From NCBI RefSeq assembly GCF_023015805.1, contig NZ_JALKBA010000020.1:1-64000 (forward strand): a stretch of DNA of 64,000 bases, read 5' to 3'. Under the pieces are notes generated by a model, which ran no database searches, was not told the DNA's origin, and saw nothing but the letters and a program-made list of their open reading frames with translations. Below, piece after piece: positions 1 to 64,000 of the stretch; positions within the stretch are counted from its first letter, which is position 1; the number at the start of each line of letters is the position of its first letter. The position numbers and the translations under genes were made by a program. This DNA is from Cellulophaga sp. F20128. GTDB lineage: Bacteria; Bacteroidota; Bacteroidia; Flavobacteriales; Flavobacteriaceae.

Positions 1-16
1 TTATAAGTGTTACTCT

Positions 17-55
17 AAAGAACACCTCCCTTAGTCCCTCCTTGTTAGGAGGGAA
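17..55. repeat. intergenic repeat, copy 1, with short inverted arms
   Basis: A 27-base stretch beginning AAAGAACACCTCCC recurs at 212 with one mismatch. It is followed by CCCTCC, a short spacer and GGAGGG, which can fold into a hairpin. No gene lies in this stretch. It resembles the mobile or REP-like intergenic elements common in flavobacterial genomes, but that comparison is from memory. Confidence 0.6.
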
Positions 56-150
56 AACTAAACAACAAACTTATATTACAAAATAACTAGTACTAATTCG
101 GAAAATGAAATTGGATTTCAATTCTTTAATTGACGAACCACGATACAGAT

Positions 151-201
151 GTCAGTTCGAGTGTTTTCTTGTTTTTTCTACAAGAAAATGTATCGAGAAC
201 C
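151..201. repeat. REP-like hairpin element
   Basis: The arms TTTTCTTGT (164-172) and ACAAGAAAA (180-188) are perfectly complementary around a 7-base loop. They are flanked by GTTCGAGTG on the left and GTATCGAGAAC on the right, which extend the symmetry imperfectly. I recall GTTCGAG...TATCGAGAAC hairpins as a frequent intergenic repeat in flavobacterial genomes. The two small ORFs crossing this region (105-302 and 130-339) have no protein-like character, so I treat the region as non-coding. Confidence 0.55.
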
Positions 202-211
202 AGTCGGGTAA

Positions 212-273
212 AAAGAACACCTCCCTTAATCCCTCCTTTACTTCGGCTACGCTCAGCACAAGAGGAGGGAATT
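212..273. repeat. intergenic repeat, copy 2, longer loop
   Basis: This is the second copy of the AAAGAACACCTCCC element at position 17. Here the CCCTCCT and AGGAGGG arms are separated by a roughly 24-base spacer that includes CTTCGGCTACGCTCAGCACA. Copy 1 has only a few bases in the same place. The element lies 70 bases beyond the 3' end of hisS. Together with the hairpin at 151 it makes a composite repeat cluster; I see no coding potential between 1 and 340. Confidence 0.6.
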
Positions 274-343
274 TTATCAAAAAAAAGCCACCAGACAATT
301 GAATTGCATGATGGCTACTATAATTTTAATACAGAATAGATCG

Positions 344-1720
344 CTAGAGTGCGTCCAAAAAATCGGAAACATTGGCTAATTTATACGTTTGCTGATCTCC
401 TTTTTGCATATTTTTCACCACAAAGGTGCCATCAGACACTTCTTGCTCCCCTATAAGTATTACATAAGGAACATTGCGCTTATTGGCATACTTCATTTGC
501 TTTTGCATTTTTGCCGATGAGGGGTACACATCTGCCTTGACACCATTTTTACGTAAATTGGTTACCAATTGCAAGGCAGTAAAAGCTTCTTTTTCTCCAA
601 AATTTACACAAAGTACTACCAAAGCCTGATCTATAGCCTCCGGAAAAAGCTGCAACTCTTCCAACACCAGGTAAATCCGATCTAATCCAAAAGAAATACC
701 AACGCCACTTACATCTTTTAACCCAAATATTCCGGTTAAATCGTCATAACGACCGCCGCCGCCAATAGAACCCATTTGCACTCCACTTGGAGCACCCACT
801 TCAAAAATAGCCCCGGTATAATAGTTAAGTCCACGTGCCAAGGTAACATCTATAGTTAAATTGGCAGATTGCAACCCTAATTTTTCAACCGCAGTAATTA
901 TAAAAGTAAGCTCGGCTACCCCCTTGGTTCCTTCTTCTGAATCTTTTAACAATTCCCCTAAAACCTGTAATTGTTCTGTATTGGTCCCTGATAAGGAGAA
1001 TAAAGGTTTCGCTTTTTCTATGGCTGCTTCCGAAATGCCTTTATCTAGCATTTCCTTAGTAATACCAGCCACACCTATCTTGTCTAATTTATCTAAAGCG
1101 ACTGTAAAATCTATAAGCCGTTCTTTGGCGCCAATTACTTCGGCAATTCCTGCTAATATTTTTCTGTTGTTTAGTTTTATAGTAGTAGCCGTAAGCTTTA
1201 AATCTGTAAAAACAGCATCATACAGTTGCACCAATTCTATTTCTTGCAATAAGGAATCTGAACCAACTACATCAGCATCGCATTGAAAAAATTCACGAAA
1301 ACGACCTTTTTGTGGCCTATCTGCTCTCCAAACGGGTTGTATTTGATATCTTTTAAATGGAAAATCAATTTCATTTTGATGCATTACTACATAACGTGCA
1401 AAGGGTACCGTAAGATCATACCGCAATGCCTTTTCTGATATTTTGGATGTCAAGGAAGTCGAATTCTTAGCAGTATATGTTTCATCCCTTACCTTAGCCA
1501 AATAATCTCCAGAATTTAAAATCTTAAAGATCAGTCGGTCTCCTTCTTCCCCGTACTTACCCATTAAGGTTTCGGAGTTTTCAAAAGAGGGTGTTTCTAT
1601 AGGTTGAAACCCAAAGGTTTGAAAATGTTTTTTTACAACATCAAAAATGTAATTTCGTTTTGCAACTTCAGATGGAGAAAAATCTCTTGTCCCTTTTGGA
1701 ATGGATGGTTTTTGTGCCAT
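344..1720 (-). CDS. hisS: histidyl-tRNA synthetase
   Basis: Class II aminoacyl-tRNA synthetase that charges tRNA-His in the cytoplasm. At 458 residues it is slightly longer than the E. coli enzyme but normal for Bacteroidota. Visible motifs are KGTRDF at the N-terminus, YDLTVPFARYV near residues 101-111, the motif-2 region FREFFQCDADVVG near 141, the histidine-specific LARGLNYYTGAIFEV near 300, GGGGRYDDL, and the motif-3 stretch GISFGLDR. The anticodon-binding domain occupies the last 90 or so residues. The gene is followed by the repeat cluster at 1-273. An 18-base perfect palindrome lies 36 bases upstream of the start. Confidence 0.97.
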   Translation of the reverse strand: MAQKPSIPKGTRDFSPSEVAKRNYIFDVVKKHFQTFGFQPIETPSFENSETLMGKYGEEGDRLIFKILNSGDYLAKVRDETYTAKNSTSLTSKISEKALRYDLTVPFARYVVMHQNEIDFPFKRYQIQPVWRADRPQKGRFREFFQCDADVVGSDSLLQEIELVQLYDAVFTDLKLTATTIKLNNRKILAGIAEVIGAKERLIDFTVALDKLDKIGVAGITKEMLDKGISEAAIEKAKPLFSLSGTNTEQLQVLGELLKDSEEGTKGVAELTFIITAVEKLGLQSANLTIDVTLARGLNYYTGAIFEVGAPSGVQMGSIGGGGRYDDLTGIFGLKDVSGVGISFGLDRIYLVLEELQLFPEAIDQALVVLCVNFGEKEAFTALQLVTNLRKNGVKADVYPSSAKMQKQMKYANKRNVPYVILIGEQEVSDGTFVVKNMQKGDQQTYKLANVSDFLDAL

Positions 1721-1755
1721 AAATTATAGTATTCAGAATGCGATACAGCATTGGT

Positions 1756-1773
1756 ATTGTCTTTAAAGACAAT
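1756..1773. promoter_or_regulatory. 18-bp perfect palindrome upstream of hisS
   Basis: ATTGTCTTTAAAGACAAT is a perfect, loop-free palindrome in the 89-base gap between the DUF6495 gene and hisS. Loop-free symmetry fits a site for a dimeric DNA-binding protein better than an RNA hairpin. No regulator is known to me for this sequence, and an AT-rich genome can produce such a palindrome by chance. Confidence 0.3.
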
Positions 1774-1809
1774 TATCTATTTAATTTTTTGAATCGAACA
1801 AATATCGGT

Positions 1810-2280
1810 TTATCCAATGATATTATCAAACCATTTAAACAAATCGCCTCTAGTAATTGCTGCCCCTTGTTTTATAAGGTTGAATTTGTCTATATTTTTA
1901 TCCTCCGTATAGACTTTAGATGCCGTAAGGTATTCTACAAAATCGGATTGCCAGTTTTTCTTAAACCAAGCAAAACCTATTTCAGTAGTTAAATCCACTT
2001 CTGGATTCATCACTTTTACAGAAATGAGTCTCATTTCTTTTTCTAGCAAATGAAACAAGTGCATTTGTTGTGCCGATATATTTTCTAAGAATTCTACTTT
2101 AGAAAGCACCCCTTCCCAAATTAAATCACTAAAAACATCTAACTCTTCCTCAGCTACTTCTGGTTTCTCTTTTTTTAGAGAATCCCATTCTGTTGCAGTG
2201 ATGGTTTGTGATGCTAAAAAATTAACAAATTCTGGTTGTAATTCTTCTAACTGTTGTTTTGTAAGTCTTGTGTATTTCAC
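1810..2280 (-). CDS. DUF6495 family protein
   Basis: A 156-residue cytoplasmic protein starting MKYTRLTKQQLEELQPEFV. It resembles a conserved flavobacterial family of unknown function that I recall as DUF6495. It has no signal peptide or membrane segment, is rich in Glu, Lys and Leu, and looks helical. It is encoded upstream of hisS on the same strand with an 89-base gap and could be co-transcribed with it. No catalytic motif is visible, so no function is assigned. Confidence 0.8.
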   Translation of the reverse strand: MKYTRLTKQQLEELQPEFVNFLASQTITATEWDSLKKEKPEVAEEELDVFSDLIWEGVLSKVEFLENISAQQMHLFHLLEKEMRLISVKVMNPEVDLTTEIGFAWFKKNWQSDFVEYLTASKVYTEDKNIDKFNLIKQGAAITRGDLFKWFDNIIG

Positions 2281-2403
2281 AGCTATTCCTTTTTATCCCA
2301 CATGTATGGGTAATTACTTGTGTCTTCTCTCTCTAAATTAAAAATCGTTTTCTAATGTACATCCGCTGCATTTGCCCCAGGTATTTCATTACAAAACAAA
2401 AAA

Positions 2404-2429
2404 AAAGAGCTATGCAGGCATAGCTCTTT
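2404..2429 (-). terminator. intrinsic terminator of the rpsF-rpsR-rplI operon
   Basis: A perfect 11-bp stem (AAAGAGCTATG / CATAGCTCTTT) has a 4-base loop. On the minus strand it is followed by a long T run (complement of positions 2396-2406). It lies 22 bases after the rplI stop codon. Confidence 0.85.
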
Positions 2430-2450
2430 AAATAACAATTATGTTTTTTA

Positions 2451-2903
2451 CTATTTTGCTTCTGCTACTACTTCAAAAGGAAATTCTACGATAACCTCTC
2501 TATGTAATCTAATTTGAGCATTGTAAGGCCCAACTCTTTTTACAGCACCACCTTGTATAGTAATGTATTTTTTATCTATTGTTTGACCCGCTTTTTCCAA
2601 AGCAGCTGCCAAGTCCATAGTACCAATAGATCCAAACAATTTAGAACCAACACCAACCTTAGCTGGTATTTTAATTTCTACTTGTTTTAATGCATCAGCA
2701 ACTTTAGTAGCCTCATCAACAATTTTCTTCTCTTTATGAGCTCTTTGCTTTAGGTTCTCAGCTAATACCTTCTTTGCAGATGGTGTAGCATGAGCAGCCA
2801 ATCCTTTAGGTATAAGGTAATTTCTGCCGAAGCCATTTTTCACCTCAACTAAATCGTCTTTAAAACCTAAATTCTGTACGTCTTGTTTTAATATCAGTTC
2901 CAT
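2451..2903 (-). CDS. rplI: 50S ribosomal protein L9
   Basis: Large-subunit protein that binds 23S rRNA near the base of the L1 stalk. At 150 residues it is full length. The N-terminal rRNA-binding domain is clear (MELILKQDVQNLGFK, then the Gly/Asn-rich KNGFGRNYLIPKGLA), followed by the long connecting helix and the C-terminal domain from about residue 75. It is the last gene of rpsF-rpsR-rplI and is followed by a strong terminator. Confidence 0.98.
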   Translation of the reverse strand: MELILKQDVQNLGFKDDLVEVKNGFGRNYLIPKGLAAHATPSAKKVLAENLKQRAHKEKKIVDEATKVADALKQVEIKIPAKVGVGSKLFGSIGTMDLAAALEKAGQTIDKKYITIQGGAVKRVGPYNAQIRLHREVIVEFPFEVVAEAK

Positions 2904-2916
2904 AGTTTAGCTTATT

Positions 2917-3213
2917 TTATTTTAATAAATCGCCAACATATGGCATTAATGCTAAATGACGTGCTCTTTTTACAGCTACAGCCACTTTTCTTTGATACTT
3001 CAATGAAGTTCCGGTAAGTCTTCTAGGAAGTAATTTACCTTGCTCGTTTACTAACTTTATTAAGAAATCTGGATCTTTATAATCTACATACTTAATACCA
3101 GATTTTTTAAATCTACAGTATTTCTTTTGTTTGTTAGTTTCAATGTTTAATGGAGTTAAATACCTGATTTCTCCATCTTTTTTACCTTTTGCTTGTTGTT
3201 CAATAGCTGACAT
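2917..3213 (-). CDS. rpsR: 30S ribosomal protein S18
   Basis: Small-subunit protein that pairs with S6 on the platform. At 98 residues it has the family core: [18 protein letters not shown], then [20 protein letters not shown] and the C-terminal [12 protein letters not shown]. The N-terminal 15 residues are a variable extension. It sits 5 bases after rpsF and 13 bases before rplI, so the three genes are one operon. The ssb or priB gene found inside this operon in many Proteobacteria is absent here. Confidence 0.98.
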
Positions 3214-3218
3214 AATCC

Positions 3219-3557
3219 TTAAGCTTTAGTTTTTAATTTTGTTCTTCTTCTTTCTGCCCAAGAAATAGCGTGCTTGTCCAACTTTACAGTTAAGAAACGC
3301 ATTACACGTTCATCTCTTCTGAATTCTAGCTCATAGCCATTGATCGCTTCACCTGGTGCAGCAAACTCAAACAAATGGTAAAAACCACTTTTTTTGTGTT
3401 GAATAGGATAAGCCAATTTTTTAAGTCCCCAATTTTCCTTGGAAACCATTTTGGAACCTTTCTTAATTAAGAAATCTTCAAATTTCTTAACTGTTTCCTC
3501 TATCTGAGTATCAGATAGAACGGGATTCAAAATGAAAACAGTTTCGTAATGATTCAT
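3219..3557 (-). CDS. rpsF: 30S ribosomal protein S6
   Basis: Small-subunit protein and S18 partner, 112 residues. It starts [16 protein letters not shown], the usual beta1 sequence of the family, and has [19 protein letters not shown] and the central [14 protein letters not shown] motif. It is the first gene of the operon. A good promoter lies just upstream (3581-3611, minus strand). Confidence 0.98.
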
Positions 3558-3580
3558 ATTATATATATTTTTAGAGTGTG

Positions 3581-3611
3581 CAAAAGTAATTATTTTTTTG
3601 ATTCCTCACAA
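3581..3611 (-). promoter_or_regulatory. Bacteroidota-type promoter of rpsF
   Basis: On the minus strand, TTG (complement of 3609-3611) is followed after 20 bases by TACTTTTG (complement of 3581-3588). This matches the Bacteroidota -33 TTG / -7 TAnnTTTG pattern with normal spacing. The box ends 24 bases before the rpsF start codon. Confidence 0.75.
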
Positions 3612-3793
3612 GAAAACTTAATATTCTTCGTTATACTTTAAATGTTATTAACATAACTAGACCCCAAATGAAACCTACATCTCACATAATACCAATTACA
3701 CAACAGAATAGTGCATGTTCACATCTTTTCTTGCATTACATCTGACATTTTTAGTACTTTGGCTGAGATTTAACCCCACAAATCAACTTATTT

Positions 3794-4486
3794 ATGAAAC
3801 TTAAATGTATAATTGTAGATGATTCCACTATGCAACGTATGGCAGTTGCTAAGTTAGTCAACAATCATCCCAACTTAACCATGGTGGCCGAATATAGCAA
3901 TGCTATAGAAGCCAAAAACGGATTAAAGAACAATGAGATTGACCTTATTTTTCTTGATGTAGAAATGCCTATTATTAGTGGATTCGATTTATTGGAGTCT
4001 CTTGATAATCCTCCGCAAGTAATATTAATTACCGGTAAACCAGACTACGCTTTAAGAGCTTTTGATTACGATGTAACAGATTACCTACACAAACCTATTA
4101 CAATGAGTAGGTTTGATGCCTCTGTAAAAAGAGCTGTTGCCAAGTACGAGCAATTACACAGAGTCTTAGAGGATGAAGAACATATCTTTGTTAAGAGTAA
4201 TCTTAAAAAACGCAAAGTTATTCTTAACGATATTAAATGGATAGAAGCTCTTGGTGACTATATTAAATTAGTAACGGATGAGGCAAACATTGTAATTCTT
4301 TCTACAATGAAATCCTTTGAAAAGCAATTACCAGAAGAAAAATTTCTTAGAATTCACAAATCTTATATTGTGAACTTAGAAAAGGTTGAAAAGTTTAATA
4401 GTAAAAATGTTGAAGTAGATGGGAGACAAATACCTTTAAGTAGAAATAAAAAAACGGAGTTAGCAGAAGCGTTAAGCAATGTCTAA
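3794..4486 (+). CDS. LytTR-family response regulator
   Basis: A two-component response regulator, 230 residues. The receiver domain (1-120) has the acidic pair D9-D10, phosphoacceptor D55 in FLDVEMP and K100 in HKP. The LytTR DNA-binding domain is at about 135-230 (EALGDYIKLVTD, then FLRIHKSYIVNL). It has its own region on the plus strand, flanked by minus-strand genes, and no LytS-type histidine kinase is next to it, so the partner kinase must lie elsewhere. A bidirectional terminator follows at 4508. Confidence 0.93.
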   Translation: MKLKCIIVDDSTMQRMAVAKLVNNHPNLTMVAEYSNAIEAKNGLKNNEIDLIFLDVEMPIISGFDLLESLDNPPQVILITGKPDYALRAFDYDVTDYLHKPITMSRFDASVKRAVAKYEQLHRVLEDEEHIFVKSNLKKRKVILNDIKWIEALGDYIKLVTDEANIVILSTMKSFEKQLPEEKFLRIHKSYIVNLEKVEKFNSKNVEVDGRQIPLSRNKKTELAEALSNV

Positions 4487-4507
4487 TGAAAACCTATATT
4501 TTGAAAT

Positions 4508-4535
4508 AAAAAAGCCAGCTTTCGCTGGCTTTTTT
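4508..4535. terminator. bidirectional terminator between LytTR gene and rpiA
   Basis: GCCAGC-TTTC-GCTGGC is flanked by six A on the left and six T on the right, so it works on either strand. It lies between two convergent genes. Confidence 0.88.
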
Positions 4536-4577
4536 ATTTGTACTAAACTCTGAAAAAACTCCTAAACCAACCAGATT

Positions 4578-5258
4578 TTACGTTGTAAATTCAATCACCT
4601 TTCCTTGCACCCCCATAAGTACTACCGAAGCAAAACCAAGAAACAACCCATGATCTAAGATACCTGGAATACTCTGAAGCAGTTCCTGTAACCGTTGTGG
4701 CTGCTCTATTTTCTGAAGATCTAAATCTATAATAGTATTCCCATTATCACTGATAAACACAGTACCCAAAGCATCTTTTCTAAGTATGGGATGTAACCCC
4801 AATGCCGCTAGCTTGTTTAAAATAGGCATACTTGCAAACTCAAAAACCTCAACTGGAAGTTTAAAAGCACCCAGTGTAGGCACCTTCTTTTTGGCATCAG
4901 TAATAACAATAAACTGAGAAGAAAGGGAAGCAATTATTTTTTCCTGAACCAAGGCTCCTCCTCCACCTTTGATCAAATTTAAATCAGAATCAAACTCATC
5001 GGCCCCATCTACAGTAACATCAATTTTAGAGATCGTATTTAAAGGGATTACTTCTAAACCAACCTCTCTGGCCAAGGCATTAGAGGCCTTGGAGGTAGCT
5101 ACACATTTTACAGTATGCAGTGCTTCATTTTTTACTGCTTCTCCCAAATACCTAATAAAATAATTGGCTGTACTACCCGTCCCCAAGCCAACCACCATAT
5201 TCGATTTGATATACTGCAAGGCCGCCTTTGCTGCTATTTGTTTCTCCGCTTCAATCAC
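4578..5258 (-). CDS. rpiA: ribose-5-phosphate isomerase A
   Basis: Interconverts ribose 5-phosphate and ribulose 5-phosphate in the non-oxidative pentose phosphate pathway. At 226 residues it is full length. Motifs are VGLGTGSTA near residues 23-31, VDGADEFD near 83-90 and KGGGGALVQEKI near 97-108, which carry the catalytic Asp, Lys and Glu residues of the RpiA family. It ends 42 bases from the bidirectional terminator and begins 42 bases downstream of the priA stop. Confidence 0.96.
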   Translation of the reverse strand: MIEAEKQIAAKAALQYIKSNMVVGLGTGSTANYFIRYLGEAVKNEALHTVKCVATSKASNALAREVGLEVIPLNTISKIDVTVDGADEFDSDLNLIKGGGGALVQEKIIASLSSQFIVITDAKKKVPTLGAFKLPVEVFEFASMPILNKLAALGLHPILRKDALGTVFISDNGNTIIDLDLQKIEQPQRLQELLQSIPGILDHGLFLGFASVVLMGVQGKVIEFTT

Positions 5259-5300
5259 TTTGTCTTTCTTGTTAGTTTCTGACTGTATTTGCTACTAGCC

Positions 5301-7757
5301 CTAAATATAATCTACATTATAAATTACTCGTACCCCTTTGTATTGTGCTATAGCATCAAAAGATTTTTCTATTCGTTTGATGTGATTTTTAGTTTTTCCT
5401 AAATGCTGCTCTTTTTCCATCTTCAAGATTACATGTTTAATATACTGATTTCTAATTCTAGAAACGGCCGGAAATTCTGGTCCCAAAACCGTAGAATTAA
5501 ATACAACACGTAATGATTTTGCAAACCACTCTGAAGCATCTTCCACCTTTGTATAATCCTTATGTTTAAAGGTTATTTTTAGAATTCGATGCAAAGGTGG
5601 ATATTTAAATTGCCTGCGTTCATTAATCTGGTCTGTATACATCCCTTCATAATCGTTTGCAGCAACTTGTTGTAGTATTTGATGGTAGGGATTATAGGTT
5701 TGAATTAAAACCTTACCCCTTTTTTTGGCTCTACCCGCCCGCCCTGAAACCTGGGCGAGCAGTTGATAACTGCGCTCATGTGCTCTAAAATCTGGAAAAT
5801 TTAAAAGGTTATCTGCATTCATTATCCCCACGAGACTTACATTCGCAAAATCTAAACCCTTGGTAAGCATTTGAGTTCCCACCAAAACATCTAACTCATG
5901 TTTTTCAAAGGAGGTAATTATTTTTTCATAGGCATATTTGCCACGAGTTGTATCCAAATCCATTCTGCCAATCCGAAGATTTGGCATTAATTTTTGAAGC
6001 TCCTCCTCGACTTGCTCTGTCCCAAATCCTTTAGAATTTAAGGTCGCCATACCACAAGCCAAGCAACTTTGCTGTAGTGCCATATGGTAACTGCAATAAT
6101 GGCAACGCATTTGCTTTTTATACTGATGAAAAGTTAGACTTACATCACAATTAGGGCATTGTGGCGAATGCCCACAAGTAGTACATTCAACAATGGGTGC
6201 GTACCCACGCCTATTTTGGAATAATATAACCTGCTCCCCTTCTTCTACCGCTGTTGTAATACCATGTAGTAAATGTTCAGAAAAATGACCTTTCATTCTC
6301 TTTTTCCGGGTAAGCTCTTTAATATCTACCAATGTTACTTCTGGCATTTGAACATTTCCAAACCGCCTTTGTATTTGTGCATACCCATACTTTCCTTGGG
6401 TCACATTATAAAAACTCTCTACACTCGGCGTTGCAGAACCCAATAGTATATTACATTTACTTAAATGAGCTAAAACAATAGCACTATCGCGAGCATGGTA
6501 TCTTGGTGCTGGGTCATATTGCTTAAAAGAAGCCTCATGCTCTTCATCTACTATAATTAACCCAAGCTTGCTAAAGGGTAAAAACAAGGCAGATCTAGCC
6601 CCTATGACAATCTGTGCCTTTGCCTTATTTGCCAAAACATTATTCCATACTTCCACTCGTTCGTGAATGGAATATTTGGAATGGAAAACGGCCACCTGTT
6701 CGCCAAAATATTCTTGCAACCTCGCAATGAGTTGTGTTGTTAGTGCTATCTCTGGCAAAAGGTAAAGCGCTTGCTTCCCTTCTTTGATACAATCTGCAAT
6801 TAATTTTACATAGACTTCTGTTTTTCCGGAAGAAGTTACACCGTGCAATAAAGTAACTTTGTTTTCCGAAAAACTAGTTTCTATATCCTCCAGAGCCTGC
6901 TGTTGGTGTTCATTTAGTTCTTTGCGATTTTTTGGCTTCTTCGCTGGGTCAAAAACGACCCTATCCGTACGAACCAGGACTTCTTCTAAGATCTCTTTAT
7001 CGATAAGTGTTTTGATGATAGCGGCTGAAGATTCACTTTTTACCTCGAGTTCTTTTACGGTAATTTTTTTCTGCGTATTGCCTTGCAATTGAAACAAGGA
7101 TAAAATAACCTTACTTTGCTTTGGCGCTCTTGAAAGCGAATCAAGCAAACCACCTAGAGCCTCTTCTGATTGGTATTTTTCACCTAAGGTAACATACCTT
7201 ACTAATTTTGGTTTGTACTGTTGGTATACCTCTTCTTTGGTTTGAATGATATTTTTTTCTAGCAATCGCTTTAGAATAGGCAGCACATTTTTTTTATCGA
7301 CAATGGCCGCTATTTCTTGAACCTTTAACATAGATTGACGCTCTAAAGCTTCAAATACTAAAAACTCTTCATCTGATAGTTCCTTTTCGTCTACTACAGT
7401 TTCTTTATTTTTTAAGATCAGCGTTTCGCTCTCCAACAAAAAAGCATTTGGCACGGCGCTTCTAAAAACCTCACCAAGAGAACACATATAATACGAAGCA
7501 ATCCACGACCAATGCCTCAACTGTACTTCGGTAACGATAGGATCATCATCTAAAATTTGATGAATTTCTTTTGCCTCATATACGGCAGGTGCCGTAGTGT
7601 GTATTTCTGCAACTAAGGCGGTATATATTTTTGATTTTCCAAAGGGAACAGCAACGCGCATTCCTATTTTTAAATAGGATGCTTCTGCCTTGGAAACACT
7701 ATACGTGAATAGCTTTTCTAGCGGAATTGGAAGGATTACATTTATAAAATAGCCCAT
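5301..7757 (-). CDS. priA: primosomal protein N' (replication restart helicase)
   Basis: Superfamily-2 DNA helicase that reloads the replisome at stalled forks. It is 818 residues long, above the E. coli length but usual in Bacteroidota. The N-terminal 3'-DNA-binding domain begins MGYFINVILPIPLEKLFTYS. Walker A is GVTSSGKTEVY near residue 305 and motif II is DEEH. The zinc-binding block near 520-570 holds four CxxC pairs (CTTC, CPNC, CHYC, CLAC). The helicase C-terminal motif is QVSGRAGRAKKRG. The gene lies in a compact minus-strand run with nadC, yihY and the DUF2147 gene. Confidence 0.97.
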   Translation of the reverse strand: MGYFINVILPIPLEKLFTYSVSKAEASYLKIGMRVAVPFGKSKIYTALVAEIHTTAPAVYEAKEIHQILDDDPIVTEVQLRHWSWIASYYMCSLGEVFRSAVPNAFLLESETLILKNKETVVDEKELSDEEFLVFEALERQSMLKVQEIAAIVDKKNVLPILKRLLEKNIIQTKEEVYQQYKPKLVRYVTLGEKYQSEEALGGLLDSLSRAPKQSKVILSLFQLQGNTQKKITVKELEVKSESSAAIIKTLIDKEILEEVLVRTDRVVFDPAKKPKNRKELNEHQQQALEDIETSFSENKVTLLHGVTSSGKTEVYVKLIADCIKEGKQALYLLPEIALTTQLIARLQEYFGEQVAVFHSKYSIHERVEVWNNVLANKAKAQIVIGARSALFLPFSKLGLIIVDEEHEASFKQYDPAPRYHARDSAIVLAHLSKCNILLGSATPSVESFYNVTQGKYGYAQIQRRFGNVQMPEVTLVDIKELTRKKRMKGHFSEHLLHGITTAVEEGEQVILFQNRRGYAPIVECTTCGHSPQCPNCDVSLTFHQYKKQMRCHYCSYHMALQQSCLACGMATLNSKGFGTEQVEEELQKLMPNLRIGRMDLDTTRGKYAYEKIITSFEKHELDVLVGTQMLTKGLDFANVSLVGIMNADNLLNFPDFRAHERSYQLLAQVSGRAGRAKKRGKVLIQTYNPYHQILQQVAANDYEGMYTDQINERRQFKYPPLHRILKITFKHKDYTKVEDASEWFAKSLRVVFNSTVLGPEFPAVSRIRNQYIKHVILKMEKEQHLGKTKNHIKRIEKSFDAIAQYKGVRVIYNVDYI

Positions 7758-7766
7758 GAAATTATT

Positions 7767-8207
7767 TTATTCCTTCACACGTACCCAAGTTTGGGTTCTA
7801 TAGATAAAAGCCAAATAACCACGCACTTTTAATTGGTCTTCATCTTCTGGATCTAACCATATTTTACATCGAAAGGTCATCGCTTGCTCAGGATCAAAAA
7901 GATGTTTTCCCTTGTATTCGTTAGCATCAGTTTTAACCGCGGCAGTAATAATTTCCATTCCTTCCACGGGTTTGTCTTTGCGATGATCATCACATTTTTC
8001 ACAAACCGCATCCTCTTTCCCTTCTTCTAAGATTTCCAAGACTCTACCAAATAGCAAGCCTTCTTTTTCATAGACTTCAATGATTGCCTTTTCTACTCCA
8101 TTTCTATCATCTATAGTTTTCCATTTTCCAAAAACAGACTGAGACAGGCTAACTTGGGCTATACACAAAATAACACCTAAACTTATAAAACTCTTAAACT
8201 TCATCAT
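7767..8207 (-). CDS. DUF2147 family exported protein
   Basis: A 146-residue protein with an N-terminal signal peptide (hydrophobic to about residue 20, ending SLSQS). The mature part has the DUF2147 pattern: GKWKTIDDRNG, a central CEKCDD pair, and the C-terminal YRTQTWVRV. It is likely periplasmic. The family has no established biochemical role. It overlaps the 3' end of yihY by 14 bases and ends 9 bases before priA begins, so it belongs to the same transcript. Confidence 0.88.
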   Translation of the reverse strand: MMKFKSFISLGVILCIAQVSLSQSVFGKWKTIDDRNGVEKAIIEVYEKEGLLFGRVLEILEEGKEDAVCEKCDDHRKDKPVEGMEIITAAVKTDANEYKGKHLFDPEQAMTFRCKIWLDPEDEDQLKVRGYLAFIYRTQTWVRVKE

Positions 8208-9180
8208 TCTTTATCATTTTTTTCTTTAGAGAATTTAAGGTAGCGTTTAACTCAAACCCTAACAATAAAATATTTGCATTCAACCAAATGTAAACCATCA
8301 AAATTAATAATCCACTTAAAGCGCCGTACAATTCATTATATCTTGCAAATTTATCAACATACACTCCAAACAAATAAGAGGTTAACAAAAATAAAATGGT
8401 AGTCATTAAGGATCCTGCTGAAAAGAATTTTGCCTTTCGGCCTTCTGCCGTACCAAAGTAATAGAGAATGGAAATGGCCAAATAGGACAAAAATGTAAAG
8501 TAGATAATCTTTGCTATTTGCGTAGTCCATAAATCTGTTGTCTCCAGTTCAGTTCCAAAATAAGCTTGGGTGGTATCTGATATGTTTTCTATCACATAAA
8601 TCTCAAAATACATAAATACAATTGTACTTACAATAATTAAAATAGAAAGCAAAATACCTACCATTACCGCGTATAAATATTGTCTAAAGAAACTTCTGCT
8701 AAGGCTTACGTGGAAGGAGTTTTCAAATCCGCTAAAAATAGCATTAACCCCATTTGCAATTAAAAATATGGATATTAAAAAGGATGAAGACAGCCAACCA
8801 CTGCGTTTCTGACTCATTATTTCCCCATATATTTCATCAAAGAAATAATCGTTTATAGCATTTGGCAATACATATTCTAAATAGGCAATAAACTCTGTAC
8901 TTAAGTTTGTATCCGGATTTCCAGAATCTACAAAGGGTATTAAAAACGGTATTAAAGTAACCAAGAAAATTAGCAAAGGAAACAAGGCCATAAACAAGCT
9001 AAAAGCAATGGCACTAGCACGTGTAGACAGGGTGCCTTTTATGATACCATACACATACATCTCTAGCAAATCATACAAAGACAACCCTTCAAAAGCTGGT
9101 AGTTTTATCTTTTTCAATATGAGAACCACCCAATTTATTACCGGTATTTTCGCTAATTTATCTTCTACTTCTGCCGACAT
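8194..9180 (-). CDS. YihY/BrkB family inner-membrane protein
   Basis: A 328-residue integral membrane protein with about six hydrophobic segments. It has the family features STRASAIAFSLFMALFPLL in the first segment and the later LYGALSGLLILMVYIWL. Older annotation as ribonuclease BN is known to be wrong for this family, and its role is unsettled. The start codon touches the nadC stop by one base, and the 3' end overlaps the DUF2147 gene, which points to translational coupling. Confidence 0.92.
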   Translation of the reverse strand: MSAEVEDKLAKIPVINWVVLILKKIKLPAFEGLSLYDLLEMYVYGIIKGTLSTRASAIAFSLFMALFPLLIFLVTLIPFLIPFVDSGNPDTNLSTEFIAYLEYVLPNAINDYFFDEIYGEIMSQKRSGWLSSSFLISIFLIANGVNAIFSGFENSFHVSLSRSFFRQYLYAVMVGILLSILIIVSTIVFMYFEIYVIENISDTTQAYFGTELETTDLWTTQIAKIIYFTFLSYLAISILYYFGTAEGRKAKFFSAGSLMTTILFLLTSYLFGVYVDKFARYNELYGALSGLLILMVYIWLNANILLLGFELNATLNSLKKKMIKNDEV

Positions 9181-10037
9181 TAAACTGCTTTAAGACTTAA
9201 ATCCATATTGTAAACAGAATGCGTTAATGCCCCCGACGAAATATAATCAACTCCACAATCTGCGTAGTTACGAATGGTTTCTTCATTAATTCCGCCGCTG
9301 GATTCCGTTAAACAACGATCGCCAATTAATGCTACAGCTGTTCTAGTATCCTCATAATTAAAGTTATCGATAAGAATGCGATAAACACCTTCTGTTTTTA
9401 GAATTTCTTTTATCTCATCTAAATCTCTGGCTTCTACAATAATTTTTAAATCCCTCTTTGTATTTTTTAAATAGTGCTTTGTTTTTTCAATTGCCTTCGT
9501 AATTCCTCCAGCAAAATCAATATGATTGTCTTTCAACATAATCATATCATACAAAGCAAACCTATGATTTTCTCCACCTCCAATTTTAACAGCCCACTTT
9601 TCTGCAGCACGTAAACCCGGTGTGGTTTTTCGCGTATCCAATATTTTAGTAGTAGTACCTTCTAATAACTTTACAAAAAAATTGGTTTTGGTAGCGATGG
9701 CACTCATGCGTTGCATGGCATTTAAAACCAAGCGTTCCGCTTTTAATATACTTTGAGATTTCCCTGTTACATAAAAAACAACATCACCATAGGCAACACT
9801 TTCCCCATCGTTAATTAGGGTTTCTATTTCTAAATCACGATCTACATAAGCAAATACCTGCTTGGCAAATGATACTCCAGCAATAATACCTTCATCCTTT
9901 ACCAAAAGCTTAGCCTTTCCTGTTGCCGTTGCTGGGATACAAGCCAAAGAGCTATGATCTCCATCGCCTACATCTTCGCGTATGGCATTGCTAATAATGA
10001 GGTCTATTTCTTTCTGAAACTGTTCTTCTGAAATCAT
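9180..10037 (-). CDS. nadC: nicotinate-nucleotide pyrophosphorylase (carboxylating)
   Basis: Converts quinolinate and PRPP to nicotinate mononucleotide in de novo NAD synthesis. At 285 residues it is full length. Diagnostic stretches are EDVGDGDHSS at the N-terminus, DTRKTTPGLRAAEKWAV near 136-152, GGGENHRFALYDMIMLKDNH, and the C-terminal ESSGGI barrel motif. It is the first gene of the nadC-yihY-DUF2147-priA run. No nadA or nadB is present nearby. Confidence 0.97.
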   Translation of the reverse strand: MISEEQFQKEIDLIISNAIREDVGDGDHSSLACIPATATGKAKLLVKDEGIIAGVSFAKQVFAYVDRDLEIETLINDGESVAYGDVVFYVTGKSQSILKAERLVLNAMQRMSAIATKTNFFVKLLEGTTTKILDTRKTTPGLRAAEKWAVKIGGGENHRFALYDMIMLKDNHIDFAGGITKAIEKTKHYLKNTKRDLKIIVEARDLDEIKEILKTEGVYRILIDNFNYEDTRTAVALIGDRCLTESSGGINEETIRNYADCGVDYISSGALTHSVYNMDLSLKAV

Positions 10038-10148
10038 TAAATTATTTTGTTTTGTGCTAATTTACTAAAATGTTTGTTGAAAGTTTAGGTGTTTTTTGGT
10101 TTTTAAATTAATCCCGTACCTTAGAACTTTAGAACCTATATTTACACT

Positions 10149-10622
10149 ATGCAAATTACACTTCTTGCCATTGGCAAAACAGACAATAAAAACTTACAAT
10201 CGCTTATTACAGAATATGAAAAAAGACTAGGCCATTATATTAAGTTTGATTTGGATGTTATTCCGGATATTAAAAATACAAAGAATTTATCTGAAGCCCA
10301 GCAAAAGGAAAAAGAGGGAGAGCTTATTCTTAAAAAATTAACCCCAACGGACATCCTTATTTTATTGGATGAAAATGGCAAACAGTATACTTCGGTAGAT
10401 TTTTCTGATTATTTGCAGAAAAAAATGAATGCAGGTACTAAAAAAATGGTGTTTGTTATTGGTGGTCCTTATGGTTTTAGTGATAGCGTATACAAAGCCT
10501 CTGACGGAAAAATCAGTCTTTCTAAACTCACATTTTCACACCAAATGGTTCGCTTGTTTGTAGTAGAGCAAATGTATAGAGCGTTTACCATTCTACGGAA
10601 CGAACCCTATCATCATAGATAA
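10149..10622 (+). CDS. rlmH: 23S rRNA (pseudouridine1915-N3)-methyltransferase
   Basis: SPOUT-class methyltransferase that methylates pseudouridine 1915 in helix 69 of 23S rRNA. At 157 residues it is full length. The SAM-binding knot is visible in LDENGKQYTS, VFVIGGPYGFS and LSKLTFSHQMVRL, and the protein ends with the conserved RAFTILRNEPYHHR. The sequence TATATTTA ends only four bases before the ATG. If it is the -7 box, the mRNA is nearly leaderless. It converges with the serine-pathway fusion gene. Confidence 0.97.
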   Translation: MQITLLAIGKTDNKNLQSLITEYEKRLGHYIKFDLDVIPDIKNTKNLSEAQQKEKEGELILKKLTPTDILILLDENGKQYTSVDFSDYLQKKMNAGTKKMVFVIGGPYGFSDSVYKASDGKISLSKLTFSHQMVRLFVVEQMYRAFTILRNEPYHHR

Positions 10623-10626
10623 AAAA

Positions 10627-10658
10627 AAAGCGTCATAGAAACTAATCTATAACGCTTT
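10627..10658 (-). terminator. terminator of the serA/serB fusion gene
   Basis: Stem AAAGCGT-c-ATAGA pairs with TCTAT-a-ACGCTTT around a 6-base loop. Only the minus strand has a T run after it (complement of 10621-10629), so it serves the minus-strand gene ending at 10680. It may also slow transcription from rlmH. Confidence 0.8.
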
Positions 10659-10679
10659 ATATATATCTACTTTATTATC

Positions 10680-12572
10680 CTAGTACAACACTCTAAACTT
10701 AATGGTATTCTCTACCTTTTTAAGTGCTTTGATGACTTCTTTATTGTATTCTTTATCTAAATCTGTAATGACATAGCCTACCGAATTATCGGTAGAAAGA
10801 AACTGTCCGGTTATGTTCATTTCATACTCGGCCAATACCTTGTTTATTTTAGCCATAATACCCGGTACGTTTTTGTGTATGTGTAAAAAACGGTGTGCAT
10901 TTGTTTGTCTAGGCAAACGAATACTCGGGAAATTTACGGCATCTACGGTATTTCCAGAATTGATATAGTCCATTATTTTATTGGGAACAAAATCTGCAAT
11001 ATCGCGTTGCGCTTCCTCAGTACTACCACCAACATGTGGTGTTAGTATCACATTTTCTAAGCCTTGCAATTCTGAGAAAAATTCACCGTTGCTTCGTGGC
11101 TCTTCTGGATATACATCTACTGCTGCACCACCAATTTTACCGCTTTTTAATGCCGCTACCAAGGCTGGTATATCTACCACAAAACCACGTGAAAGGTTTA
11201 TAAGCATAGCGCCATTTTTCATTTGCTTTATTTCGCGCTCTCCAATAAAGTTTTTATTCACTTTATTATCATCAATATGCAGGGTTACTACATCAGAAAC
11301 ATTAAGCAAGTCTTCTAGGGTATTGCATTTAATAGCATTACCAAGAGCCAACTGATCATTAACATCGTAATAATAAACACGCATACCTATGGCTTCGGCC
11401 AAAACAGACAACTGTTTCCCGATATTACCATAACCAACAATCCCTAAATTTTTACCTCGTACCTCCCTAGAATTAATGGCGGTTTTATTCCATTGTCCCT
11501 TGTGAATTTCCTGACTTCTAGGAAAAACATTACGCATTAAGGTTATTATTTCTCCAATGGCTAACTCTACCACCGACCGTGTATTACTGTACGGTGCGTT
11601 AAATACCACAACCCCTCTATTTTTAGCTGCTTCTAAATCTATTTGGGTAGTACCGATACAAAATGCACCAACTACCAATAATTTATCTGCCGCCTCCAAT
11701 ACTTTTTTGGTAACCTGAGTTTTAGAACGAATTCCTAAAACATGCACTCCTTTTAATTTTTCTATTAATTCTTCTTCAGGCAGACTGTGCTTTACCAATT
11801 CTACTGAAAACCCATCCTGAGAAAGATTATCAAACGCTGCAGGATGCACATTTTCTAACAGTAAAATCTTAATCCTGTTTTTAGGGTATGATATTTTTCG
11901 CGGTAAGTCGTTTACAAATAAAAATTCATCCATATTTGGTGTTACATGATCTGCATTTGTGGTTGCCTTGGCTCTACTCACATTTTCTGTATAAGCAAAG
12001 AATTTATCCGCAATTCCAGCTTCACGCATAACGTAATCACTATATCCATCACCTATCACTTGAACCTCGCCTTCCAAATTTAAATTTTTCAGACATTCGA
12101 TCTTTCCATTGTGGGAAGCCAAAACATTACCCTCGTCAAAACCTATAATTGTTCCTTCATCATCAAAGGTAAAGGTATTGGCGTATACTTTACTAGAAGG
12201 AATATCATATTCTTTTACTATAGGATCTATAAACTCTTTAAATCCGCACGAAATCACATAGATATCATCAGAAAATTTCTGAAAAAATTCCTTGTTTGAC
12301 TCAATCGATTTAGAAATTTTATCCCGTAAAACTTCAACCAATTGTGTTAAATCACTTTTATTTGCATTCAATAATTTTATGCGCCGCTCCAAGGATTCTG
12401 TAAACGAAATATCACCATCTATTCCTAAATTGGTGATTTCCTGTATTTCCTTAATTATTTCTTCCTTGTTAGACTTTCCCTGCAAAGTTATTTCGGCTAA
12501 AACATCCAAAGCCTCCACTCTTGTTAAAGTACTATCAAAATCAAAAACATATTTTCTCCCTTGGTCTACCAT
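10680..12572 (-). CDS. HAD phosphatase / D-3-phosphoglycerate dehydrogenase / ACT fusion
   Basis: A 630-residue fusion that seems to join the first and third steps of serine synthesis. Residues 1-220 are a SerB-like HAD phosphatase: DFDSTLT (DxDxT nucleophile), ISCG, the lysine in NGKIECLK, and GDGYSDYV. Residues about 235-550 are SerA: NAD-binding GIVGYGNIGKQL, catalytic Arg in LSRGF, Glu in YPEEP and His in LTPHVGGST. The last 75 residues are an ACT domain (HRFLHIHKNVPGIMAKIN), the usual site of serine feedback. SerC is not part of the protein and is not nearby. I believe the architecture is widespread in Flavobacteriia, but I know of no detailed study. Confidence 0.93.
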   Translation of the reverse strand: MVDQGRKYVFDFDSTLTRVEALDVLAEITLQGKSNKEEIIKEIQEITNLGIDGDISFTESLERRIKLLNANKSDLTQLVEVLRDKISKSIESNKEFFQKFSDDIYVISCGFKEFIDPIVKEYDIPSSKVYANTFTFDDEGTIIGFDEGNVLASHNGKIECLKNLNLEGEVQVIGDGYSDYVMREAGIADKFFAYTENVSRAKATTNADHVTPNMDEFLFVNDLPRKISYPKNRIKILLLENVHPAAFDNLSQDGFSVELVKHSLPEEELIEKLKGVHVLGIRSKTQVTKKVLEAADKLLVVGAFCIGTTQIDLEAAKNRGVVVFNAPYSNTRSVVELAIGEIITLMRNVFPRSQEIHKGQWNKTAINSREVRGKNLGIVGYGNIGKQLSVLAEAIGMRVYYYDVNDQLALGNAIKCNTLEDLLNVSDVVTLHIDDNKVNKNFIGEREIKQMKNGAMLINLSRGFVVDIPALVAALKSGKIGGAAVDVYPEEPRSNGEFFSELQGLENVILTPHVGGSTEEAQRDIADFVPNKIMDYINSGNTVDAVNFPSIRLPRQTNAHRFLHIHKNVPGIMAKINKVLAEYEMNITGQFLSTDNSVGYVITDLDKEYNKEVIKALKKVENTIKFRVLY

Positions 12573-12721
12573 TTTTACAAATAATTTAAGGAGTAAAAGT
12601 AAAAAATAATCCTATTCTAAACTTTAATTCTACATAAAATTAAATTGAAAAAAGCATATCATCACATATAATGAAGAAATTGTTTTTTAACTCCTGTTTA
12701 ATTAAGAATATGACAATAAAT

Positions 12722-13174
12722 TTAGAACCATCGACGGGCTTTTTTACGGTACAAAGTATAATCTTTACCAAATTTCTTACCTAAAACCCCCTCTTCTAGC
12801 TTAATCTGTGTGGTATTTATAAAAGAAACAAAACCAGCTGCCAGCAATACATTAAATGCATTACCCAAATACAAACCCCAAGCTAAAAGAACTAATAACA
12901 TGGCCAAATACATCGGATTTCTACTGTACTTGTAAATACCAGAGGTCACTAAACTTGTTACTTTATCTGGTTTTATGGGATCTATACTTGTCCTTGCTTT
13001 TAAAAACTGAAAGGTTGATACCAGTAAAACGAACACCATAATACCTACTAGCGTTTTTGCAAGCGGCAATCTGCCGTAAAAATCAAAATACCCAATGGGA
13101 GAAAATTTTGCCAATAGGTACATTCCCAAACCAAAAATAAACATCACAACAATTGGTGGAATCTTTAACTTCAT
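12722..13174 (-). CDS. isoprenylcysteine carboxylmethyltransferase-like membrane protein
   Basis: A 150-residue integral membrane protein with four or so hydrophobic segments. It has the hallmark of the ICMT/PEMT methyltransferase superfamily: SGIYKYSRNPMYLAM near residues 82-96, then a Glu-Glu pair followed by YTLYRKKARRW at the C-terminus, which bind SAM. The substrate in bacteria is unknown; prenylated proteins are not expected. It is divergent from rdgB with a shared 93-base upstream region. Confidence 0.88.
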   Translation of the reverse strand: MKLKIPPIVVMFIFGLGMYLLAKFSPIGYFDFYGRLPLAKTLVGIMVFVLLVSTFQFLKARTSIDPIKPDKVTSLVTSGIYKYSRNPMYLAMLLVLLAWGLYLGNAFNVLLAAGFVSFINTTQIKLEEGVLGKKFGKDYTLYRKKARRWF

Positions 13175-13203
13175 AGGTTTCTATTTTAAGGAAATAAATT
13201 TAC

Positions 13204-13211
13204 TATTTTTG
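13204..13211 (+). promoter_or_regulatory. -7 promoter box upstream of rdgB
   Basis: TATTTTTG matches TAnnTTTG exactly. Transcription would begin near 13218, which favours the ATG at 13268 over the in-frame ATG at 13217. A clear -33 TTG is not visible. Confidence 0.5.
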
Positions 13212-13267
13212 ATTCGATGTACCTCTTAATAGAGGTACAAATTAAAAAGAAATTAAAAATACCAACA

Positions 13268-13858
13268 ATGAAAATTGTATTTGCAACCCACAACAAGAAT
13301 AAGCTTAAGGAGGTTCAAAAGTTGCTGCCCAAAAGCATTACCCTACTATCCTTGGAAGATATTAATTGTTTGGAAGACATTCCTGAAACTGCAGACACCA
13401 TTGAAGGTAATGCCATACAAAAAGCAGATTACGTAACTAAAAAATACGACTTAGCTTGTTTTTCGGACGATACGGGCTTGCTTGTAAATGCCCTGAACGG
13501 GGCACCCGGAATTTACTCCGCCCGCTATGCCGGCGAACAAAGAGATTCAGAAGACAATATGGACAAATTACTAAGCAATCTAAGGGAATCTACAGACAGG
13601 TCTGCTCAATTTAAAACCGCCATTGCCTTAAATATAAGCGGGGAACAGCATATTTTCAAGGGTATTGTAGAAGGTGAAATCACCATAGACAAACGGGGTG
13701 GCAAAGGTTTTGGGTATGATCCTATTTTTATGCCCAAGGGGTACCAACAGACGTTTGCTGAACTACCAATGGACATAAAAAATAGCATAGGACATAGAGG
13801 AAAAGCGGTAGAACAATTGGTGCAGTATTTAAAAACCAAGCACTCCTCTTCATTCTAA
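13268..13858 (+). CDS. rdgB: XTP/dITP diphosphatase (non-canonical purine NTP pyrophosphatase)
   Basis: HAM1/RdgB enzyme that hydrolyses dITP, dXTP and related damaged purine nucleotides, protecting DNA from their incorporation. I start it at 13268, giving 196 residues, because MKIVFATHNKNKLKEVQ is the family N-terminus. The 17 extra residues of the longer reading (from 13217) do not belong to the family. Other motifs are SDDTGLLVNALNGAPGIYSA, GYDPIF and SHR-like IGHRGKA near the C-terminus. It stands alone between the ICMT-like gene and the helicase. Confidence 0.96.
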   Translation: MKIVFATHNKNKLKEVQKLLPKSITLLSLEDINCLEDIPETADTIEGNAIQKADYVTKKYDLACFSDDTGLLVNALNGAPGIYSARYAGEQRDSEDNMDKLLSNLRESTDRSAQFKTAIALNISGEQHIFKGIVEGEITIDKRGGKGFGYDPIFMPKGYQQTFAELPMDIKNSIGHRGKAVEQLVQYLKTKHSSSF

Positions 13859-14200
13859 AATAGGATGCTGAAAAATAGTTGCCATGTAACTTAGAGCCTT
13901 GCCAAACTAGTATTGGTGTAAATTCAATACAATTATTGACCTATTCTGCAGTAGAAAAAGTGAGTGGATTACCCTATACTAGCATCCGCAACGCTATTTT
14001 AAAGTTCTTTTCTTATTAATATACCTGGTTTTAGGAGTCATTTGCATTGGTATTTACGACCATTTTTAGCTACAAATATCTTTTATATTCTACGGCTCGC
14101 GTTTAGTATAGAAGGCGTTTCCATAGCTTTTTACGATTACGACAGACTACTACAAATGTAAGTAATACAATGGTTATAGCTCTAATTCAAATAAATAGAG
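13859..14200. other. gap between rdgB and the DEAD-box gene with no clear gene
   Basis: No complete ORF with protein-like character is present. Two short open stretches in different frames (about 13951-14016 and 14016-14069) read like fragments of a membrane protein tail (YLVLGVICIGIYDHF). They have no start or continuation, so they may be decayed coding sequence or chance. The 3' part supplies the promoter of the helicase gene. Confidence 0.4.
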
Positions 14201-14208
14201 TACCTTTG
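14201..14208 (+). promoter_or_regulatory. -7 promoter box of the DEAD-box helicase gene
   Basis: TACCTTTG matches TAnnTTTG. Transcription would start near 14215, leaving a leader of about 95 bases. That leader contains the palindrome CATAATTATG and GC-rich patches. A structured leader would suit cold-inducible control, as seen for other DEAD-box helicase genes, but this is inference. Confidence 0.5.
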
Positions 14209-14310
14209 CACCTTTAATAAACGCCGCTGGTATAGCATGTGTTGCTCGGAGTCATAATTATGATAATTGCTCTATGTAACATACATATTTGCGATTAAGT
14301 ATAACATATT

Positions 14311-16164
14311 ATGACAAAATTTGAAGCATTAGGGCTAGATCAGTCCCTATTAGATGCCATTACTGACCTTGGATTTGAATCACCTTCAGAGGTACAAGAA
14401 AAGGCAATCCCAATTCTTTTAGAAAATGACACTGACCTTGTGGCTTTGGCCCAAACAGGTACAGGAAAAACAGCAGCTTTTGGTTTTCCGTTAATTCAGA
14501 AAATAGACAGCAAAAGTAGAACTACACAAGGATTAATTCTATCGCCAACACGTGAACTCTGTTTGCAGATTACCAACGAACTTAAGTTGTATTCAAAATA
14601 CGAAAAAGGACTTAATGTAGTTGCTATTTATGGTGGTGCTAGTATTAGTGAACAAGCAAACCAAATAAAAAGAGGAGCTCAAATTATTGTAGCTACTCCT
14701 GGTAGAATGAAAGACATGATTAACCGTGGTATGGTTAATATATCTAAAATAGACTATTGTGTTTTAGATGAAGCTGATGAAATGTTAAACATGGGCTTCA
14801 TGGAAGACATCAAAGACATTTTATCAAACACACCGGATGAGAAATTTACATGGTTATTCTCTGCAACAATGCCAAGAGAAGTTTCTACGATAGCCAAGAA
14901 ATTTATGCATAACCCACAAGAAATTACGGTTGGTGCTAAAAATTCTGGTGCTACTACGGTACAACATGAATATTATATTGTTGGTGGTAGAGATAGATAC
15001 CCTGCATTAAAAAGATTAGCAGACACAAACCCAGATATATTTTCTGTAATTTTCTGTAGAACAAAAAGAGATACCCAAAGGGTAGCAGAAAAATTAATTG
15101 AAGACGGATACAATGCTGGCGCTTTACATGGCGATTTAAGTCAGAACCAAAGAGATTTGGTAATGAACTCCTTTCGTAAAAAACAAATACAAATGTTGGT
15201 AGCAACAGATGTTGCTGCTCGTGGTATAGATGTAGATGATATTACACACGTAATAAACTACCAATTACCAGATGAAATAGAAACATATACACACCGTAGT
15301 GGTCGTACAGGTAGAGCTGGAAAATCGGGTGTATCTATGGTTATTGTTACCCGCAGTGAATTGCGTAAAATAAAAGCAATTGAAAATAAGTTGCAAACAG
15401 AATTCTTAGCAAAGAAAATTCCAACTGGAATGGAAATTTGTGAGATTCAATTGTATCACTTAGCTAATAAAATAAAAAATACAGAAATTAATGAGCAAGT
15501 AGAAAACTACTTACCTGCAATTAATGATGTATTGGAAGGAATAGACAGAGAGGAACTTATTAAAAAGATTGTTTCTGTTGAATTTAGTCGTTTTCACGAT
15601 TATTACAACAAAACCAAAGACCTTAACACTACAGATCGCGGAGAACGCAGTGAGCGCGGAGAACGAGGAGAACGCAGTGAAGGTCGCGGTAGAGACAAAG
15701 CAGAAATACCTACAAGTGGTTCTGTGCGTTACTTTATTAATGTTGGCGAGCGCGATGATTACGATTGGATGAAGCTTAAAGATTTCTTAAAGGACACTGT
15801 TGGTCTTGGCCAAGAAGATGTATTTAAGGTAGATGTTAAGGAGAGTTTTTCTTTCTTTAATACCGATGTTGAGCATTCTGAAAAAGTATTATCAACTTTT
15901 ACAGAGTTTAAGGTAGACGGAAGATTTGTAAATGTTGAAGTCTCTAACAGCCCAGGTGGAGGCGGTGGAGGTCGCGGTAGAAGTGGCGGAGATCGTCGCG
16001 GAAGCGATAGAGGCAGATCAAGTTCATCTAGGAGTGGTGATAGAAGCCGCTCTCGTAGTGCAGATAGCAGAGGAGGAGACAGAAGTCGCTCTCGCAGCAG
16101 TGACAGTAGAGGTAGCCGTGGTGATGGTGGTTACGGAGCTAAAAAAAGCAAGAGAAGGTATTAA
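14311..16164 (+). CDS. DEAD-box ATP-dependent RNA helicase (CsdA/DeaD type)
   Basis: RNA helicase that remodels structured RNA, probably in ribosome assembly and cold growth. It is 617 residues long. The Q motif lies in FESPSEVQEKAIP. Motif I is AQTGTGKT, Ia PTRELCLQ, II DEAD, III SAT and VI HRSGRTGRAGKSG. Residues about 470-545 form a DbpA-type RNA-binding domain (RYFINVGERDDYDW). Two low-complexity basic blocks are present: GERSERGERGERSEGRGR near 445, and an Arg/Gly/Ser tail over the last 65 residues, which should add non-specific RNA affinity. The out-of-frame Ala/Glu/Val ORFs over these repeats are shadows. A terminator with a UUCG-type loop follows. Confidence 0.96.
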   Translation: MTKFEALGLDQSLLDAITDLGFESPSEVQEKAIPILLENDTDLVALAQTGTGKTAAFGFPLIQKIDSKSRTTQGLILSPTRELCLQITNELKLYSKYEKGLNVVAIYGGASISEQANQIKRGAQIIVATPGRMKDMINRGMVNISKIDYCVLDEADEMLNMGFMEDIKDILSNTPDEKFTWLFSATMPREVSTIAKKFMHNPQEITVGAKNSGATTVQHEYYIVGGRDRYPALKRLADTNPDIFSVIFCRTKRDTQRVAEKLIEDGYNAGALHGDLSQNQRDLVMNSFRKKQIQMLVATDVAARGIDVDDITHVINYQLPDEIETYTHRSGRTGRAGKSGVSMVIVTRSELRKIKAIENKLQTEFLAKKIPTGMEICEIQLYHLANKIKNTEINEQVENYLPAINDVLEGIDREELIKKIVSVEFSRFHDYYNKTKDLNTTDRGERSERGERGERSEGRGRDKAEIPTSGSVRYFINVGERDDYDWMKLKDFLKDTVGLGQEDVFKVDVKESFSFFNTDVEHSEKVLSTFTEFKVDGRFVNVEVSNSPGGGGGGRGRSGGDRRGSDRGRSSSSRSGDRSRSRSADSRGGDRSRSRSSDSRGSRGDGGYGAKKSKRRY

Positions 16165-16186
16165 TCCAATACGTTAATAGAATATT

Positions 16187-16212
16187 AAAAAATACGCTTC
16201 GGCGTATTTTTT
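16187..16212 (+). terminator. terminator of the DEAD-box helicase gene
   Basis: AAAAAATACGC and GCGTATTTTTT form a perfect 11-bp stem around a TTCG tetraloop, followed by more T. It lies 22 bases after the stop codon. Confidence 0.92.
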
Positions 16213-16306
16213 TTGTTTATTTACTACCTTTAACCCGAAAGCTCTTCTAATCAAAGGCAAAACTTTAATATCTTGTGTTTCTCAACCCTGGATAAATGAT
16301 TTATAT

Positions 16307-17089
16307 ATGAATAAATACGTACTACTTTTTTTAAGCTTACTCTGTTTTTATAGTCATTCTCAAGAAAAAAAGAGAAATAACAATCAAGAAGAAACCATTA
16401 CGGCAACTGTTATTAATGCACAAACGGATGAAGCGATGTCTAGTGTACACATTGTAAATCTAAATCAGGTTAAGGGAACAATTACCAATGACAATGGAAC
16501 ATTTACGATTCCGGCAGTAGCCAATGACACCTTATACCTAACTTATTTGGGTTTTAAATCTCAAAAAATAAGAGTCACCAATGACATGCTTAAATTTAAA
16601 GACACTAAAATTACCTTGACAGAATTGGCATACGCCTTGGAAGAGGTGGTTGTAAAACCGTATCAACTTACTGGGTTCCTAGAAATTGATGCTAAAAATA
16701 TTTCTATTAACGATTCGTATCAATATGCCATATCCGGACTTTCTAGTGGCTATGAAGCAGGGAATAAAAACCCCAGTGCTGTTACCAAAGTACTAGGCGC
16801 TATATTAAACCCAGCAGATTTACTCCGAAATTTATTTGGCAAAAAACCTGCACAAATGCGCAAGCTACGTCAAATGAAAGAAGATGACCGCATCCGAGAT
16901 TTATTAGCTTCAAAATTTGACAGGGAAACCCTAACCGAATTGTTGCAATTGGAAAAAGTGGATATCGAAGACATCTTGAACAACTGTAATTACTCTAAAT
17001 CTTTTATACTTACTGCCAACGACTTGCAAATTTTAGATGCAATGAGCGGGTGCTACGAAGACTATAAGGTACTTAATAGAAAAAAGTAA
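16307..17089 (+). CDS. exported carboxypeptidase-regulatory-like domain protein
   Basis: A 260-residue envelope protein. A signal peptide (to about residue 19, ending SHSQ) is followed by a CarboxypepD_reg-like / beta-sandwich domain at about 28-112 (ATVINAQTDEAMSSVHIVN, then TLYLTYLGFKSQKI). The remaining 150 residues are charged and contain no TonB-dependent barrel. The domain is usually the N-terminal plug extension of SusC-like receptors; here it stands alone, which is common in this phylum. Function is unknown. Neighbours give no clue, as it lies between the helicase and FUSC genes with its own upstream region. Confidence 0.85.
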   Translation: MNKYVLLFLSLLCFYSHSQEKKRNNNQEETITATVINAQTDEAMSSVHIVNLNQVKGTITNDNGTFTIPAVANDTLYLTYLGFKSQKIRVTNDMLKFKDTKITLTELAYALEEVVVKPYQLTGFLEIDAKNISINDSYQYAISGLSSGYEAGNKNPSAVTKVLGAILNPADLLRNLFGKKPAQMRKLRQMKEDDRIRDLLASKFDRETLTELLQLEKVDIEDILNNCNYSKSFILTANDLQILDAMSGCYEDYKVLNRKK

Positions 17090-17295
17090 AAGAACCGAGG
17101 CTATAGTTCAATATGTAGCACTTATTTTTAAGCTCAACCAGCAATATTGACAGTTCTAAAGAGCATTTTAGATGTACAGCCACTTCATCACAATTCCCAC
17201 CCAAGCACTTGCATATGGATTAATTACCAGCATTTATCCCTTAGATTTAATCTGTAATTAACACAAAAACACAATTCTAAAGACATCCTTTCAAT

Positions 17296-17303
17296 TACCT
17301 TTG
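17296..17303 (+). promoter_or_regulatory. -7 box immediately before the FUSC gene
   Basis: TACCTTTG matches TAnnTTTG and ends seven bases before the ATG at 17311. Transcription would begin at or within a base or two of the start codon, giving a leaderless mRNA. A -33 TTG at the usual distance is not seen. Confidence 0.5.
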
Positions 17304-17310
17304 CACTGCA

Positions 17311-19575
17311 ATGCAAAAACAATTTAAAAATTATTTAAAAACTACGGAGCTCTTCTTAAAAGGGTCTAGTTTCTACAGAGGTATTGTACTTACTATAGCG
17401 ATAGTTATACCACTACTCTCTCTATATGCTATAGATTACATTGCGTACGCCCCCTCCATTGTCTTGGGTTGTTTTTTAAATGCTCCCAGTGATGTTCCAG
17501 GCAGTTTAAAACGCAAAGTTCTTGGAATACTTATAAGCATTGCCTTAACTATGTTTGTTACACTTACGATCCTAATTAGCAAACCATTTTTTGTTTTATT
17601 ATTGCTGGTAATTGCTGTGTTAAGTTTTGTTATTTCTTTACTCTCTGTCTATGGGTTTAGAGCCTCTTTAGTATCTTTTTCTGGTTTATTGGCGATAGTT
17701 TTAGCCTTGGCTGTACAAAAAACAGAGCTACAGTCCATAGCAATTCATGTTGGCTTACTAGCTGTTGGGGGACTATGGTTTTTAGGAGTTTCCTTATTCT
17801 TTTTGTGGGTATCACCTAAAAAGGACGAAGATCAATTATTGTCAGACACCCTAAAGTTAACAGGAAACTACTTAAAAATAAGGGCTAAATTACTAACCAA
17901 GCCCAATAAACGCGATACGCTTTCTAAAAAAGCACTAATTCTACAAACACAGATCAGTGACAAACATGAAACGCTACGGGAATTACTCCTTGAAGGCAGA
18001 AAGCGTTCTGGAAGATCCTTATCTAACGAAAAACGTCTGCTTATTTTTATTTCCTTGGTTGACACTTTTGAACTTGCCTTAGCCAATTCCTTAGATTATT
18101 CAAAAATTGATAGCCTGTTTGGGTTACACAAAGAACATCTAAAGGCTTTTAAAAAGATGAATAAAGTAATGGGTAACCACCTAATTACCTTATCTGAAAT
18201 ACTACTTAAAAAAGACAAACTTCCAGACATCGCAATTTTAAACAAAACATTTGAAACAACCGCAGTCTCAATTCAGAATTATGTAGATGAATTAGGCTTA
18301 CCAAAGGCTAGAGAAGGTGCTATTACCCTTAGAAACCTTCACGATTACCAAAAATTATTATTGGATGAGATTAAAGCCATAAGACGTGTTTTAGTTAAAG
18401 TAAAGGACAATTCTGTGGTTACCTTAAAAACAAAAGAATACAATCAGTTCTTGACTTTTCAGGAGTATCGTTTAACTATTTTAATGCAGCATTTAAGCTT
18501 TAAATCCCCCATACTTAGGCATGCCTTGCGATTATCTGTAGCCATTATCTTTGGATTTCTACTGGGCAGTCTTTTGGATTTAAAAAATGCCTATTGGATT
18601 ATTTTAACCATTATTGTGATTTTACGCCCCAACTACGGTCTAACCAAAGAACGCTCTAAAAACAGAATCATTGGCACCATAATTGGCGCTCTCATAGCCA
18701 TTGCTATTATTCTTATAACACAAAACACTATTGTTTATATGGTTTTGGCCATAACATCCCTAACCTTTGCCTTTTCATTAATACAACAAAGTTATAAGGC
18801 TGGCGCCACGTTTATTACCTTAAATATCGTTTTTGTTTACGCCTTATTGGATCCCGATATATTATCCGTTATTCAGTATCGGGTAATAGACACGATGCTT
18901 GGAGTGAGCATTGCCCTTTTAACCAATTATATCGTATTCCCTAGTTGGGAATACAAAAACTTAGATAGCGTGCTCTTAAATGCACTACTTTCAAATAGCA
19001 ATTACTTAATTGCTACCCGTAACTTATACCACTCTAAAAAAGAAAATACACTAGAATATAAAGTTTCTAGGAAGGAGGCATTTTTGGCGATGAGCAATTT
19101 AAACGCTGCTTTTCAAAGGCTTACCCAAGATCCTAAATCGAAACAAAAAGAATCCGTTTTAATTTATGATATTGTAACCCTAAACCATACCATTCTCTCT
19201 GCCATTGCATCCATTGGGAGTTACATCATAAATCATAAAACCACCTATGCCTCCAAGGAATTTGACACTCTTATTTCTGGCATTAGCACTTCCTTAAAAC
19301 ACACAGCTATTCAATTAGAAAGCAACCAATCAAATACGCTTGGCGCTCAAGAGAATGACGAATTACTGCAGGCACAATCCAAATTACGAAGTGTTTACGA
19401 AAGCCTGTCAGAAGCTAGAGATAAGGACATACAAGCTGGGCTTACACAAATAGACCAAGACACCTTACTTAATTTACAAGAAGCCCATTTAATTACAAAC
19501 CAATTAATTTGGTTAAAAACACTTTCTGAGAACTTAAGAAAAGTAAGCATCAAGTACAAAACCATTTTTAGTTAA
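17311..19575 (+). CDS. FUSC/YccS-family inner-membrane transporter
   Basis: A 754-residue protein with the two-module layout of the fusaric-acid-resistance (FUSC) family. A first hydrophobic block covers residues about 20-170. A soluble helical domain covers 175-395. A second hydrophobic block at about 395-545 contains DLKNAYWIILTIIVILRPNY and KRSRNR-like KERSKNRIIGTIIGALIA. A C-terminal soluble helical tail ends the protein. This matches YccS/YhfK rather than the shorter AaeB. The family is thought to export aromatic acids or relieve membrane stress; the substrate is unknown. No membrane-fusion protein gene is adjacent. Confidence 0.9.
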   Translation: MQKQFKNYLKTTELFLKGSSFYRGIVLTIAIVIPLLSLYAIDYIAYAPSIVLGCFLNAPSDVPGSLKRKVLGILISIALTMFVTLTILISKPFFVLLLLVIAVLSFVISLLSVYGFRASLVSFSGLLAIVLALAVQKTELQSIAIHVGLLAVGGLWFLGVSLFFLWVSPKKDEDQLLSDTLKLTGNYLKIRAKLLTKPNKRDTLSKKALILQTQISDKHETLRELLLEGRKRSGRSLSNEKRLLIFISLVDTFELALANSLDYSKIDSLFGLHKEHLKAFKKMNKVMGNHLITLSEILLKKDKLPDIAILNKTFETTAVSIQNYVDELGLPKAREGAITLRNLHDYQKLLLDEIKAIRRVLVKVKDNSVVTLKTKEYNQFLTFQEYRLTILMQHLSFKSPILRHALRLSVAIIFGFLLGSLLDLKNAYWIILTIIVILRPNYGLTKERSKNRIIGTIIGALIAIAIILITQNTIVYMVLAITSLTFAFSLIQQSYKAGATFITLNIVFVYALLDPDILSVIQYRVIDTMLGVSIALLTNYIVFPSWEYKNLDSVLLNALLSNSNYLIATRNLYHSKKENTLEYKVSRKEAFLAMSNLNAAFQRLTQDPKSKQKESVLIYDIVTLNHTILSAIASIGSYIINHKTTYASKEFDTLISGISTSLKHTAIQLESNQSNTLGAQENDELLQAQSKLRSVYESLSEARDKDIQAGLTQIDQDTLLNLQEAHLITNQLIWLKTLSENLRKVSIKYKTIFS

Positions 19576-19597
19576 AACTAAGGGTTCAACTAAGGTT

Positions 19598-20761
19598 TTA
19601 TTTACTGGCAAATAGTTTTACATCTTCTTCCGTGACTTCTTGACCTCCAAGAATAATTAAGCGCTCCACAACATTACGAAGCTCTCTAATATTCCCAGTC
19701 CAATCGTATCCTTTTAACAAGCTAATTGCTTTTTCTGAAAAAACTTTTTTAGCTGTTCCATGTTCGTGCGCAATCTTATCTGAAAAATAGGCTATCAACA
19801 AAGGAATATCATCCCTTCTATCATTTAAAGCGGGAACTTTTATTAGGATTACCGCTAATCTGTGGTATAAATCCTCACGAAAATTACCTTCACTAATCTC
19901 CTTTTTTAAATCTTTATTGGTGGCAGCTATAACCCTTACATCTACTTTGATATCCTTATCCGTACCTACCCGGGAAATTTTACTTTCCTGTAAAGCACGT
20001 AATACTTTTGCTTGGGCAGAAAGACTCATATCTCCAATTTCATCTAAAAATATTGTACCCTTATTTGCTGCTTCAAACTTTCCTGCTCTGTCTTTAATGG
20101 CAGATGTAAATGCTCCTTTTACATGACCAAAAAGCTCACTCTCTATTAATTCTGAAGGTATTGCAGCACAGTTTACTTCAATAAATGGTGCTTTGCTACG
20201 TGGGCTTTTTTCATGCAGCCAATGCGCTACTAATTCTTTCCCAGTACCGTTAGATCCGGTAATTAATACCCTTGCATCTGTAGGAGCCACTTTTTCTATC
20301 ATATCCTTAATCATAGAAATCTCATCACTTTCTCCTATCATTTGGTAGTTTTTACTCACCTTCTTTTTTAAGATGGTGTTCTCTACTACAAGCTCTTTGC
20401 GATCTAAGGCATTACGTACGGTTGTTAATAACCTATTTAAATCTGGTGGTTTTGAAATATAATCAAAAGCCCCCATACGCATTGTATTTACAGCGGTATC
20501 TAAATCTCCGTGACCAGAAATCATGATAAAAGGTATCTCTGGTTTAATTTTTCGTGCAGCTTCTAATACTTCAACACCATCCATTTTAGGCATTTTTATA
20601 TCACAAAGCACTAAGTCATAATCATTTTTCTTAATGGCTTCAAGCCCCTTTAATCCATCTTCTGCATCTTCAACACTATAGGTTTCGTTTTCTTCTGACA
20701 AGATTTTCACCAAAACCCTACGTATTGCAGATTCATCTTCTATTACTAATATTTTTGACAT
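19598..20761 (-). CDS. sigma-54-type response regulator lacking a DNA-binding domain
   Basis: NtrC-like protein of 387 residues. The receiver domain (1-120) has phosphoacceptor D54 in LCDIKMPKMDG. The AAA+ domain has Walker A GSNGTGKEL, ELFGHVKGAFTSA and Walker B GTIFLDEIGD, and ends with the sensor-2 stretch GYDWTGNIRELRNVVERL. The protein stops about 15 residues later with no Fis-type helix-turn-helix. The usual GAFTGA sigma-54 contact loop reads GAFTSA here. It may act from solution or through a partner, as Helicobacter FlgR does. No histidine kinase is adjacent, though a barrel gene follows after 9 bases from the other side. Confidence 0.92.
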   Translation of the reverse strand: MSKILVIEDESAIRRVLVKILSEENETYSVEDAEDGLKGLEAIKKNDYDLVLCDIKMPKMDGVEVLEAARKIKPEIPFIMISGHGDLDTAVNTMRMGAFDYISKPPDLNRLLTTVRNALDRKELVVENTILKKKVSKNYQMIGESDEISMIKDMIEKVAPTDARVLITGSNGTGKELVAHWLHEKSPRSKAPFIEVNCAAIPSELIESELFGHVKGAFTSAIKDRAGKFEAANKGTIFLDEIGDMSLSAQAKVLRALQESKISRVGTDKDIKVDVRVIAATNKDLKKEISEGNFREDLYHRLAVILIKVPALNDRRDDIPLLIAYFSDKIAHEHGTAKKVFSEKAISLLKGYDWTGNIRELRNVVERLIILGGQEVTEEDVKLFASK

Positions 20762-20770
20762 AAGTGTGCT

Positions 20771-21637
20771 TTAAAAAATTCCTATTTTAAATCCAGTTTT
20801 AAAATATACATTTCCATCGTTATATAACGAATAAACTTTTTTTCTTTCTTCATTTCTCAATATACCTTGTTGTGAAAGGGTATATCCAAACAAGCCGTAA
20901 AAAGATATATTTTCATTGATATTGTATTGATACCCTAAGCCACCAACAACAACAGAAAGTGAAAGCCCTGAACCTAAATCATTATCAGGCAAAAGAATAT
21001 CGTTCTGTATATTTACAAAGTAACCATCCAAAAACAATGCCGTTTTAAAAGTATGCCTTTCCCTATAATGGTATTTAAATTCCATTCGTGGCACACCAAC
21101 CATATACGACCAATTGGGGTGAAATTTTTTATAATAACTAACTATAGGCAAAGGAAGCGGAAAACCAGTGGCACTGTTGTATGACAATCCTAAAATTAAC
21201 CGTGTTGGTATGTCTGCGTCCTTATTTACCCTAATACTTAAGGCAGAAAAATTAAGTTTAAAATCTTCCTTTACTATCCCATCCACAAAATTTGAGGCCA
21301 ATCTTGGGGTTACTACACCCACAAAGGTCCAGGCTTCATTAAACCTACGTACATACCCTAAATTAAAATCTACAATTCGAAATTTCTGTAATTCCCGATC
21401 ATCAAACGGATGTATACTATCGTTATTAAAATCTATAATACTATATTCTGCCCCAGTAACCAAATAGTCTTTTTTGCTTAATTTAAAGGGTACGTTTACC
21501 AAAAACCGATATCTAGAAGTTTTTCTGGCAGACTCCCCTTCGGGCAAAACAGTATATTCTAACCGAACTAAATCTGAACTTTGTGAAAATCCAAAATAGG
21601 CCACTAGCAATAAACCAAACCCCAAGAATTTTTTCAT
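20771..21637 (-). CDS. DUF6268-like outer-membrane beta-barrel protein
   Basis: A 288-residue exported protein. The signal peptide ends near residue 18 (AYFGFSQ). The mature protein alternates polar and hydrophobic residues in strand-length stretches rich in Tyr and Phe (FNLGYVRRF, YSLYNDGNVYFKTGFKIGIF) and ends with a terminal Phe as outer-membrane proteins do. It resembles the family I recall as DUF6268. It lies 9 bases upstream of the sigma-54-type regulator on the same strand, so the two are probably co-transcribed. Confidence 0.8.
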   Translation of the reverse strand: MKKFLGFGLLLVAYFGFSQSSDLVRLEYTVLPEGESARKTSRYRFLVNVPFKLSKKDYLVTGAEYSIIDFNNDSIHPFDDRELQKFRIVDFNLGYVRRFNEAWTFVGVVTPRLASNFVDGIVKEDFKLNFSALSIRVNKDADIPTRLILGLSYNSATGFPLPLPIVSYYKKFHPNWSYMVGVPRMEFKYHYRERHTFKTALFLDGYFVNIQNDILLPDNDLGSGLSLSVVVGGLGYQYNINENISFYGLFGYTLSQQGILRNEERKKVYSLYNDGNVYFKTGFKIGIF

Positions 21638-21669
21638 AGTAATTTAACGAATAAAAGCCAATAAAATTA

Positions 21670-22524
21670 TCATGATCTATTTTGCCCTATAATATGAATA
21701 TCTCGCTGTGGAAAAGGTATTGATATATTGTTATTTCTGAAGGAAGCGTCTATTAAATACCTTAAGTCGCTCTTAATTCTGGGGTCACCATAACTATCAT
21801 TGGTAAAATAATTTACCGAAAACATGAGCGCCGAATCTCCAAAATCTTCAAACAATACAAACGGCTTTGGGCTCTTTAAAATACCTTTTTGGCTAAGGAC
21901 AATCTCCAACAAAAGTTTGGTTACCAATTGCACATCACTACCATATGCCACTCCTATCTTAACCGATTCCCTTGTTGTCTTATGATTTTGAGTATAATTG
22001 TAAATTGTGTCTGTTAGAAACTTATGATTGGGAATAACAATTACTTTATCATCTCTTGTTAAAGCTCTAGTGGTACGCAATCGCGTTTCAAAAACTCGCC
22101 CCACCTTTCCATCTATCTCAATAATATCTCCTATATGTAACGACTGGTCCAAAATAATCAATATTCCCGAAATTATATCCTGAAATAGATATTGCAACGC
22201 AAACCCCAAACCCACAAACAAGGCTGCAGAAGCGGTTAGCAAGACCGTAAGATCTACCCCAGATGAATGTAAAATAGTTATTATGGACAGTATGTATAGA
22301 AAGTATTTTAAAAAGCCAAATAGACTAAGAAACTTGTTTTTATCATCTACAGGCAGTTTTTTAACCATTACCTTAGAAATTAGTCTTAAAATAAAAGTAA
22401 CGGCAATAAGTACAATGACAATGCTAGCTAAGGTAGCTACACTTATATCTACGTTTTTTCCGTCTATTAATTTATAAGTTAAAAACTCCTGGAATAAACT
22501 TACTATTTCTTTTACCCTATCCAT
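21670..22524 (-). CDS. small-conductance mechanosensitive channel (MscS family)
   Basis: A 284-residue inner-membrane channel that opens under membrane tension to release solutes. It has three N-terminal hydrophobic segments. The pore-lining helix TM3 is LLTASAALFVGLGFALQYLF, with the Gly/Ala packing pattern of MscS. The beta domain follows (GDIIEIDGKVGRVFET, then the MscS hallmark PNHKFL). The C-terminal mixed domain ends in IPFPQRDIHI, which is typical. It sits between the ABC exporter and the barrel gene. Confidence 0.94.
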   Translation of the reverse strand: MDRVKEIVSLFQEFLTYKLIDGKNVDISVATLASIVIVLIAVTFILRLISKVMVKKLPVDDKNKFLSLFGFLKYFLYILSIITILHSSGVDLTVLLTASAALFVGLGFALQYLFQDIISGILIILDQSLHIGDIIEIDGKVGRVFETRLRTTRALTRDDKVIVIPNHKFLTDTIYNYTQNHKTTRESVKIGVAYGSDVQLVTKLLLEIVLSQKGILKSPKPFVLFEDFGDSALMFSVNYFTNDSYGDPRIKSDLRYLIDASFRNNNISIPFPQRDIHIIGQNRS

Positions 22525-22525
22525 T

Positions 22526-23860
22526 TTAATATTTTAACCATTTATACAAATCTTTATAAGTCGGTTTTTTCCCATACATTAAAATTCCAATTCTATAAAT
22601 TTTTGCCGCGAGCCAAACGATAGCAAAAAAAGTAGCAATTAACAATACAATAGATAAGATCAATTGCCAAACAGGCACTCCCCCTTCTCCAATTCCAGAG
22701 GAGAGTCGCATTAACATTACTATAGGTGAAGTTAATGGGAACAGTGAAAAACCAACAGCAACTGGACCATGTGGATTGCTAAACACTGATATAAAGCCAA
22801 CATAAATAGCTAACATTAAGGGCGATATTACGGGCAACATAAACTGCTGCGTATCGGTTTCATTATCTACAGCTGCACCAATAGCTGCATAAATAGAGCT
22901 ATAAATTAAATAGCCCAACACAAAATACACTAAGAAAAATACAAAAAGTGAGAGCCATGGTATTTGTAAAAATATATCGGCATATTGCTGAATATCATTA
23001 GTCATTGAACTATTTGCCATTTTTAAGGCTTGTGCTTGGGGCAGGTTCTCGTTGTTTTGAAGCGCCATAAAATCCAAATCGAAAGCAAGAAAAACAATAC
23101 CAAATAAGACGGACGCAGAAATTACCCAAATAATAAATTGGGTAATACCCGCTAATGATGTTCCTATAATTTTGCCCATCATTAACTGAAAGGGTTTCAC
23201 CGATGAAATAATCACTTCAATAACCCTACTTGTTTTCTCTTCAATAACACTACGCATAACAAAACTACCGTAGATAATAATAAACATCATTATTAAATAG
23301 CCAAACGCACCACCAACTATAGCGTTTATTTCATTTAAACCTTTAAGGTTTTTTTTCCCTTCAAAAGTAGAGGTATGAATAGAGAAATCTTTATTAATTG
23401 CGGTATAATCCATTTCAGAAACCCCTAGGCTTTCCAATCTTTTTTGTTTTAATCTGTTTTGAAAGACCGCTTCTAAATCATCTAAAAACCCATCACTAGG
23501 AGATTCCTTAGAAAAAAAATAAGCATTTTTAGCCGAAACTTCCATATTGGCTCCATTGGGAATATGTAGCAATCCATAATACCCCAAACGCTCCGTAGAA
23601 TCCTTTGCCTCCTCTAGACTTAAATGAGACAATTTTACATAAGAAGCACTTGGGCTGGCATAAAAATCTTCTGTAAAATAATTACCCTCATTTAATACGG
23701 CAATTGTTTTTTTATCGCCATCGTTTAGCATCGCTAAATAAACTACCAAAGCAATCATACCTACCATTATAATTGGACTTAAAAAAGTCATAATTACAAA
23801 TGATTTGTTCTTTACTTTCGCTAAATATTCTCTTTTTATAATTAAGGTTAATTTACTCAC
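22526..23860 (-). CDS. ABC-2 type transporter permease (NatB-like)
   Basis: A 444-residue permease. The first membrane segment follows the start (IIKREYLAKVKNKSFVIMTF). A large extracytoplasmic loop of about 150 residues follows, then five or more hydrophobic segments, including the family motif IEEKTSRVIEVIISSVKPFQ. This is the layout of NatB, the sodium/antibiotic ABC-2 permease. Its start overlaps the ATPase gene stop by four bases, so they form one exporter. Confidence 0.92.
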   Translation of the reverse strand: MSKLTLIIKREYLAKVKNKSFVIMTFLSPIIMVGMIALVVYLAMLNDGDKKTIAVLNEGNYFTEDFYASPSASYVKLSHLSLEEAKDSTERLGYYGLLHIPNGANMEVSAKNAYFFSKESPSDGFLDDLEAVFQNRLKQKRLESLGVSEMDYTAINKDFSIHTSTFEGKKNLKGLNEINAIVGGAFGYLIMMFIIIYGSFVMRSVIEEKTSRVIEVIISSVKPFQLMMGKIIGTSLAGITQFIIWVISASVLFGIVFLAFDLDFMALQNNENLPQAQALKMANSSMTNDIQQYADIFLQIPWLSLFVFFLVYFVLGYLIYSSIYAAIGAAVDNETDTQQFMLPVISPLMLAIYVGFISVFSNPHGPVAVGFSLFPLTSPIVMLMRLSSGIGEGGVPVWQLILSIVLLIATFFAIVWLAAKIYRIGILMYGKKPTYKDLYKWLKY

Positions 23861-24789
23861 GAGATTGTTTTGCTATTTACGGTTTGTATAAAGATATCAT
23901 TCGCTGAAGGTATCGTTTCTACAAAATGATTTACTTTTCCCTTTTCTGCTAAATACGACAATAAGGCACTGGTATCATTGGATGGCAATTGAATTTTAAA
24001 TTCTAATTGTTGATCAGCTGCCAAATAATTAGGCGACCATATTTTATGGGTTTCTTCTAACTTATGTAGAATTCCGTTTTCTTCAGCGACCTGTAATCCC
24101 ACATTAAATATATTGTTCTTATACTCTTTTTTAATGTCTGACAATCTACCGTCTAAGATTTTTTCTGATTGATGAATTAATGCTATATACTCGCACAATT
24201 CTTCCACAGATTCCATTCTATGCGTTGAAAAAATAATAGAAGCACCTTCTTCTTTAAGTTGAAGAATTTCATCTTTAATTAAATTGGCATTTATAGGATC
24301 AAAGCCACTAAAAGGCTCATCAAAAATTAATAATTTAGGCTGATGGAGAACGGTTACGACAAATTGTATTTTTTGTGCCATCCCCTTGGATAGTTCTTGT
24401 ACTTTTTTGTTCCACCAATCCCCAATATCGAGTTTATCAAACCAATATTTTAATCGTTTTGTGGCTTCTGCTTTTGAAAGTCCCTTGAGTTGTGCTAAAT
24501 AAAGTGCTTGCTCCCCTACTTTCATACTTTTATACAACCCTCTTTCTTCCGGTAAATACCCTATATTGGCAATATGTTCTGGTTTTAGTAATTCACCATC
24601 AAAATACACAGCTCCAGAATCTGGGTAAGCTATTTGATTAATAATACGAATCAGTGTAGTTTTTCCTGCTCCATTGGGCCCTAACAAACCGTAGATACAA
24701 TTCTTAGGAATTTCTAAAGTAACATTATTTAGAGCTGTATAGTCTCCAAATTTTTTAGAAACACCTTTAGCGGCCAAAATAGAATTCAT
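23857..24789 (-). CDS. ABC transporter ATP-binding protein (NatA-like)
   Basis: A 310-residue ATPase partner of the permease encoded next to it. Motifs are Walker A GPNGAGKTT, signature LSKGMAQKIQF (a K in place of the usual G at position 3), Walker B LLIFDEPFSGFDP and the H-loop STHRME. A C-terminal extension from about residue 215 is typical of DUF4162-type exporter ATPases. The substrate is unknown; sodium, lipids or drugs are all possible. Confidence 0.94.
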   Translation of the reverse strand: MNSILAAKGVSKKFGDYTALNNVTLEIPKNCIYGLLGPNGAGKTTLIRIINQIAYPDSGAVYFDGELLKPEHIANIGYLPEERGLYKSMKVGEQALYLAQLKGLSKAEATKRLKYWFDKLDIGDWWNKKVQELSKGMAQKIQFVVTVLHQPKLLIFDEPFSGFDPINANLIKDEILQLKEEGASIIFSTHRMESVEELCEYIALIHQSEKILDGRLSDIKKEYKNNIFNVGLQVAEENGILHKLEETHKIWSPNYLAADQQLEFKIQLPSNDTSALLSYLAEKGKVNHFVETIPSANDIFIQTVNSKTIS

Positions 24790-24909
24790 TTTTTACAATT
24801 TTTTCAAAGATATAGAAATGGAATTATATAAAAATAAAACCCACCCTTATTTGCACAAGGATGGGAAAAAAAATGAACAGGGCATAAACCCTGTTCAATA
24901 TTAGTAAAC

Positions 24910-26025
24910 TTATGAGAACATATCTTTTACCTTTTCAAAAAAAGACTTATCCGATTTTTCTGGTTGAGGCACAAAATTTTCATGATCGCTCATGCGTTCA
25001 AAAAATTCGCGTTGCTCCTTGGTCAATTCTTTTGGTGTCCAAACATTAACATGCACCAATAGGTCTCCACTTCCATAACCATTTAAACTTGTGATTCCCT
25101 TACCTCTTAATCGCAATATTTTACCAGATTGTATACCTTCTTCTAGTTTTATACGAACCTTACCTCCTACTGCATCTATTTCTTTAGAAGTTCCTAAAAT
25201 TGCTTCGGAAATACTAATATACAAGTCGTAATGCAAGTTGTCACCTTCTCTTTTAAGGGTCGCATGTTCTTCTGTTTCAATAAGCACAATTAGGTCACCT
25301 GCAACACCGTTACCTGGCGCACTATTCCCTTTTCCTTGTACTTTTAATTGCATACCATCTTCTACCCCTCCAGGTATTTTAATGGATACCGTTTCTTCTT
25401 TTGCTATTAATCCCTGGGCATCTGCGCCAGCAGGTTTTTTATCAATAATTTGTCCGGCTCCACCACAGGTACCGCAGGTTGCAGACGTTTGCATTCTTCC
25501 TAAAATTGTATTTGCAATTTTAGTTACTTGGCCAGAACCATGACATGTTGTACAGGTATTATAGGTAACCCCATCTGCCTGTATTTTACGCTTTACCTTC
25601 ACTCTCTTTTCTACGCCATTTGCGATCTCATCCAAAGTAAGTTTCACTCTAATTCTAAGATTAGAACCCTTTACTCTACGCTGACCGCCACCGCCGAAAC
25701 CTCCAAAACCACTAAAGCCTCCGCCAAAAATATCTCCAAACTGACTAAAGATATCATCCATATTCATACCTCCACCACCAAAACCACCGGCTCCGGCTCC
25801 ACCTTCAAAAGCAGCGTGCCCATACTGGTCGTAGCGCGCTTTCTTATCAGCATCACTTAAAACCTCATAAGCTTCCGCAGCTTTCTTAAACATTTCTTCA
25901 GCCTTGGAATCTCCAGGGTTTTTGTCAGGATGATGTTCAATCGCTTTTTTACGATATGCTTTTTTTATTTCTGCTGCAGTTGCATTTTTAGTAATGCTTA
26001 ATATGCTGTAAAAATCCTCTTTCAT
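24910..26025 (-). CDS. dnaJ: molecular chaperone DnaJ (type I) with one zinc site lost
   Basis: Hsp40 co-chaperone of DnaK, 371 residues. The J domain (1-70) has the HPD motif in EHHPDKNPGD. The Gly/Phe-rich region is at about 75-115. The cysteine-rich region keeps only two of the four CxxCxGxG motifs, CTTCHGSG and CGTCGGAG. The stretch where motif 4 should be reads DKKPAGADAQGL. The spacing and the QV...MQT...TC linker align the survivors with motifs 2 and 3 of E. coli DnaJ (zinc centre II). The substrate-binding beta domains and dimer tail follow. It is 9 bases downstream of grpE; dnaK is not in the window. Confidence 0.96.
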   Translation of the reverse strand: MKEDFYSILSITKNATAAEIKKAYRKKAIEHHPDKNPGDSKAEEMFKKAAEAYEVLSDADKKARYDQYGHAAFEGGAGAGGFGGGGMNMDDIFSQFGDIFGGGFSGFGGFGGGGQRRVKGSNLRIRVKLTLDEIANGVEKRVKVKRKIQADGVTYNTCTTCHGSGQVTKIANTILGRMQTSATCGTCGGAGQIIDKKPAGADAQGLIAKEETVSIKIPGGVEDGMQLKVQGKGNSAPGNGVAGDLIVLIETEEHATLKREGDNLHYDLYISISEAILGTSKEIDAVGGKVRIKLEEGIQSGKILRLRGKGITSLNGYGSGDLLVHVNVWTPKELTKEQREFFERMSDHENFVPQPEKSDKSFFEKVKDMFS

Positions 26026-26034
26026 TGCTTTCTT

Positions 26035-26595
26035 TTAGTTCCCAACCACTACTTTTGGATGGCGAATAATTTTATCTCCTAAAGTAAACCCCTTCTCAAT
26101 CACATCTACGATCTTGCCTTTTAGACTCTCATCTGGGGCAGGTATTTGCGTAATAGCCTCATGTACATCTGCATTAAACACATCTCCTTGTGCCACAGCT
26201 ATTTCTTGTAAACCCTTGTTTTTTAAAGTTTCTTTGAACTTGTTTTGAATCAATTCTACACCAGTAACCAATTCCTTATCATCTGACTTAGAAATTTCTT
26301 TCATAGCACGATCAAAATCGTCCATAACTGGCAACATGGATATAATTATTTCTTGGCCTGCCGTTTTAAACAAGTCCATACGCTCCTTAGAAGTTCTTTT
26401 TTTATAATTTTCAAACTCAGCAAACAGGCGTAAAAACTTATCCTTTTCTTTAGACAAATCTTCTTGCAATTGCTCTTCAACAGATACTTCTGGAGTATCT
26501 TCTGCCCCAGTTTCTGTTTCATTCTGAACTTCTTCAGCAGCCTTATTTATCATTTCGTCTTGTGCTACTTCTTCCGCTTTATCTTTTTTACTCAT
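26035..26595 (-). CDS. grpE: nucleotide exchange factor GrpE
   Basis: Exchange factor that releases ADP from DnaK. It is 186 residues long. An acidic, disordered first 50 residues is followed by a long coiled coil (KEKDKFLRLFAEFENYKKRT) and the C-terminal beta domain with the signature VEKGFTLGDKIIRHPKVVVG. It is encoded directly upstream of dnaJ as an operon and has a good promoter at 26633-26665. Confidence 0.97.
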   Translation of the reverse strand: MSKKDKAEEVAQDEMINKAAEEVQNETETGAEDTPEVSVEEQLQEDLSKEKDKFLRLFAEFENYKKRTSKERMDLFKTAGQEIIISMLPVMDDFDRAMKEISKSDDKELVTGVELIQNKFKETLKNKGLQEIAVAQGDVFNADVHEAITQIPAPDESLKGKIVDVIEKGFTLGDKIIRHPKVVVGN

Positions 26596-26632
26596 TTATG
26601 CTAGCATTTAATATCTTGATTTTAAAAGATGG

Positions 26633-26665
26633 CAAAAGTACTGCCATTTCTTTAAAAATGTCAAA
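26633..26665 (-). promoter_or_regulatory. promoter of the grpE-dnaJ operon
   Basis: On the minus strand TTTG (complement of 26662-26665) precedes TACTTTTG (complement of 26633-26640) by 21 bases, close to the -33/-7 Bacteroidota pattern. I see no CIRCE-like inverted repeat, so HrcA control is not indicated here. Confidence 0.65.
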
Positions 26666-26695
26666 ATGTCACTAAACTTTATGGTAATTTTTACA

Positions 26696-27358
26696 TTATG
26701 ACTTGGTTGCCCTTAGCATTTCTCTTTTTCCTGGAGGACCTGGCAAGCGCTCTACGGTAAAACCAACGGCCAACATTGCCCTACGCACACTGCCTTTGGC
26801 TGCATAAGTAACCAAAACACCATTACTTTGTAGCGCCTTGTACATTATGGCAAAAATAGTCTCGGTCCATAGCTCCGGTTGCACTCTGGCGCCAAAAGCG
26901 TCAAAATAAATTAAATTGTACATATTCTCGGCTTTTATTTCCAAGAAATCTTGCTGTTTTTTGTGTAAGGTAAAATTTGGCAGAATTTCAACCCTTGTTT
27001 CCCAAGGTGCCATATGCATTTTTTCAAAATCTACCTTTGCCTGAGGAGCATTTAGCTGCTCTATATAATTTAATTGCGAAACTTCTTCCGCTGCTACCGG
27101 ATAGGCTTCAATACCTGTATACCGAATTGCAAGCTTATGTTTTGGCGCTTCTAAGGTAGTAATTAGGGCATTTAGACCTGTGCCAAACCCAATTTCTAAA
27201 ATTGCAATTTCAGACGAATTAAACAAGGTTAATCCGTGCTTTATAAATACGTGATACGCCTCTTGTATCGCACCGTGTTTGGAATGGTATTGTTCATTCC
27301 ACTCTTCTATTTGAATGGTTTTAGAACCATCTGCGGTGGTTATTATTTTACGCTTCAA
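26696..27358 (-). CDS. mnmD: tRNA (5-methylaminomethyl-2-thiouridine)-methyltransferase MnmD
   Basis: SAM-dependent methyltransferase that acts in the last step of mnm5s2U34 synthesis in tRNA. At 220 residues it has only the methyltransferase half of E. coli MnmC; the FAD oxidase half is missing. Motifs are SKHGAIQEAYHVFIKHGL, the SAM-binding ILEIGFGTGLNAL, YFDAFGARVQPELWT and the C-terminal LPGPPGKREMLRA. A stand-alone MnmD is known in other bacteria and implies that the tRNA is delivered as nm5U. It lies 2 bases upstream of the DUF4920 gene. Confidence 0.92.
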   Translation of the reverse strand: MKRKIITTADGSKTIQIEEWNEQYHSKHGAIQEAYHVFIKHGLTLFNSSEIAILEIGFGTGLNALITTLEAPKHKLAIRYTGIEAYPVAAEEVSQLNYIEQLNAPQAKVDFEKMHMAPWETRVEILPNFTLHKKQQDFLEIKAENMYNLIYFDAFGARVQPELWTETIFAIMYKALQSNGVLVTYAAKGSVRRAMLAVGFTVERLPGPPGKREMLRATKS

Positions 27359-27360
27359 AA

Positions 27361-27885
27361 TTAGTTTTTCAAAATAACGCCATCAGCATCAAACCGATAC
27401 GTTTTTTTAGGTAGCGTAATTTGCGCTATTTCCTCTTTCGATTTACCGGCATCCTCAGCATAATGCTGTTGTTCATCTACAGTCATCTCTTCAACAAATG
27501 CCAACCCATTTACAACTACTTCTTTTCCCGCTATATCTTTAGGCACAAAAAAGCCATAGTCCTTAAACTTCACCATTGCTTCTTCTCCATTTCCTAAATC
27601 CAAACGCATCCAACAGCCTTTAGACGGACAAACAGCCAGTACCTTCCCTGTAAATTTGGTCGCAATTGTATCTGCCGGAGCGATGGAATGGTACAAGCTT
27701 GACATCTCAGCTGTCTTTTTAGCGTTTTTATCTGTAATTTCCATACCAAAAAAAGAACTTTTTTCTGCAACTAGAGTAGTTTTAGACTCCTCGGAAATTG
27801 ATTCTATATCTGAAGCCTTATTTTTGTCAGTCTTACAAGCCATTGAAACTAAGAGAACCACAAGCAAAATGTTAAAACTTTTCAT
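27361..27885 (-). CDS. DUF4920 family lipoprotein
   Basis: A 174-residue lipoprotein. The N-terminus has a hydrophobic core and a lipobox near MACK, with Cys as likely lipidation site near residue 17. The mature domain matches a family I recall as DUF4920: FTGKVLAVCPSKGCWMRLDL, then YGFFVPKDIAGKEVVVNG. The two Cys in CPSKGC and a His later (QQHYAEDAG) could bind a metal, but this is not shown. It is encoded downstream of mnmD and may share its transcript. Confidence 0.85.
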   Translation of the reverse strand: MKSFNILLVVLLVSMACKTDKNKASDIESISEESKTTLVAEKSSFFGMEITDKNAKKTAEMSSLYHSIAPADTIATKFTGKVLAVCPSKGCWMRLDLGNGEEAMVKFKDYGFFVPKDIAGKEVVVNGLAFVEEMTVDEQQHYAEDAGKSKEEIAQITLPKKTYRFDADGVILKN

Positions 27886-27993
27886 ATCTACTAAAATTTA
27901 TTAATAAAATACAAATTTGAACATTTTTAATTTAAAAAAGAAGCACTAGTAGTGATAATTGATTAATTTTATGACCTTAAATCATCATATATA

Positions 27994-29058
27994 ATGAATA
28001 TTACAATGAACCAAATTAGTGTTGAGAAAACAAAACACACTAAAATAAACGATGTTGATTTCAACAATCTTTCTTTTGGAAGCATTTATATGGATCATAT
28101 GCTGGTCTGTGATTATAAAAATGGGGCTTGGGAAACTCCTAAAGTTGTGCCATATCAGCCGATATCCTTAGATCCTTCCGCAAAAATATTTCATTACGGA
28201 CAATCCATTTTTGAAGGTATGAAAGCGTATAAAGATGAGAACGATACCATGTGGTTGTTTCGTCCTTTGGATAACCATAAACGCTTAAACATATCTGCAC
28301 AAAGATTGGCCATTCCAGAAATACCTGAGAGTTATTTTATGGAGGGTTTAAAAGCATTATTAAAAACGGATAGCGATTGGATTCCGCAAGTTGCAGAAAG
28401 TTCCTTATACATTAGGCCTTTTATTTTTGCTTCAGGCAGAGGTTTTCACGCCTCTCCTGCAGATGAGTACAAGTTTATCATTTGTGGTGCACCATCTGGC
28501 GCTTATTTTTCTGGAGACGTAAAGGTTCTTATTGAAGAAAAATATTCCCGGTCTGCTAATGGCGGTGTTGGTTTTGCAAAGGCAGGCGGTAACTATGCCG
28601 GTCAGTTTTATCCAACCAAATTAGCAAACGACAAAGGATATCAACAAGTAATTTGGACAGATGACAATACACACGAATACATTGAGGAGGCAGGTGCAAT
28701 GAACGTTTTTATACGTATTAATGACACCTTAATTACTTGCCCTACAAGTGATCGAATTCTTGATGGTATTACACGTAAAAGCATTTTAGAAATAGCGAAA
28801 GACGAAGGCATTCAAACCGAAGTTCGTAAGATTGCTGTAAAGGAGTTAGTAGCTGCTGCCAATGATGGCAGTTTAAAAGAAATGTTTGGCGCAGGAACTG
28901 CAGCCGTAATTTCACCTATTTCCGGATTTGGTTACAGAAACAAAGACTATACCATTCCTAAACTAGACAATACCTATGCTTCTTTACTAAAGAATCGTAT
29001 CACAAACATACAATACAACAAAGCCGAAGATAAGTTTGGCTGGCGTTTTAAAGTATAA
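27994..29058 (+). CDS. branched-chain-amino-acid aminotransferase
   Basis: PLP enzyme of fold type IV that transaminates Leu, Ile and Val. It is 354 residues long, in the long BCAT subgroup. Signature features are FHYGQSIFEGMKAYK, the PLP lysine region GGNYAGQFYPTKLANDKGYQ, EEAGAMNVF and the phosphate-binding GTAAVISPI. I kept the first ATG; a second in-frame ATG at 28006 is an alternative with only four residues lost. It may supply the keto acids whose acyl-CoA products the downstream fused mutase can handle. A bidirectional terminator follows. Confidence 0.95.
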   Translation: MNITMNQISVEKTKHTKINDVDFNNLSFGSIYMDHMLVCDYKNGAWETPKVVPYQPISLDPSAKIFHYGQSIFEGMKAYKDENDTMWLFRPLDNHKRLNISAQRLAIPEIPESYFMEGLKALLKTDSDWIPQVAESSLYIRPFIFASGRGFHASPADEYKFIICGAPSGAYFSGDVKVLIEEKYSRSANGGVGFAKAGGNYAGQFYPTKLANDKGYQQVIWTDDNTHEYIEEAGAMNVFIRINDTLITCPTSDRILDGITRKSILEIAKDEGIQTEVRKIAVKELVAAANDGSLKEMFGAGTAAVISPISGFGYRNKDYTIPKLDNTYASLLKNRITNIQYNKAEDKFGWRFKV

Positions 29059-29068
29059 AAATGTTAAA

Positions 29069-29096
29069 AAAAAAGTGCCTAAAAAGGCACTTTTTT
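29069..29096. terminator. bidirectional terminator
   Basis: AAAAAAGTGCCT and AGGCACTTTTTT form a perfect 12-bp stem around a 4-base loop. It lies 10 bases after the aminotransferase stop and overlaps the last codon of the convergent MazG-like gene. Confidence 0.9.
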
Positions 29097-29481
29097 AGTT
29101 TTTAAGAATGGTACTAATATTCGGCTTAAAATAGGTTGGGCCCTTTAAAATCTTACCATCTTCGCGATATACGGGTTTCCCATCAGCCCCCAACTTACTC
29201 ATATTACTACGCTGTATCTCATTAAACACTTCTTCTATCTTATATTGCATTCCGTGTTCTAAAATTGTACCACACAAAATATACAACATATCACCCAAAG
29301 CATCTGCAACTTCAACCATATCGTTGCTATTGGCAGCCTCTAAATATTCCTTATTCTCTTCATCCATAAGATTAAAGCGCAACGCATTTCTTTGTTTGCC
29401 TAAATCTGCTTTTAACTCTTCTGAAACCCCAGCTCCAAAAGATTTATGAAATAACTCAACTGCCTTAAGTTTATTTTTCAT
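29095..29481 (-). CDS. MazG-like nucleoside triphosphate pyrophosphohydrolase
   Basis: A 128-residue all-alpha protein of the MazG / HisE-like superfamily. The metal-binding signature is MDEENKEYLEA followed by EVADALGDMLYI, giving the ExxE...ExxD pattern. The C-terminal part is GADGKPVYREDGKILKGPTY. It probably hydrolyses unusual or damaged nucleotides; the true substrate cannot be told. It is transcribed toward the aminotransferase gene and away from the small membrane protein genes. Confidence 0.88.
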   Translation of the reverse strand: MKNKLKAVELFHKSFGAGVSEELKADLGKQRNALRFNLMDEENKEYLEAANSNDMVEVADALGDMLYILCGTILEHGMQYKIEEVFNEIQRSNMSKLGADGKPVYREDGKILKGPTYFKPNISTILKN

Positions 29482-29520
29482 TTGAATTTATTTACGTTAA
29501 TTTTGCACAAAAATAGAAAT

Positions 29521-29709
29521 ATGTTTAGCAACGGACAATTAATATTTGCCGGACTTTTTGTAGTAGCATTTGCCGCAATTATCTTTATCACTTACAAAAA
29601 AGATAAGGGACTGCATTTAAAAAACTATTCTGGTGTGAAATGGGTAGCCATTACCTTTGCAATCTTCATTATTTCGCTCTTTATTATTAAGCATCTTTTG
29701 AAAAGTTAA
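29521..29709 (+). CDS. small two-span membrane protein
   Basis: A 62-residue protein with two hydrophobic segments: GQLIFAGLFVVAFAAIIFIT and a C-terminal one (VAITFAIFIISLFIIKHLL). A short basic loop, KKDKGLHLKNY, separates them. I start it at the ATG at 29521, because the 13 residues of the longer reading would place charged residues before the first span. Similar small proteins occur next to mazG-like genes in flavobacteria, as I recall. Function is unknown. Confidence 0.7.
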   Translation: MFSNGQLIFAGLFVVAFAAIIFITYKKDKGLHLKNYSGVKWVAITFAIFIISLFIIKHLLKS

Positions 29710-29790
29710 CACTTTTCTACCATTCACAACAAAAACCAAGCAACACACAACAAAAATGTTACTTCTGTCGTTATAATGTAAGAAAAGACT

Positions 29791-29798
29791 TATTTTTG
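29791..29798 (+). promoter_or_regulatory. -7 box before the 59-residue membrane protein gene
   Basis: TATTTTTG matches TAnnTTTG and ends 27 bases before the ATG at 29826. A clear -33 TTG is lacking. Confidence 0.5.
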
Positions 29799-29825
29799 CG
29801 TTATAAAGATAATAAAAGCCGTTAA

Positions 29826-30005
29826 ATGACTACTTTCCTTAACATATTATTTATTTTGGTTCTAATAAATGCAGTACTTTTAATGTTTAGCGTTAACCGC
29901 TCAAGTGTTAAAAGTAAAAAAGCTGCTAAAAATAGCAAACCACAAACACTTCCAAGAATTTACGAAATAGAATTACTCTCCACAGAGTATAAAAAAGCAA
30001 TTTAG
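29826..30005 (+). CDS. small membrane-anchored protein, 59 residues
   Basis: A complete ATG-to-TAG reading frame. The N-terminal hydrophobic segment (MTTFLNILFILVLINAVLLM) is followed by a basic linker with alternating Ser/Lys/Ala (SVKSKKAAKNSK) and a short C-terminal tail, LPRIYEIELLSTEYKKAI. It has a promoter box and ends 17 bases before crcB, so the two are likely one transcript. The single N-terminal anchor with a short cytoplasmic or periplasmic tail suggests a small accessory protein. I do not recognise the family. Confidence 0.6.
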   Translation: MTTFLNILFILVLINAVLLMFSVNRSSVKSKKAAKNSKPQTLPRIYEIELLSTEYKKAI

Positions 30006-30022
30006 TTTTATACCTTTAGCGT

Positions 30023-30394
30023 ATGAAACAACTGTTATTTGTTTTCTTAGGGGGCGGCATAGGTAGCGTATTACGTTTTCTTATCAGCAAAACTCTAAAC
30101 CCTACCTTTCAATCTTTTTATTTAGGCACCTTTATAGTAAACATTGTTGGCAGTTTACTCATAGGGCTAATTTTAGGGCTCACCCTAAAAAATAATTATT
30201 TCACTCAAAATCAGATTTTATTTTTAGCCGTAGGCTTTTGTGGTGGCTTTACCACCTTCTCTACTTTCGCGTTTGAAAATTATTCACTCTTAAAAAACGG
30301 AGACCTCATCAATTTTGCAATGTACACCATCCTAAGCATTGCCACTGGAATTATCGCTATTATGGCAGGGCTATGGCTATCTAAAACCTTTTAA
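30023..30394 (+). CDS. crcB: fluoride channel CrcB/Fluc
   Basis: A 123-residue inner-membrane protein with four hydrophobic segments, forming a dual-topology dimeric fluoride exporter. Motifs are GGGIGSVLRFLISK at the N-terminus, GTFIVNIVGSLLIG with the conserved Asn, and VGFCGGFTTFSTFAFE with the Gly/Thr/Phe box that lines the pore. I see no crcB-type fluoride riboswitch upstream; only 17 bases separate it from the small membrane protein gene. TACCTTTA ends four bases before the ATG and could be a weak second promoter. Confidence 0.95.
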   Translation: MKQLLFVFLGGGIGSVLRFLISKTLNPTFQSFYLGTFIVNIVGSLLIGLILGLTLKNNYFTQNQILFLAVGFCGGFTTFSTFAFENYSLLKNGDLINFAMYTILSIATGIIAIMAGLWLSKTF

Positions 30395-30642
30395 CAAGCG
30401 TAGTATTTCTATTTTTATTCATTTTACTACACCACACAACAACTACACACTTTTCTAATAGGATAACACTATAACAAGGACATACCTTTTTTTGTTTCTC
30501 ACACCTACCCAGGGTGGCGTTAGCCTTCCCGCAAATCAACTACATCCTTTATACGAAACAGCTGCACTTTCGCTTATATTTTTTTAAATACGGTAATTTA
30601 TCAATGGTGAATTATCAAAAAACACCTTATTTAAAAATTGAT

Positions 30643-30714
30643 ACCCCTATTTTTATAGGGGTCATTTTATTAATATAATAAATTATTCAATTTAAACCCT
30701 ATTATTTATGGGGT
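30643..30714. promoter_or_regulatory. tandem ACCCC-N10-GGGGT dyads upstream of glnB
   Basis: Site 1 (30643-30662) is a perfect inverted repeat, ACCCCTAT-TTTT-ATAGGGGT. Site 2 (30695-30714) has the same AACCC-N10-GGGGT layout, starting 52 bases later, about five helical turns. A third half-site, ACCCC, lies at 30738, 18 bases before the glnB start. The spacing and symmetry suggest a dimeric regulator of the glnB-amtB operon. No regulator is identified. Apart from these sites the 365-base gap after crcB (30395-30759) holds no gene that I can see. Confidence 0.5.
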
Positions 30715-30759
30715 GTAAAACATATTTAAATACATTTACCCCATAAAAATCAAACTAAT

Positions 30760-31098
30760 ATGAAAAAAATTGAAGCAATTATTAGAAAATCTCAATTTGA
30801 CGACGTTAAAAAAGCGCTGCACAATATTGAGGTTAACTTTTTTAGTTACTGGGATGTAACAGGTGTAGGTAACGAGAAACAAGGTCACGTATACCGAGGC
30901 ATCTCCTATAGTACCACAGACATTCAAAGAAGGTATTTGTCTATAGTAATTTCTGATGAGTTTTTAGAAAAAACAATACAGACAATTTTAGACTCCGCTT
31001 ATACCGGTGGTGTTGGAGATGGAAAAATATTTGTCTCTGAGGTAATCGAAGCTTACCGTATTAGAACCAAAGAAAACGGAAACGCAGGAATAAACTAA
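30760..31098 (+). CDS. P-II family nitrogen regulatory protein
   Basis: Trimeric signal protein that senses 2-oxoglutarate and ATP/ADP and blocks ammonium channels, 112 residues. It starts MKKIEAIIRKSQFDDVKKAL. The T-loop region is GHVYRGISYSTTDIQRRYL, keeping the YRGxxY tyrosine used for modification or channel contact, although the rest of the loop differs from E. coli GlnK. The C-terminal GGVGDGKIFVSEV is the nucleotide-binding signature. It is 26 bases upstream of amtB, so it fits the GlnK role. Confidence 0.95.
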   Translation: MKKIEAIIRKSQFDDVKKALHNIEVNFFSYWDVTGVGNEKQGHVYRGISYSTTDIQRRYLSIVISDEFLEKTIQTILDSAYTGGVGDGKIFVSEVIEAYRIRTKENGNAGIN

Positions 31099-31124
31099 CC
31101 AACAATTTAACTAAAACAAAAAAT

Positions 31125-32369
31125 ATGGAAGCAGGATTATTTACAGCTAACAATGTATGGATGATGATCTGTACTGCATTAGTCTTTTTTATGCACTTAG
31201 GATTCTCACTTTTAGAAATAGGGCTTACCCGACAAAAAAACACCATTAATATTTTATTTAAAAATGTATTTATTATCTGCACGGGCTTACTGCTCTATTA
31301 CTTAGGTGGTTTTAACCTAATGTATCCAGGAGATTTTAACGGATTCTTAGGTTTCGCTGGCTTTGGATTAGATCCAGGAGTAGACGGAATGACAGCAGCT
31401 TATGCGGATGGAGGATATACTTACTGGACTGATTTCTTATTCCAAGGTATGTTTGCCGCTACTGCAGCAACAATAGTTTCAGGGGCTGTAGCTGAGCGTA
31501 TCAAAATTGGACCATTTATGATCTTTACCATTATTTATGTAGGCCTAATCTATCCTATTGTAGGTTCTTGGCAATGGGGTGGTGGTTTTTTATCAACTCT
31601 AGGTGGAGAAGATGGAGGATTTCATGATTTTGCAGGTTCTACCCTAGTTCATTCTGTAGGTGGTTGGGCTGCCTTAATTGCCGTATATCTATTGGGTCCA
31701 AGAATAGGAAAATTTGATGAAGAAGGAAAAGCAAATGCGATTCCTGGACACAACATTCCATTAGCAACAGCAGGAGTTCTAATTCTTTGGCTAGGTTGGT
31801 TTGGATTTAATGGTGGCTCCGTATTATCGGCAGACCCAGAAGGAACATCTTTGGTATTGGTTACAACTAGTTTGGCAGCTGCCGCTGGTGGTATTGGTGC
31901 TTTCTTCCTATCTACCCTATTGTATAAAAACTATGATTTAACTATGTTTTTAAACGGTATCCTTGGAGGATTAGTTGGTATTACTGCTGGAGCAGATCTT
32001 ATGTCTCCTACAGAAGCCATCGCAATCGGATTTATTGCTGGACTCATTATTGTATTGGCCGTGGCATTTATTGATAAAATAAAATTAGATGATCCAGTTG
32101 GAGCTATCGCAGTGCATTTAATTTGTGGTATTTGGGGAACCTTAGCTGTTGGTATTTTTGGAGCCAAGGCAGGGTTAGATCAAATCTTATACCAATTCAC
32201 TGGTATTGCTGCAACAGGAGTTTTCTGCTGTTTATCTGCCTTTCTTATTTTAATTATAATTAAAAAGACAAAAGGAATTAGAGTTGACAAAACAGAAGAA
32301 TTGGATGGCTTAGATCTTCATGAACACGGAATGGATGCCTATCCTGATTTTAGAATGAATCAACATTAA
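31125..32369 (+). CDS. amtB: ammonium transporter (Amt family)
   Basis: Trimeric ammonium channel of 414 residues with about 11 membrane spans. The pore twin histidines are in HDFAGSTLVHSVGGWAAL and AVHLICGIWG. The family motif GFNGGSVLSA is in the middle. The C-terminal cytoplasmic tail (KTKGIRVDKTEELDGLDLHE) is the part P-II proteins contact. The N-terminus has no cleavable signal peptide. It is encoded downstream of the P-II gene and upstream of a porin gene, from which a hairpin separates it. Confidence 0.97.
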   Translation: MEAGLFTANNVWMMICTALVFFMHLGFSLLEIGLTRQKNTINILFKNVFIICTGLLLYYLGGFNLMYPGDFNGFLGFAGFGLDPGVDGMTAAYADGGYTYWTDFLFQGMFAATAATIVSGAVAERIKIGPFMIFTIIYVGLIYPIVGSWQWGGGFLSTLGGEDGGFHDFAGSTLVHSVGGWAALIAVYLLGPRIGKFDEEGKANAIPGHNIPLATAGVLILWLGWFGFNGGSVLSADPEGTSLVLVTTSLAAAAGGIGAFFLSTLLYKNYDLTMFLNGILGGLVGITAGADLMSPTEAIAIGFIAGLIIVLAVAFIDKIKLDDPVGAIAVHLICGIWGTLAVGIFGAKAGLDQILYQFTGIAATGVFCCLSAFLILIIIKKTKGIRVDKTEELDGLDLHEHGMDAYPDFRMNQH

Positions 32370-32386
32370 GAAAAAACAAAATACAA

Positions 32387-32412
32387 ACGGAGCGTTCTGC
32401 CAAACGCTCCGT
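32387..32412 (+). terminator. strong hairpin between amtB and the porin gene
   Basis: ACGGAGCGTT and AACGCTCCGT form a perfect 10-bp GC-rich stem around a 6-base loop. Only a weak T run follows (TACAAAATCGTTTT), so it may be a leaky terminator or a stem that stabilises the upstream transcript. Confidence 0.65.
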
Positions 32413-32485
32413 TACAAAATCGTTTTAACTACACACAAACAAATTTATAACAAAGCCCTTTAACAGGGACATTAACTTATTTCAC

Positions 32486-33508
32486 ATGAAAATTAAAACA
32501 GCACCAAATTACTTAAAAAAAATATCATTTTCAATTTTGATGTTAGCTACAACTTTAATTTTTGCTCAAGAAGAGGAAGAAAAAAAAGTTTCCATTAGCG
32601 GAACCGTTGATGCGTATTACAAAACCAACCTATCCTCATCTGACAGAGCTATATTTGCAACGGATAACGGATTTCAGAGTCCAGGAAGTTCGTTTGCAGA
32701 TGAAACAGGTTTTGCCTTAGGGATGGCAAATTTTATTGCAAGTTATGAAGGCACAAAAACAGGAGTTGTTGCTGATGTAACCTTTGGCCCAAGAGGGAAT
32801 GCTGCTACAGGTGGCTTTAATTTAAATCAATTATACGCCTATTGGAATGTCTCTGAAGGAACCACACTTACTGCAGGTCGTTTTAATACCTATTTGGGAT
32901 ATGAAGTGATTTCTCCTGCGGCAAATTTTAACTATAGCACTTCGTTTTTATTCTCTAGCGGACCTTTTTCACATGTAGGTTTAAAGGCCGATTTTGCCTT
33001 GTCTGAGGATTTTAGCTTGATGCTTGCCCTTATGAATGTTACAGATGTAAATAGCAACGTAACTGGTGAGTACTCCTTAGGAGCCCAATTAGGGTATTCA
33101 GGACAATTCTTAAATTTTTATTATGACAACGAAGCGAATTTAGGATTTGAAGTTGATTATACGGGTGGATTTGACCTAACTGAAGATTTCTTTCTAGGAA
33201 TTAATGCTGCCTATGCAGATAATAATGGAGATGGATTTTCAGGTGCGGCACTATACCCACAATTAGCAACTTCAGAAAGTTTTACTTTAGGTGTTAGAGG
33301 GGAATATTTTACACGACACTCAGATGCTTTTACAGATAACCCAAGTATTTTTGCCGCAACATTAACTGCGAGCTATAGTGTAGAAAATTTAACAATTAAA
33401 CCAGAATTACGCTTAGATAATGGTTCTGAAGAAATTTATTTTGACAATGATTTATCTCCTACAAAAAACTTGTCATCATTCTTAATAGCTGCAATCTACT
33501 CTTTTTAA
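32486..33508 (+). CDS. outer-membrane beta-barrel porin (Bbp2-like)
   Basis: A 340-residue exported protein. The signal peptide ends near residue 24 (TLIFAQ), and an acidic EEEEKK segment follows. Short amphipathic strands with Tyr/Phe girdles make up the rest (GTVDAYYKTNLSSSD, LTAGRFNTYLGYEV, SFLIAAIYSF), ending in Phe. It resembles the outer-membrane porin family that Pfam lists as putative beta-barrel porin-2. Its place after glnB-amtB suggests it passes a nitrogen source across the outer membrane. That is inference from context. Confidence 0.85.
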   Translation: MKIKTAPNYLKKISFSILMLATTLIFAQEEEEKKVSISGTVDAYYKTNLSSSDRAIFATDNGFQSPGSSFADETGFALGMANFIASYEGTKTGVVADVTFGPRGNAATGGFNLNQLYAYWNVSEGTTLTAGRFNTYLGYEVISPAANFNYSTSFLFSSGPFSHVGLKADFALSEDFSLMLALMNVTDVNSNVTGEYSLGAQLGYSGQFLNFYYDNEANLGFEVDYTGGFDLTEDFFLGINAAYADNNGDGFSGAALYPQLATSESFTLGVRGEYFTRHSDAFTDNPSIFAATLTASYSVENLTIKPELRLDNGSEEIYFDNDLSPTKNLSSFLIAAIYSF

Positions 33509-33589
33509 AAAACTATAAAAATTTTTAAAAAACTTAACTCAAAGTTTGATTGTAGAAGGGAGTCTAGTTTAATTACTAGGCTCCTTTTG

Positions 33590-34252
33590 TTATTTCTTAA
33601 AAGCTTTAACCCCTGCGTTAACCTCCATATTTAAGGTATTTACAGCCGGAACGATTGGGCAAGAAAATTTCTTGTTATAAGCACAATACGGATTGTAGGC
33701 CTTATTGAAATCAATTTCTATAAAATCGCCTTCAGGAATAGCCAAATCAATATACCTACCTCCTCCGTAGGTTTCCTTTCCATTGGTATTATCTAAAAAA
33801 GGTAAAAACAGGTAATCTTTGTATTTTTCTTGAAGCATTAATTCTTGATTCTGATACACTTCCAAAGTATATGTATTGCCTTGTAATTTAAAATGAACCG
33901 TTCCAAAAAGCATATATTCAGATGTCACATTTGTTGTTGTAGGCATTAAAAAAGGCGTTGTATTTAAGGCTTGTACAAATTTAGCCCTAACCACATAGGT
34001 AGTATCTGGCGCAAAGAAATCTAAGCCTTCAAAATTCTTTCTAAATCTATCTGGTAAAGGTGATGTTTCTGGGTTTCTAAACTCTTCATTCATCTCTTGT
34101 TGGTGCTCCAAAATACTCCTTAGTTTATCCGATGAAACATTGGTTATTTCTTTCTCATTCGAATGATACTTTTTTTGTCCGTTACAGCTTAGCAATACCA
34201 AAAAAAAGAACAACATTCCATACTTTATTGTATTTCCTATACTCATTATCAT
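33590..34252 (-). CDS. DUF1684 family lipoprotein
   Basis: A 220-residue protein with a lipoprotein signal (LLSCNGQ, Cys near residue 23). The DUF1684 core is clear: FEGLDFFAPDTTYVVRAKFV, YGGGRYIDLAIPEGDF, then DFNKAYNPYCAYNKKFSCP, with the paired Cys and aromatic residues of the family. The role of the family is unknown. It is transcribed divergently from the MFS gene, and 213 bases separate the two. Confidence 0.9.
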   Translation of the reverse strand: MIMSIGNTIKYGMLFFFLVLLSCNGQKKYHSNEKEITNVSSDKLRSILEHQQEMNEEFRNPETSPLPDRFRKNFEGLDFFAPDTTYVVRAKFVQALNTTPFLMPTTTNVTSEYMLFGTVHFKLQGNTYTLEVYQNQELMLQEKYKDYLFLPFLDNTNGKETYGGGRYIDLAIPEGDFIEIDFNKAYNPYCAYNKKFSCPIVPAVNTLNMEVNAGVKAFKK

Positions 34253-34371
34253 TTCAATCTAGTTACAGCTTCAAATGTACAACTTATTACATTTTTACTT
34301 AAATTTGTTTTCAACAAAGACCAAATGCAAAGATTATCAATTTACACCATAGTTATATGTTTCCTAAAAAA

Positions 34372-34401
34372 TTGGGACCAGGGCTGTGCTATATAAATTT
34401 G
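34372..34401 (+). promoter_or_regulatory. promoter of the MFS transporter gene
   Basis: TTG at 34372-34374 is followed after exactly 19 bases by TAAATTTG at 34394-34401, an exact match to TTG / TAnnTTTG with standard spacing. Transcription would begin near 34408, about 15 bases before the terminator-like hairpin. Confidence 0.7.
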
Positions 34402-34422
34402 AATATCTTATTCTTATATTTT

Positions 34423-34450
34423 AAAAGCCTGGCGAATTTGCCAGGCTTTT
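34423..34450 (+). terminator. terminator-like hairpin in the leader of the MFS gene
   Basis: AAAAGCCTGGC and GCCAGGCTTTT form a perfect 11-bp stem around GAATTT, followed by TTT. The 7 T run ends 13 bases before the start codon at 34466. No plus-strand gene ends upstream, so it is either an attenuator of the MFS gene or the end of a short non-coding transcript. Confidence 0.75.
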
Positions 34451-34465
34451 TTTATAACCACCAAA

Positions 34466-35668
34466 ATGAAAAAAATATACATTAATTATATCAACTCCTT
34501 CAAGGGTTTGTCAAAAGAAGTATGGTGGCTTGCATTAATTACTTTAATTAACCGGGCTGGCACTATGGTAATCCCATTTTTATCTCTTTACCTCAAGCAA
34601 GATATTGGACTTACCTTAGAAAACGTGGGGGTCATTATGTCTTGTTTTGGATTTGGCTCACTTATAGGTTCCTGGTTGGGTGGTAAATTAACAGATGTCT
34701 TTGGCTACCACAAGGTGATGTTCTTTAGTTTGTTTACAACCGGGGTTCTTTTTATTGCATTACAATTTCTACAAAACTATTACTCCATATGTGGAGGAGT
34801 GTTTCTACTTATGATTGTTGCTGATAGTTTTAGGCCCGCTTCATTTGTTGCCTTAATGGCCTATAGCAAACCTGAAAACAAAACAAGATCAGTAACGCTT
34901 ATACGACTTGCCATTAACTTAGGTTTTTCTGCTGGTCCAGCTTTGGGGGGTATTATTATATCAACAATAGGATATACAGGCTTGTTTTGGGTAGACGGTA
35001 GCACCTGTATTTTGGCAAGTACGCTGCTTTTATTTGCACTACACCCTAAAAAAGCAAGGGTAATGGATACCACTAAAAACAAAAATCCAAAATCTGCTTA
35101 TAAGGACACCACCTATCTTCTTTTCATCCTAGCAATGACTTTGTTTGGGTTTTGCTTTGTACAATACTTTTCTACAGTTCCACTTTTTTACAATGCCATT
35201 TTTAATCTAAGTGAACTTCATATTGGTTTATTACTCGCTATGAATGGGTTTTTAATTTTCGCCTTTGAGATGCCATTAATTAAATATTTGGAGAACAAGT
35301 CTATCTCTAAAATTAACTATATACTCTACGGCCTTATATTAGTAGGACTAAGTTTTATTGTTTTAAACCTATTTTCCTGGGTAGGTATTTTAATTATTGG
35401 TATGTTATTTATGACCGTCGGTGAAATGATTGCTTTTCCATTTTCCAATGCTTTTGCTATGGAACGTTCAAAAAGAGGCAACCAAGGTGAATATATGGCA
35501 CTCTACAGTATTGCATTTTCAATTTCTCATATTTTTGCACACAATTTTGGGATGCAATCCATTGCTAAAAATGGCTATAACACTACTTGGAATATCATCA
35601 TTCTAATAGCTGCATTTGGCATTGCCTTATTATTACTATTAAAAAATAAACTAAAACAAAACAATTAG
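34466..35668 (+). CDS. MFS transporter
   Basis: A 400-residue major-facilitator permease with 12 hydrophobic segments and a basic C-terminus (KNKLKQNN). The family loop motif between spans 2 and 3 is GSWLGGKLTDVFGYHKVM, matching GxLaDrxGrkxxl. It resembles drug or small-solute exporters of the group with FGFGSLIG and SAGPALGGII. The substrate is unknown. The start at 34466 is only 15 bases after the terminator-like hairpin. The 288 bases after it (35669-35956) hold no gene I can see. Confidence 0.92.
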   Translation: MKKIYINYINSFKGLSKEVWWLALITLINRAGTMVIPFLSLYLKQDIGLTLENVGVIMSCFGFGSLIGSWLGGKLTDVFGYHKVMFFSLFTTGVLFIALQFLQNYYSICGGVFLLMIVADSFRPASFVALMAYSKPENKTRSVTLIRLAINLGFSAGPALGGIIISTIGYTGLFWVDGSTCILASTLLLFALHPKKARVMDTTKNKNPKSAYKDTTYLLFILAMTLFGFCFVQYFSTVPLFYNAIFNLSELHIGLLLAMNGFLIFAFEMPLIKYLENKSISKINYILYGLILVGLSFIVLNLFSWVGILIIGMLFMTVGEMIAFPFSNAFAMERSKRGNQGEYMALYSIAFSISHIFAHNFGMQSIAKNGYNTTWNIIILIAAFGIALLLLLKNKLKQNN

Positions 35669-35956
35669 CCATCAGGAGCTGTTATCCTTCATAGAGTTTT
35701 AATTCAATACTATCGGAAGATCAGATTTTAGAATCTTTACATTTTAAAAAGATTGCCTTAATACAGTGCCACCATTTCCTGCAGAAATTACATCTGTAGG
35801 CTTTATGCTCAGGGACTAAAAAGTGGCTGTATTAATATAATTCTAAATTGTGGCCACCATTTCTTTATACACCATCTAATAAAGCAATCAACGTGGATGC
35901 AGAGAAGTCAATTTCTGTTTCAGAAAAATTATTCGAAATAGCATTTACTAAATACG

Positions 35957-37381
35957 CTAGTCACGAAGTAAATAACGCCCCTTCTTGAGATACTTTTCAA
36001 TGATTTCGTTATATTCTGGGGAAATTTTTAACAAGGTAGTAAATTCTAAATCATAGAGTTTATCCGCATCTGTATAGCCATTTTTCAACAATTCTTCCAA
36101 GTAAAAAACAGAAGTTCCAAAATCATTAAATTTAGCACTGTGTGATATTAATTTCAAATACACATCGTAATCTTTAGGTGAAACAACAGTCTTTAACATC
36201 CATAAAAAACTAATAGCATCATTGTCTAAATTTTCATTTGAAAAAACGAGATCCAAATTATCTTCTACCAAGGCCTTTAAGTACCCTTCTAAACGCTGTC
36301 CCATAAATTGAAATTCAGCATTAGGACTGCTCTTATATTTTTCAATTTCTTCGGTTTGAAATTTCCACCAACCTAAATTATTAAAGTTATGAGTGAATAT
36401 ATCTTCATTCATATAGTAATAATAATCATCTTTTAGTAACTGCTCTTTAAACAAAGTATTAGATTCAGCCCTCTTTAAAGATTTATAGATCTTATCTTTC
36501 TTTATACGTTTTTGATCCTCTTTTAATGGTTTTATGTCCTTAAAAGGTCTATATATTTCTATGGTTTGAGCCAGTAATTTTTCAGCCTTAAGCAACTCAC
36601 TGCTCCCGACAAAAAGTTGAATCCTTTCTTTATTTTTCTCAAAATTAGCATTGATATAATTTTCATCGCGTGCGCGGTTACCTTTAGCCATAGCGGATAG
36701 GGTAAAAATCTGAAAAGCATCATTTAGCACTTCTTTTGGGGGCCATTCTTGATTCTCTTCAAAAACCAACAATTCATTGGGGAATTTCAACTTATTAAGG
36801 CCAGTTTCATTGTATGACATCCCTATATAATCAAAGTCTCCCTTACGAACAACCCCTATATATTGGTATGGTTTTTTTAAATTTAAAATATCTAAATTAT
36901 CTATATAAGAACCATAAGACAGTACACCAGCAATATCTCGTATAAAGGAAGGCATAGTCGTTGCCAATTTACCACCTTCATCAAAGCCTACTGAATAAAT
37001 TTGATTAAAATTGATGGGCAACATACTGACAATTGTATTGTAAACTTTGCCAAATTCCATTACGTTTTTAGAAAGTGAAAGTGTGTCTTTTAGATTATTT
37101 GATGCCGCTAAAATAAAGCCATTTTCCTCAGCTGAAGTAGCCAATAACCGCATTACTTGCTTTTCCCTACCATCAAAATCAAAGACAAAACAGATGGGCC
37201 ATTTTTTATCCATTTCAAAATTAGAGGGAATAAAAAGGGAAAAACTTCCAGGTAGTGAGTCGGCTACTTTTATAGCATCCACAACAACTCCCTTTTTCAA
37301 TATAAATTCTTGTGCAGAAACTTGTAACGTTGCCATTCCTATAAATAGCAGTAATGTTTTTCTTAGCTGTCTAAATTTCAT
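35957..37381 (-). CDS. exported alpha/beta-hydrolase-fold protein with a degenerate nucleophile
   Basis: A 474-residue protein with a signal peptide ending VSAQ (residue 24). Residues 45-250 read as an alpha/beta hydrolase or esterase-D-like fold: SFSLFIPSNFEMDKKWPICF, then FVFDFDGRE and IYSVGFDEGGKLATTM. The GxSxG nucleophile elbow would be G132-F-D134-E-G, so Asp sits where Ser is expected. The remaining 220 residues are helical and Lys/Glu-rich and could be a repeat or scaffold. I predict a non-hydrolytic role, but an unusual catalytic set cannot be excluded. No neighbour explains it. Confidence 0.7.
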   Translation of the reverse strand: MKFRQLRKTLLLFIGMATLQVSAQEFILKKGVVVDAIKVADSLPGSFSLFIPSNFEMDKKWPICFVFDFDGREKQVMRLLATSAEENGFILAASNNLKDTLSLSKNVMEFGKVYNTIVSMLPINFNQIYSVGFDEGGKLATTMPSFIRDIAGVLSYGSYIDNLDILNLKKPYQYIGVVRKGDFDYIGMSYNETGLNKLKFPNELLVFEENQEWPPKEVLNDAFQIFTLSAMAKGNRARDENYINANFEKNKERIQLFVGSSELLKAEKLLAQTIEIYRPFKDIKPLKEDQKRIKKDKIYKSLKRAESNTLFKEQLLKDDYYYYMNEDIFTHNFNNLGWWKFQTEEIEKYKSSPNAEFQFMGQRLEGYLKALVEDNLDLVFSNENLDNDAISFLWMLKTVVSPKDYDVYLKLISHSAKFNDFGTSVFYLEELLKNGYTDADKLYDLEFTTLLKISPEYNEIIEKYLKKGRYLLRD

Positions 37382-37628
37382 TCTTTAATGCCCTAAAATT
37401 AATACCGTGAAAACTGTACAACAGTAATCTGTTTTATATGCTTGCAACAAATAATATATCAAAAATCTAGCCAAAAAAAAAGTAACCTTTTACAGCTGTT
37501 AATTCTGTTTCAACAACACCTATTTTTAGCCTTAAGAACAGGCTACACAATACGTATTTTCACCCACTAAACTTTTATTTTTTTCAAAAGTACCTCAACA
37601 AAAAACACATCCCTACTCCGCAATATTA

Positions 37629-38078
37629 TCAATCTATTTTTTTAATGGGGCCATTAGAAACCACATCAGACAAAATAATATGTGTACGCGCTTCTCCATA
37701 CTGAATGAGTCTGTCTATAAAATTTTCTAAATGAAATTGATTTCTTAAAACAACTTCCATAATAATATTCTCATTACCAGTTATTCTATAACAATTTATA
37801 ACCTCATCAAAAGTACCCACTAAATCCAAAAAAGGCTTCAGTTTCCCCATAAAAGCACGTAAAGTAATAATTGCTTTCAACTGATATCCAGTCTCTGTAT
37901 GAGAAACCATGGCCTTATACCCCGTGATAATTCCTAAATCCTCCATTTTCTTTACACGCTCTGCAACTGCAGGCGCAGACAATCCAACTTCCCTGCCAAT
38001 ATGTGCAAAAGATTCCCTTGCATTTTTCTGCAGATAATTCAGTATTTTCCAGCTTATACCATCAATCTTATTATTCAA
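37629..38078 (-). CDS. Lrp/AsnC family transcriptional regulator
   Basis: A 149-residue amino-acid-responsive regulator. The N-terminal winged helix-turn-helix is ISWKILNYLQKNARESFAHI followed by VGLSAPAVAERVKKMEDLGI. The C-terminal RAM ligand-binding domain runs from about residue 65 (LKAIITLRAFMGKL, ITGNENIIMEVVLRN). Such proteins often control amino-acid transport or breakdown. The fused B12 mutase nearby makes branched-chain amino acid catabolism a plausible target, but no binding site is seen. Confidence 0.93.
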   Translation of the reverse strand: MNNKIDGISWKILNYLQKNARESFAHIGREVGLSAPAVAERVKKMEDLGIITGYKAMVSHTETGYQLKAIITLRAFMGKLKPFLDLVGTFDEVINCYRITGNENIIMEVVLRNQFHLENFIDRLIQYGEARTHIILSDVVSNGPIKKID

Positions 38079-38192
38079 ACCCTTTGTATCTAAAAATATT
38101 TAGAATCAAAGGTAAAAATAAAATTTTACTTTACAATCTTAATTATATGTATAGAAATAAGGCCGTAAATTTATAAAACAATTGATATAACA

Positions 38193-38582
38193 ATGCCATA
38201 CAGAAATCTTAGCACGGTACCGGTTTATAAAAAAGCGTTAGCGCTTTGCCATACTAGTAGAGAAATTGCCTCTTACTTTAGCTACAATAAAGATTTGTTA
38301 CACTTGTACAAATCTAGTAGTCTAACAGATATTATGGCGAATTCTATACTAACAGATGCTATCTTGCTTCCTATTCAGATAGAACAGGCCGAGCGTAGTG
38401 ACTGTAAACACGCCAAATTAAGAAGCATTCGGTTTATTAATATAATTACAAGAAACATTTTATCGTATTGCAATGGCTTAGAGCACCATGGAGCAAAAGA
38501 AAGTGAATACCTCAATCTATTGCGAACAGATATAAGGAGTTTCAGAAAGACCTATAAGAATTGGCGCAAGTCTTTACGATAG
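38193..38582 (+). CDS. hypothetical four-helix-bundle-like protein
   Basis: A 129-residue protein with no signal peptide or membrane segment. Its predicted helices and pattern (ALALCHTSREIASYF, LTDIMANSILTDAILLPIQI, RFINIITRNILSYCNGL, then a basic tail ending SFRKTYKNWRKSLR) resemble the four-helix-bundle proteins of the Avd / 23S rRNA intervening-sequence type. That similarity is weak. It has no reverse transcriptase or variable region beside it. It is divergent from the Lrp gene (115 bases apart) and convergent with icmF. Confidence 0.55.
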   Translation: MPYRNLSTVPVYKKALALCHTSREIASYFSYNKDLLHLYKSSSLTDIMANSILTDAILLPIQIEQAERSDCKHAKLRSIRFINIITRNILSYCNGLEHHGAKESEYLNLLRTDIRSFRKTYKNWRKSLR

Positions 38583-38609
38583 GTTTAAAAAAATATACCC
38601 AAAAACCAA

Positions 38610-38638
38610 AAAAATCACCTAATATTTAGGTGATTTTT
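38610..38638. terminator. bidirectional terminator
   Basis: AAAAATCACCTAA and TTAGGTGATTTTT form a perfect 13-bp stem with a 3-base loop. The A run and T run make it work on both strands. It lies between convergent genes. Confidence 0.9.
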
Positions 38639-38665
38639 TGATTTACAAACTGCAGTATTACAATA

Positions 38666-41600
38666 CTACATATTTCTTCGATACTGCCCTCCAACTTCAA
38701 ACAAAGAGCTTGTAATTTGTCCTAGGGTACAAATCTTAGTAACCTCCATTAGTTTTTCAAAAATATTTTCATTTTTCACAGCTGCTTGCTGCAAGTCTTT
38801 TAATATTTCCGATACATTTTCAGCTCTAGTCTGCACATTTTTAAGGGTCGTAATCTGTGCTTGTTTTTCTTCTTCAGTAGCGCGTATAACCTCTGCTGGC
38901 AATATGGTGGGTGAACCTTTAGAGCTTAAGAATGTATTAACACCTATTATAGGAAACTCCCCTGTGTGTTTTAAGGTTTCATAGTACAGACTCTCCTCTT
39001 GTATTTTAGAACGTTGGTACATGGTTTCCATAGCACCTAATACACCGCCCCGCTCTGTTATTCGATCAAACTCTAACAAAACAGCTTCTTCTACAAGGTC
39101 TGTTAATTCTTCAATAATGAAAGAACCTTGAATAGGGTTTTCATTCTTTGTTAGCCCTAATTCTTTATTAATTATTAATTGTATAGCCATTGCTCGTCGA
39201 ACAGATTCCTCTGTAGGCGTGGTAATAGCCTCATCATAAGCATTGGTATGTAAAGAGTTACAATTATCATTAATAGCATACAAGGCCTGCAAGGTTGTTC
39301 TTATATCGTTAAAGTCTATTTCTTGAGCGTGCAAACTACGACCAGAGGTTTGTATGTGGTATTTTAGCATTTGCGCTCTAGGGTCTGCTCCGTACTTTAA
39401 TTTTAAGGCTTTGGCCCATATTTTACGTGCAACTCTTCCTATTACTGCGTATTCTGGATCTATACCATTGGAGAAAAAGAAGGATAAATTTGGTCCAAAT
39501 TTATCGATATCCATTCCCCTACTTAAATAATATTCTACATAGGTAAAGCCGTTGGCCAAAGTAAATGCCAATTGGGTTATTGGGTTGGCACCAGCTTCTG
39601 CAATATGGTATCCCGATATTGATACTGAATAAAAATTACGGATTTCTTTTTGGATGAAATACTCCTGTACATCACCCATTAAACGCAAGGCAAACTCTGT
39701 TGAAAAAATACAGGTATTTTGCGCCTGGTCTTCCTTCAGTATATCTGCTTGAACTGTTCCTCGAACTTGGTTCAGTGTTGTTTTTTTAATTTGTTGATAC
39801 ACTGCTGCTGGCAAGACCATATCACCTGTTAAACCAAGTAACATTAACCCTAAACCATTATTACCTTCCGGCAAATCCCCTTTGTATTTAGGCCGTTCTA
39901 TTCCTTTGTTATCATACACCTCTTTAAAGGCAGCCTCAACTTGCTTTTCTAACTTGTGTTCCCGTATATATTTTTCACAATTTTGATCAATAGCCGCATT
40001 CATAAAAAACCCTAACAGCATAGGTGCCGGACCGTTAATGGTCATAGAAACCGATGTCATTGCGTGACTTAAATCGAACCCAGAATATAATTTTTTAGCA
40101 TCGTCTAAACAACAAATAGAAACTCCTGCGTTCCCTATTTTACCATAAATATCTGGTCTATAATCGGGATCATTACCATACAAAGTAACCGAGTCAAAAG
40201 CTGTAGATAGCCTTTTGGCAGGCAAGCCTAAACTTACGTAATGAAAACGTCTATTGGTCCGCTCCGGTCCACCTTCACCTGCAAACATTCGCGTAGGGTC
40301 TTCTCCGGTTCTTTTAAACGGATACAAGCCTGATGCATACGGAAATTCTCCTGGCACATTTTCTTGCAAACACCAACGTAAAATATCGCCCCAAGCCTGG
40401 TACTTTGGCAAGGCAACTTTTGGTATTTGCGAATGCGACAAAGAGGTGGTATGCGTATCTATTTTTATTTCTTTCCCACGAACTTTAAAACTGTATGTCG
40501 GCGCTTTATAGGTGTTCACTTTAGCTTCCCAAGTACTAATAACTTCCCAATTGTAGGGATCTAAGTTCATCTTCACTCTATCAAACTCCTTAAAAAGCAA
40601 ATCTAAAAAGTCTTTATCCGTGTCTTCTTTTGTAGCCTCTAATATTGCAGCTGTATCTAGCCCATTTTTTAGCAACAAAGTAGCTTCCTTTTTAGAAGTA
40701 TTCGATACTGATACGATGGTCTGATATACTCCGTATAAACGTTGTGCGACTATGGATTGTGTGGTTACCTTAGCATCATAGCCTCTATTGCTTTCTGCAA
40801 TTTCGGAAAGATAGCGGGTACGTGCTGGTGGTATTACAAAAACCTTCTCTTCTACCTCATTGCCAAAAGTCACTGTAGAATTTAAGTCGGCCTTTGCCTT
40901 TGTCACCAAACTCTCCATAATTTTGATGTACAATTTATTCATACCAGGGTCGTTAAACTGGCTGGCCATTGTTCCAAAAATTGGCAAATCTTCTTGTGGA
41001 GTATCCCACAATTGATGGTTGCGCATGTATTGTTTTTTCACATCTCTTATAGCATCCAAAGCACCACGCTTATCAAATTTATTCAGTGCAACAATATCAG
41101 CAAAGTCGAGCATATCTATCTTCTCCAACTGTGTAGCCGCACCAAATTCTGGCGTCATAACATAAAGAGAAACATTGCTGTGTTCTATAATTTCGGTATC
41201 AGACTGACCTATACCAGAGGTCTCCAAAACAATTAAATCGTATTCCGCTGCCTTTAAGACATCAATGGCTTCTTCTACATATTTAGAAAGTGCCAGGTTA
41301 GACTGCCTTGTAGCCAAAGAACGCATATAAACACGCTCGTTATTAATTGCGTTCATCCGTATACGGTCTCCTAAAAGGGCCCCGCCTGTTTTTCTTTTGG
41401 AAGGATCCACAGAAATTAATCCTATTTTTTTATCAGGAAAATCCACTAAAAATCGCCTTACAAGCTCATCTACCAAACTAGATTTACCCGCTCCTCCTGT
41501 ACCTGTGATTCCTAGTACTGGTACATTTTTTTCTGATTTTTCAACCTGTGAAAAATAGTCTTCAAACTCACTATGTCTATTTTCTGCAAGGCTAATTAAG

Positions 41601-42115
41601 CGCGCAATGGTATTTATGTCTTTATTTTTTAATGCTTTAGAAACAGAAGTTCCTTTCGGTAATTTTAAGGCTGGGACTGGGAAATCGCTCTGCATAACCA
41701 AGTCGTTAATCATACCTTGTAAACCTAAAGTTCGTCCATCATCAGGTGCATAAATTTTGGTAATTCCATAAGCTATTAAAGCCTTTATTTCTTCAGGCAA
41801 TATTACACCGCCACCACCGCCAAATATTTTAATATGGGTTGCACCTCGTTCTTGCAACAAATCATACATGTATTTAAAATACTCGTTATGCCCACCTTGA
41901 TAGGAGGTAATTGCAATAGCATTGGCGTCTTCCTGTATGGCGCAGTCTACTACTTCTACCACACTACGATCATGCCCTAAGTGAATAACTTCAACACCTG
42001 TAGATTGAATGATACGACGCATAATATTAATAGCCGCATCATGGCCATCAAACAATGCTGCTGCCGTAACAATTCTTATTTTATGTATTGGGGTATATGG
42101 CTTTTGTTGTTCCAT
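38666..42115 (-). CDS. icmF: fused isobutyryl-CoA mutase IcmF
   Basis: A 1149-residue B12-dependent acyl-CoA mutase with its own G-protein chaperone. The cobalamin domain (about 10-150) has the base-off motif FDGHDAA, with H25 as the cobalt ligand. The MeaB-like GTPase (about 195-500) has Walker [10 protein letters not shown] and NKFD. The mutase barrel runs from about 570; [20 protein letters not shown] is the IcmF type, with Phe where methylmalonyl-CoA mutases have Tyr. It should interconvert isobutyryl-CoA and n-butyryl-CoA, and perhaps other branched acyl-CoAs. It stands alone, with no separate mutA/mutB in the window. The branched-chain aminotransferase and the Lrp gene fit this metabolism. 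Confidence 0.94.
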
Positions 42116-42258
42116 TACTATTTAATAGATGATTTTAGGCCTCTAATTTACGAAAATTGCAAAAAAAATCACCTATTATCTTTAATATTATAAAAATTTA
42201 CCTCATAGGGTACTTATCTTTGTTAATACTTTAATTTTGATCACAAAACCTTGTCATT

Positions 42259-43107
42259 TTGAAGATAACCATACTTATTAATTGCCCGGATCAATCAGGA
42301 ATTATTAGCACTGTAACCAATTTTATACATACCAAAGGCGGAAATATAGTGTATATAGACCAGTATGTCGATAAAGAAAGTTCCATTTTCTTTATGCGTT
42401 TGGAAAGTATTTTTAGCACTCCTGTTACTTTTGAAGACTTTAAAAGCAATTTTGATAGTCAACTTGCTAAAAAATACCAAATGCAATGGGAGATGCACAA
42501 AGAAATAACGGTTCCAAAAATGGCGTTATTTGTTTCAAAATACGATCATTGTTTGTATGATTTACTCAGTAGATATAGTTCTGGAGAATTGGATGTAGAC
42601 ATTCCGCTTATTATCAGCAACCACGATAAAGCAGCTAGTATAGCTTCACAGTTCTCTATTCCATTTTATCATATTCCCGTATCCAAAGCAACTAAAAAAG
42701 AAGCTGAAGACAGTCAATTGGCCTTGTTAGCAAAATATAAAATAGACTTTATTGTTTTGGCGCGCTATATGCAGATTATTGGCCAAAATGTAATCAACCA
42801 GTTTCCTAACAAAATTATAAACATACACCATTCCTTTTTACCCGCATTTGCCGGTGCCAAACCCTATCATGCTGCATACAAAAGAGGGGTGAAAATTATT
42901 GGAGCAACAAGCCACTATGTAACTGCGGATTTAGATGAGGGTCCTATTATAGAGCAAGATGTAGCTACGGTATCACATACCCATAACATTGAAGACTTGA
43001 TCGCCAAAGGCAGGGATTTAGAAAAAATAGTTTTGGCGAGGGCGGTTAAACTACATATTAATCGCAAAACAATGGTGTTTAATAATAAGACAGTAGTCTT
43101 TACCTAA
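42259..43107 (+). CDS. purU: formyltetrahydrofolate deformylase
   Basis: Releases formate from 10-formyl-THF, feeding purine synthesis and balancing one-carbon units. It is 282 residues long. An N-terminal ACT domain (ILINCPDQSGIISTVTNFIH) is followed by a formyltransferase-like domain from about residue 85, with VLARYMQIIG, NIHHSFLPAFAGAKPYHAAY and the catalytic GATSHYVTADLDEGPIIEQ. The start is TTG at 42259: an in-frame stop lies at 42238, no ATG lies between, and the family begins at this point. It is divergent from icmF. Confidence 0.95.
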   Translation: MKITILINCPDQSGIISTVTNFIHTKGGNIVYIDQYVDKESSIFFMRLESIFSTPVTFEDFKSNFDSQLAKKYQMQWEMHKEITVPKMALFVSKYDHCLYDLLSRYSSGELDVDIPLIISNHDKAASIASQFSIPFYHIPVSKATKKEAEDSQLALLAKYKIDFIVLARYMQIIGQNVINQFPNKIINIHHSFLPAFAGAKPYHAAYKRGVKIIGATSHYVTADLDEGPIIEQDVATVSHTHNIEDLIAKGRDLEKIVLARAVKLHINRKTMVFNNKTVVFT

Positions 43108-43276
43108 AATACAACGTATCATTAAAGCAGCTTATGGAGTTTGATCTCTTATGAGACAATCCTAAATTGTATAAAACTTTGGAAATATTGTACTTTTTAT
43201 AAAAATAATCTAGTGAAAATCTTTACCTTAAAAATCCTTAGATAAACTAGTTGGCACTAATTATAAAAAAAAGCTC

Positions 43277-43597
43277 ATGGAACGAAAAAGTTATGATACA
43301 GTTACCGAAGCTATGGCTGACCTTAAAAAACTTGGCTATACCATTGATTTTTCAATTTTGACAGACAAAGAATGCCTTATTTGTCATCTAACAGCGACCG
43401 AATTATCCCCAGATGATTTTGAAATTGATCGTTTTTACAGATTCGAAGGCGATAGTGATCCTGGAGATGAAATGATTGTTTATGCCATTTCTTCCACCAA
43501 AAACGATTTGAAAGGAGTTGTTGTAAACGCATATGGAATATACTCAGATAACGAATCTTCGGCAATAGTAAAAAAATTAAATATGCATCCAAGGTAA
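43277..43597 (+). CDS. conserved 106-residue protein, function unknown
   Basis: A small cytoplasmic protein starting MERKSYDTVTEAMADLKKLG. It has an acidic core, PDDFEIDRFYRFEGDSDPGD, and a compact alpha/beta look. It belongs to a Bacteroidota family that databases often label phosphoribosylpyrophosphate synthetase. At this length it cannot be that enzyme and lacks the PRPP-binding loops, so the label should not be used. The gene stands alone; the 295 bases after it (43598-43892) hold no gene that I see. Confidence 0.75.
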   Translation: MERKSYDTVTEAMADLKKLGYTIDFSILTDKECLICHLTATELSPDDFEIDRFYRFEGDSDPGDEMIVYAISSTKNDLKGVVVNAYGIYSDNESSAIVKKLNMHPR

Positions 43598-43892
43598 ATT
43601 ACAAACAACTAATTTAAAACAAAAGCGCCAAAATGAAGCATCTTCACCACAAGATATTGGTCTCTTTGATTACAAATACCAATTCTAGGATGACCACATG
43701 AGATCGTTATTTAAAAGCAAACAAATAGACATTAATTATCATTAATAAAATCAAATGATTATTTTGGGGTTTGTAAAACACCTAATTAACAGTGTGAAAT
43801 TAATTTTAAACGTAGCCCTAACTAAAAATACTGCTGCACTAGCAGTGCTGTAAATTTTAATTAAAATTGATGACTAATTCCATATTTTCCGA

Positions 43893-45542
43893 ATGAACTA
43901 TTCCCTCTTATTAATTTACTTCTTTTCTTTTCTAGGTGCTACTCAGGGACAGACCAAAAGTCTGGCTGAAAAAATAATAATCACCACTACAAAGAAAAGT
44001 ACCCAGATAACCATTTCTAAAAATGGAACCTTACTTGTAAATGTATCACCAAAAGATGTCCGTAAATTTAGGAGGCAAGGTTTGATACACTATAATGACT
44101 TTGGCGCTAGTGGTGACGGTAAAACCAATGATATAAATGCAATTGCAGCTACCCATGCGTATGCTAATCAGAACGGCCTTAAGGTAAAAGCTAATGATGG
44201 GGCAACTTATTATATTGGAGGGGAGCAAAGAACTGCAATTATACAAACTGATACTGATTTTGGAACCGCTGCCTTTATCATAGACGATACCAATGTTCAA
44301 AACCGTAGCGCTTCTATTTTTATAGTCAATTCCGTAAAGCAATCATTTAAACTAAAAGGAATAGCTTCACTTCAACGGAATCAAGAAAAAATAGATGTAT
44401 CCTTAAAAGAGTCTTGTCTAATAAAAGTTTCTAACTCAAAGGTAAAACAGTATATCCGCTATGGACTAAACCAAAACAATGGGGCTCAGCAAACAGATAT
44501 CTTTGTAGTCGACAAAAAAGGTAATGTAGATGTAGATGCTCCCATTATCTGGAACTTTGACCAAATTACAGAGTTAACTGCCTTACCCTTAGATAAAAAG
44601 CAATTAAAAATCACTGGAGGACGATTTACAACTATTGCAAATAAAGCTGAATCCAAATACACGTATTACAGCCGAAACATAACAATTAACCGCTCCAATG
44701 TTCTCATAGACCGATTGGAACATAGGGTTATGGGCGAAGGAGAACAAGGGGCCCCATATAGTGGCTTTATCAATATTCGGGATTGCGCCTACGTAACGGT
44801 TAAAAACACCCTATTAACGGGACGAAAAACTTACAAAACCATCGGATCGGCGGGGAAACCCGTATCTATGGGCTCGTATGACATTAGTGTTACTCGTGCT
44901 ATAGGTGTTTCCTTGGTTAACTGTAGTCAAACAAATGACATCAATGACAATAGCTATTGGGGAATTATGAGTTCTAACTATTCCAAAAACCTTGTTTATG
45001 ACAATTGTACCCTTTCCAGGTTTGATGCTCATATGGGTGTTGCTAATGCCACTATTAAAAATTCGACCCTAGGACATATGGGGATCAATGCCATTGGGAG
45101 TGGCGTCTTAACTGTTGAAAACACTACCGTTTATGGAAGAAACCTGATCAATCTACGCAGTGATTACGGCAGTACTTGGCAAGGAGAAATTGTAATCCGA
45201 AACTGCCTTTTTATACCTTCTAATGGTAAATTTTCAAGTCTAAGTTTAATTGGCGGCTTCAATTCTGGAATGCACAATTTTGGTTATACCTGTTATTTAC
45301 CAGAACAGATTACCATTGAAAACCTTCGTATCAATGATTCTAACCCATCAGAAGATTATCTGGGACCTACTATTTTTAACAATTTTAACCCTAAAGTAAC
45401 CGACTATTCTTATCAGGAGGAATTCCCATATATCAGGACTAAGAAAATTTCACTTAAGAATGTAACCACAGAAAGTGGCAAGGGCTTAAAAGTTAGCAAT
45501 AACCCCTACTTATTTAAGAACTTGAAAGTATACAACGATTAA
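43893..45542 (+). CDS. secreted right-handed beta-helix protein (pectate-lyase-like)
   Basis: A 549-residue protein with a signal peptide ending TQGQ (residue 20). Residues 70-115 hold the pectate-lyase superfamily entry motif NDFGASGDGKTNDINAI. From about 240 to 480 it is made of short repeated strands with Asn ladders (SNVLIDRLEHRV, YVTVKNTLLTG, SLVNCSQTNDI, VYDNCTLSR, ATIKNSTLG, LTVENTTVYG). This suggests a polysaccharide lyase, hydrolase or epimerase. No catalytic set can be assigned, so the substrate is unknown. It pairs with the lipoprotein gene that follows. Confidence 0.8.
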   Translation: MNYSLLLIYFFSFLGATQGQTKSLAEKIIITTTKKSTQITISKNGTLLVNVSPKDVRKFRRQGLIHYNDFGASGDGKTNDINAIAATHAYANQNGLKVKANDGATYYIGGEQRTAIIQTDTDFGTAAFIIDDTNVQNRSASIFIVNSVKQSFKLKGIASLQRNQEKIDVSLKESCLIKVSNSKVKQYIRYGLNQNNGAQQTDIFVVDKKGNVDVDAPIIWNFDQITELTALPLDKKQLKITGGRFTTIANKAESKYTYYSRNITINRSNVLIDRLEHRVMGEGEQGAPYSGFINIRDCAYVTVKNTLLTGRKTYKTIGSAGKPVSMGSYDISVTRAIGVSLVNCSQTNDINDNSYWGIMSSNYSKNLVYDNCTLSRFDAHMGVANATIKNSTLGHMGINAIGSGVLTVENTTVYGRNLINLRSDYGSTWQGEIVIRNCLFIPSNGKFSSLSLIGGFNSGMHNFGYTCYLPEQITIENLRINDSNPSEDYLGPTIFNNFNPKVTDYSYQEEFPYIRTKKISLKNVTTESGKGLKVSNNPYLFKNLKVYND

Positions 45543-45770
45543 CTGGTTTACCTACATACCAGTAGATGGATAGATTACTACTGTATATTAAAAAGAAATC
45601 TAAGTACTTGCTTTGGAAGTTTTGCCTTTTTTATTGAAGGTAAGGTATTGATGTTTAGAACGACAAACCCTGAAGAAAACTAAGGTCAAACATCGATAGG
45701 CTATCCTACTACTAGTTAAACCTTTTGCTGATATTTAGGTCTTATTACAAAAACCCTCAAATCTTTTTTC

Positions 45771-46781
45771 ATGAACAAATCCTCCCTTTTCTTTTTACTG
45801 CTCATTACATTTTTACTTTCATGTAGTTCAACAGATGGCGGCACAAATTCTGAAGACCTAGACAACAGTGCAACAATTTTAAAACCCAAAGGTCTCTATA
45901 CAAGTTCCATTGGCAATGAAATCGCATTAGACCATCCACAAGTTAAGGGTTCATTAATACGTGTAAAGTGGAGTGATTTAGAACCCAGTGCTGGGGTATA
46001 TGACTTTACAAAAATAGAACAGTTTCGAGAACTAATTAAAACGAAAAACCTGAAATGGAGTTTGGGTGTAATTGCAGGTTCAAGCAGCCCTGAATGGCTT
46101 ACTACAACTATTGGTGCAGACTATTTTGAAATAACAACAAGTGATGCCACCATAAAAAAAATTCCTAAAATTTGGGATGCAATAGTTAATGAAAGATTAG
46201 CGCTACTGGCTGAAGCGCTTGCCAACAGCTATAGCGAAGATGCCGATTTGGTTTTGGTATACACCCCTCAAATGACTGCGAACGGCATAGAAGGTCATTT
46301 TAATGGAGTTCCTAAGGAAGAGCTACTAACTGCCGGATTAACGGCAGAAAACTGGATTAGTTCTGTAAAGGAAACTGCTAAAATTTTTGCTACTGCCTTC
46401 CTAGATAAACCCATTGCAGTTGAAGTTCATGATATAATAGGAGAAACATCAATTCCGAACCAAATTATGACGGACTTATGGAACGATCCTTCTTTAGACC
46501 AACGTGTTGGGGCAGCTATGTGGTGGATTTCTGGTAAAACGACCTACCAACCCAATTTGGTAAACGCTTTAACTAATTTTCCCGGAGATATTTATGCCCA
46601 GGCCATTGGGCGATCTGACCAAACAGAAAGGTTTGAAAATGATGACTACACCTCTGTATTTGAACAAGCAAAAATTATTGGGATTCGATATATAGAACTT
46701 TGGGAATACGAATTTATAAATAATACTTTTCCTCAAGATTTTATATGTTTCAATAGTTATACGGCTACTAACTTTGAGTAA
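45771..46781 (+). CDS. lipoprotein with a glycoside-hydrolase-like barrel
   Basis: A 336-residue protein with a lipobox LLSCSS (Cys near 18), so it should be anchored in the outer or inner membrane. The mature part reads like a (beta/alpha)8 clan GH-A barrel: RVKWSDLEPSAGVYDFTKIE near 65-85 is a common entry strand of GH42- or GH5-like enzymes, and RYIELWEYEF near the end places a Glu where the nucleophile often is. The acid/base Glu cannot be assigned. It lies 228 bases after the beta-helix gene on the same strand and may act on the same polymer. Confidence 0.7.
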   Translation: MNKSSLFFLLLITFLLSCSSTDGGTNSEDLDNSATILKPKGLYTSSIGNEIALDHPQVKGSLIRVKWSDLEPSAGVYDFTKIEQFRELIKTKNLKWSLGVIAGSSSPEWLTTTIGADYFEITTSDATIKKIPKIWDAIVNERLALLAEALANSYSEDADLVLVYTPQMTANGIEGHFNGVPKEELLTAGLTAENWISSVKETAKIFATAFLDKPIAVEVHDIIGETSIPNQIMTDLWNDPSLDQRVGAAMWWISGKTTYQPNLVNALTNFPGDIYAQAIGRSDQTERFENDDYTSVFEQAKIIGIRYIELWEYEFINNTFPQDFICFNSYTATNFE

Positions 46782-46916
46782 TAGTGGTTTCTTCTGTTAG
46801 ATTCGCTGTTCCAAAAAATTGGTGCTGCATATTTTGAAAATATTCTAAAACGCAATGTACCAACCCATTAAGCTTTACAAAGACAAGAGCTATTGCTTAA
46901 AATTTATGCACAAAAA

Positions 46917-46953
46917 AGCCTGACAATCCATACCATTTATGAATTATCAGGCT
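46917..46953 (-). terminator. terminator of the FKBP gene
   Basis: On the minus strand AGCCTGA (complement of 46947-46953) pairs with TCAGGCT (complement of 46917-46923) around a 23-base loop, followed by six T. It lies 23 bases after the stop codon. Confidence 0.7.
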
Positions 46954-46975
46954 CTGTAATACTAGGTAATTAATT

Positions 46976-47422
46976 TTATTTTGTTACCTCGGTATCTTTT
47001 ATTCCTACCACTTCAAGATCAAAAATAAGTTCTTTTCCCGCTAAAGGATGATTTCCGTCTATCACAATACTTTCTTCCTTTATTTCAATTACACGTAGGT
47101 TTATTTCCTGGCCATCTGGAGATTTAGAAACTAGTCCCATTCCAACTTCAGGAGTAATATCACCTGGAAGTTCGGTTTTTTTCACTTCTTGTTTTAAGGC
47201 CTCATTAACTTCTCCGTAGGCTTCCTCTTTGGCAATTGTTATGGTCTTTTTTTCATTTAACTTCATATCGATTAACCCTTTTTCAAAGCCAGGTATTATT
47301 TGCCCTTGCCCTAAAGTAAATTCTAAGGGGTCTTTTCCTTCAGAACTATCAAAAATCTGTCCGTCCGATAACTTACCTGTGTAATTTACTTTAACAGTGT
47401 TATTCTCTTTAACTTGATTCAT
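46976..47422 (-). CDS. SlyD-like FKBP-type peptidyl-prolyl isomerase
   Basis: A 148-residue cytoplasmic isomerase of the SlyD type. The FKBP core is VKVNYTGKLSDGQIFDSSEG, then FTLGQGQIIPGFEKGLIDMK. An insert-in-flap domain spans about 70-125 (EAYGEVNEALKQEVKKTELP), and the C-terminal strand is DGNHPLAGKELIFDLEVVGI. The His-rich metal tail of E. coli SlyD is absent. It likely assists folding of prolyl bonds. It is divergent from the methyltransferase gene across a 693-base gap. Confidence 0.94.
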   Translation of the reverse strand: MNQVKENNTVKVNYTGKLSDGQIFDSSEGKDPLEFTLGQGQIIPGFEKGLIDMKLNEKKTITIAKEEAYGEVNEALKQEVKKTELPGDITPEVGMGLVSKSPDGQEINLRVIEIKEESIVIDGNHPLAGKELIFDLEVVGIKDTEVTK

Positions 47423-48115
47423 ACTCTAATTTTTAATTTTAAAAAATACTCTTAGCATAATTCTTACGCAGCAAATATTTTAGTTTAGACTTATTTAACC
47501 AATAGCCGCCAAAATCACGCCAAAAGAGCAAAAAACCAGAATGAATATATTCAAAGCCAGTAAATTACCCTATCTAAAATATAAAAAAGCGCTGTAGTCC
47601 TTAAATAGCAGTAAAGTCTACCCATAGAACCGCATTTAATATAATTTCTTAAAAAAATAAAAAAAATCGGAAATAATGTCAGTTTACACTAAAATTCATA
47701 GAATACTAGCCTCAATAGAAAATAATAAATAGCTAGAGGTTAGCGAAAAGGTTGCGAACTTCTCTCTGCCAATTCTATGGAATTGAAATTTTTATTTGAT
47801 TTGTATTTTTTGGAACAGCAAACTCAACCACTATGTACCGCAAAAAAATTTCAACTATAGGTTAACCCAAAACTTTTTTCTTATAAATTAAGGAGTATTA
47901 AGAACACCTCCAACATTACAATAAACAAACCTTATTACAAGTTTCGTTTTTGGATTCTACAACCTTCCCTACAATCGCAAGCCAAAACTGTGTTGCAGTG
48001 TATCCTTTTTACGTATCTTACAATTAAACATGTAAAAGAAACTAATAGTGTTGTATTCAATTAACACTACATACTACTAAACCAGAGTTTAAAAGCTATC
48101 CGCGATACGTTCTAG
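47423..48115. other. 693-base intergenic region without a recognised gene
   Basis: The region is AT-rich and has stops in all frames. I see no tRNA, no clear terminator and no long repeat. AAGAACACCTCC at 47900-47911 matches the first 12 bases of the repeats at 17 and 212, which may be a decayed copy. A small RNA cannot be ruled out. It separates the FKBP gene from the methyltransferase gene. Confidence 0.5.
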
Positions 48116-48751
48116 ATGAATTACTATAAAGAAACATTTGAAACATGGAATAAAATTGCCAAGGTGTACCAAGATAAGTTTATGGACTTAGACTTGTACA
48201 ATGATACCTATGACCACTTTAGTACGCTTATTGGAAAACCGAACGCTTCGGTCTTAGAAATTGGTTGTGGACCAGGAAACATAACCAAAAAGTTGTTGAC
48301 CAAAAATCCAAATTTAAAGCTACTGGGTATTGATGTTTCTGAAAATATGATAACGCTTGCGAAACAGAATAATCCAACGGCAGAATTTAGGCAAATGGAC
48401 TGTAGAGATCTCGGTAATTTACAAAACAAATTTGATGCTATTGTTTGCGGATTTTGCATACCTTATTTATCAGAAACTGACTGCGCAACCTTAATTCAAA
48501 ACTGCAATAAATTACTTCATAGAGATGGCGTACTCTATTTAAGTTTTGTCGCTGGAAATTATAAGCAATCCGGCTTTATTTCCGGAAGTAGTGGTGATCG
48601 AGTCTATTTTTATTATCACCCACTGCAATCTATAGAAAAAGCACTGTCTATCAATTCTTTCACCATAAAAGAAAATAGCACTAAAACCTATCTAAAAAGT
48701 GATTCTACAACGGAAACACACACCATTCTACTGTCTAAAAAAAACAACTAA
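48116..48751 (+). CDS. class I SAM-dependent methyltransferase
   Basis: A 211-residue methyltransferase. Motif I is SVLEIGCGPGNITKKL near residues 46-60, motif II holds LLGIDVSENMI, and the post-I region has FRQMDCRDLG. The substrate domain is small, so a small-molecule or peptide substrate is plausible. It lies 80 bases upstream of the RimK-type gene on the same strand, with its own upstream region, so it may be the first gene of this block or independent of it. Confidence 0.85.
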   Translation: MNYYKETFETWNKIAKVYQDKFMDLDLYNDTYDHFSTLIGKPNASVLEIGCGPGNITKKLLTKNPNLKLLGIDVSENMITLAKQNNPTAEFRQMDCRDLGNLQNKFDAIVCGFCIPYLSETDCATLIQNCNKLLHRDGVLYLSFVAGNYKQSGFISGSSGDRVYFYYHPLQSIEKALSINSFTIKENSTKTYLKSDSTTETHTILLSKKNN

Positions 48752-48831
48752 CAACGAACAATATCTATGTAAAAGCTATTCAAAAAAAATATAAATTTAC
48801 TCTAAATTTACATCCTTATAAAGTGTCATAA

Positions 48832-50280
48832 ATGCAAAAATATATTGTTGTCAATCAACCTGAAAAATGGAATTTTTCGATTGAGAATATTACTGTTATT
48901 TCTTCTCAAGAATACCTAACAAATCCAAAATTTTCAGTACTTAAAAAAGCTAGGATTTTTAATCTCTGTAAAGATTATTCGTATCAATCTAAAGGTTATT
49001 ATGTATCACTCTTAGCAGAAGCTAGAGGTCATTTGGCCATTCCCACCGTCACCAACATTGTAGATTTAAAAACTTTAAAAATTGTTCGCATAGTCTCTGA
49101 TGAGTTTGATGATATTATTCAACAAAGTTTAAAAAATATAAAATCTCAAGAGTTTATATTAAGTATCTATTTTGGTCAAAACGTTGCTCAAAAATACAAA
49201 GAACTAAGCGCCTTGTTTTACAGACATTTTCAAATGCCCTTTTTACGGGTGAAATTTAACTTTAACACCAAATGGAACATTCAAAGTATTAAGGCTATTT
49301 CTGAAAATGAAATTCCTGATGAACATTTAGAAAGTGTGCATTTATTTGCCAATGAATATTTTTCTAAAAAACGCTATGACACACCAAAGTTAACCACTTC
49401 AGATTTTGATTTAGCTATTTTGGTTAACCCTAAAGATCCTGCTCCTCCAAGCAATTCTAAAGCCTTAAAGAAGTTTATAGAAATTGCAGAAAAAATGAAT
49501 ATTTATGCGGAGATAATTGAACCTAAAGATTTATCGCGATTGTCTTCATTTGACGCCCTTTTTATTCGTCAAAGTACAGAAGTGAACAATGAGGCTTATG
49601 CCTTTGCTCGTAAAGCACAACAAGAAGGTATTGCCCTTGTAGATTATCCGGACGCTATTTTAAAATGTTGCAACAAAGTTTATATGGCTGAAGCCTTGCA
49701 AAATGCCAATATAGAAACACCCAAAACTATTATTGTACATAAAGACAACAGAAATAAAGTCCTAGAGTTTACAGGCCTCCCGTGCGTCTTAAAGGCACCA
49801 GATTCTACCTTTTCATTTGGCGTTAAAAAAGCGAAGAACATAGAGGAATTCAATACTTTAGTCAACAACATGTTGAAAGAATCTGATTTAATTATTGCTC
49901 AAGAATTTTGTCCTTCAGATTATGATTGGCGCATTGGTATTTTAGATGGCAAACCTTTATTTGCCTGCAAATATTATATGGCAAAAGGGCATTGGCAAAT
50001 TTACAACTGGAATGCCAAGAAAAAAAACGACCAAGATGGAAATGCCGATTGTTTGCCCATAGAGAAAGTCCCAAAAAAAGTATTGAGTATGGCTATAAAA
50101 TCTGCCAAAATTATGGGCAAAGGTTTGTATGGGATAGACATAAAAGTGGTAAATAACCAACCCATGGTTATAGAAATTAACGACAACCCCAATATAGATT
50201 TTGGTGTTGAGGATTTGTATTATGGCGACCTTATTTACACTGAAATTTTAACGGCACTAAAAACACGATTAGCACAATAA
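48832..50280 (+). CDS. RimK-family ATP-grasp ligase with RLAN-type N-domain
   Basis: A 482-residue ligase. Residues about 1-190 form a RimK-like N-terminal domain (the family listed as RLAN), starting VVNQPEKWNFSIENIT. The ATP-grasp domain at about 280-480 has CVLKAPDSTFSFGVKKA, IIAQEFCPSDYDWRIGILDG and the Mg/ATP site GLYGIDIKVV followed by MVIEINDNPNID. The reaction would be ATP-dependent amide-bond formation with an amino acid such as glutamate. It is followed after 2 bases by the GCS2-type gene, which makes one operon of three enzymes. The acceptor is unknown. Confidence 0.9.
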   Translation: MQKYIVVNQPEKWNFSIENITVISSQEYLTNPKFSVLKKARIFNLCKDYSYQSKGYYVSLLAEARGHLAIPTVTNIVDLKTLKIVRIVSDEFDDIIQQSLKNIKSQEFILSIYFGQNVAQKYKELSALFYRHFQMPFLRVKFNFNTKWNIQSIKAISENEIPDEHLESVHLFANEYFSKKRYDTPKLTTSDFDLAILVNPKDPAPPSNSKALKKFIEIAEKMNIYAEIIEPKDLSRLSSFDALFIRQSTEVNNEAYAFARKAQQEGIALVDYPDAILKCCNKVYMAEALQNANIETPKTIIVHKDNRNKVLEFTGLPCVLKAPDSTFSFGVKKAKNIEEFNTLVNNMLKESDLIIAQEFCPSDYDWRIGILDGKPLFACKYYMAKGHWQIYNWNAKKKNDQDGNADCLPIEKVPKKVLSMAIKSAKIMGKGLYGIDIKVVNNQPMVIEINDNPNIDFGVEDLYYGDLIYTEILTALKTRLAQ

Positions 50281-50282
50281 TA

Positions 50283-51509
50283 ATGAATAAAAAATATCAT
50301 TTGTTTGAAGTTTACGGCATAGAATTAGAATACATGCTGATACATACCGATAATTTTAAGGTTGCTCCTATTGTTGATGCGTTATTAACCAAAAAGAATG
50401 GTAGCTTAACTGCAGATATAAACAATGGAGAAATTGCTTGGAGCAATGAATTAGTGGCGCATGTGGTTGAATTAAAAACCAATGGGCCTACAAAAAACCT
50501 CAATAGATTATCTAAATTATTTCATACTAATATAAAGGAAATAAACGCCCTTTTAAAACCATTAAACACTCAGTTATTGGCTACAGCTGCACATCCATTG
50601 ATGAACCCTGTTACAGATACGGTGCTATGGAAACATTCTTACAGTGAAGTTTATGAATTATACAATCGTATTTTTAACTGTAAAGGACACGGTTGGAGCA
50701 ATGTACAAAGCACCCATATCAACTTGCCTTTTTACGATGACGATGAGTTTGAAAAACTACACGCCGCCGTTAGAATTGTATTGCCTTTAATTCCTGGTTT
50801 GTGTGCAAGCTCCCCAATTTTGGAAGGAAAAAGCACAGGGTTTAAAGATACACGTTTAGAATATTACAAGACCAACCAAAAGGAAATTCCAGAAATGACA
50901 GGTTTGGTAATACCCGAACGCGTTTTTTCGAAGTTAGAATATTACTCTATCATTTTTGAACCCATTAACAAAGCTATAAAACCAAGGGATACTCACAATA
51001 TTTTAGACCATCATTTTCTAAATTCCCGAGGTGCCATTGCTCGTTTTGACAGAAATGCCATTGAAATTCGCTTGGTAGATATTCAAGAATGTCCCAAGGC
51101 TGATATTGCCATTTGTGTATTATTGATTGAAACTTTAAAGCTTTTCGTACATAAAAAATTAGCTACGCTAGAGGTTCAAAAATCATGGGTGAAGGAAGAT
51201 TTATTTCAAATTTTAAATCCGATTATCAAGGATGCTGAAATGCATACGGTGACCAATGTGGCTTACCTTGAACTATTTCAATTAAACACTCCTACAACGG
51301 TCCAAAATATTTGGAAACACCTATATCAACTCGTAAAACCAAACATCCATAAATCACATCACAGCGCCATTGAAACCATTTTAAATGAAGGCACTTTAGC
51401 AACGAGACTTTTAAGAGCTATAGCGGACGACTTTTCAGAAAAAAACATAAAGGCAGTATATTCTAAAATAGCCAAATGCTTACAAGAAAACAAACTTTTT
51501 AAACCATGA
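50283..51509 (+). CDS. glutamate-cysteine ligase family protein (GCS2)
   Basis: A 408-residue carboxylate-amine ligase of the GCS2 family. Early FEVYGIELEYMLI gives the Glu-x-Glu metal-binding signature. WSNVQSTHINLPF and FDRNAIEIRLVDIQECPKAD are the active-site strands of the family. It probably joins glutamate, or another amino acid, to an amine with ATP. Classical GshA of E. coli belongs to a different branch. It overlaps the amidohydrolase gene by 4 bases and follows the RimK-type gene by 2 bases, so all three act together. Confidence 0.9.
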   Translation: MNKKYHLFEVYGIELEYMLIHTDNFKVAPIVDALLTKKNGSLTADINNGEIAWSNELVAHVVELKTNGPTKNLNRLSKLFHTNIKEINALLKPLNTQLLATAAHPLMNPVTDTVLWKHSYSEVYELYNRIFNCKGHGWSNVQSTHINLPFYDDDEFEKLHAAVRIVLPLIPGLCASSPILEGKSTGFKDTRLEYYKTNQKEIPEMTGLVIPERVFSKLEYYSIIFEPINKAIKPRDTHNILDHHFLNSRGAIARFDRNAIEIRLVDIQECPKADIAICVLLIETLKLFVHKKLATLEVQKSWVKEDLFQILNPIIKDAEMHTVTNVAYLELFQLNTPTTVQNIWKHLYQLVKPNIHKSHHSAIETILNEGTLATRLLRAIADDFSEKNIKAVYSKIAKCLQENKLFKP

Positions 51510-52195
51510 CACTCCTACTCACTTGTGAACACGGAGGCAATCATATCCCAAATAATTACCGCTCTTATTTTAAAAATAAGGATGCCGTATTAAATTCACA
51601 TCGTGGTTATGATCTTGGTGCTTTACATCTTTTTAGTGTGCTAAAGGAAATTGCATCCTATTCAAAATACAGTACAACAAGCCGATTGGTGATTGAATTG
51701 AATCGTTCTCTACACCATAAACATTTATTTTCTGCATATACGAAGTCATTATCTAATACAGCAAAAGAACAATTAATAAAGGAGTACTATACCAGGTATC
51801 GGGAAGAGGTAACAGCCGAAATAAAAAAAAGAATCACAGCCCAGGAATTTGTACTTCACATCGCCGTTCATTCCTTTACTCCTATCTTAAATGGTACGGA
51901 AAGAAATTGTGATATTGGATTATTATTTGATTCGACCAAACCCAACGAAAAGGACTTTTGCCGTCACTTTAAACAAGAAATTAAAAAATTAGACGCCACC
52001 ATTAATGTACGCTACAATTACCCATATCTAGGTAAGTCAGACGGGTTCCCTACTTTTTTAAGAAAATTATTTCCAAAAAACTATATCGGTATTGAACTAG
52101 AAGTAAATCAGAAATTTTCTAATCAAAACAAATTTCCAAACCACTTGAATGAAACACTTTTAAACGCCTTAAAAGAAGTGTTATTCCTTAAGTAA
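51506..52195 (+). CDS. N-formylglutamate amidohydrolase-family protein
   Basis: A 229-residue zinc-type amidohydrolase. The family motifs are LLLTCEHGGNHIP at the N-terminus, SHRGYDLGALHLF near 30-42, RLVIELNRSLHHKHLF near 61-76 and LHIAVHSFTPILNG near 112-125. Characterised members cleave N-formylglutamate in histidine breakdown. No hut genes are present here, so in this operon it more likely removes or edits an acyl or amide group on the RimK/GCS2 product. The start overlaps the GCS2 gene by 4 bases. Confidence 0.88.
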   Translation: MTLLLTCEHGGNHIPNNYRSYFKNKDAVLNSHRGYDLGALHLFSVLKEIASYSKYSTTSRLVIELNRSLHHKHLFSAYTKSLSNTAKEQLIKEYYTRYREEVTAEIKKRITAQEFVLHIAVHSFTPILNGTERNCDIGLLFDSTKPNEKDFCRHFKQEIKKLDATINVRYNYPYLGKSDGFPTFLRKLFPKNYIGIELEVNQKFSNQNKFPNHLNETLLNALKEVLFLK

Positions 52196-52329
52196 GGAAC
52201 AATATGCAGAGCATCCGCCAATCGTTACAATACAAGTGTTCCTTTATATTTTAAAAATAACAGTAACTTTACCCCGGCATATATCAATATGCTATGGAAA
52301 CAAAAACACTATAACTATAATTTAATTCT

Positions 52330-53031
52330 ATGAAAAAAGTATTTTTAATTCTTGTAATATTTCAGTGTATTGGTTGCGCAGAATTACAACAAGTTGTAAA
52401 TCAATTACCACAAGGGGGCGTTTTAAGCAATGAGCAAATAGCGAATGGACTCACAGAAGCACTAAACCAAGGCATTCAAAAACAAGTGAGCAAACTGACT
52501 CTTGAAGATGGTTATTATAAAAATGAACTGGTTAAAATTTTATTGCCTACTGAACTACAAAAAATTGACAAAACATTGCGTGATATAGGTTTGGGGAATT
52601 TAGCTGATCAAGGTCTTAAAGCAATTAACAGGGCGGCCGAAGATGCCGTTGGCGAAGCCACACCCATATTTATAGCTGCGGTGAAAAACATTTCTTTTAC
52701 AGACGCAAAAACGATTTTGACGGGTGCTGATGATGCAGCTACGACTTACCTTACAACCTCCACAGAAACCGAATTATACAATAAATTTAATCCGGTCATT
52801 AAAAACTCATTTACAAAGGTAGGCGCAGATAAAATCTGGGAAGATCTAATCACGAGATACAACAACATTCCTTTTACCAAAGATGTAAATCCAGACTTAA
52901 CAGATTATGTAACCAACGAAGCTTTAAAAGGGGTTTATACGATGATTGCTGTTGAAGAAAAAGAAATTAGAACTAAGGTTTCTTCTCGAACTTCAGCCAT
53001 CCTAAAGCAGGTTTTTGCCTTACAAGATTAA
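52330..53031 (+). CDS. DUF4197 family lipoprotein
   Basis: A 233-residue protein with lipobox CIGC (Cys 16). The mature part matches DUF4197: LSNEQIANGLTEALNQGIQK, then LPTELQKIDKTLRDIGLGNL, with long helices and no catalytic motif. It is usual in Bacteroidota and Proteobacteria, and its function is unknown. It is transcribed on its own, 134 bases after the amidohydrolase gene. A terminator lies at 53197. Confidence 0.9.
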   Translation: MKKVFLILVIFQCIGCAELQQVVNQLPQGGVLSNEQIANGLTEALNQGIQKQVSKLTLEDGYYKNELVKILLPTELQKIDKTLRDIGLGNLADQGLKAINRAAEDAVGEATPIFIAAVKNISFTDAKTILTGADDAATTYLTTSTETELYNKFNPVIKNSFTKVGADKIWEDLITRYNNIPFTKDVNPDLTDYVTNEALKGVYTMIAVEEKEIRTKVSSRTSAILKQVFALQD

Positions 53032-53196
53032 TTTGAAGGTATTTTCTTCACAATTGCACAATAATTCAAAATAACTTACGTTAATCAAATAAGTGTGTTA
53101 ACAAACTTACCTATAAGTTAAGTTAACCATATCGATTAAAAATTTCTATAGTTTTATAGAAAAATGAGTTCGTAATTTTTTGAGTTAGTTAGTTTT

Positions 53197-53222
53197 AAAA
53201 ACCGGTGGGAGCATCGGTTTTT
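53197..53222. terminator. bidirectional terminator after the DUF4197 gene
   Basis: AAAAACCGGTG pairs with CATCGGTTTTT (one G-T wobble) around the loop GGAG, followed by more T. It is 165 bases after the DUF4197 stop and 13 bases from the end of the convergent hydrolase gene, so it serves both strands. Confidence 0.85.
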
Positions 53223-53234
53223 TTATGTATAAAA

Positions 53235-54014
53235 CTAAAAGGAAGCGATATAACGAATTACCTTTTGGTTAAAAACATCTGGCTGTTCTACATTTACCAC
53301 ATGCCCGCAATCCTTGACAACAATTAGCTCTGAAGAAGCCTGCTGTTGAACCACTTTTCTAATGGAAGGCAAAAACATATAATCCTCTTCGCCCATAATG
53401 TACAAGACTGGAATTTTTATATCCTTTGTTCTAAAAAAGCGTAATAAAGGGTTAATATCTGCGGTTAGCTTAAACCAGCGTATAAATTCTTTTTGATATA
53501 ATTTCTTTGCTTCCCTAACAAACAGCAAGCGAGATTCCTTGTGGTTTTTGTTAGGCATAATAACAAAGGCAAAAAATTTATACAACCATAAATAGGGTAC
53601 AATAGACTTAAAGACAACCCCCAAACGCATTAACAGTTGAGACCTGAAGTTTAGTTTTAGAATTGCCCCACCCAACACCATGCTCTCCACTTTCTCCGGA
53701 TAATTTTCTGCTAAGTTTCTAATTAAAATAGTGCCTAGCGATATCCCAATAAAATGAGATTTTATAACCTTTTCATGTTCTAAAACCTGTACAATGTCTT
53801 CCGTTAAAAAATTAAAGGTATATTTTTCATCATATACATCTTTAAAACTATGTTTAGAACCTCCGTGACCTCTAAGGTCTACAAGCAATATATTAAACTG
53901 CCCTTTAAATGCTCGTAATTGTTTAAACCAAATGGAAGAACTACCTCCTGCCCCATGAATAAATGTGACCCATTTTTCTGAAGTATCATGCCGATAAGTA
54001 GTGTAGTTTAACAA
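53235..54014 (-). CDS. alpha/beta-hydrolase
   Basis: A 259-residue cytoplasmic hydrolase of the alpha/beta fold. The oxyanion region is FIHGAGGSSSIW. The nucleophile elbow is GISLGT (Ser near residue 95), the acid is in MGEEDYMF and the catalytic His is in DCGHVVNVEQP. It resembles esterases or proline iminopeptidase-like hydrolases with a short lid. The natural substrate is unknown. It ends near the terminator at 53197. Confidence 0.92.
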   Translation of the reverse strand: MLNYTTYRHDTSEKWVTFIHGAGGSSSIWFKQLRAFKGQFNILLVDLRGHGGSKHSFKDVYDEKYTFNFLTEDIVQVLEHEKVIKSHFIGISLGTILIRNLAENYPEKVESMVLGGAILKLNFRSQLLMRLGVVFKSIVPYLWLYKFFAFVIMPNKNHKESRLLFVREAKKLYQKEFIRWFKLTADINPLLRFFRTKDIKIPVLYIMGEEDYMFLPSIRKVVQQQASSELIVVKDCGHVVNVEQPDVFNQKVIRYIASF

Positions 54015-54186
54015 TTTATAGATCTAGTATATTGATTGCGCATAAAGGGTGTAAAAATAGGAATTATTCATCTTGTAATCGTATAAATGTTAATAATATG
54101 CATGGCTAAAGTTAAATAAAAGGTAAATAACCAATTTATTAGTCAAACGCCACATTGGTGGTAGGCCAAAACCCATTTTTGAAACG

Positions 54187-54194
54187 TATCTTTG
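54187..54194 (+). promoter_or_regulatory. -7 promoter box before a short gene
   Basis: TATCTTTG matches TAnnTTTG. Transcription would start near 54200, which supports the ATG at 54215 over the in-frame one at 54155. Confidence 0.55.
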
Positions 54195-54214
54195 TATATA
54201 ACAAAACATTAGGC

Positions 54215-54409
54215 ATGAAAAATCAATATTGCAGAGTAGGAACCACGACACCATTAACGAATGAAGAAGGGATGATTTCTCTTCTTGAGCGTCGGTATAA
54301 TTCTTTTTTAGAAATGGCATCTCAAATTGGAAACACCAATACCAAATTGGCTGAATTTTTTCAGTACAAAGCCGTAAAAATTAGAAGGACTTTAGAAAAG
54401 TTAGTTTAG
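54215..54409 (+). CDS. conserved 64-residue protein
   Basis: A short helical protein starting [19 protein letters not shown] and ending [16 protein letters not shown]. It has no signal peptide or membrane segment. The promoter box just upstream fixes the start. Its last 9 bases overlap the end of pyrF on the opposite strand. I do not recognise a family with a known role. Confidence 0.6.
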
Positions 54410-55222
54410 TTTTTCTAGTTCTTTTTCCATTTGCTGTTGCAATTCTTTTGCTTTGCTAGCTGCTGCTTGGGCAAAATCTAACTGGGCTCCTGCGTAAATT
54501 ATTCCACGAGAAGAATTTATAAGCAAGCCAACGTTTTTGTTCATTCCATATTTACATACTTCAGACAAGCTTCCCCCTTGAGCTCCTACCCCAGGAACCA
54601 ATAAAAAACTATCAGGTATAATTTGTCGTATTTCTACCAAATATTCTGCTTTAGTTGCACCAACAACATACATTAGATTTTCTGATCCTTTATACCCAAT
54701 TGAAGTTTCTAAGACGTGTTTGTACACTTCTTTATTTTCTATTTTCTTGGTTTGATAATCAAATGCTCCCGCATTAGAGGTTAATGCTAAAAGAATGGTA
54801 TGCTTCTCCTTAAATGCCAAGAAAGGTTCCACAGAATCCTTGCCCATATATGGCGCCACTGTTACAGAATCAAAACCTAAGTCATCAAAGAACGCTTTTG
54901 CATACATTGTAGAGGTATTGCCAATATCTCCACGCTTGGCATCTGCTATTGTAAAAATTTCTGGATAATTTGTATTAAGGTAGTTTATGGTCTTTTCTAA
55001 GGCCATCCAACCTTTTATCCCATAAGCCTCATAAAATGCAGTATTGGGCTTGTATGCCACACACAAATGATGAGTTGCGTCTATTATTTCTTTATTAAAA
55101 GCAAAAATAGGATCTTCTTCCTTTAATAAATGGTTCGGAATCTTGGTTATATCTACATCTAATCCAATACATAAAAAAGATTTCTTCTTATGAATTTGTG
55201 CTACTAACTGTGCTGTTGTCAT
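54401..55222 (-). CDS. pyrF: orotidine 5'-phosphate decarboxylase
   Basis: Last step of UMP synthesis. It is 273 residues long, in the PyrF subtype 2 group common in Bacteroidota. Motifs are [12 protein letters not shown] near residue 17, [13 protein letters not shown] near 56-68, the catalytic [18 protein letters not shown] near 90-107 and [13 protein letters not shown]. It is transcribed as the gene after prfA on the same strand, but heptamer repeats fill the gap between them. Confidence 0.96.
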
Positions 55223-55233
55223 TTTTTAATTGG

Positions 55234-55282
55234 ATTCTGGGTTTTTGGCTATGGGTTTTAGGTTCTAGGTCTTGGGTATTTA
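55234..55282. repeat. degenerate heptamer repeat block A
   Basis: Seven consecutive 7-base units read attctgg, gtttttg, gctatgg, gttttag, gttctag, gtcttgg, gtattta. The consensus is close to GTTTTAG. It lies between pyrF and prfA. The period of 7 is clear while individual bases have drifted. Confidence 0.6.
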
Positions 55283-55315
55283 AAATATAACCTGGAATTC
55301 AGATGAGCACATCAA

Positions 55316-55350
55316 TTTTAGACGTTAGACCTTGGACTTTAGACTTTAGA
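55316..55350. repeat. degenerate heptamer repeat block B
   Basis: Five 7-base units, ttttaga, cgttaga, ccttgga, ctttaga, ctttaga, have consensus CTTTAGA. The last unit overlaps the stop codon of prfA (55346-55348). Confidence 0.6.
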
Positions 55351-56422
55351 AAATCTCCGAAGCTTCTTTTAATTTCTCGGTATTGTCTACAAACATTAAC
55401 TCATCTATAATTTTCTGAATATCCCCATTAATGATATTTTGCAAGTCGTATAGGGTTAATCCAATTCTATGGTCGGTTACCCTTCCTTGCGAATAGTTAT
55501 AGGTCCTAATTTTGGCAGAACGGTCACCACTACTCACTTGCGAATTTCGCTTGGCCGCATCTTCTTCTTGTTTTTTTGCCAATTCCATGTCGTACAACCT
55601 AGAACGCAATACTTTAAAAGCCTTGTCCTTGTTTTTATGTTGTGACTTTTGATCTTGACATTGTGCCACCAATCCGGTAGGAAGGTGTGTTAAACGCACC
55701 GCAGAATAGGTTGTGTTCACCGATTGTCCACCAGGTCCTGAAGAACAGAAAAAATCGACACGAACATCTTTTGGATCTATTTGCACATCAAAATCTTCTG
55801 CTTCTGGCAATACCATTACCGTAGCTGCACTTGTATGTACTCTACCCTGTGTTTCTGTTTGCGGCACTCGTTGTACACGGTGCACGCCAGCTTCAAACTT
55901 TAGCGTACCATATACGTCTTCCCCTGAAACTTCAAATTGAATTTCTTTATAACCCCCGCTGGTACCTTCACTTAAATCGATCACATTGGTTTTCCAACCT
56001 CTAGATTCACAATACTTGGTATACATCCGGTGTAGATCGCCAGCAAAAATACTAGCCTCGTCTCCTCCGGTTCCTGCTCTAATTTCCAAAACAACATTTT
56101 TAGAATCTTCCGGATCCTTAGGGATTAACAATAGTTTTATTTCTTCTTCTAATTTAGGTATCCCCACCTTAGCCTCTTCCATCTGCATTTTAGCCATTTC
56201 TACCATTTCTGCATCACTACCGTCAGAAATAATTGCATTGGCCTCCTCTAGATTGTTTGTAAACTCTATATACAAATCCCGTTTTTCACATAAAAGTTTC
56301 AGGTCTTTGTACTCTTTATTTAATTCTATATAACGCTTTTGATCTGTGATAATATCTGGTTGGATAATTAAATCCGACACCTCATCAAATCGTTGTTTTA
56401 CTATGTTTAATTTATCAATCAT
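55346..56422 (-). CDS. prfA: peptide chain release factor 1
   Basis: Ends translation at UAA and UAG. It is 358 residues long and full length. The anticodon-like tripeptide PxT is in [18 protein letters not shown], where the PQT is normal for RF1. The GGQ motif lies in [17 protein letters not shown], with the expected Gln for PrmC methylation. The C-terminal domain has [18 protein letters not shown]. Heptamer repeats extend into its stop codon. Confidence 0.97.
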
Positions 56423-56514
56423 AATCCGTGCTTCGCTTGGACTGCGAATTTACGATAAATTTTGAAGATTTTTTAAACATCTAAATGGAACTGAAGAAAA
56501 AAAGCAGAATTACA

Positions 56515-57798
56515 CTATTTCGTATAGACAAAGGTTGTACCCAAACTAACAATAAAAGAATCTAAACCTGTACTACGGTTGTATATGATCCCTTTTACAT
56601 CTAAGGTTTTTAATCCAAAACCTAAAACAGAAAGCTTGGCAAAAATGTCTTTATACCGCAAACCTGCCCCGTATTGATGCGCATTAAAGTTGCTTAAATC
56701 ATAGTCTGAGGTATAATATGCTAAACTAGAAACCGCGCTTTCTTTTTTGTAAAAATAATCTGCTTTGGTCTGGTTGTAAAACCTATAACTTGGATACACG
56801 GTAAAGACATCATTTAATTTAATTGGAATCTCTACACTTGCGGTATGGGAAGTTACTCCCCAATTGTCAGTATAAAAACGATAGTAGCTACGCAGTACAA
56901 AAACTTCATTTACATAATAATTTAACCGACCACCAACAGGAAATTTAAATCTACTATCTGGCAAACGCTCTACTGCATCAGCCAATTGAAAATCATCGAT
57001 AAAAAAATTGTCTCGATCACCAAAATACATCCGTTGAAAAGGGGTACTCAACAAACCGTTTTGCTGGATTACATCTACAAATAACGACCCTTGCACTTTA
57101 GATCCTAATATCTGAGAAACACTTAGTGAAAGCGAATAAGAATTGCGATTAAGGTTAGAGAATTCATTAAATAAGGGAGAATACGTTCCACTACCCGTTA
57201 CCCTATTATCAAAAAAACCATCTCTTAATTCAATTGGATATTCGGCTTTCCATGTATCTAAAAAGACTTGCCCGGAGACTGATACTTCGGTGTTTTTCTC
57301 ATTAAATAAATAAGCGTAATTAGCACCAAAGCCAAGTGAAAAATAATCGAACTCACGGGCAGCGTATATATTGGCTCCAATTCTGGAGTTTCTGTCTTTA
57401 GAACTGTGTTCGTAAGAACCTTTAAAATGAATGAGCTCATCACTCTGTGATGCTCCTGAAGATGCGTTAAAAGGACTTACCTCCTTATTTGCGTTACCAT
57501 CCAAAGGATTTACATTGCTAGAAGAAGCAGATGAGTATGCAGAAATACCGGTATCTATTGTGATAATATCGTCATTATTTAGCGGCAATCTCACAACAAT
57601 ACTTGAAGCAGCATCTGTCAATTTTTCTGTCCCTTCCCCTCCTGTTACCGCCGCATTGTTGCCGTCTTGATCATAATAACTAAACAAGATATCAATTTCT
57701 GTATTTTCCAAAACACGTTGTGTATATGCCGTATTTTCTTGTGCATTCACCACAAATGAAAACAACAATAGCATTCCAAAAATTATGCTTTTTAGCAT
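56515..57798 (-). CDS. DUF3570 outer-membrane beta-barrel protein
   Basis: A 427-residue exported protein with a signal peptide ending VNAQ (residue 19). An early acidic/Gly segment (YYDQDGNNAAVTGGEGTE) is followed by long alternating strands with many Tyr and Phe, and the protein ends FIVSLGTTFVYTK. It matches DUF3570, which commonly occurs with a DUF4266 gene and ApbE. It is the last gene of the operon Rieske / thioredoxin / apbE / DUF4266 / DUF3570. It may be the outer-membrane part or receptor of an envelope redox unit. The role is not established. Confidence 0.85.
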   Translation of the reverse strand: MLKSIIFGMLLLFSFVVNAQENTAYTQRVLENTEIDILFSYYDQDGNNAAVTGGEGTEKLTDAASSIVVRLPLNNDDIITIDTGISAYSSASSSNVNPLDGNANKEVSPFNASSGASQSDELIHFKGSYEHSSKDRNSRIGANIYAAREFDYFSLGFGANYAYLFNEKNTEVSVSGQVFLDTWKAEYPIELRDGFFDNRVTGSGTYSPLFNEFSNLNRNSYSLSLSVSQILGSKVQGSLFVDVIQQNGLLSTPFQRMYFGDRDNFFIDDFQLADAVERLPDSRFKFPVGGRLNYYVNEVFVLRSYYRFYTDNWGVTSHTASVEIPIKLNDVFTVYPSYRFYNQTKADYFYKKESAVSSLAYYTSDYDLSNFNAHQYGAGLRYKDIFAKLSVLGFGLKTLDVKGIIYNRSTGLDSFIVSLGTTFVYTK

Positions 57799-57814
57799 CT
57801 AAATATATCTTCTA

Positions 57815-58024
57815 TTAATTACATCCACACCCACCACCAGTTTTTCCTCCATTCGCTCCAGAAGCAGCCTCTCTATACACTTGAAAATTAGTTTCATAGC
57901 GTTCCATACCCTTGGCTGACAGTTTCATTTCTTCATCATTCAGGTATATTTTATCATACCCTTTCACCGTGACACAAGAGGTACCCATTAGCAGTAAACA
58001 AAAAATAACAATACTGTTTTTCAT
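57815..58024 (-). CDS. DUF4266 lipoprotein
   Basis: A 69-residue lipoprotein: hydrophobic start, lipobox GTSC (Cys 17), then KGYDKIYLNDEEMKLSAKG and YETNFQVYREAASGANGG. It ends in GGGCGCN. The C-terminal Cys-Gly-Cys after a Gly run could bind metal or be a modification site. It sits 12 bases after apbE and 16 bases before the DUF3570 gene, and matches a family I recall as DUF4266. Confidence 0.85.
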   Translation of the reverse strand: MKNSIVIFCLLLMGTSCVTVKGYDKIYLNDEEMKLSAKGMERYETNFQVYREAASGANGGKTGGGCGCN

Positions 58025-58036
58025 ACCTTAAATTTA

Positions 58037-59026
58037 CTAATAATTCTGCAACACTATACCAGCACTTTTATGAATTTTATTACTTTCATCAACAATAATT
58101 ACTTCTACGCCAGCCAATTGATTAATTACAGACAAGCCAGTTTCTACCCCCATAACAAAAACGGATGTTGCCAAGGCATCACACATTTCCGCTTTTTTAG
58201 CAAAAACGGAAACACTTTTTACTCCTTTAGAGGGCCAACCGGTCCTAGGGTCTATGATGTGTGAGTATTTATCGCCCTTAAATAGTATGTACTTTTCGTA
58301 ATTCCCAGAAGTGGCTACGGAGGATTCTACAATGGGAAGCCAAGAAAATATTTTTTCCTTATCGAGGGGATTTGTAATTCCCACCATCCATTTTTTTCCA
58401 CTTACTTGTGTCCCCCATGTAGTTAAATCTCCTGCGGCATTAATAATACCTCCAACAACACCTTTTTCTTGCAACAAGGCTTTCACTTTATCTGCGGCAT
58501 AACCCTTTCCAATGCCCCCAAAGGCTATTTTCATTCCCTTTTGGGGTAAAAAAACGGTTTGTGCTTCTTTATTTAGAACGATGTTCTTATACCCAACATT
58601 TTCAACTGAGCGCAAAATGGCTTCGTCTGTAGGCACATAATCCATTGCTATATTAAATTTCCAAATAACATCCATTGCGGCATAGCTAATATCAAAAGCA
58701 CCATCTGTGACTTTAGACAACTGTATTGATCGTTCTATAAGACCATAAAGTTCTTTGCTAATGGGAACAGCTTGTATTCCAGCATTGTTGTTTACTTGTG
58801 ACGTTTCAGAAGAACTGTCCCATGAAGATATAAGTTTTTCTATTCTTTGAACCTCCGCAATGGCTAAGTCTATATAAAGATTTGCTGTAGCTTCTTGTTG
58901 TGCTACTATGGTAAAATCGAATCGATTTCCCATTAACTTTACAGTTCTATGAGCGGTAATATATTTTTCTTGTGCAACAGACAGTAGAAAAAAAAGACAA
59001 AAAGCGGGGGATAACAATTTTCTCAC
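58037..59026 (-). CDS. apbE: FAD:protein FMN transferase (ApbE)
   Basis: Exported enzyme that transfers FMN from FAD to a Thr or Ser of target proteins in the envelope. It is 329 residues long with a signal peptide ending SVAQ. Motifs are FDFTIVAQ-like, SEQTSQVNN-like SSETSQVNNNAG, AFGGIGKGYAADKVK, YSHIIDPRTGWPSKGV and CDALATSVFVMG. It overlaps the thioredoxin gene by 4 bases. No flavin-accepting Nqr/Rnf or NosR gene is in the window, so the acceptor may be an operon partner or lie elsewhere. Confidence 0.93.
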   Translation of the reverse strand: MRKLLSPAFCLFFLLSVAQEKYITAHRTVKLMGNRFDFTIVAQQEATANLYIDLAIAEVQRIEKLISSWDSSSETSQVNNNAGIQAVPISKELYGLIERSIQLSKVTDGAFDISYAAMDVIWKFNIAMDYVPTDEAILRSVENVGYKNIVLNKEAQTVFLPQKGMKIAFGGIGKGYAADKVKALLQEKGVVGGIINAAGDLTTWGTQVSGKKWMVGITNPLDKEKIFSWLPIVESSVATSGNYEKYILFKGDKYSHIIDPRTGWPSKGVKSVSVFAKKAEMCDALATSVFVMGVETGLSVINQLAGVEVIIVDESNKIHKSAGIVLQNY

Positions 59027-59463
59027 TTCACAAATTTAGTCAAATGCCGAATATATTCAGAAGGGGAAACATTTTTATATCCTGTTTTTCCCAATATTTC
59101 TTCCTCTTTATTCAACAGTAAAACAAAAGGAAAATAGCCATTTGGATTAAATTTATCAGCTATTTCTGCATTGGAATTGGCTACTTTTTCAGGAAGTTTA
59201 TTTTTCTTCTTTCTAGGAAAATCTGCTCTATACAAGACTAATTCCTGTTGTGCATACTTTATAAATTCTTTGGATTGCCAGATTTGGGTATCCAATTTAA
59301 TACAGGTTCCACACCAATCTGATCCAGAAAAAACAATTAAAAGGGGCTTGTTTTCATCAGCTGCTTTTTCTAGTGCCTGGGTATAATTTTCACTCCATTC
59401 TTGAGCAGAAACTACCACAGAACACAAGATAGCTATTACGATTAAAAAGTGCTTCATACGCAA
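59023..59463 (-). CDS. exported thioredoxin-fold protein
   Basis: A 146-residue protein with a signal peptide ending VSAQ and a thioredoxin fold. Its active site is SGSDWCGTCIKLDTQ, where the WCGTC dithiol is redox competent. The cis-Pro region is NGYFPFVLLLNKEEEIL. It should act in the periplasm to reduce or oxidise partner cysteines, perhaps of the Cys-rich DUF4266 lipoprotein. It lies 23 bases downstream of the Rieske gene. Confidence 0.9.
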   Translation of the reverse strand: MRMKHFLIVIAILCSVVVSAQEWSENYTQALEKAADENKPLLIVFSGSDWCGTCIKLDTQIWQSKEFIKYAQQELVLYRADFPRKKKNKLPEKVANSNAEIADKFNPNGYFPFVLLLNKEEEILGKTGYKNVSPSEYIRHLTKFVK

Positions 59464-59486
59464 TAAGGAATCAAAATTTATACCAC

Positions 59487-59930
59487 TTATTCATAAACAC
59501 GAAGCATGGTACCAGTAAGTGTGGTATTGTACACCTTTAGGGGTTTTGCAGCTTTACTATCTACTTTGTTTAAGGGAGTCCCAGTTTGACTAAAACGAGA
59601 TCCGTGAACATCACAATAAAAAATACCACCATCTACGTTTACAAAACGTACCTGGTCATAACTCTCATGACTGCAAATTTGACTTGCTGCTACAAATTCG
59701 CCTTCTAAGTTCTTAGCGACTACAACTAAATTTTTTAATACAAAACCACCATTGTTTGCTAATTTAGAACCTTCAGCCGAATCTAAATCTATGGTAAAAT
59801 CAACATTTGTAGGCTCTTCCTTTATCTCTCCTTCTACGTCATCACTTTTAGAACAACCTCCCAAACAAGGAAAAGTTAGGGCAAATGCTGCACCCACGCC
59901 TATACTTTTTAAAAACTGCTTCCTTTCCAT
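59487..59930 (-). CDS. Rieske [2Fe-2S] lipoprotein
   Basis: A 147-residue exported protein. The N-terminus (MERKQFLKSIGVGAAFALTF) is hydrophobic after a basic start, and the lipobox lies at LGGCSK. Rieske motifs are CSHESYDQV and YCDVHGSRFS, which give C-x-H and C-x-x-H ligands to a [2Fe-2S] cluster. It is the first gene of the envelope redox operon and 50 bases after purM. It lacks a cytochrome bc partner here, so it is a candidate electron carrier for the operon. The physiological partner is unknown. Confidence 0.9.
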   Translation of the reverse strand: MERKQFLKSIGVGAAFALTFPCLGGCSKSDDVEGEIKEEPTNVDFTIDLDSAEGSKLANNGGFVLKNLVVVAKNLEGEFVAASQICSHESYDQVRFVNVDGGIFYCDVHGSRFSQTGTPLNKVDSKAAKPLKVYNTTLTGTMLRVYE

Positions 59931-59980
59931 ACTTTGCTTCTTTACAAATACAACGTTTAAAAAGTAGAATTTCTTACTTT

Positions 59981-61159
59981 TTAATACACAAAAGTTCCAT
60001 ATTCACTAGAAATGGTTAGTTTTTTGGTAGCACTAGCTTCAACGCGACCCACTATTTTTGCCGCAACACCAAAACTTTCAGCGATAGCAATAATATCTTC
60101 TGCCACTGTTGGGTTTACGTAAACTTCCATTCGGTGACCGCAATTAAAAACTTGGTACATCTCTTTCCAATCTGTTTTAGATTGTTCTTGAATTAATTTA
60201 AACAAGGGTGGTACTGGAAAAAGATTGTCTTTTACAATGTGTAAATTATCAATAAAATGAAGTATTTTAGTTTGTGCTCCACCGCTGCAATGCACCATAC
60301 CATGGATATCATCAGCCTTGTATTTTTCTAATATTTTCTTAACAATTGGCGCATAGGTACGCGTGGGTGACAATACCAATTTTCCTGCATCTAAGGGAGA
60401 ATCTGCCACGGCATCTGTTAATTTTACAGTTCCAGAATACACCAAAGCCTCAGGAACGGCTGCATCAAAACTTTCAGGGTATTTTGTGGCTAAATACTTA
60501 GAGAACACATCATGTCTCGCAGATGTAAGTCCGTTACTCCCCATACCACCATTGTATTCCTTTTCATAACTAGCCTGACCAAAAGATTCTAAGCCAACAA
60601 TGACATCACCCTCGGTAATATTAGCATTATCAATCACATCTTTTTTATGGATTCTTGCGGTAACGGTAGAATCTACAATTATAGTACGTACCAAATCACC
60701 TACATCTGCAGTTTCACCACCGGTAGAATGTATTACAATTCCATGCCCTTTTAGGTCTTTAATCAGTTCTTCCGTACCGTTTATAATAGCAGATAAAACT
60801 TCGCCAGGAATTAAATTTTTATTTCTTCCAATAGTTGAAGACAACATAATATTATCCGTAGCTCCAACACAAATTAGATCATCAATATTCATGATTAAGG
60901 CATCTTGTGCTATGCCTTTCCAAACGGAAATATCTCCAGTTTCTTTCCAATACATATATGCTAAAGACGACTTTGTACCAGCCCCATCAGCATGCATTAC
61001 CAAACAATAATCATCATCATTGGTTAAGTAATCTGGAACTATTTTACAGAATGCCTTAGGAAATAGACCTTTATCAATATTTTTAATGGCATTGTGCACA
61101 TCTTCCTTGGATGCAGAAACCCCTCTTTGATTATATCTTTCGCTATTGGATGAACTCAT
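59981..61159 (-). CDS. purM: phosphoribosylformylglycinamidine cyclo-ligase (AIR synthase)
   Basis: Forms AIR in purine synthesis. It is 392 residues long, the longer Bacteroidota form. Motifs are RYNQRGVSASKEDV near the N-terminus, LVMHADGAGTKSSLAY, the catalytic VDDLI-like IDDLICVGAT, HSTGGETADVGDL, and GLESFGQASYEKEYNGGMG. The core is conserved, so I assign purM although it diverges from the E. coli type. It may share a transcript with the Rieske gene downstream of it, 50 bases away. Confidence 0.9.
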   Translation of the reverse strand: MSSSNSERYNQRGVSASKEDVHNAIKNIDKGLFPKAFCKIVPDYLTNDDDYCLVMHADGAGTKSSLAYMYWKETGDISVWKGIAQDALIMNIDDLICVGATDNIMLSSTIGRNKNLIPGEVLSAIINGTEELIKDLKGHGIVIHSTGGETADVGDLVRTIIVDSTVTARIHKKDVIDNANITEGDVIVGLESFGQASYEKEYNGGMGSNGLTSARHDVFSKYLATKYPESFDAAVPEALVYSGTVKLTDAVADSPLDAGKLVLSPTRTYAPIVKKILEKYKADDIHGMVHCSGGAQTKILHFIDNLHIVKDNLFPVPPLFKLIQEQSKTDWKEMYQVFNCGHRMEVYVNPTVAEDIIAIAESFGVAAKIVGRVEASATKKLTISSEYGTFVY

Positions 61160-61293
61160 ACTTATTAGTTTGCCACAAAAATAATGTAATCCGTAAAAAT
61201 AGCAGCATTAAACTGAGGTAGATATTAACAAACTAATACAAAGTAGCTCTGGGATAATTAAAATCTAGAAATAAAGCAAACAAATCATGGCTA

Positions 61294-61342
61294 GTTGATG
61301 GTTATAGGTGCTTGGTTTTCTGTTTTAGATTGTGGATTTTCG
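61294..61342. repeat. degenerate heptamer repeat block C
   Basis: Seven 7-base units, gttgatg, gttatag, gtgcttg, gttttct, gttttag, attgtgg, attttcg, have the same GTTTTAG-like consensus as block A at 55234. Most of the block lies inside the 3' end of the EamA gene and encodes its basic tail. Confidence 0.6.
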
Positions 61343-62222
61343 GCTTCTTCCTTGTCCTACTTTTGAGAATGCCGTTTACAATTACTGTTGCTATTATGAG
61401 TAGGGCGCCCAAATAGAACATAGGATCCATTTTTTCGCTCTCCCCAAAAATAATAAACGCCAATAAAATACCATAAACCGGCTCCAAATTATTGGTAAGC
61501 ACAACGGTATACGGACTGAGGTAGCGCATTAATTTAACCGATGCAATAAAAGCATAGGCGGTACAAAACGAAGCCAAAATAAATAGATACACCCAATCTG
61601 ATGTTGAAAGCTGAAAGTTTATCTGGGAAAAACTTCCTTGAATAAACATATAGATGGTCAAGAAAATTACCCCGGCTCCCAACTCGTAAAAGGAGATCAC
61701 TGAAGGCTTGTGGTTCTGAATTAATTTGCCATTCATCAGTGAAAAAACAGCAGCCAAAAAAGCAGAGCATAAGGCCAAAAGAATACCTTCCTTATAACTT
61801 GCATCTATATTAAAAATTAAAGTCAAACCCCCAATTACTACCAGTCCAAAAATTATTTCGTACCAAATTACTTTGCGCTTGTACCAAATAGGCTCTAGAA
61901 TGGCGGCAAAAAAGGCGCCGGTAGACATTGTGGCCAAGGCTATCGAAACATTAGACACTTTAATTGCTTCAAAAAAAGTGAGCCAATGCAATGCAATAAC
62001 ACATCCTGTTAACAACATCAGCAACAAACTTTTGCGATTTACTTTTAAACTATTTTTACGAATAAAAATAAACACCAATACTAAAGCAGCAGCCATCAAC
62101 ATCCGATACCAAACCAATGGCATAGCATCAATACTAATTAGCTTCCCTAAGATGGCCGAAAAGCCCCAAATAAAAACTATAAAATGTAAATGAAGGTAAT
62201 TTTTAAACTTATCGTTTAGCAT
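61302..62222 (-). CDS. EamA-family (DMT) transporter
   Basis: A 306-residue inner-membrane transporter with ten hydrophobic segments in two EamA repeats. The first repeat begins FIVFIWGFSAILGKLIS, and the second includes VVLTNNLEPVYGILLAFIIF with the usual Pro-Val-Tyr motif. The basic tail, TRKKPKIHNLKQKTKHL, is encoded by heptamer-like DNA (block C) and probably is a late extension. The substrate is unknown. It overlaps the permease gene upstream by 14 bases. Confidence 0.92.
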   Translation of the reverse strand: MLNDKFKNYLHLHFIVFIWGFSAILGKLISIDAMPLVWYRMLMAAALVLVFIFIRKNSLKVNRKSLLLMLLTGCVIALHWLTFFEAIKVSNVSIALATMSTGAFFAAILEPIWYKRKVIWYEIIFGLVVIGGLTLIFNIDASYKEGILLALCSAFLAAVFSLMNGKLIQNHKPSVISFYELGAGVIFLTIYMFIQGSFSQINFQLSTSDWVYLFILASFCTAYAFIASVKLMRYLSPYTVVLTNNLEPVYGILLAFIIFGESEKMDPMFYLGALLIIATVIVNGILKSRTRKKPKIHNLKQKTKHL

Positions 62223-63288
62223 TGCGCAAGAGATAAAGGCCTATGACCGTAAAAATTGCGTTGGGAATTAGGATTGCCATAATCGGTGAAAATCCGGCCT
62301 GTTCTGCCAGGATACTAAATACCCGATCAAAAAATATATACACAAAGGCGATAACAATTCCAAAGGCTAAATTGATCCCCATACCCCCTCTGCGCTTTAT
62401 GGAAGAAACAGATACTGCAATCAAAGTCAGTATAAAGGCAGTAATTGGTAAGGCCCAACGTTTGTATTTCACCATAACATAGGTGTTAATATTTGAAGCG
62501 CCTTTTTTCCGTTGTGTCTCTATAAACTTATCCAACTCGAAAAGGTTTTTAGTTTCAGCAACATAACTTACCGGTGTTAAATCGTCAATTTTAAAATCGA
62601 AAATAGTGTCTAACCTGGTTCTAGTTTCCACAATTTCCGTACTGTCTTTCAAGCTTCTGGAAACATATCCTGTTAACCGATACAGCGTATCTTTAGGTAC
62701 CCATCTTATGTTAGAAGCCGTTAATTTATATTCCAATTGATCATCCTCGTTAAAATGTTCAAAGGAAAAGTTATAGCCAATTTGCCTGGCTGGATCAAAG
62801 CTACTGACATATATAAAATCGTTTTCATTGAGCTGATTGTAAATATTGCTGGTAACCCTATCCCTTTTCCCTTTTTTAACGTATTCAAAAATAAATTCGT
62901 TGTAATCTAAACTTGCCTTGGGCACAATAAACATAGCCATTACAAACATGAGAACCGCAATAATAGATGCTCCAATAAAATAAGGTCTTAGAAACCTACT
63001 AAAAGATACCCCTGAACTTAGAATGGCTACTATTTCTGTATTACTGGCTAATTTTGATGTAAAAAAGATAATGGAAAGAAATAAAAATATAGGAAACAAC
63101 ATACTTCCTATATAGATAGTGAAATTTAAATAATAGTTTAAAATTGCTGCCGTAGGAGCTTCATTCGCCACCATTTTTGCTATCTTTTCAGATAAATCTA
63201 ACATAATTCCAATAGGAACAAACAGCAAAAGCATCACCAAAAAGGTAATTAAATAACGTTTTAATATGTATTTATCTAAAATACTCAA
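62209..63288 (-). CDS. LptF/LptG-family permease
   Basis: Permease part of the LPS export complex that moves LPS from the inner membrane to the Lpt bridge, 359 residues. It has six membrane segments in two groups of three. Start MSILDKYILKRYLITFLVML is followed by a long periplasmic beta-jellyroll-like loop at about 115-270. The last segment group begins KYKRWALPITAFILTLIAVS. Whether it is LptF or LptG is not clear. It is 3 bases after tgt and overlaps the EamA gene. Confidence 0.92.
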   Translation of the reverse strand: MSILDKYILKRYLITFLVMLLLFVPIGIMLDLSEKIAKMVANEAPTAAILNYYLNFTIYIGSMLFPIFLFLSIIFFTSKLASNTEIVAILSSGVSFSRFLRPYFIGASIIAVLMFVMAMFIVPKASLDYNEFIFEYVKKGKRDRVTSNIYNQLNENDFIYVSSFDPARQIGYNFSFEHFNEDDQLEYKLTASNIRWVPKDTLYRLTGYVSRSLKDSTEIVETRTRLDTIFDFKIDDLTPVSYVAETKNLFELDKFIETQRKKGASNINTYVMVKYKRWALPITAFILTLIAVSVSSIKRRGGMGINLAFGIVIAFVYIFFDRVFSILAEQAGFSPIMAILIPNAIFTVIGLYLLRNAKR

Positions 63289-63291
63289 TTC

Positions 63292-64000
63292 TTATAATCT
63301 TTTATCCATTTGTTTGACCATCTTATTCTTCCAATCATAAAAATCTCCTGCGATAATATGTTTTCTAGCTTCGCGAGTTAACCAAAGGTAAAACCCTAAA
63401 TTATGAATTGTGGCAATTTGTTTCCCTAAATATTCATTGGCAGCAAACAAATGTCGAAGATAAGCCTTTGAATATTCGGTATCTACAAAGGTAATTCCCA
63501 TTTCATCCACGGGAGAAAAGTCGTTCTCCCATTTTTTATTTTTAATATTGATAGTACCATGTGCTGTAAATAACATTCCATTTCTAGCATTACGGGTTGG
63601 CATTACACAATCAAACATATCCACACCCAAAGCAATATTTTCTAAAATATTTATTGGGGTACCTACACCCATTAAATATCGAGGCTTATCTTCTGGCAAA
63701 ATATTACAGACTACTTCGGTCATTGCATACATCTCATCTGCCGGTTCCCCAACAGACAAACCACCTATAGCATTTCCTTCTGCTCCTGCATTGGCAATAT
63801 ACTCGGCCGACTGAGCCCTTAAGTCCTTATAGGTTGAACCTTGAACAATTGGAAAAAAAGTTTGCTCAAAGCCATATTTGAAGGGAAGTTTTTCCAAATG
63901 ATTCATGCAACGATCTAGCCATCGATGCGTCATATGCATGGACCTTTTTGCGTAATTATAATCGCAAGGATAGGGGGTACATTCATCAAAAGCCATGATT
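63292..64000 (-). CDS. tgt: queuine tRNA-ribosyltransferase, 5' end outside the window
   Basis: Exchanges guanine 34 of tRNA for the queuine precursor. The window holds the last 236 or so codons; the reading frame runs to the edge, so the internal ATG at 63996 is not the start. Motifs are MAFDECTPYPCDY, GGLSVGEPADEMY, the nucleophile region VDMFDCVMPTRNARNG and TIHNLGFYL. The zinc site is altered: where most Tgt have CxCxxC, the sequence is EMGITFVDTEYSKAYL, without Cys, though the fourth ligand His of TIHN is kept. It is upstream of the Lpt permease gene. Confidence 0.93.
   Translation of the reverse strand, partial: IMAFDECTPYPCDYNYAKRSMHMTHRWLDRCMNHLEKLPFKYGFEQTFFPIVQGSTYKDLRAQSAEYIANAGAEGNAIGGLSVGEPADEMYAMTEVVCNILPEDKPRYLMGVGTPINILENIALGVDMFDCVMPTRNARNGMLFTAHGTINIKNKKWENDFSPVDEMGITFVDTEYSKAYLRHLFAANEYLGKQIATIHNLGFYLWLTREARKHIIAGDFYDWKNKMVKQMDKRL

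Follow-up and report, generated by a model that had tools for sequence, protein, structure and literature searches.

A conserved RLAN-RimK, GCS2 and FGase gene cassette of Cellulophaga sp. F20128 and its candidate role in gamma-glutamyl-type amide metabolism

What could be made, and taken apart again, by two amide-forming ligases and an amide hydrolase encoded side by side? This question is raised by a locus of Cellulophaga sp. F20128, located in the window, i.e. the whole stretch of 64,000 nucleotides that was analysed. According to the ORF list and to Pfam, three genes follow each other on the plus strand: RLAN-RimK, a RimK-like ATP-grasp amide ligase of 482 aa with an N-terminal RLAN domain (48832..50280), a GCS2-family carboxylate-amine ligase of 408 aa (50283..51509) and an amide hydrolase of the FGase (N-formylglutamate amidohydrolase) family, of 229 aa (51506..52195). 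A preliminary description had presented them as overlapping or nearly touching genes for a RimK-type protein with an RLAN-like N-domain, a GCS2 protein and an amidohydrolase. Its account is borne out by the ORF coordinates, which give a 2-nt gap between RLAN-RimK and GCS2 and a 4-nt overlap between GCS2 and FGase, and by the Pfam matches (RLAN, 5.2e-48; GCS2, PF04107, 3.7e-28; FGase, PF05013, 1.4e-18). The scan of the locus for promoters and terminators gave a signal at about chance level.

The same description started its stretch with a class-I methyltransferase gene (211 aa; 48116..48751, plus strand; Pfam Methyltransf_25, 3e-20). The 80-nt spacing between this gene and RLAN-RimK is correct, but membership of the cassette is rejected and the gene is judged to lie outside the system, as it does not recur: in the stretches compared, none of the ORFs from other loci matches it by blastp (1e-8, at least half of the shorter length), so that it clusters with none of them.

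Family assignment of the three proteins

RLAN-RimK is a fusion of an RLAN domain, a family already in Pfam, with an ATP-grasp domain retaining conserved ATP/Mg-type residues. It also matches the Pfam families RimK (3.9e-8) and RimK/Dala ATP-grasp, and K282, K321, R367, D436, E448 and N450 are identical in 100/100 aligned RimK rows, E358 being kept in 88 of them. The protein scores below the curated cut-offs of RimK/S6 ligases (66.0 versus 143.4 bits for TIGR00768, 30.7 versus 331 for NF007764).

The GCS2 protein carries the conserved catalytic-type residues of its family and, in the structural model, the GCS2 fold, which is closest to YbdK (1r8g, 1tt4) and to plant glutamate-cysteine ligase; Dop and PafA have the same wider fold. 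It nevertheless differs from YbdK-type carboxylate-amine ligases, with which its identity is only 13-15%, and it falls below the NCBIfam YbdK-family cut-off (51.8 versus 176.4 bits). We know of no natural substrate of YbdK. The modelled fold thus agrees with a glutamate-cysteine ligase, yet neither the fold nor the family tells which acyl donor or substrate is used.

The FGase-family protein exceeds the curated Pfam cut-off (68.3 versus 28.9 bits) and has no match to NCBIfam at 0.001. E8, H9, H32, D36, H118 and H122 are present in 59/59 rows and E197 in each of the 58 rows that are not gapped there, and the nearest solved structure is 2odf (Atu2144; E 1.3e-34).

Conservation of gene order and co-occurrence

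The preliminary description had made its case depend on the three-gene order recurring in relatives. No exception to it was met among 100 distinct loci (L086, L088, L089 and L091 having been dropped as duplicates), which is far beyond chance. As the loci were picked by RimK similarity (the best 80 of 584 were kept in one search), the shares given here are not natural frequencies. The core families were located by profile, as length-based ORF calling misses genes in GC-rich loci; neighbour clusters are under-counted for the same reason.

The comparison also revealed a fourth gene, missed in the preliminary description: in most lineages outside Flavobacteriaceae, a C39-like cysteine peptidase gene lies ahead of RLAN-RimK. 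No locus departs from the order C39-like peptidase, RLAN-RimK, GCS2, FGase, and the gap between profile matches is at most 60 nt at 55/62 C39-RimK, 83/87 RimK-GCS2 and 57/60 GCS2-FGase junctions. The full four-gene form occurs in 10 phyla. The C39-like peptidases of these relatives match Pfam Peptidase_C39_2 in the four of four that were scanned and have Q13, C19, H178 and D195 in 60/60 near-full-length rows, a Gln/Cys/His/Asp set that we take to be the C39 active site. No C39 gene adjoins the cassette in the 22 Flavobacteriaceae loci, among them that of the window, and these loci group in a single clade (one of them, L069, has only 716 nt of upstream sequence), and C39 was absent from the three Flavobacteriaceae genomes checked as a whole. 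This is most simply explained by a single loss. The window cassette is thus the local Flavobacteriaceae form of a more general four-gene unit.

Among Bacteroidota, GCS2 was found in 39/40 genomes with a cassette-type RLAN-RimK versus 0/40 without it, C39 in 35/40 versus 0/40 and FGase of the cassette type in 27/40 versus 0/40. In every such genome the match sits in order beside the cassette, with one additional FGase copy away from it in genome G367, and FGase lies directly behind GCS2 in all 26 carriers that have both. The 40 non-carriers were hand-picked, not random (17 of the same family, 2 of the same order, 16 of the same class and 5 of the same phylum), and related genomes are not independent, so that Fisher values on these counts are only a guide. 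Excluded from the carrier set were 3 of 24 genomes in a first group of carriers and 12 of 31 in a second, namely two partial matches (G513, G533) and 13 genomes whose long frames (649-730 aa) were regarded as GNAT fusions; five of five long-frame loci scanned are such fusions (L044, L046, L050, L111, L115).

Because both order and co-occurrence are strict, the three genes very likely act in one pathway. Neither FGase nor C39 is essential to it, as the former is missing in 13/40 carriers and the latter in 5/40. RLAN-RimK itself also exists without GCS2, FGase or C39, in its GNAT-linked form, and its partner is therefore not always a gamma-glutamyl chemistry. Pairwise distances between the proteins correlate in a mirror-tree comparison (r 0.65-0.85 overall), but only at 0.19-0.47 among distant pairs, and we therefore claim no co-evolution beyond co-occurrence.

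Carriage by viruses or phages was considered and rejected: a GCS2 pattern gave 33 matches in viral contigs, none of which was confirmed, and no RLAN-RimK was found in phage records at 1e-20. In plasmid records, GCS2 was found in one and RimK in 11.

A candidate gamma-glutamyl module and competing readings

The preliminary description had proposed that the enzymes might assemble and edit a small amide-linked compound or a peptide tag. Our best reading, held at slightly less than even confidence, is that the cassette encodes a cytosolic module for both the synthesis and the breakdown of a small amide conjugate of the gamma-glutamyl type. It draws on the fixed order, the tight packing, the co-occurrence, the invariant or nearly invariant catalytic-type residues and the predicted fold of GCS2. 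In such a module, GCS2 would use ATP to activate glutamate at its gamma-carboxyl and couple it to the amine of a compound X, giving gamma-Glu-X, and RLAN-RimK could then extend this molecule, at one of its carboxylates, by another amino acid or amine, two ATP-dependent ligases acting in turn by analogy with glutathione assembly. FGase, as a metal hydrolase cutting an amide of the N-acyl-glutamate type, might trim or recycle the conjugate, and the C39 protein, where present, might act as a papain-like peptidase, trimming the conjugate or transferring a part of it. The module would be cytosolic, no signal peptide having been noticed by eye. X would probably be a small metabolite and not a genetically encoded peptide, because the cassette has no recurrent precursor gene as a neighbour: in the 700-nt flanks of the 100 loci, no small ORF is conserved beyond close kin, the largest group coming from five related Flavobacteriaceae loci, and the precursor that the preliminary description had envisaged is thus not seen.

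A partial likeness is offered by ergothioneine synthesis, in which EgtA is a GCS2-family ligase and EgtC, its amidohydrolase partner, removes gamma-glutamyl groups. An EgtC-like amidohydrolase gene adjoins the cassette in 3/100 loci, from three phyla, and heads a five-gene operon with a 4-nt overlap at every junction in locus L036. These neighbours were counted for the gamma-glutamyl reading; their rarity (none in 19 further Bacteroidota loci) and their scores under the EgtC cut-off were counted against it. Among the 15 neighbours scanned with Pfam, a subset of all, no EgtB- or EgtD-like gene of the ergothioneine system was found.

Reversible protein tagging appears rather doubtful. In this reading, a cellular protein would receive glutamate or a short gamma-glutamyl tail from RLAN-RimK and GCS2, and the hydrolases would take it off again. 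The idea is suggested by analogy with RimK and RimB acting on ribosomal protein S6 (RpsF), where a RimK-type ATP-grasp ligase is likewise linked to a hydrolase. The cassette differs from this pair by its RLAN domain, its GCS2 partner and the presence of FGase and C39 in place of a retropepsin.

A pathway to glutathione or another low-molecular-weight thiol, with GCS2 as GshA and RLAN-RimK as GshB, would involve the same pair of reaction types and would suit the GshA-like fold of the GCS2 model, but we consider it improbable. Whether synthesis by GshA and GshB or by the bifunctional GshF is taken for comparison, the ATP-grasp enzyme of the cassette is RLAN-RimK, not of the GshB type, no GshB-type synthetase is found within the cassette and the unit holds up to two hydrolases. 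Moreover, the bacillithiol gene BshC is present in 39/40 carriers as well as in 40/40 non-carriers. A strong GshB-like gene (E < 1e-50) does occur in 5/40 carriers, the window genome among them, but one of the same strength is also found in 6/40 non-carriers, and that of the window genome belongs to a different operon, with an FGase and MATCAP; GCS2 may feed this distant protein. The earlier statement that no hut or glutathione genes explain the locus hence stands for the neighbourhood and fails for the genome, which has this GshB-like gene elsewhere and an unlinked hut cluster.

It is similarly improbable that the cassette belongs to a RiPP or graspetide-like pathway, in which C39 would cut a leader and the ligases would cross-link a core. 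According to PMC8939145, a C39 peptidase with its transporter ranks first among the families associated with graspetide-type ATP-grasp loci. Against such a pathway stand the lack of a conserved small ORF in the flanks, which concerns precursors beside the enzymes only, the lack of any transporter among the scanned members of five recurring neighbour clusters, and the Flavobacteriaceae loci that do without C39, adjacent or, in three genomes, anywhere.

Finally, FGase would very improbably be the N-formylglutamate step of histidine degradation placed here by accident: its family name, the HutH family (PF00221) found in 39/40 carriers, the only genomes searched for it, and a hut cluster of the window genome (urocanase, an amidohydrolase read as HutI and a HutH-family lyase, without FTCD) would fit, but the cassette-type FGase follows the carriers (27/40 versus 0/40) and lies behind GCS2, the hut cluster (C19, L146) and the FGase beside GCS2 (C27) are on different contigs, and FTCD occurs in 13/27 carriers with FGase and 7/13 without, so that FGase does not appear to replace FTCD. 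Both thiol synthesis and histidine degradation are thus unlikely as roles of the cassette.

Significance of the cassette

In 2009, Iyer et al. (Mol Biosyst 5:1636) are said to have described operons in which peptidases accompany amidoligases of the ATP-grasp and GCS2 types, and to have predicted that they make peptides or tags. The general kind of system was thus predicted earlier. In the open-licence literature searched, no description of the cassette product or of the gene set was found. Ready-made constructs and deletions for a search for the product by untargeted metabolomics follow from the gene boundaries, the invariant order and the existence of a natural version that lacks C39, and an open genome-context prediction thereby becomes directly testable. 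Strict co-inheritance of such a set, two amide ligases with up to two hydrolases, across at least ten phyla implies that its product is conserved as well. One possibility, which we put forward with clear reserve, is that this product is a hitherto undescribed gamma-glutamyl peptide, cofactor-like or protective, scattered across these phyla, with the hydrolases serving its turnover, and that the Flavobacteriaceae would possess a streamlined version of the system from which C39 was lost.

Gene content of the operon and conservation of the cassette

The window carries, all on the plus strand, an RLAN-RimK gene (48832-50280; Pfam RLAN, 5.2e-48, with a RimK/Dala ATP-grasp domain behind it), a gene for a protein of GCS2 fold (50283-51509; Pfam GCS2, 3.7e-28) and a gene for an FGase-family hydrolase (51506-52195; Pfam FGase, 1.4e-18). 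RLAN-RimK and GCS2 are separated by 2 nt, GCS2 and FGase overlap by 4 nt, and a methyltransferase gene (48116-48751) ends 80 nt upstream of RimK. The preliminary description had placed these genes likewise, with the methyltransferase at that distance, and Pfam agrees with each of its three names. As the RimK and GCS2 proteins score far below the curated NCBIfam cut-offs, for instance those of rimK_fam (66.0 bits; cut-off 143.4) and of the YbdK family (51.8 bits; cut-off 176.4), and the hydrolase has no NCBIfam match at 0.001, the proteins are divergent members of their families.

Loci for comparison were obtained from a named-genome scan, in which the best 80 of 584 loci were kept, and from class and phylum draws, in which RLAN-RimK was carried, at the thresholds used, by 24 of 395 and 35 of 296 genomes. 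Wide stretches were taken from the 23 class carriers besides the window's genome and their ORFs clustered, profiles were built for four recurring families, and six-frame translations were searched; after removal of 4 duplicates, 100 distinct loci remained, 8 of them marked as potentially truncated at a contig end. The fourth recurring family comprises C39-like cysteine peptidases, encoded directly upstream of RimK; all 4 members scanned match Peptidase_C39_2.

The complete C39-RimK-GCS2-FGase form is found in 38 of the 100 loci, followed by RimK-GCS2-FGase (22), C39-RimK-GCS2 (21), RimK alone (9), RimK-GCS2 (6), C39-RimK (3) and RimK-FGase (1); as loci were picked by RimK similarity, these counts are not frequencies in nature. 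Conservation of the gene order, raised as a question in the preliminary description, is observed throughout, the order C39 > RimK > GCS2 > FGase being broken in none of the 100 loci. Under phylum labels that we assigned from the titles of the records and from the tree, the four-gene form extends over 10 phyla; C39-RimK-GCS2, counted irrespective of FGase, extends over 14. These comparisons demonstrate the organisation and conservation of the cassette.

The sole RimK-FGase case without GCS2 among the 100 loci, in Breznakibacter xylanolyticus (L030/L088), has a Crp-like regulator upstream. Directly 3' of FGase, two related Bacteroidota loci have a saccharopine-dehydrogenase-family gene (L040:12810-14153 and L041:5590-6939). 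Four Pontibacter loci (L079, L080, L081, L083) encode there proteins of a single cluster (the member scanned, from L079, has a Pmp3 domain), followed in L080, L081 and L083 by a DnaJ-cluster protein (DnaJ in the one scanned, L081).

Occurrence across genomes and history of the C39 gene

When 40 carriers of cassette-type RLAN-RimK are compared with 40 hand-picked non-carriers of the phylum, cassette-type GCS2 is present in 39/40 vs 0/40, C39 in 35/40 vs 0/40 and cassette-type FGase in 27/40 vs 0/40, demonstrating co-occurrence. All GCS2 (39/39) and C39 (35/35) matches adjoin RimK in order, and FGase lies directly behind GCS2 in 26 of the 27 FGase-bearing genomes; in G251, devoid of GCS2, it is placed after RimK, and G367 has a second FGase copy elsewhere. 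Five carriers are C39-less: G068, G251 and three genomes of the window's family, namely G549, G576 and the window's own. The C39 profile search gives zero matches in the window's genome and is positive in 35 other carriers.

RLAN-RimK is present in 39 of the 299 genomes of the window's family, 36 of them of cassette type by frame length (the C39 search among these covered the window's genome, G549 and G576), and is absent from the one same-genus genome among those listed. Its distribution in the family is patchy, through loss or transfer.

In a RimK tree, a quick build whose midpoint root serves drawing only, the 22 Flavobacteriaceae rows form a single clade (support 100). None of their loci has an adjacent C39 (0/22, L069 with 716 nt of upstream sequence only), and the nearest row outside, a Desulfobulbaceae MAG, has one; a single C39 loss in Flavobacteriaceae is the simplest account. 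GNAT-linked RimK proteins form their own clade, without GCS2, FGase or C39. There, the GNAT acetyltransferase is fused to RLAN-RimK in L044, L046, L050, L111 and L115, and is a separate neighbouring gene in L110, which has a PLP-dependent decarboxylase-family gene downstream.

Possible function of the cassette

An EgtC-like class-II amidohydrolase gene neighbours the cassette in 3 of the 100 loci, from three phyla: L036:7806-8681 (Bacteroidota), L117:11433-12491 (Acidobacteriota) and L123:1262-2119 (Gammaproteobacteria). The top NCBIfam match of these proteins is EgtC, at 178 to 204 bits, under the cut-off of 218.65. In L036 the gene is the first of five in an operon, each overlapping the next by 4 nt, and in L123 an 83-aa ORF with zero Pfam matches lies between it and the cassette. 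No EgtB- or EgtD-like gene was found among the scanned neighbours of these loci, and 0/19 further Bacteroidota loci have an EgtC-like neighbour. Since EgtC cleaves off gamma-glutamyl groups and the ligase EgtA belongs to the GCS2 family, these neighbours hint at gamma-glutamyl chemistry.

A cytosolic module that builds and dismantles an amide is the best reading of the cassette. As we infer the substrates, reaction order and hydrolase roles, GCS2 would form a gamma-glutamyl amide, RLAN-RimK would add a second unit to this product, and FGase, together with C39 where present, would trim or dismantle the result. The main rival is a protein tagging system, for which RimK/RimB offers a working precedent (PMC12239564). 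The recurring small precursor ORF considered in the preliminary description did not emerge, no small ORF beside the cassette being conserved in the locus flanks beyond close kin.

FGase could alternatively serve histidine degradation, standing in where FTCD is absent. The HutH family (PF00221) is present in 39/40 carriers, which this search covered; in the window's genome, genes for a urocanase, a PF00221 lyase and an amidohydrolase, interpreted as HutI, adjoin one another on another contig, and no FTCD was found. FTCD occurs in 13/27 carriers with FGase vs 7/13 without, so that the presence of FGase does not track the lack of FTCD, and a part in histidine degradation is unlikely. A missing-thiol role is likewise unlikely, since BshC (bacillithiol synthesis) is present in carriers and non-carriers alike (39/40 and 40/40; 79/80 genomes).

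A strong GshB-like gene (E < 1e-50) is present in 5/40 carriers and 6/40 non-carriers. That of the window's genome is the first gene of a second ligase/hydrolase operon, distinct from the cassette (L145:6091-9111, contig C21), whose consecutive, overlapping genes encode the GshB-like ATP-grasp protein, a member of the FGase family and a homologue of MATCAP (microtubule-associated tyrosine carboxypeptidase family). At the thresholds used, no phage record and no confirmed viral contig carries the cassette.

A 2009 study by Iyer and colleagues reportedly predicted operons joining amidoligases with peptidases; it is cited in PMC4431377 and PMC12239564. Among the matches listed from the open-licence literature, no publication deals with the exact C39/RLAN-RimK/GCS2/FGase set, which is weak evidence of absence. 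The cassette is placed within an already-predicted kind, the amidoligase-peptidase operons, and the window locus is the C39-less form of this conserved cassette.
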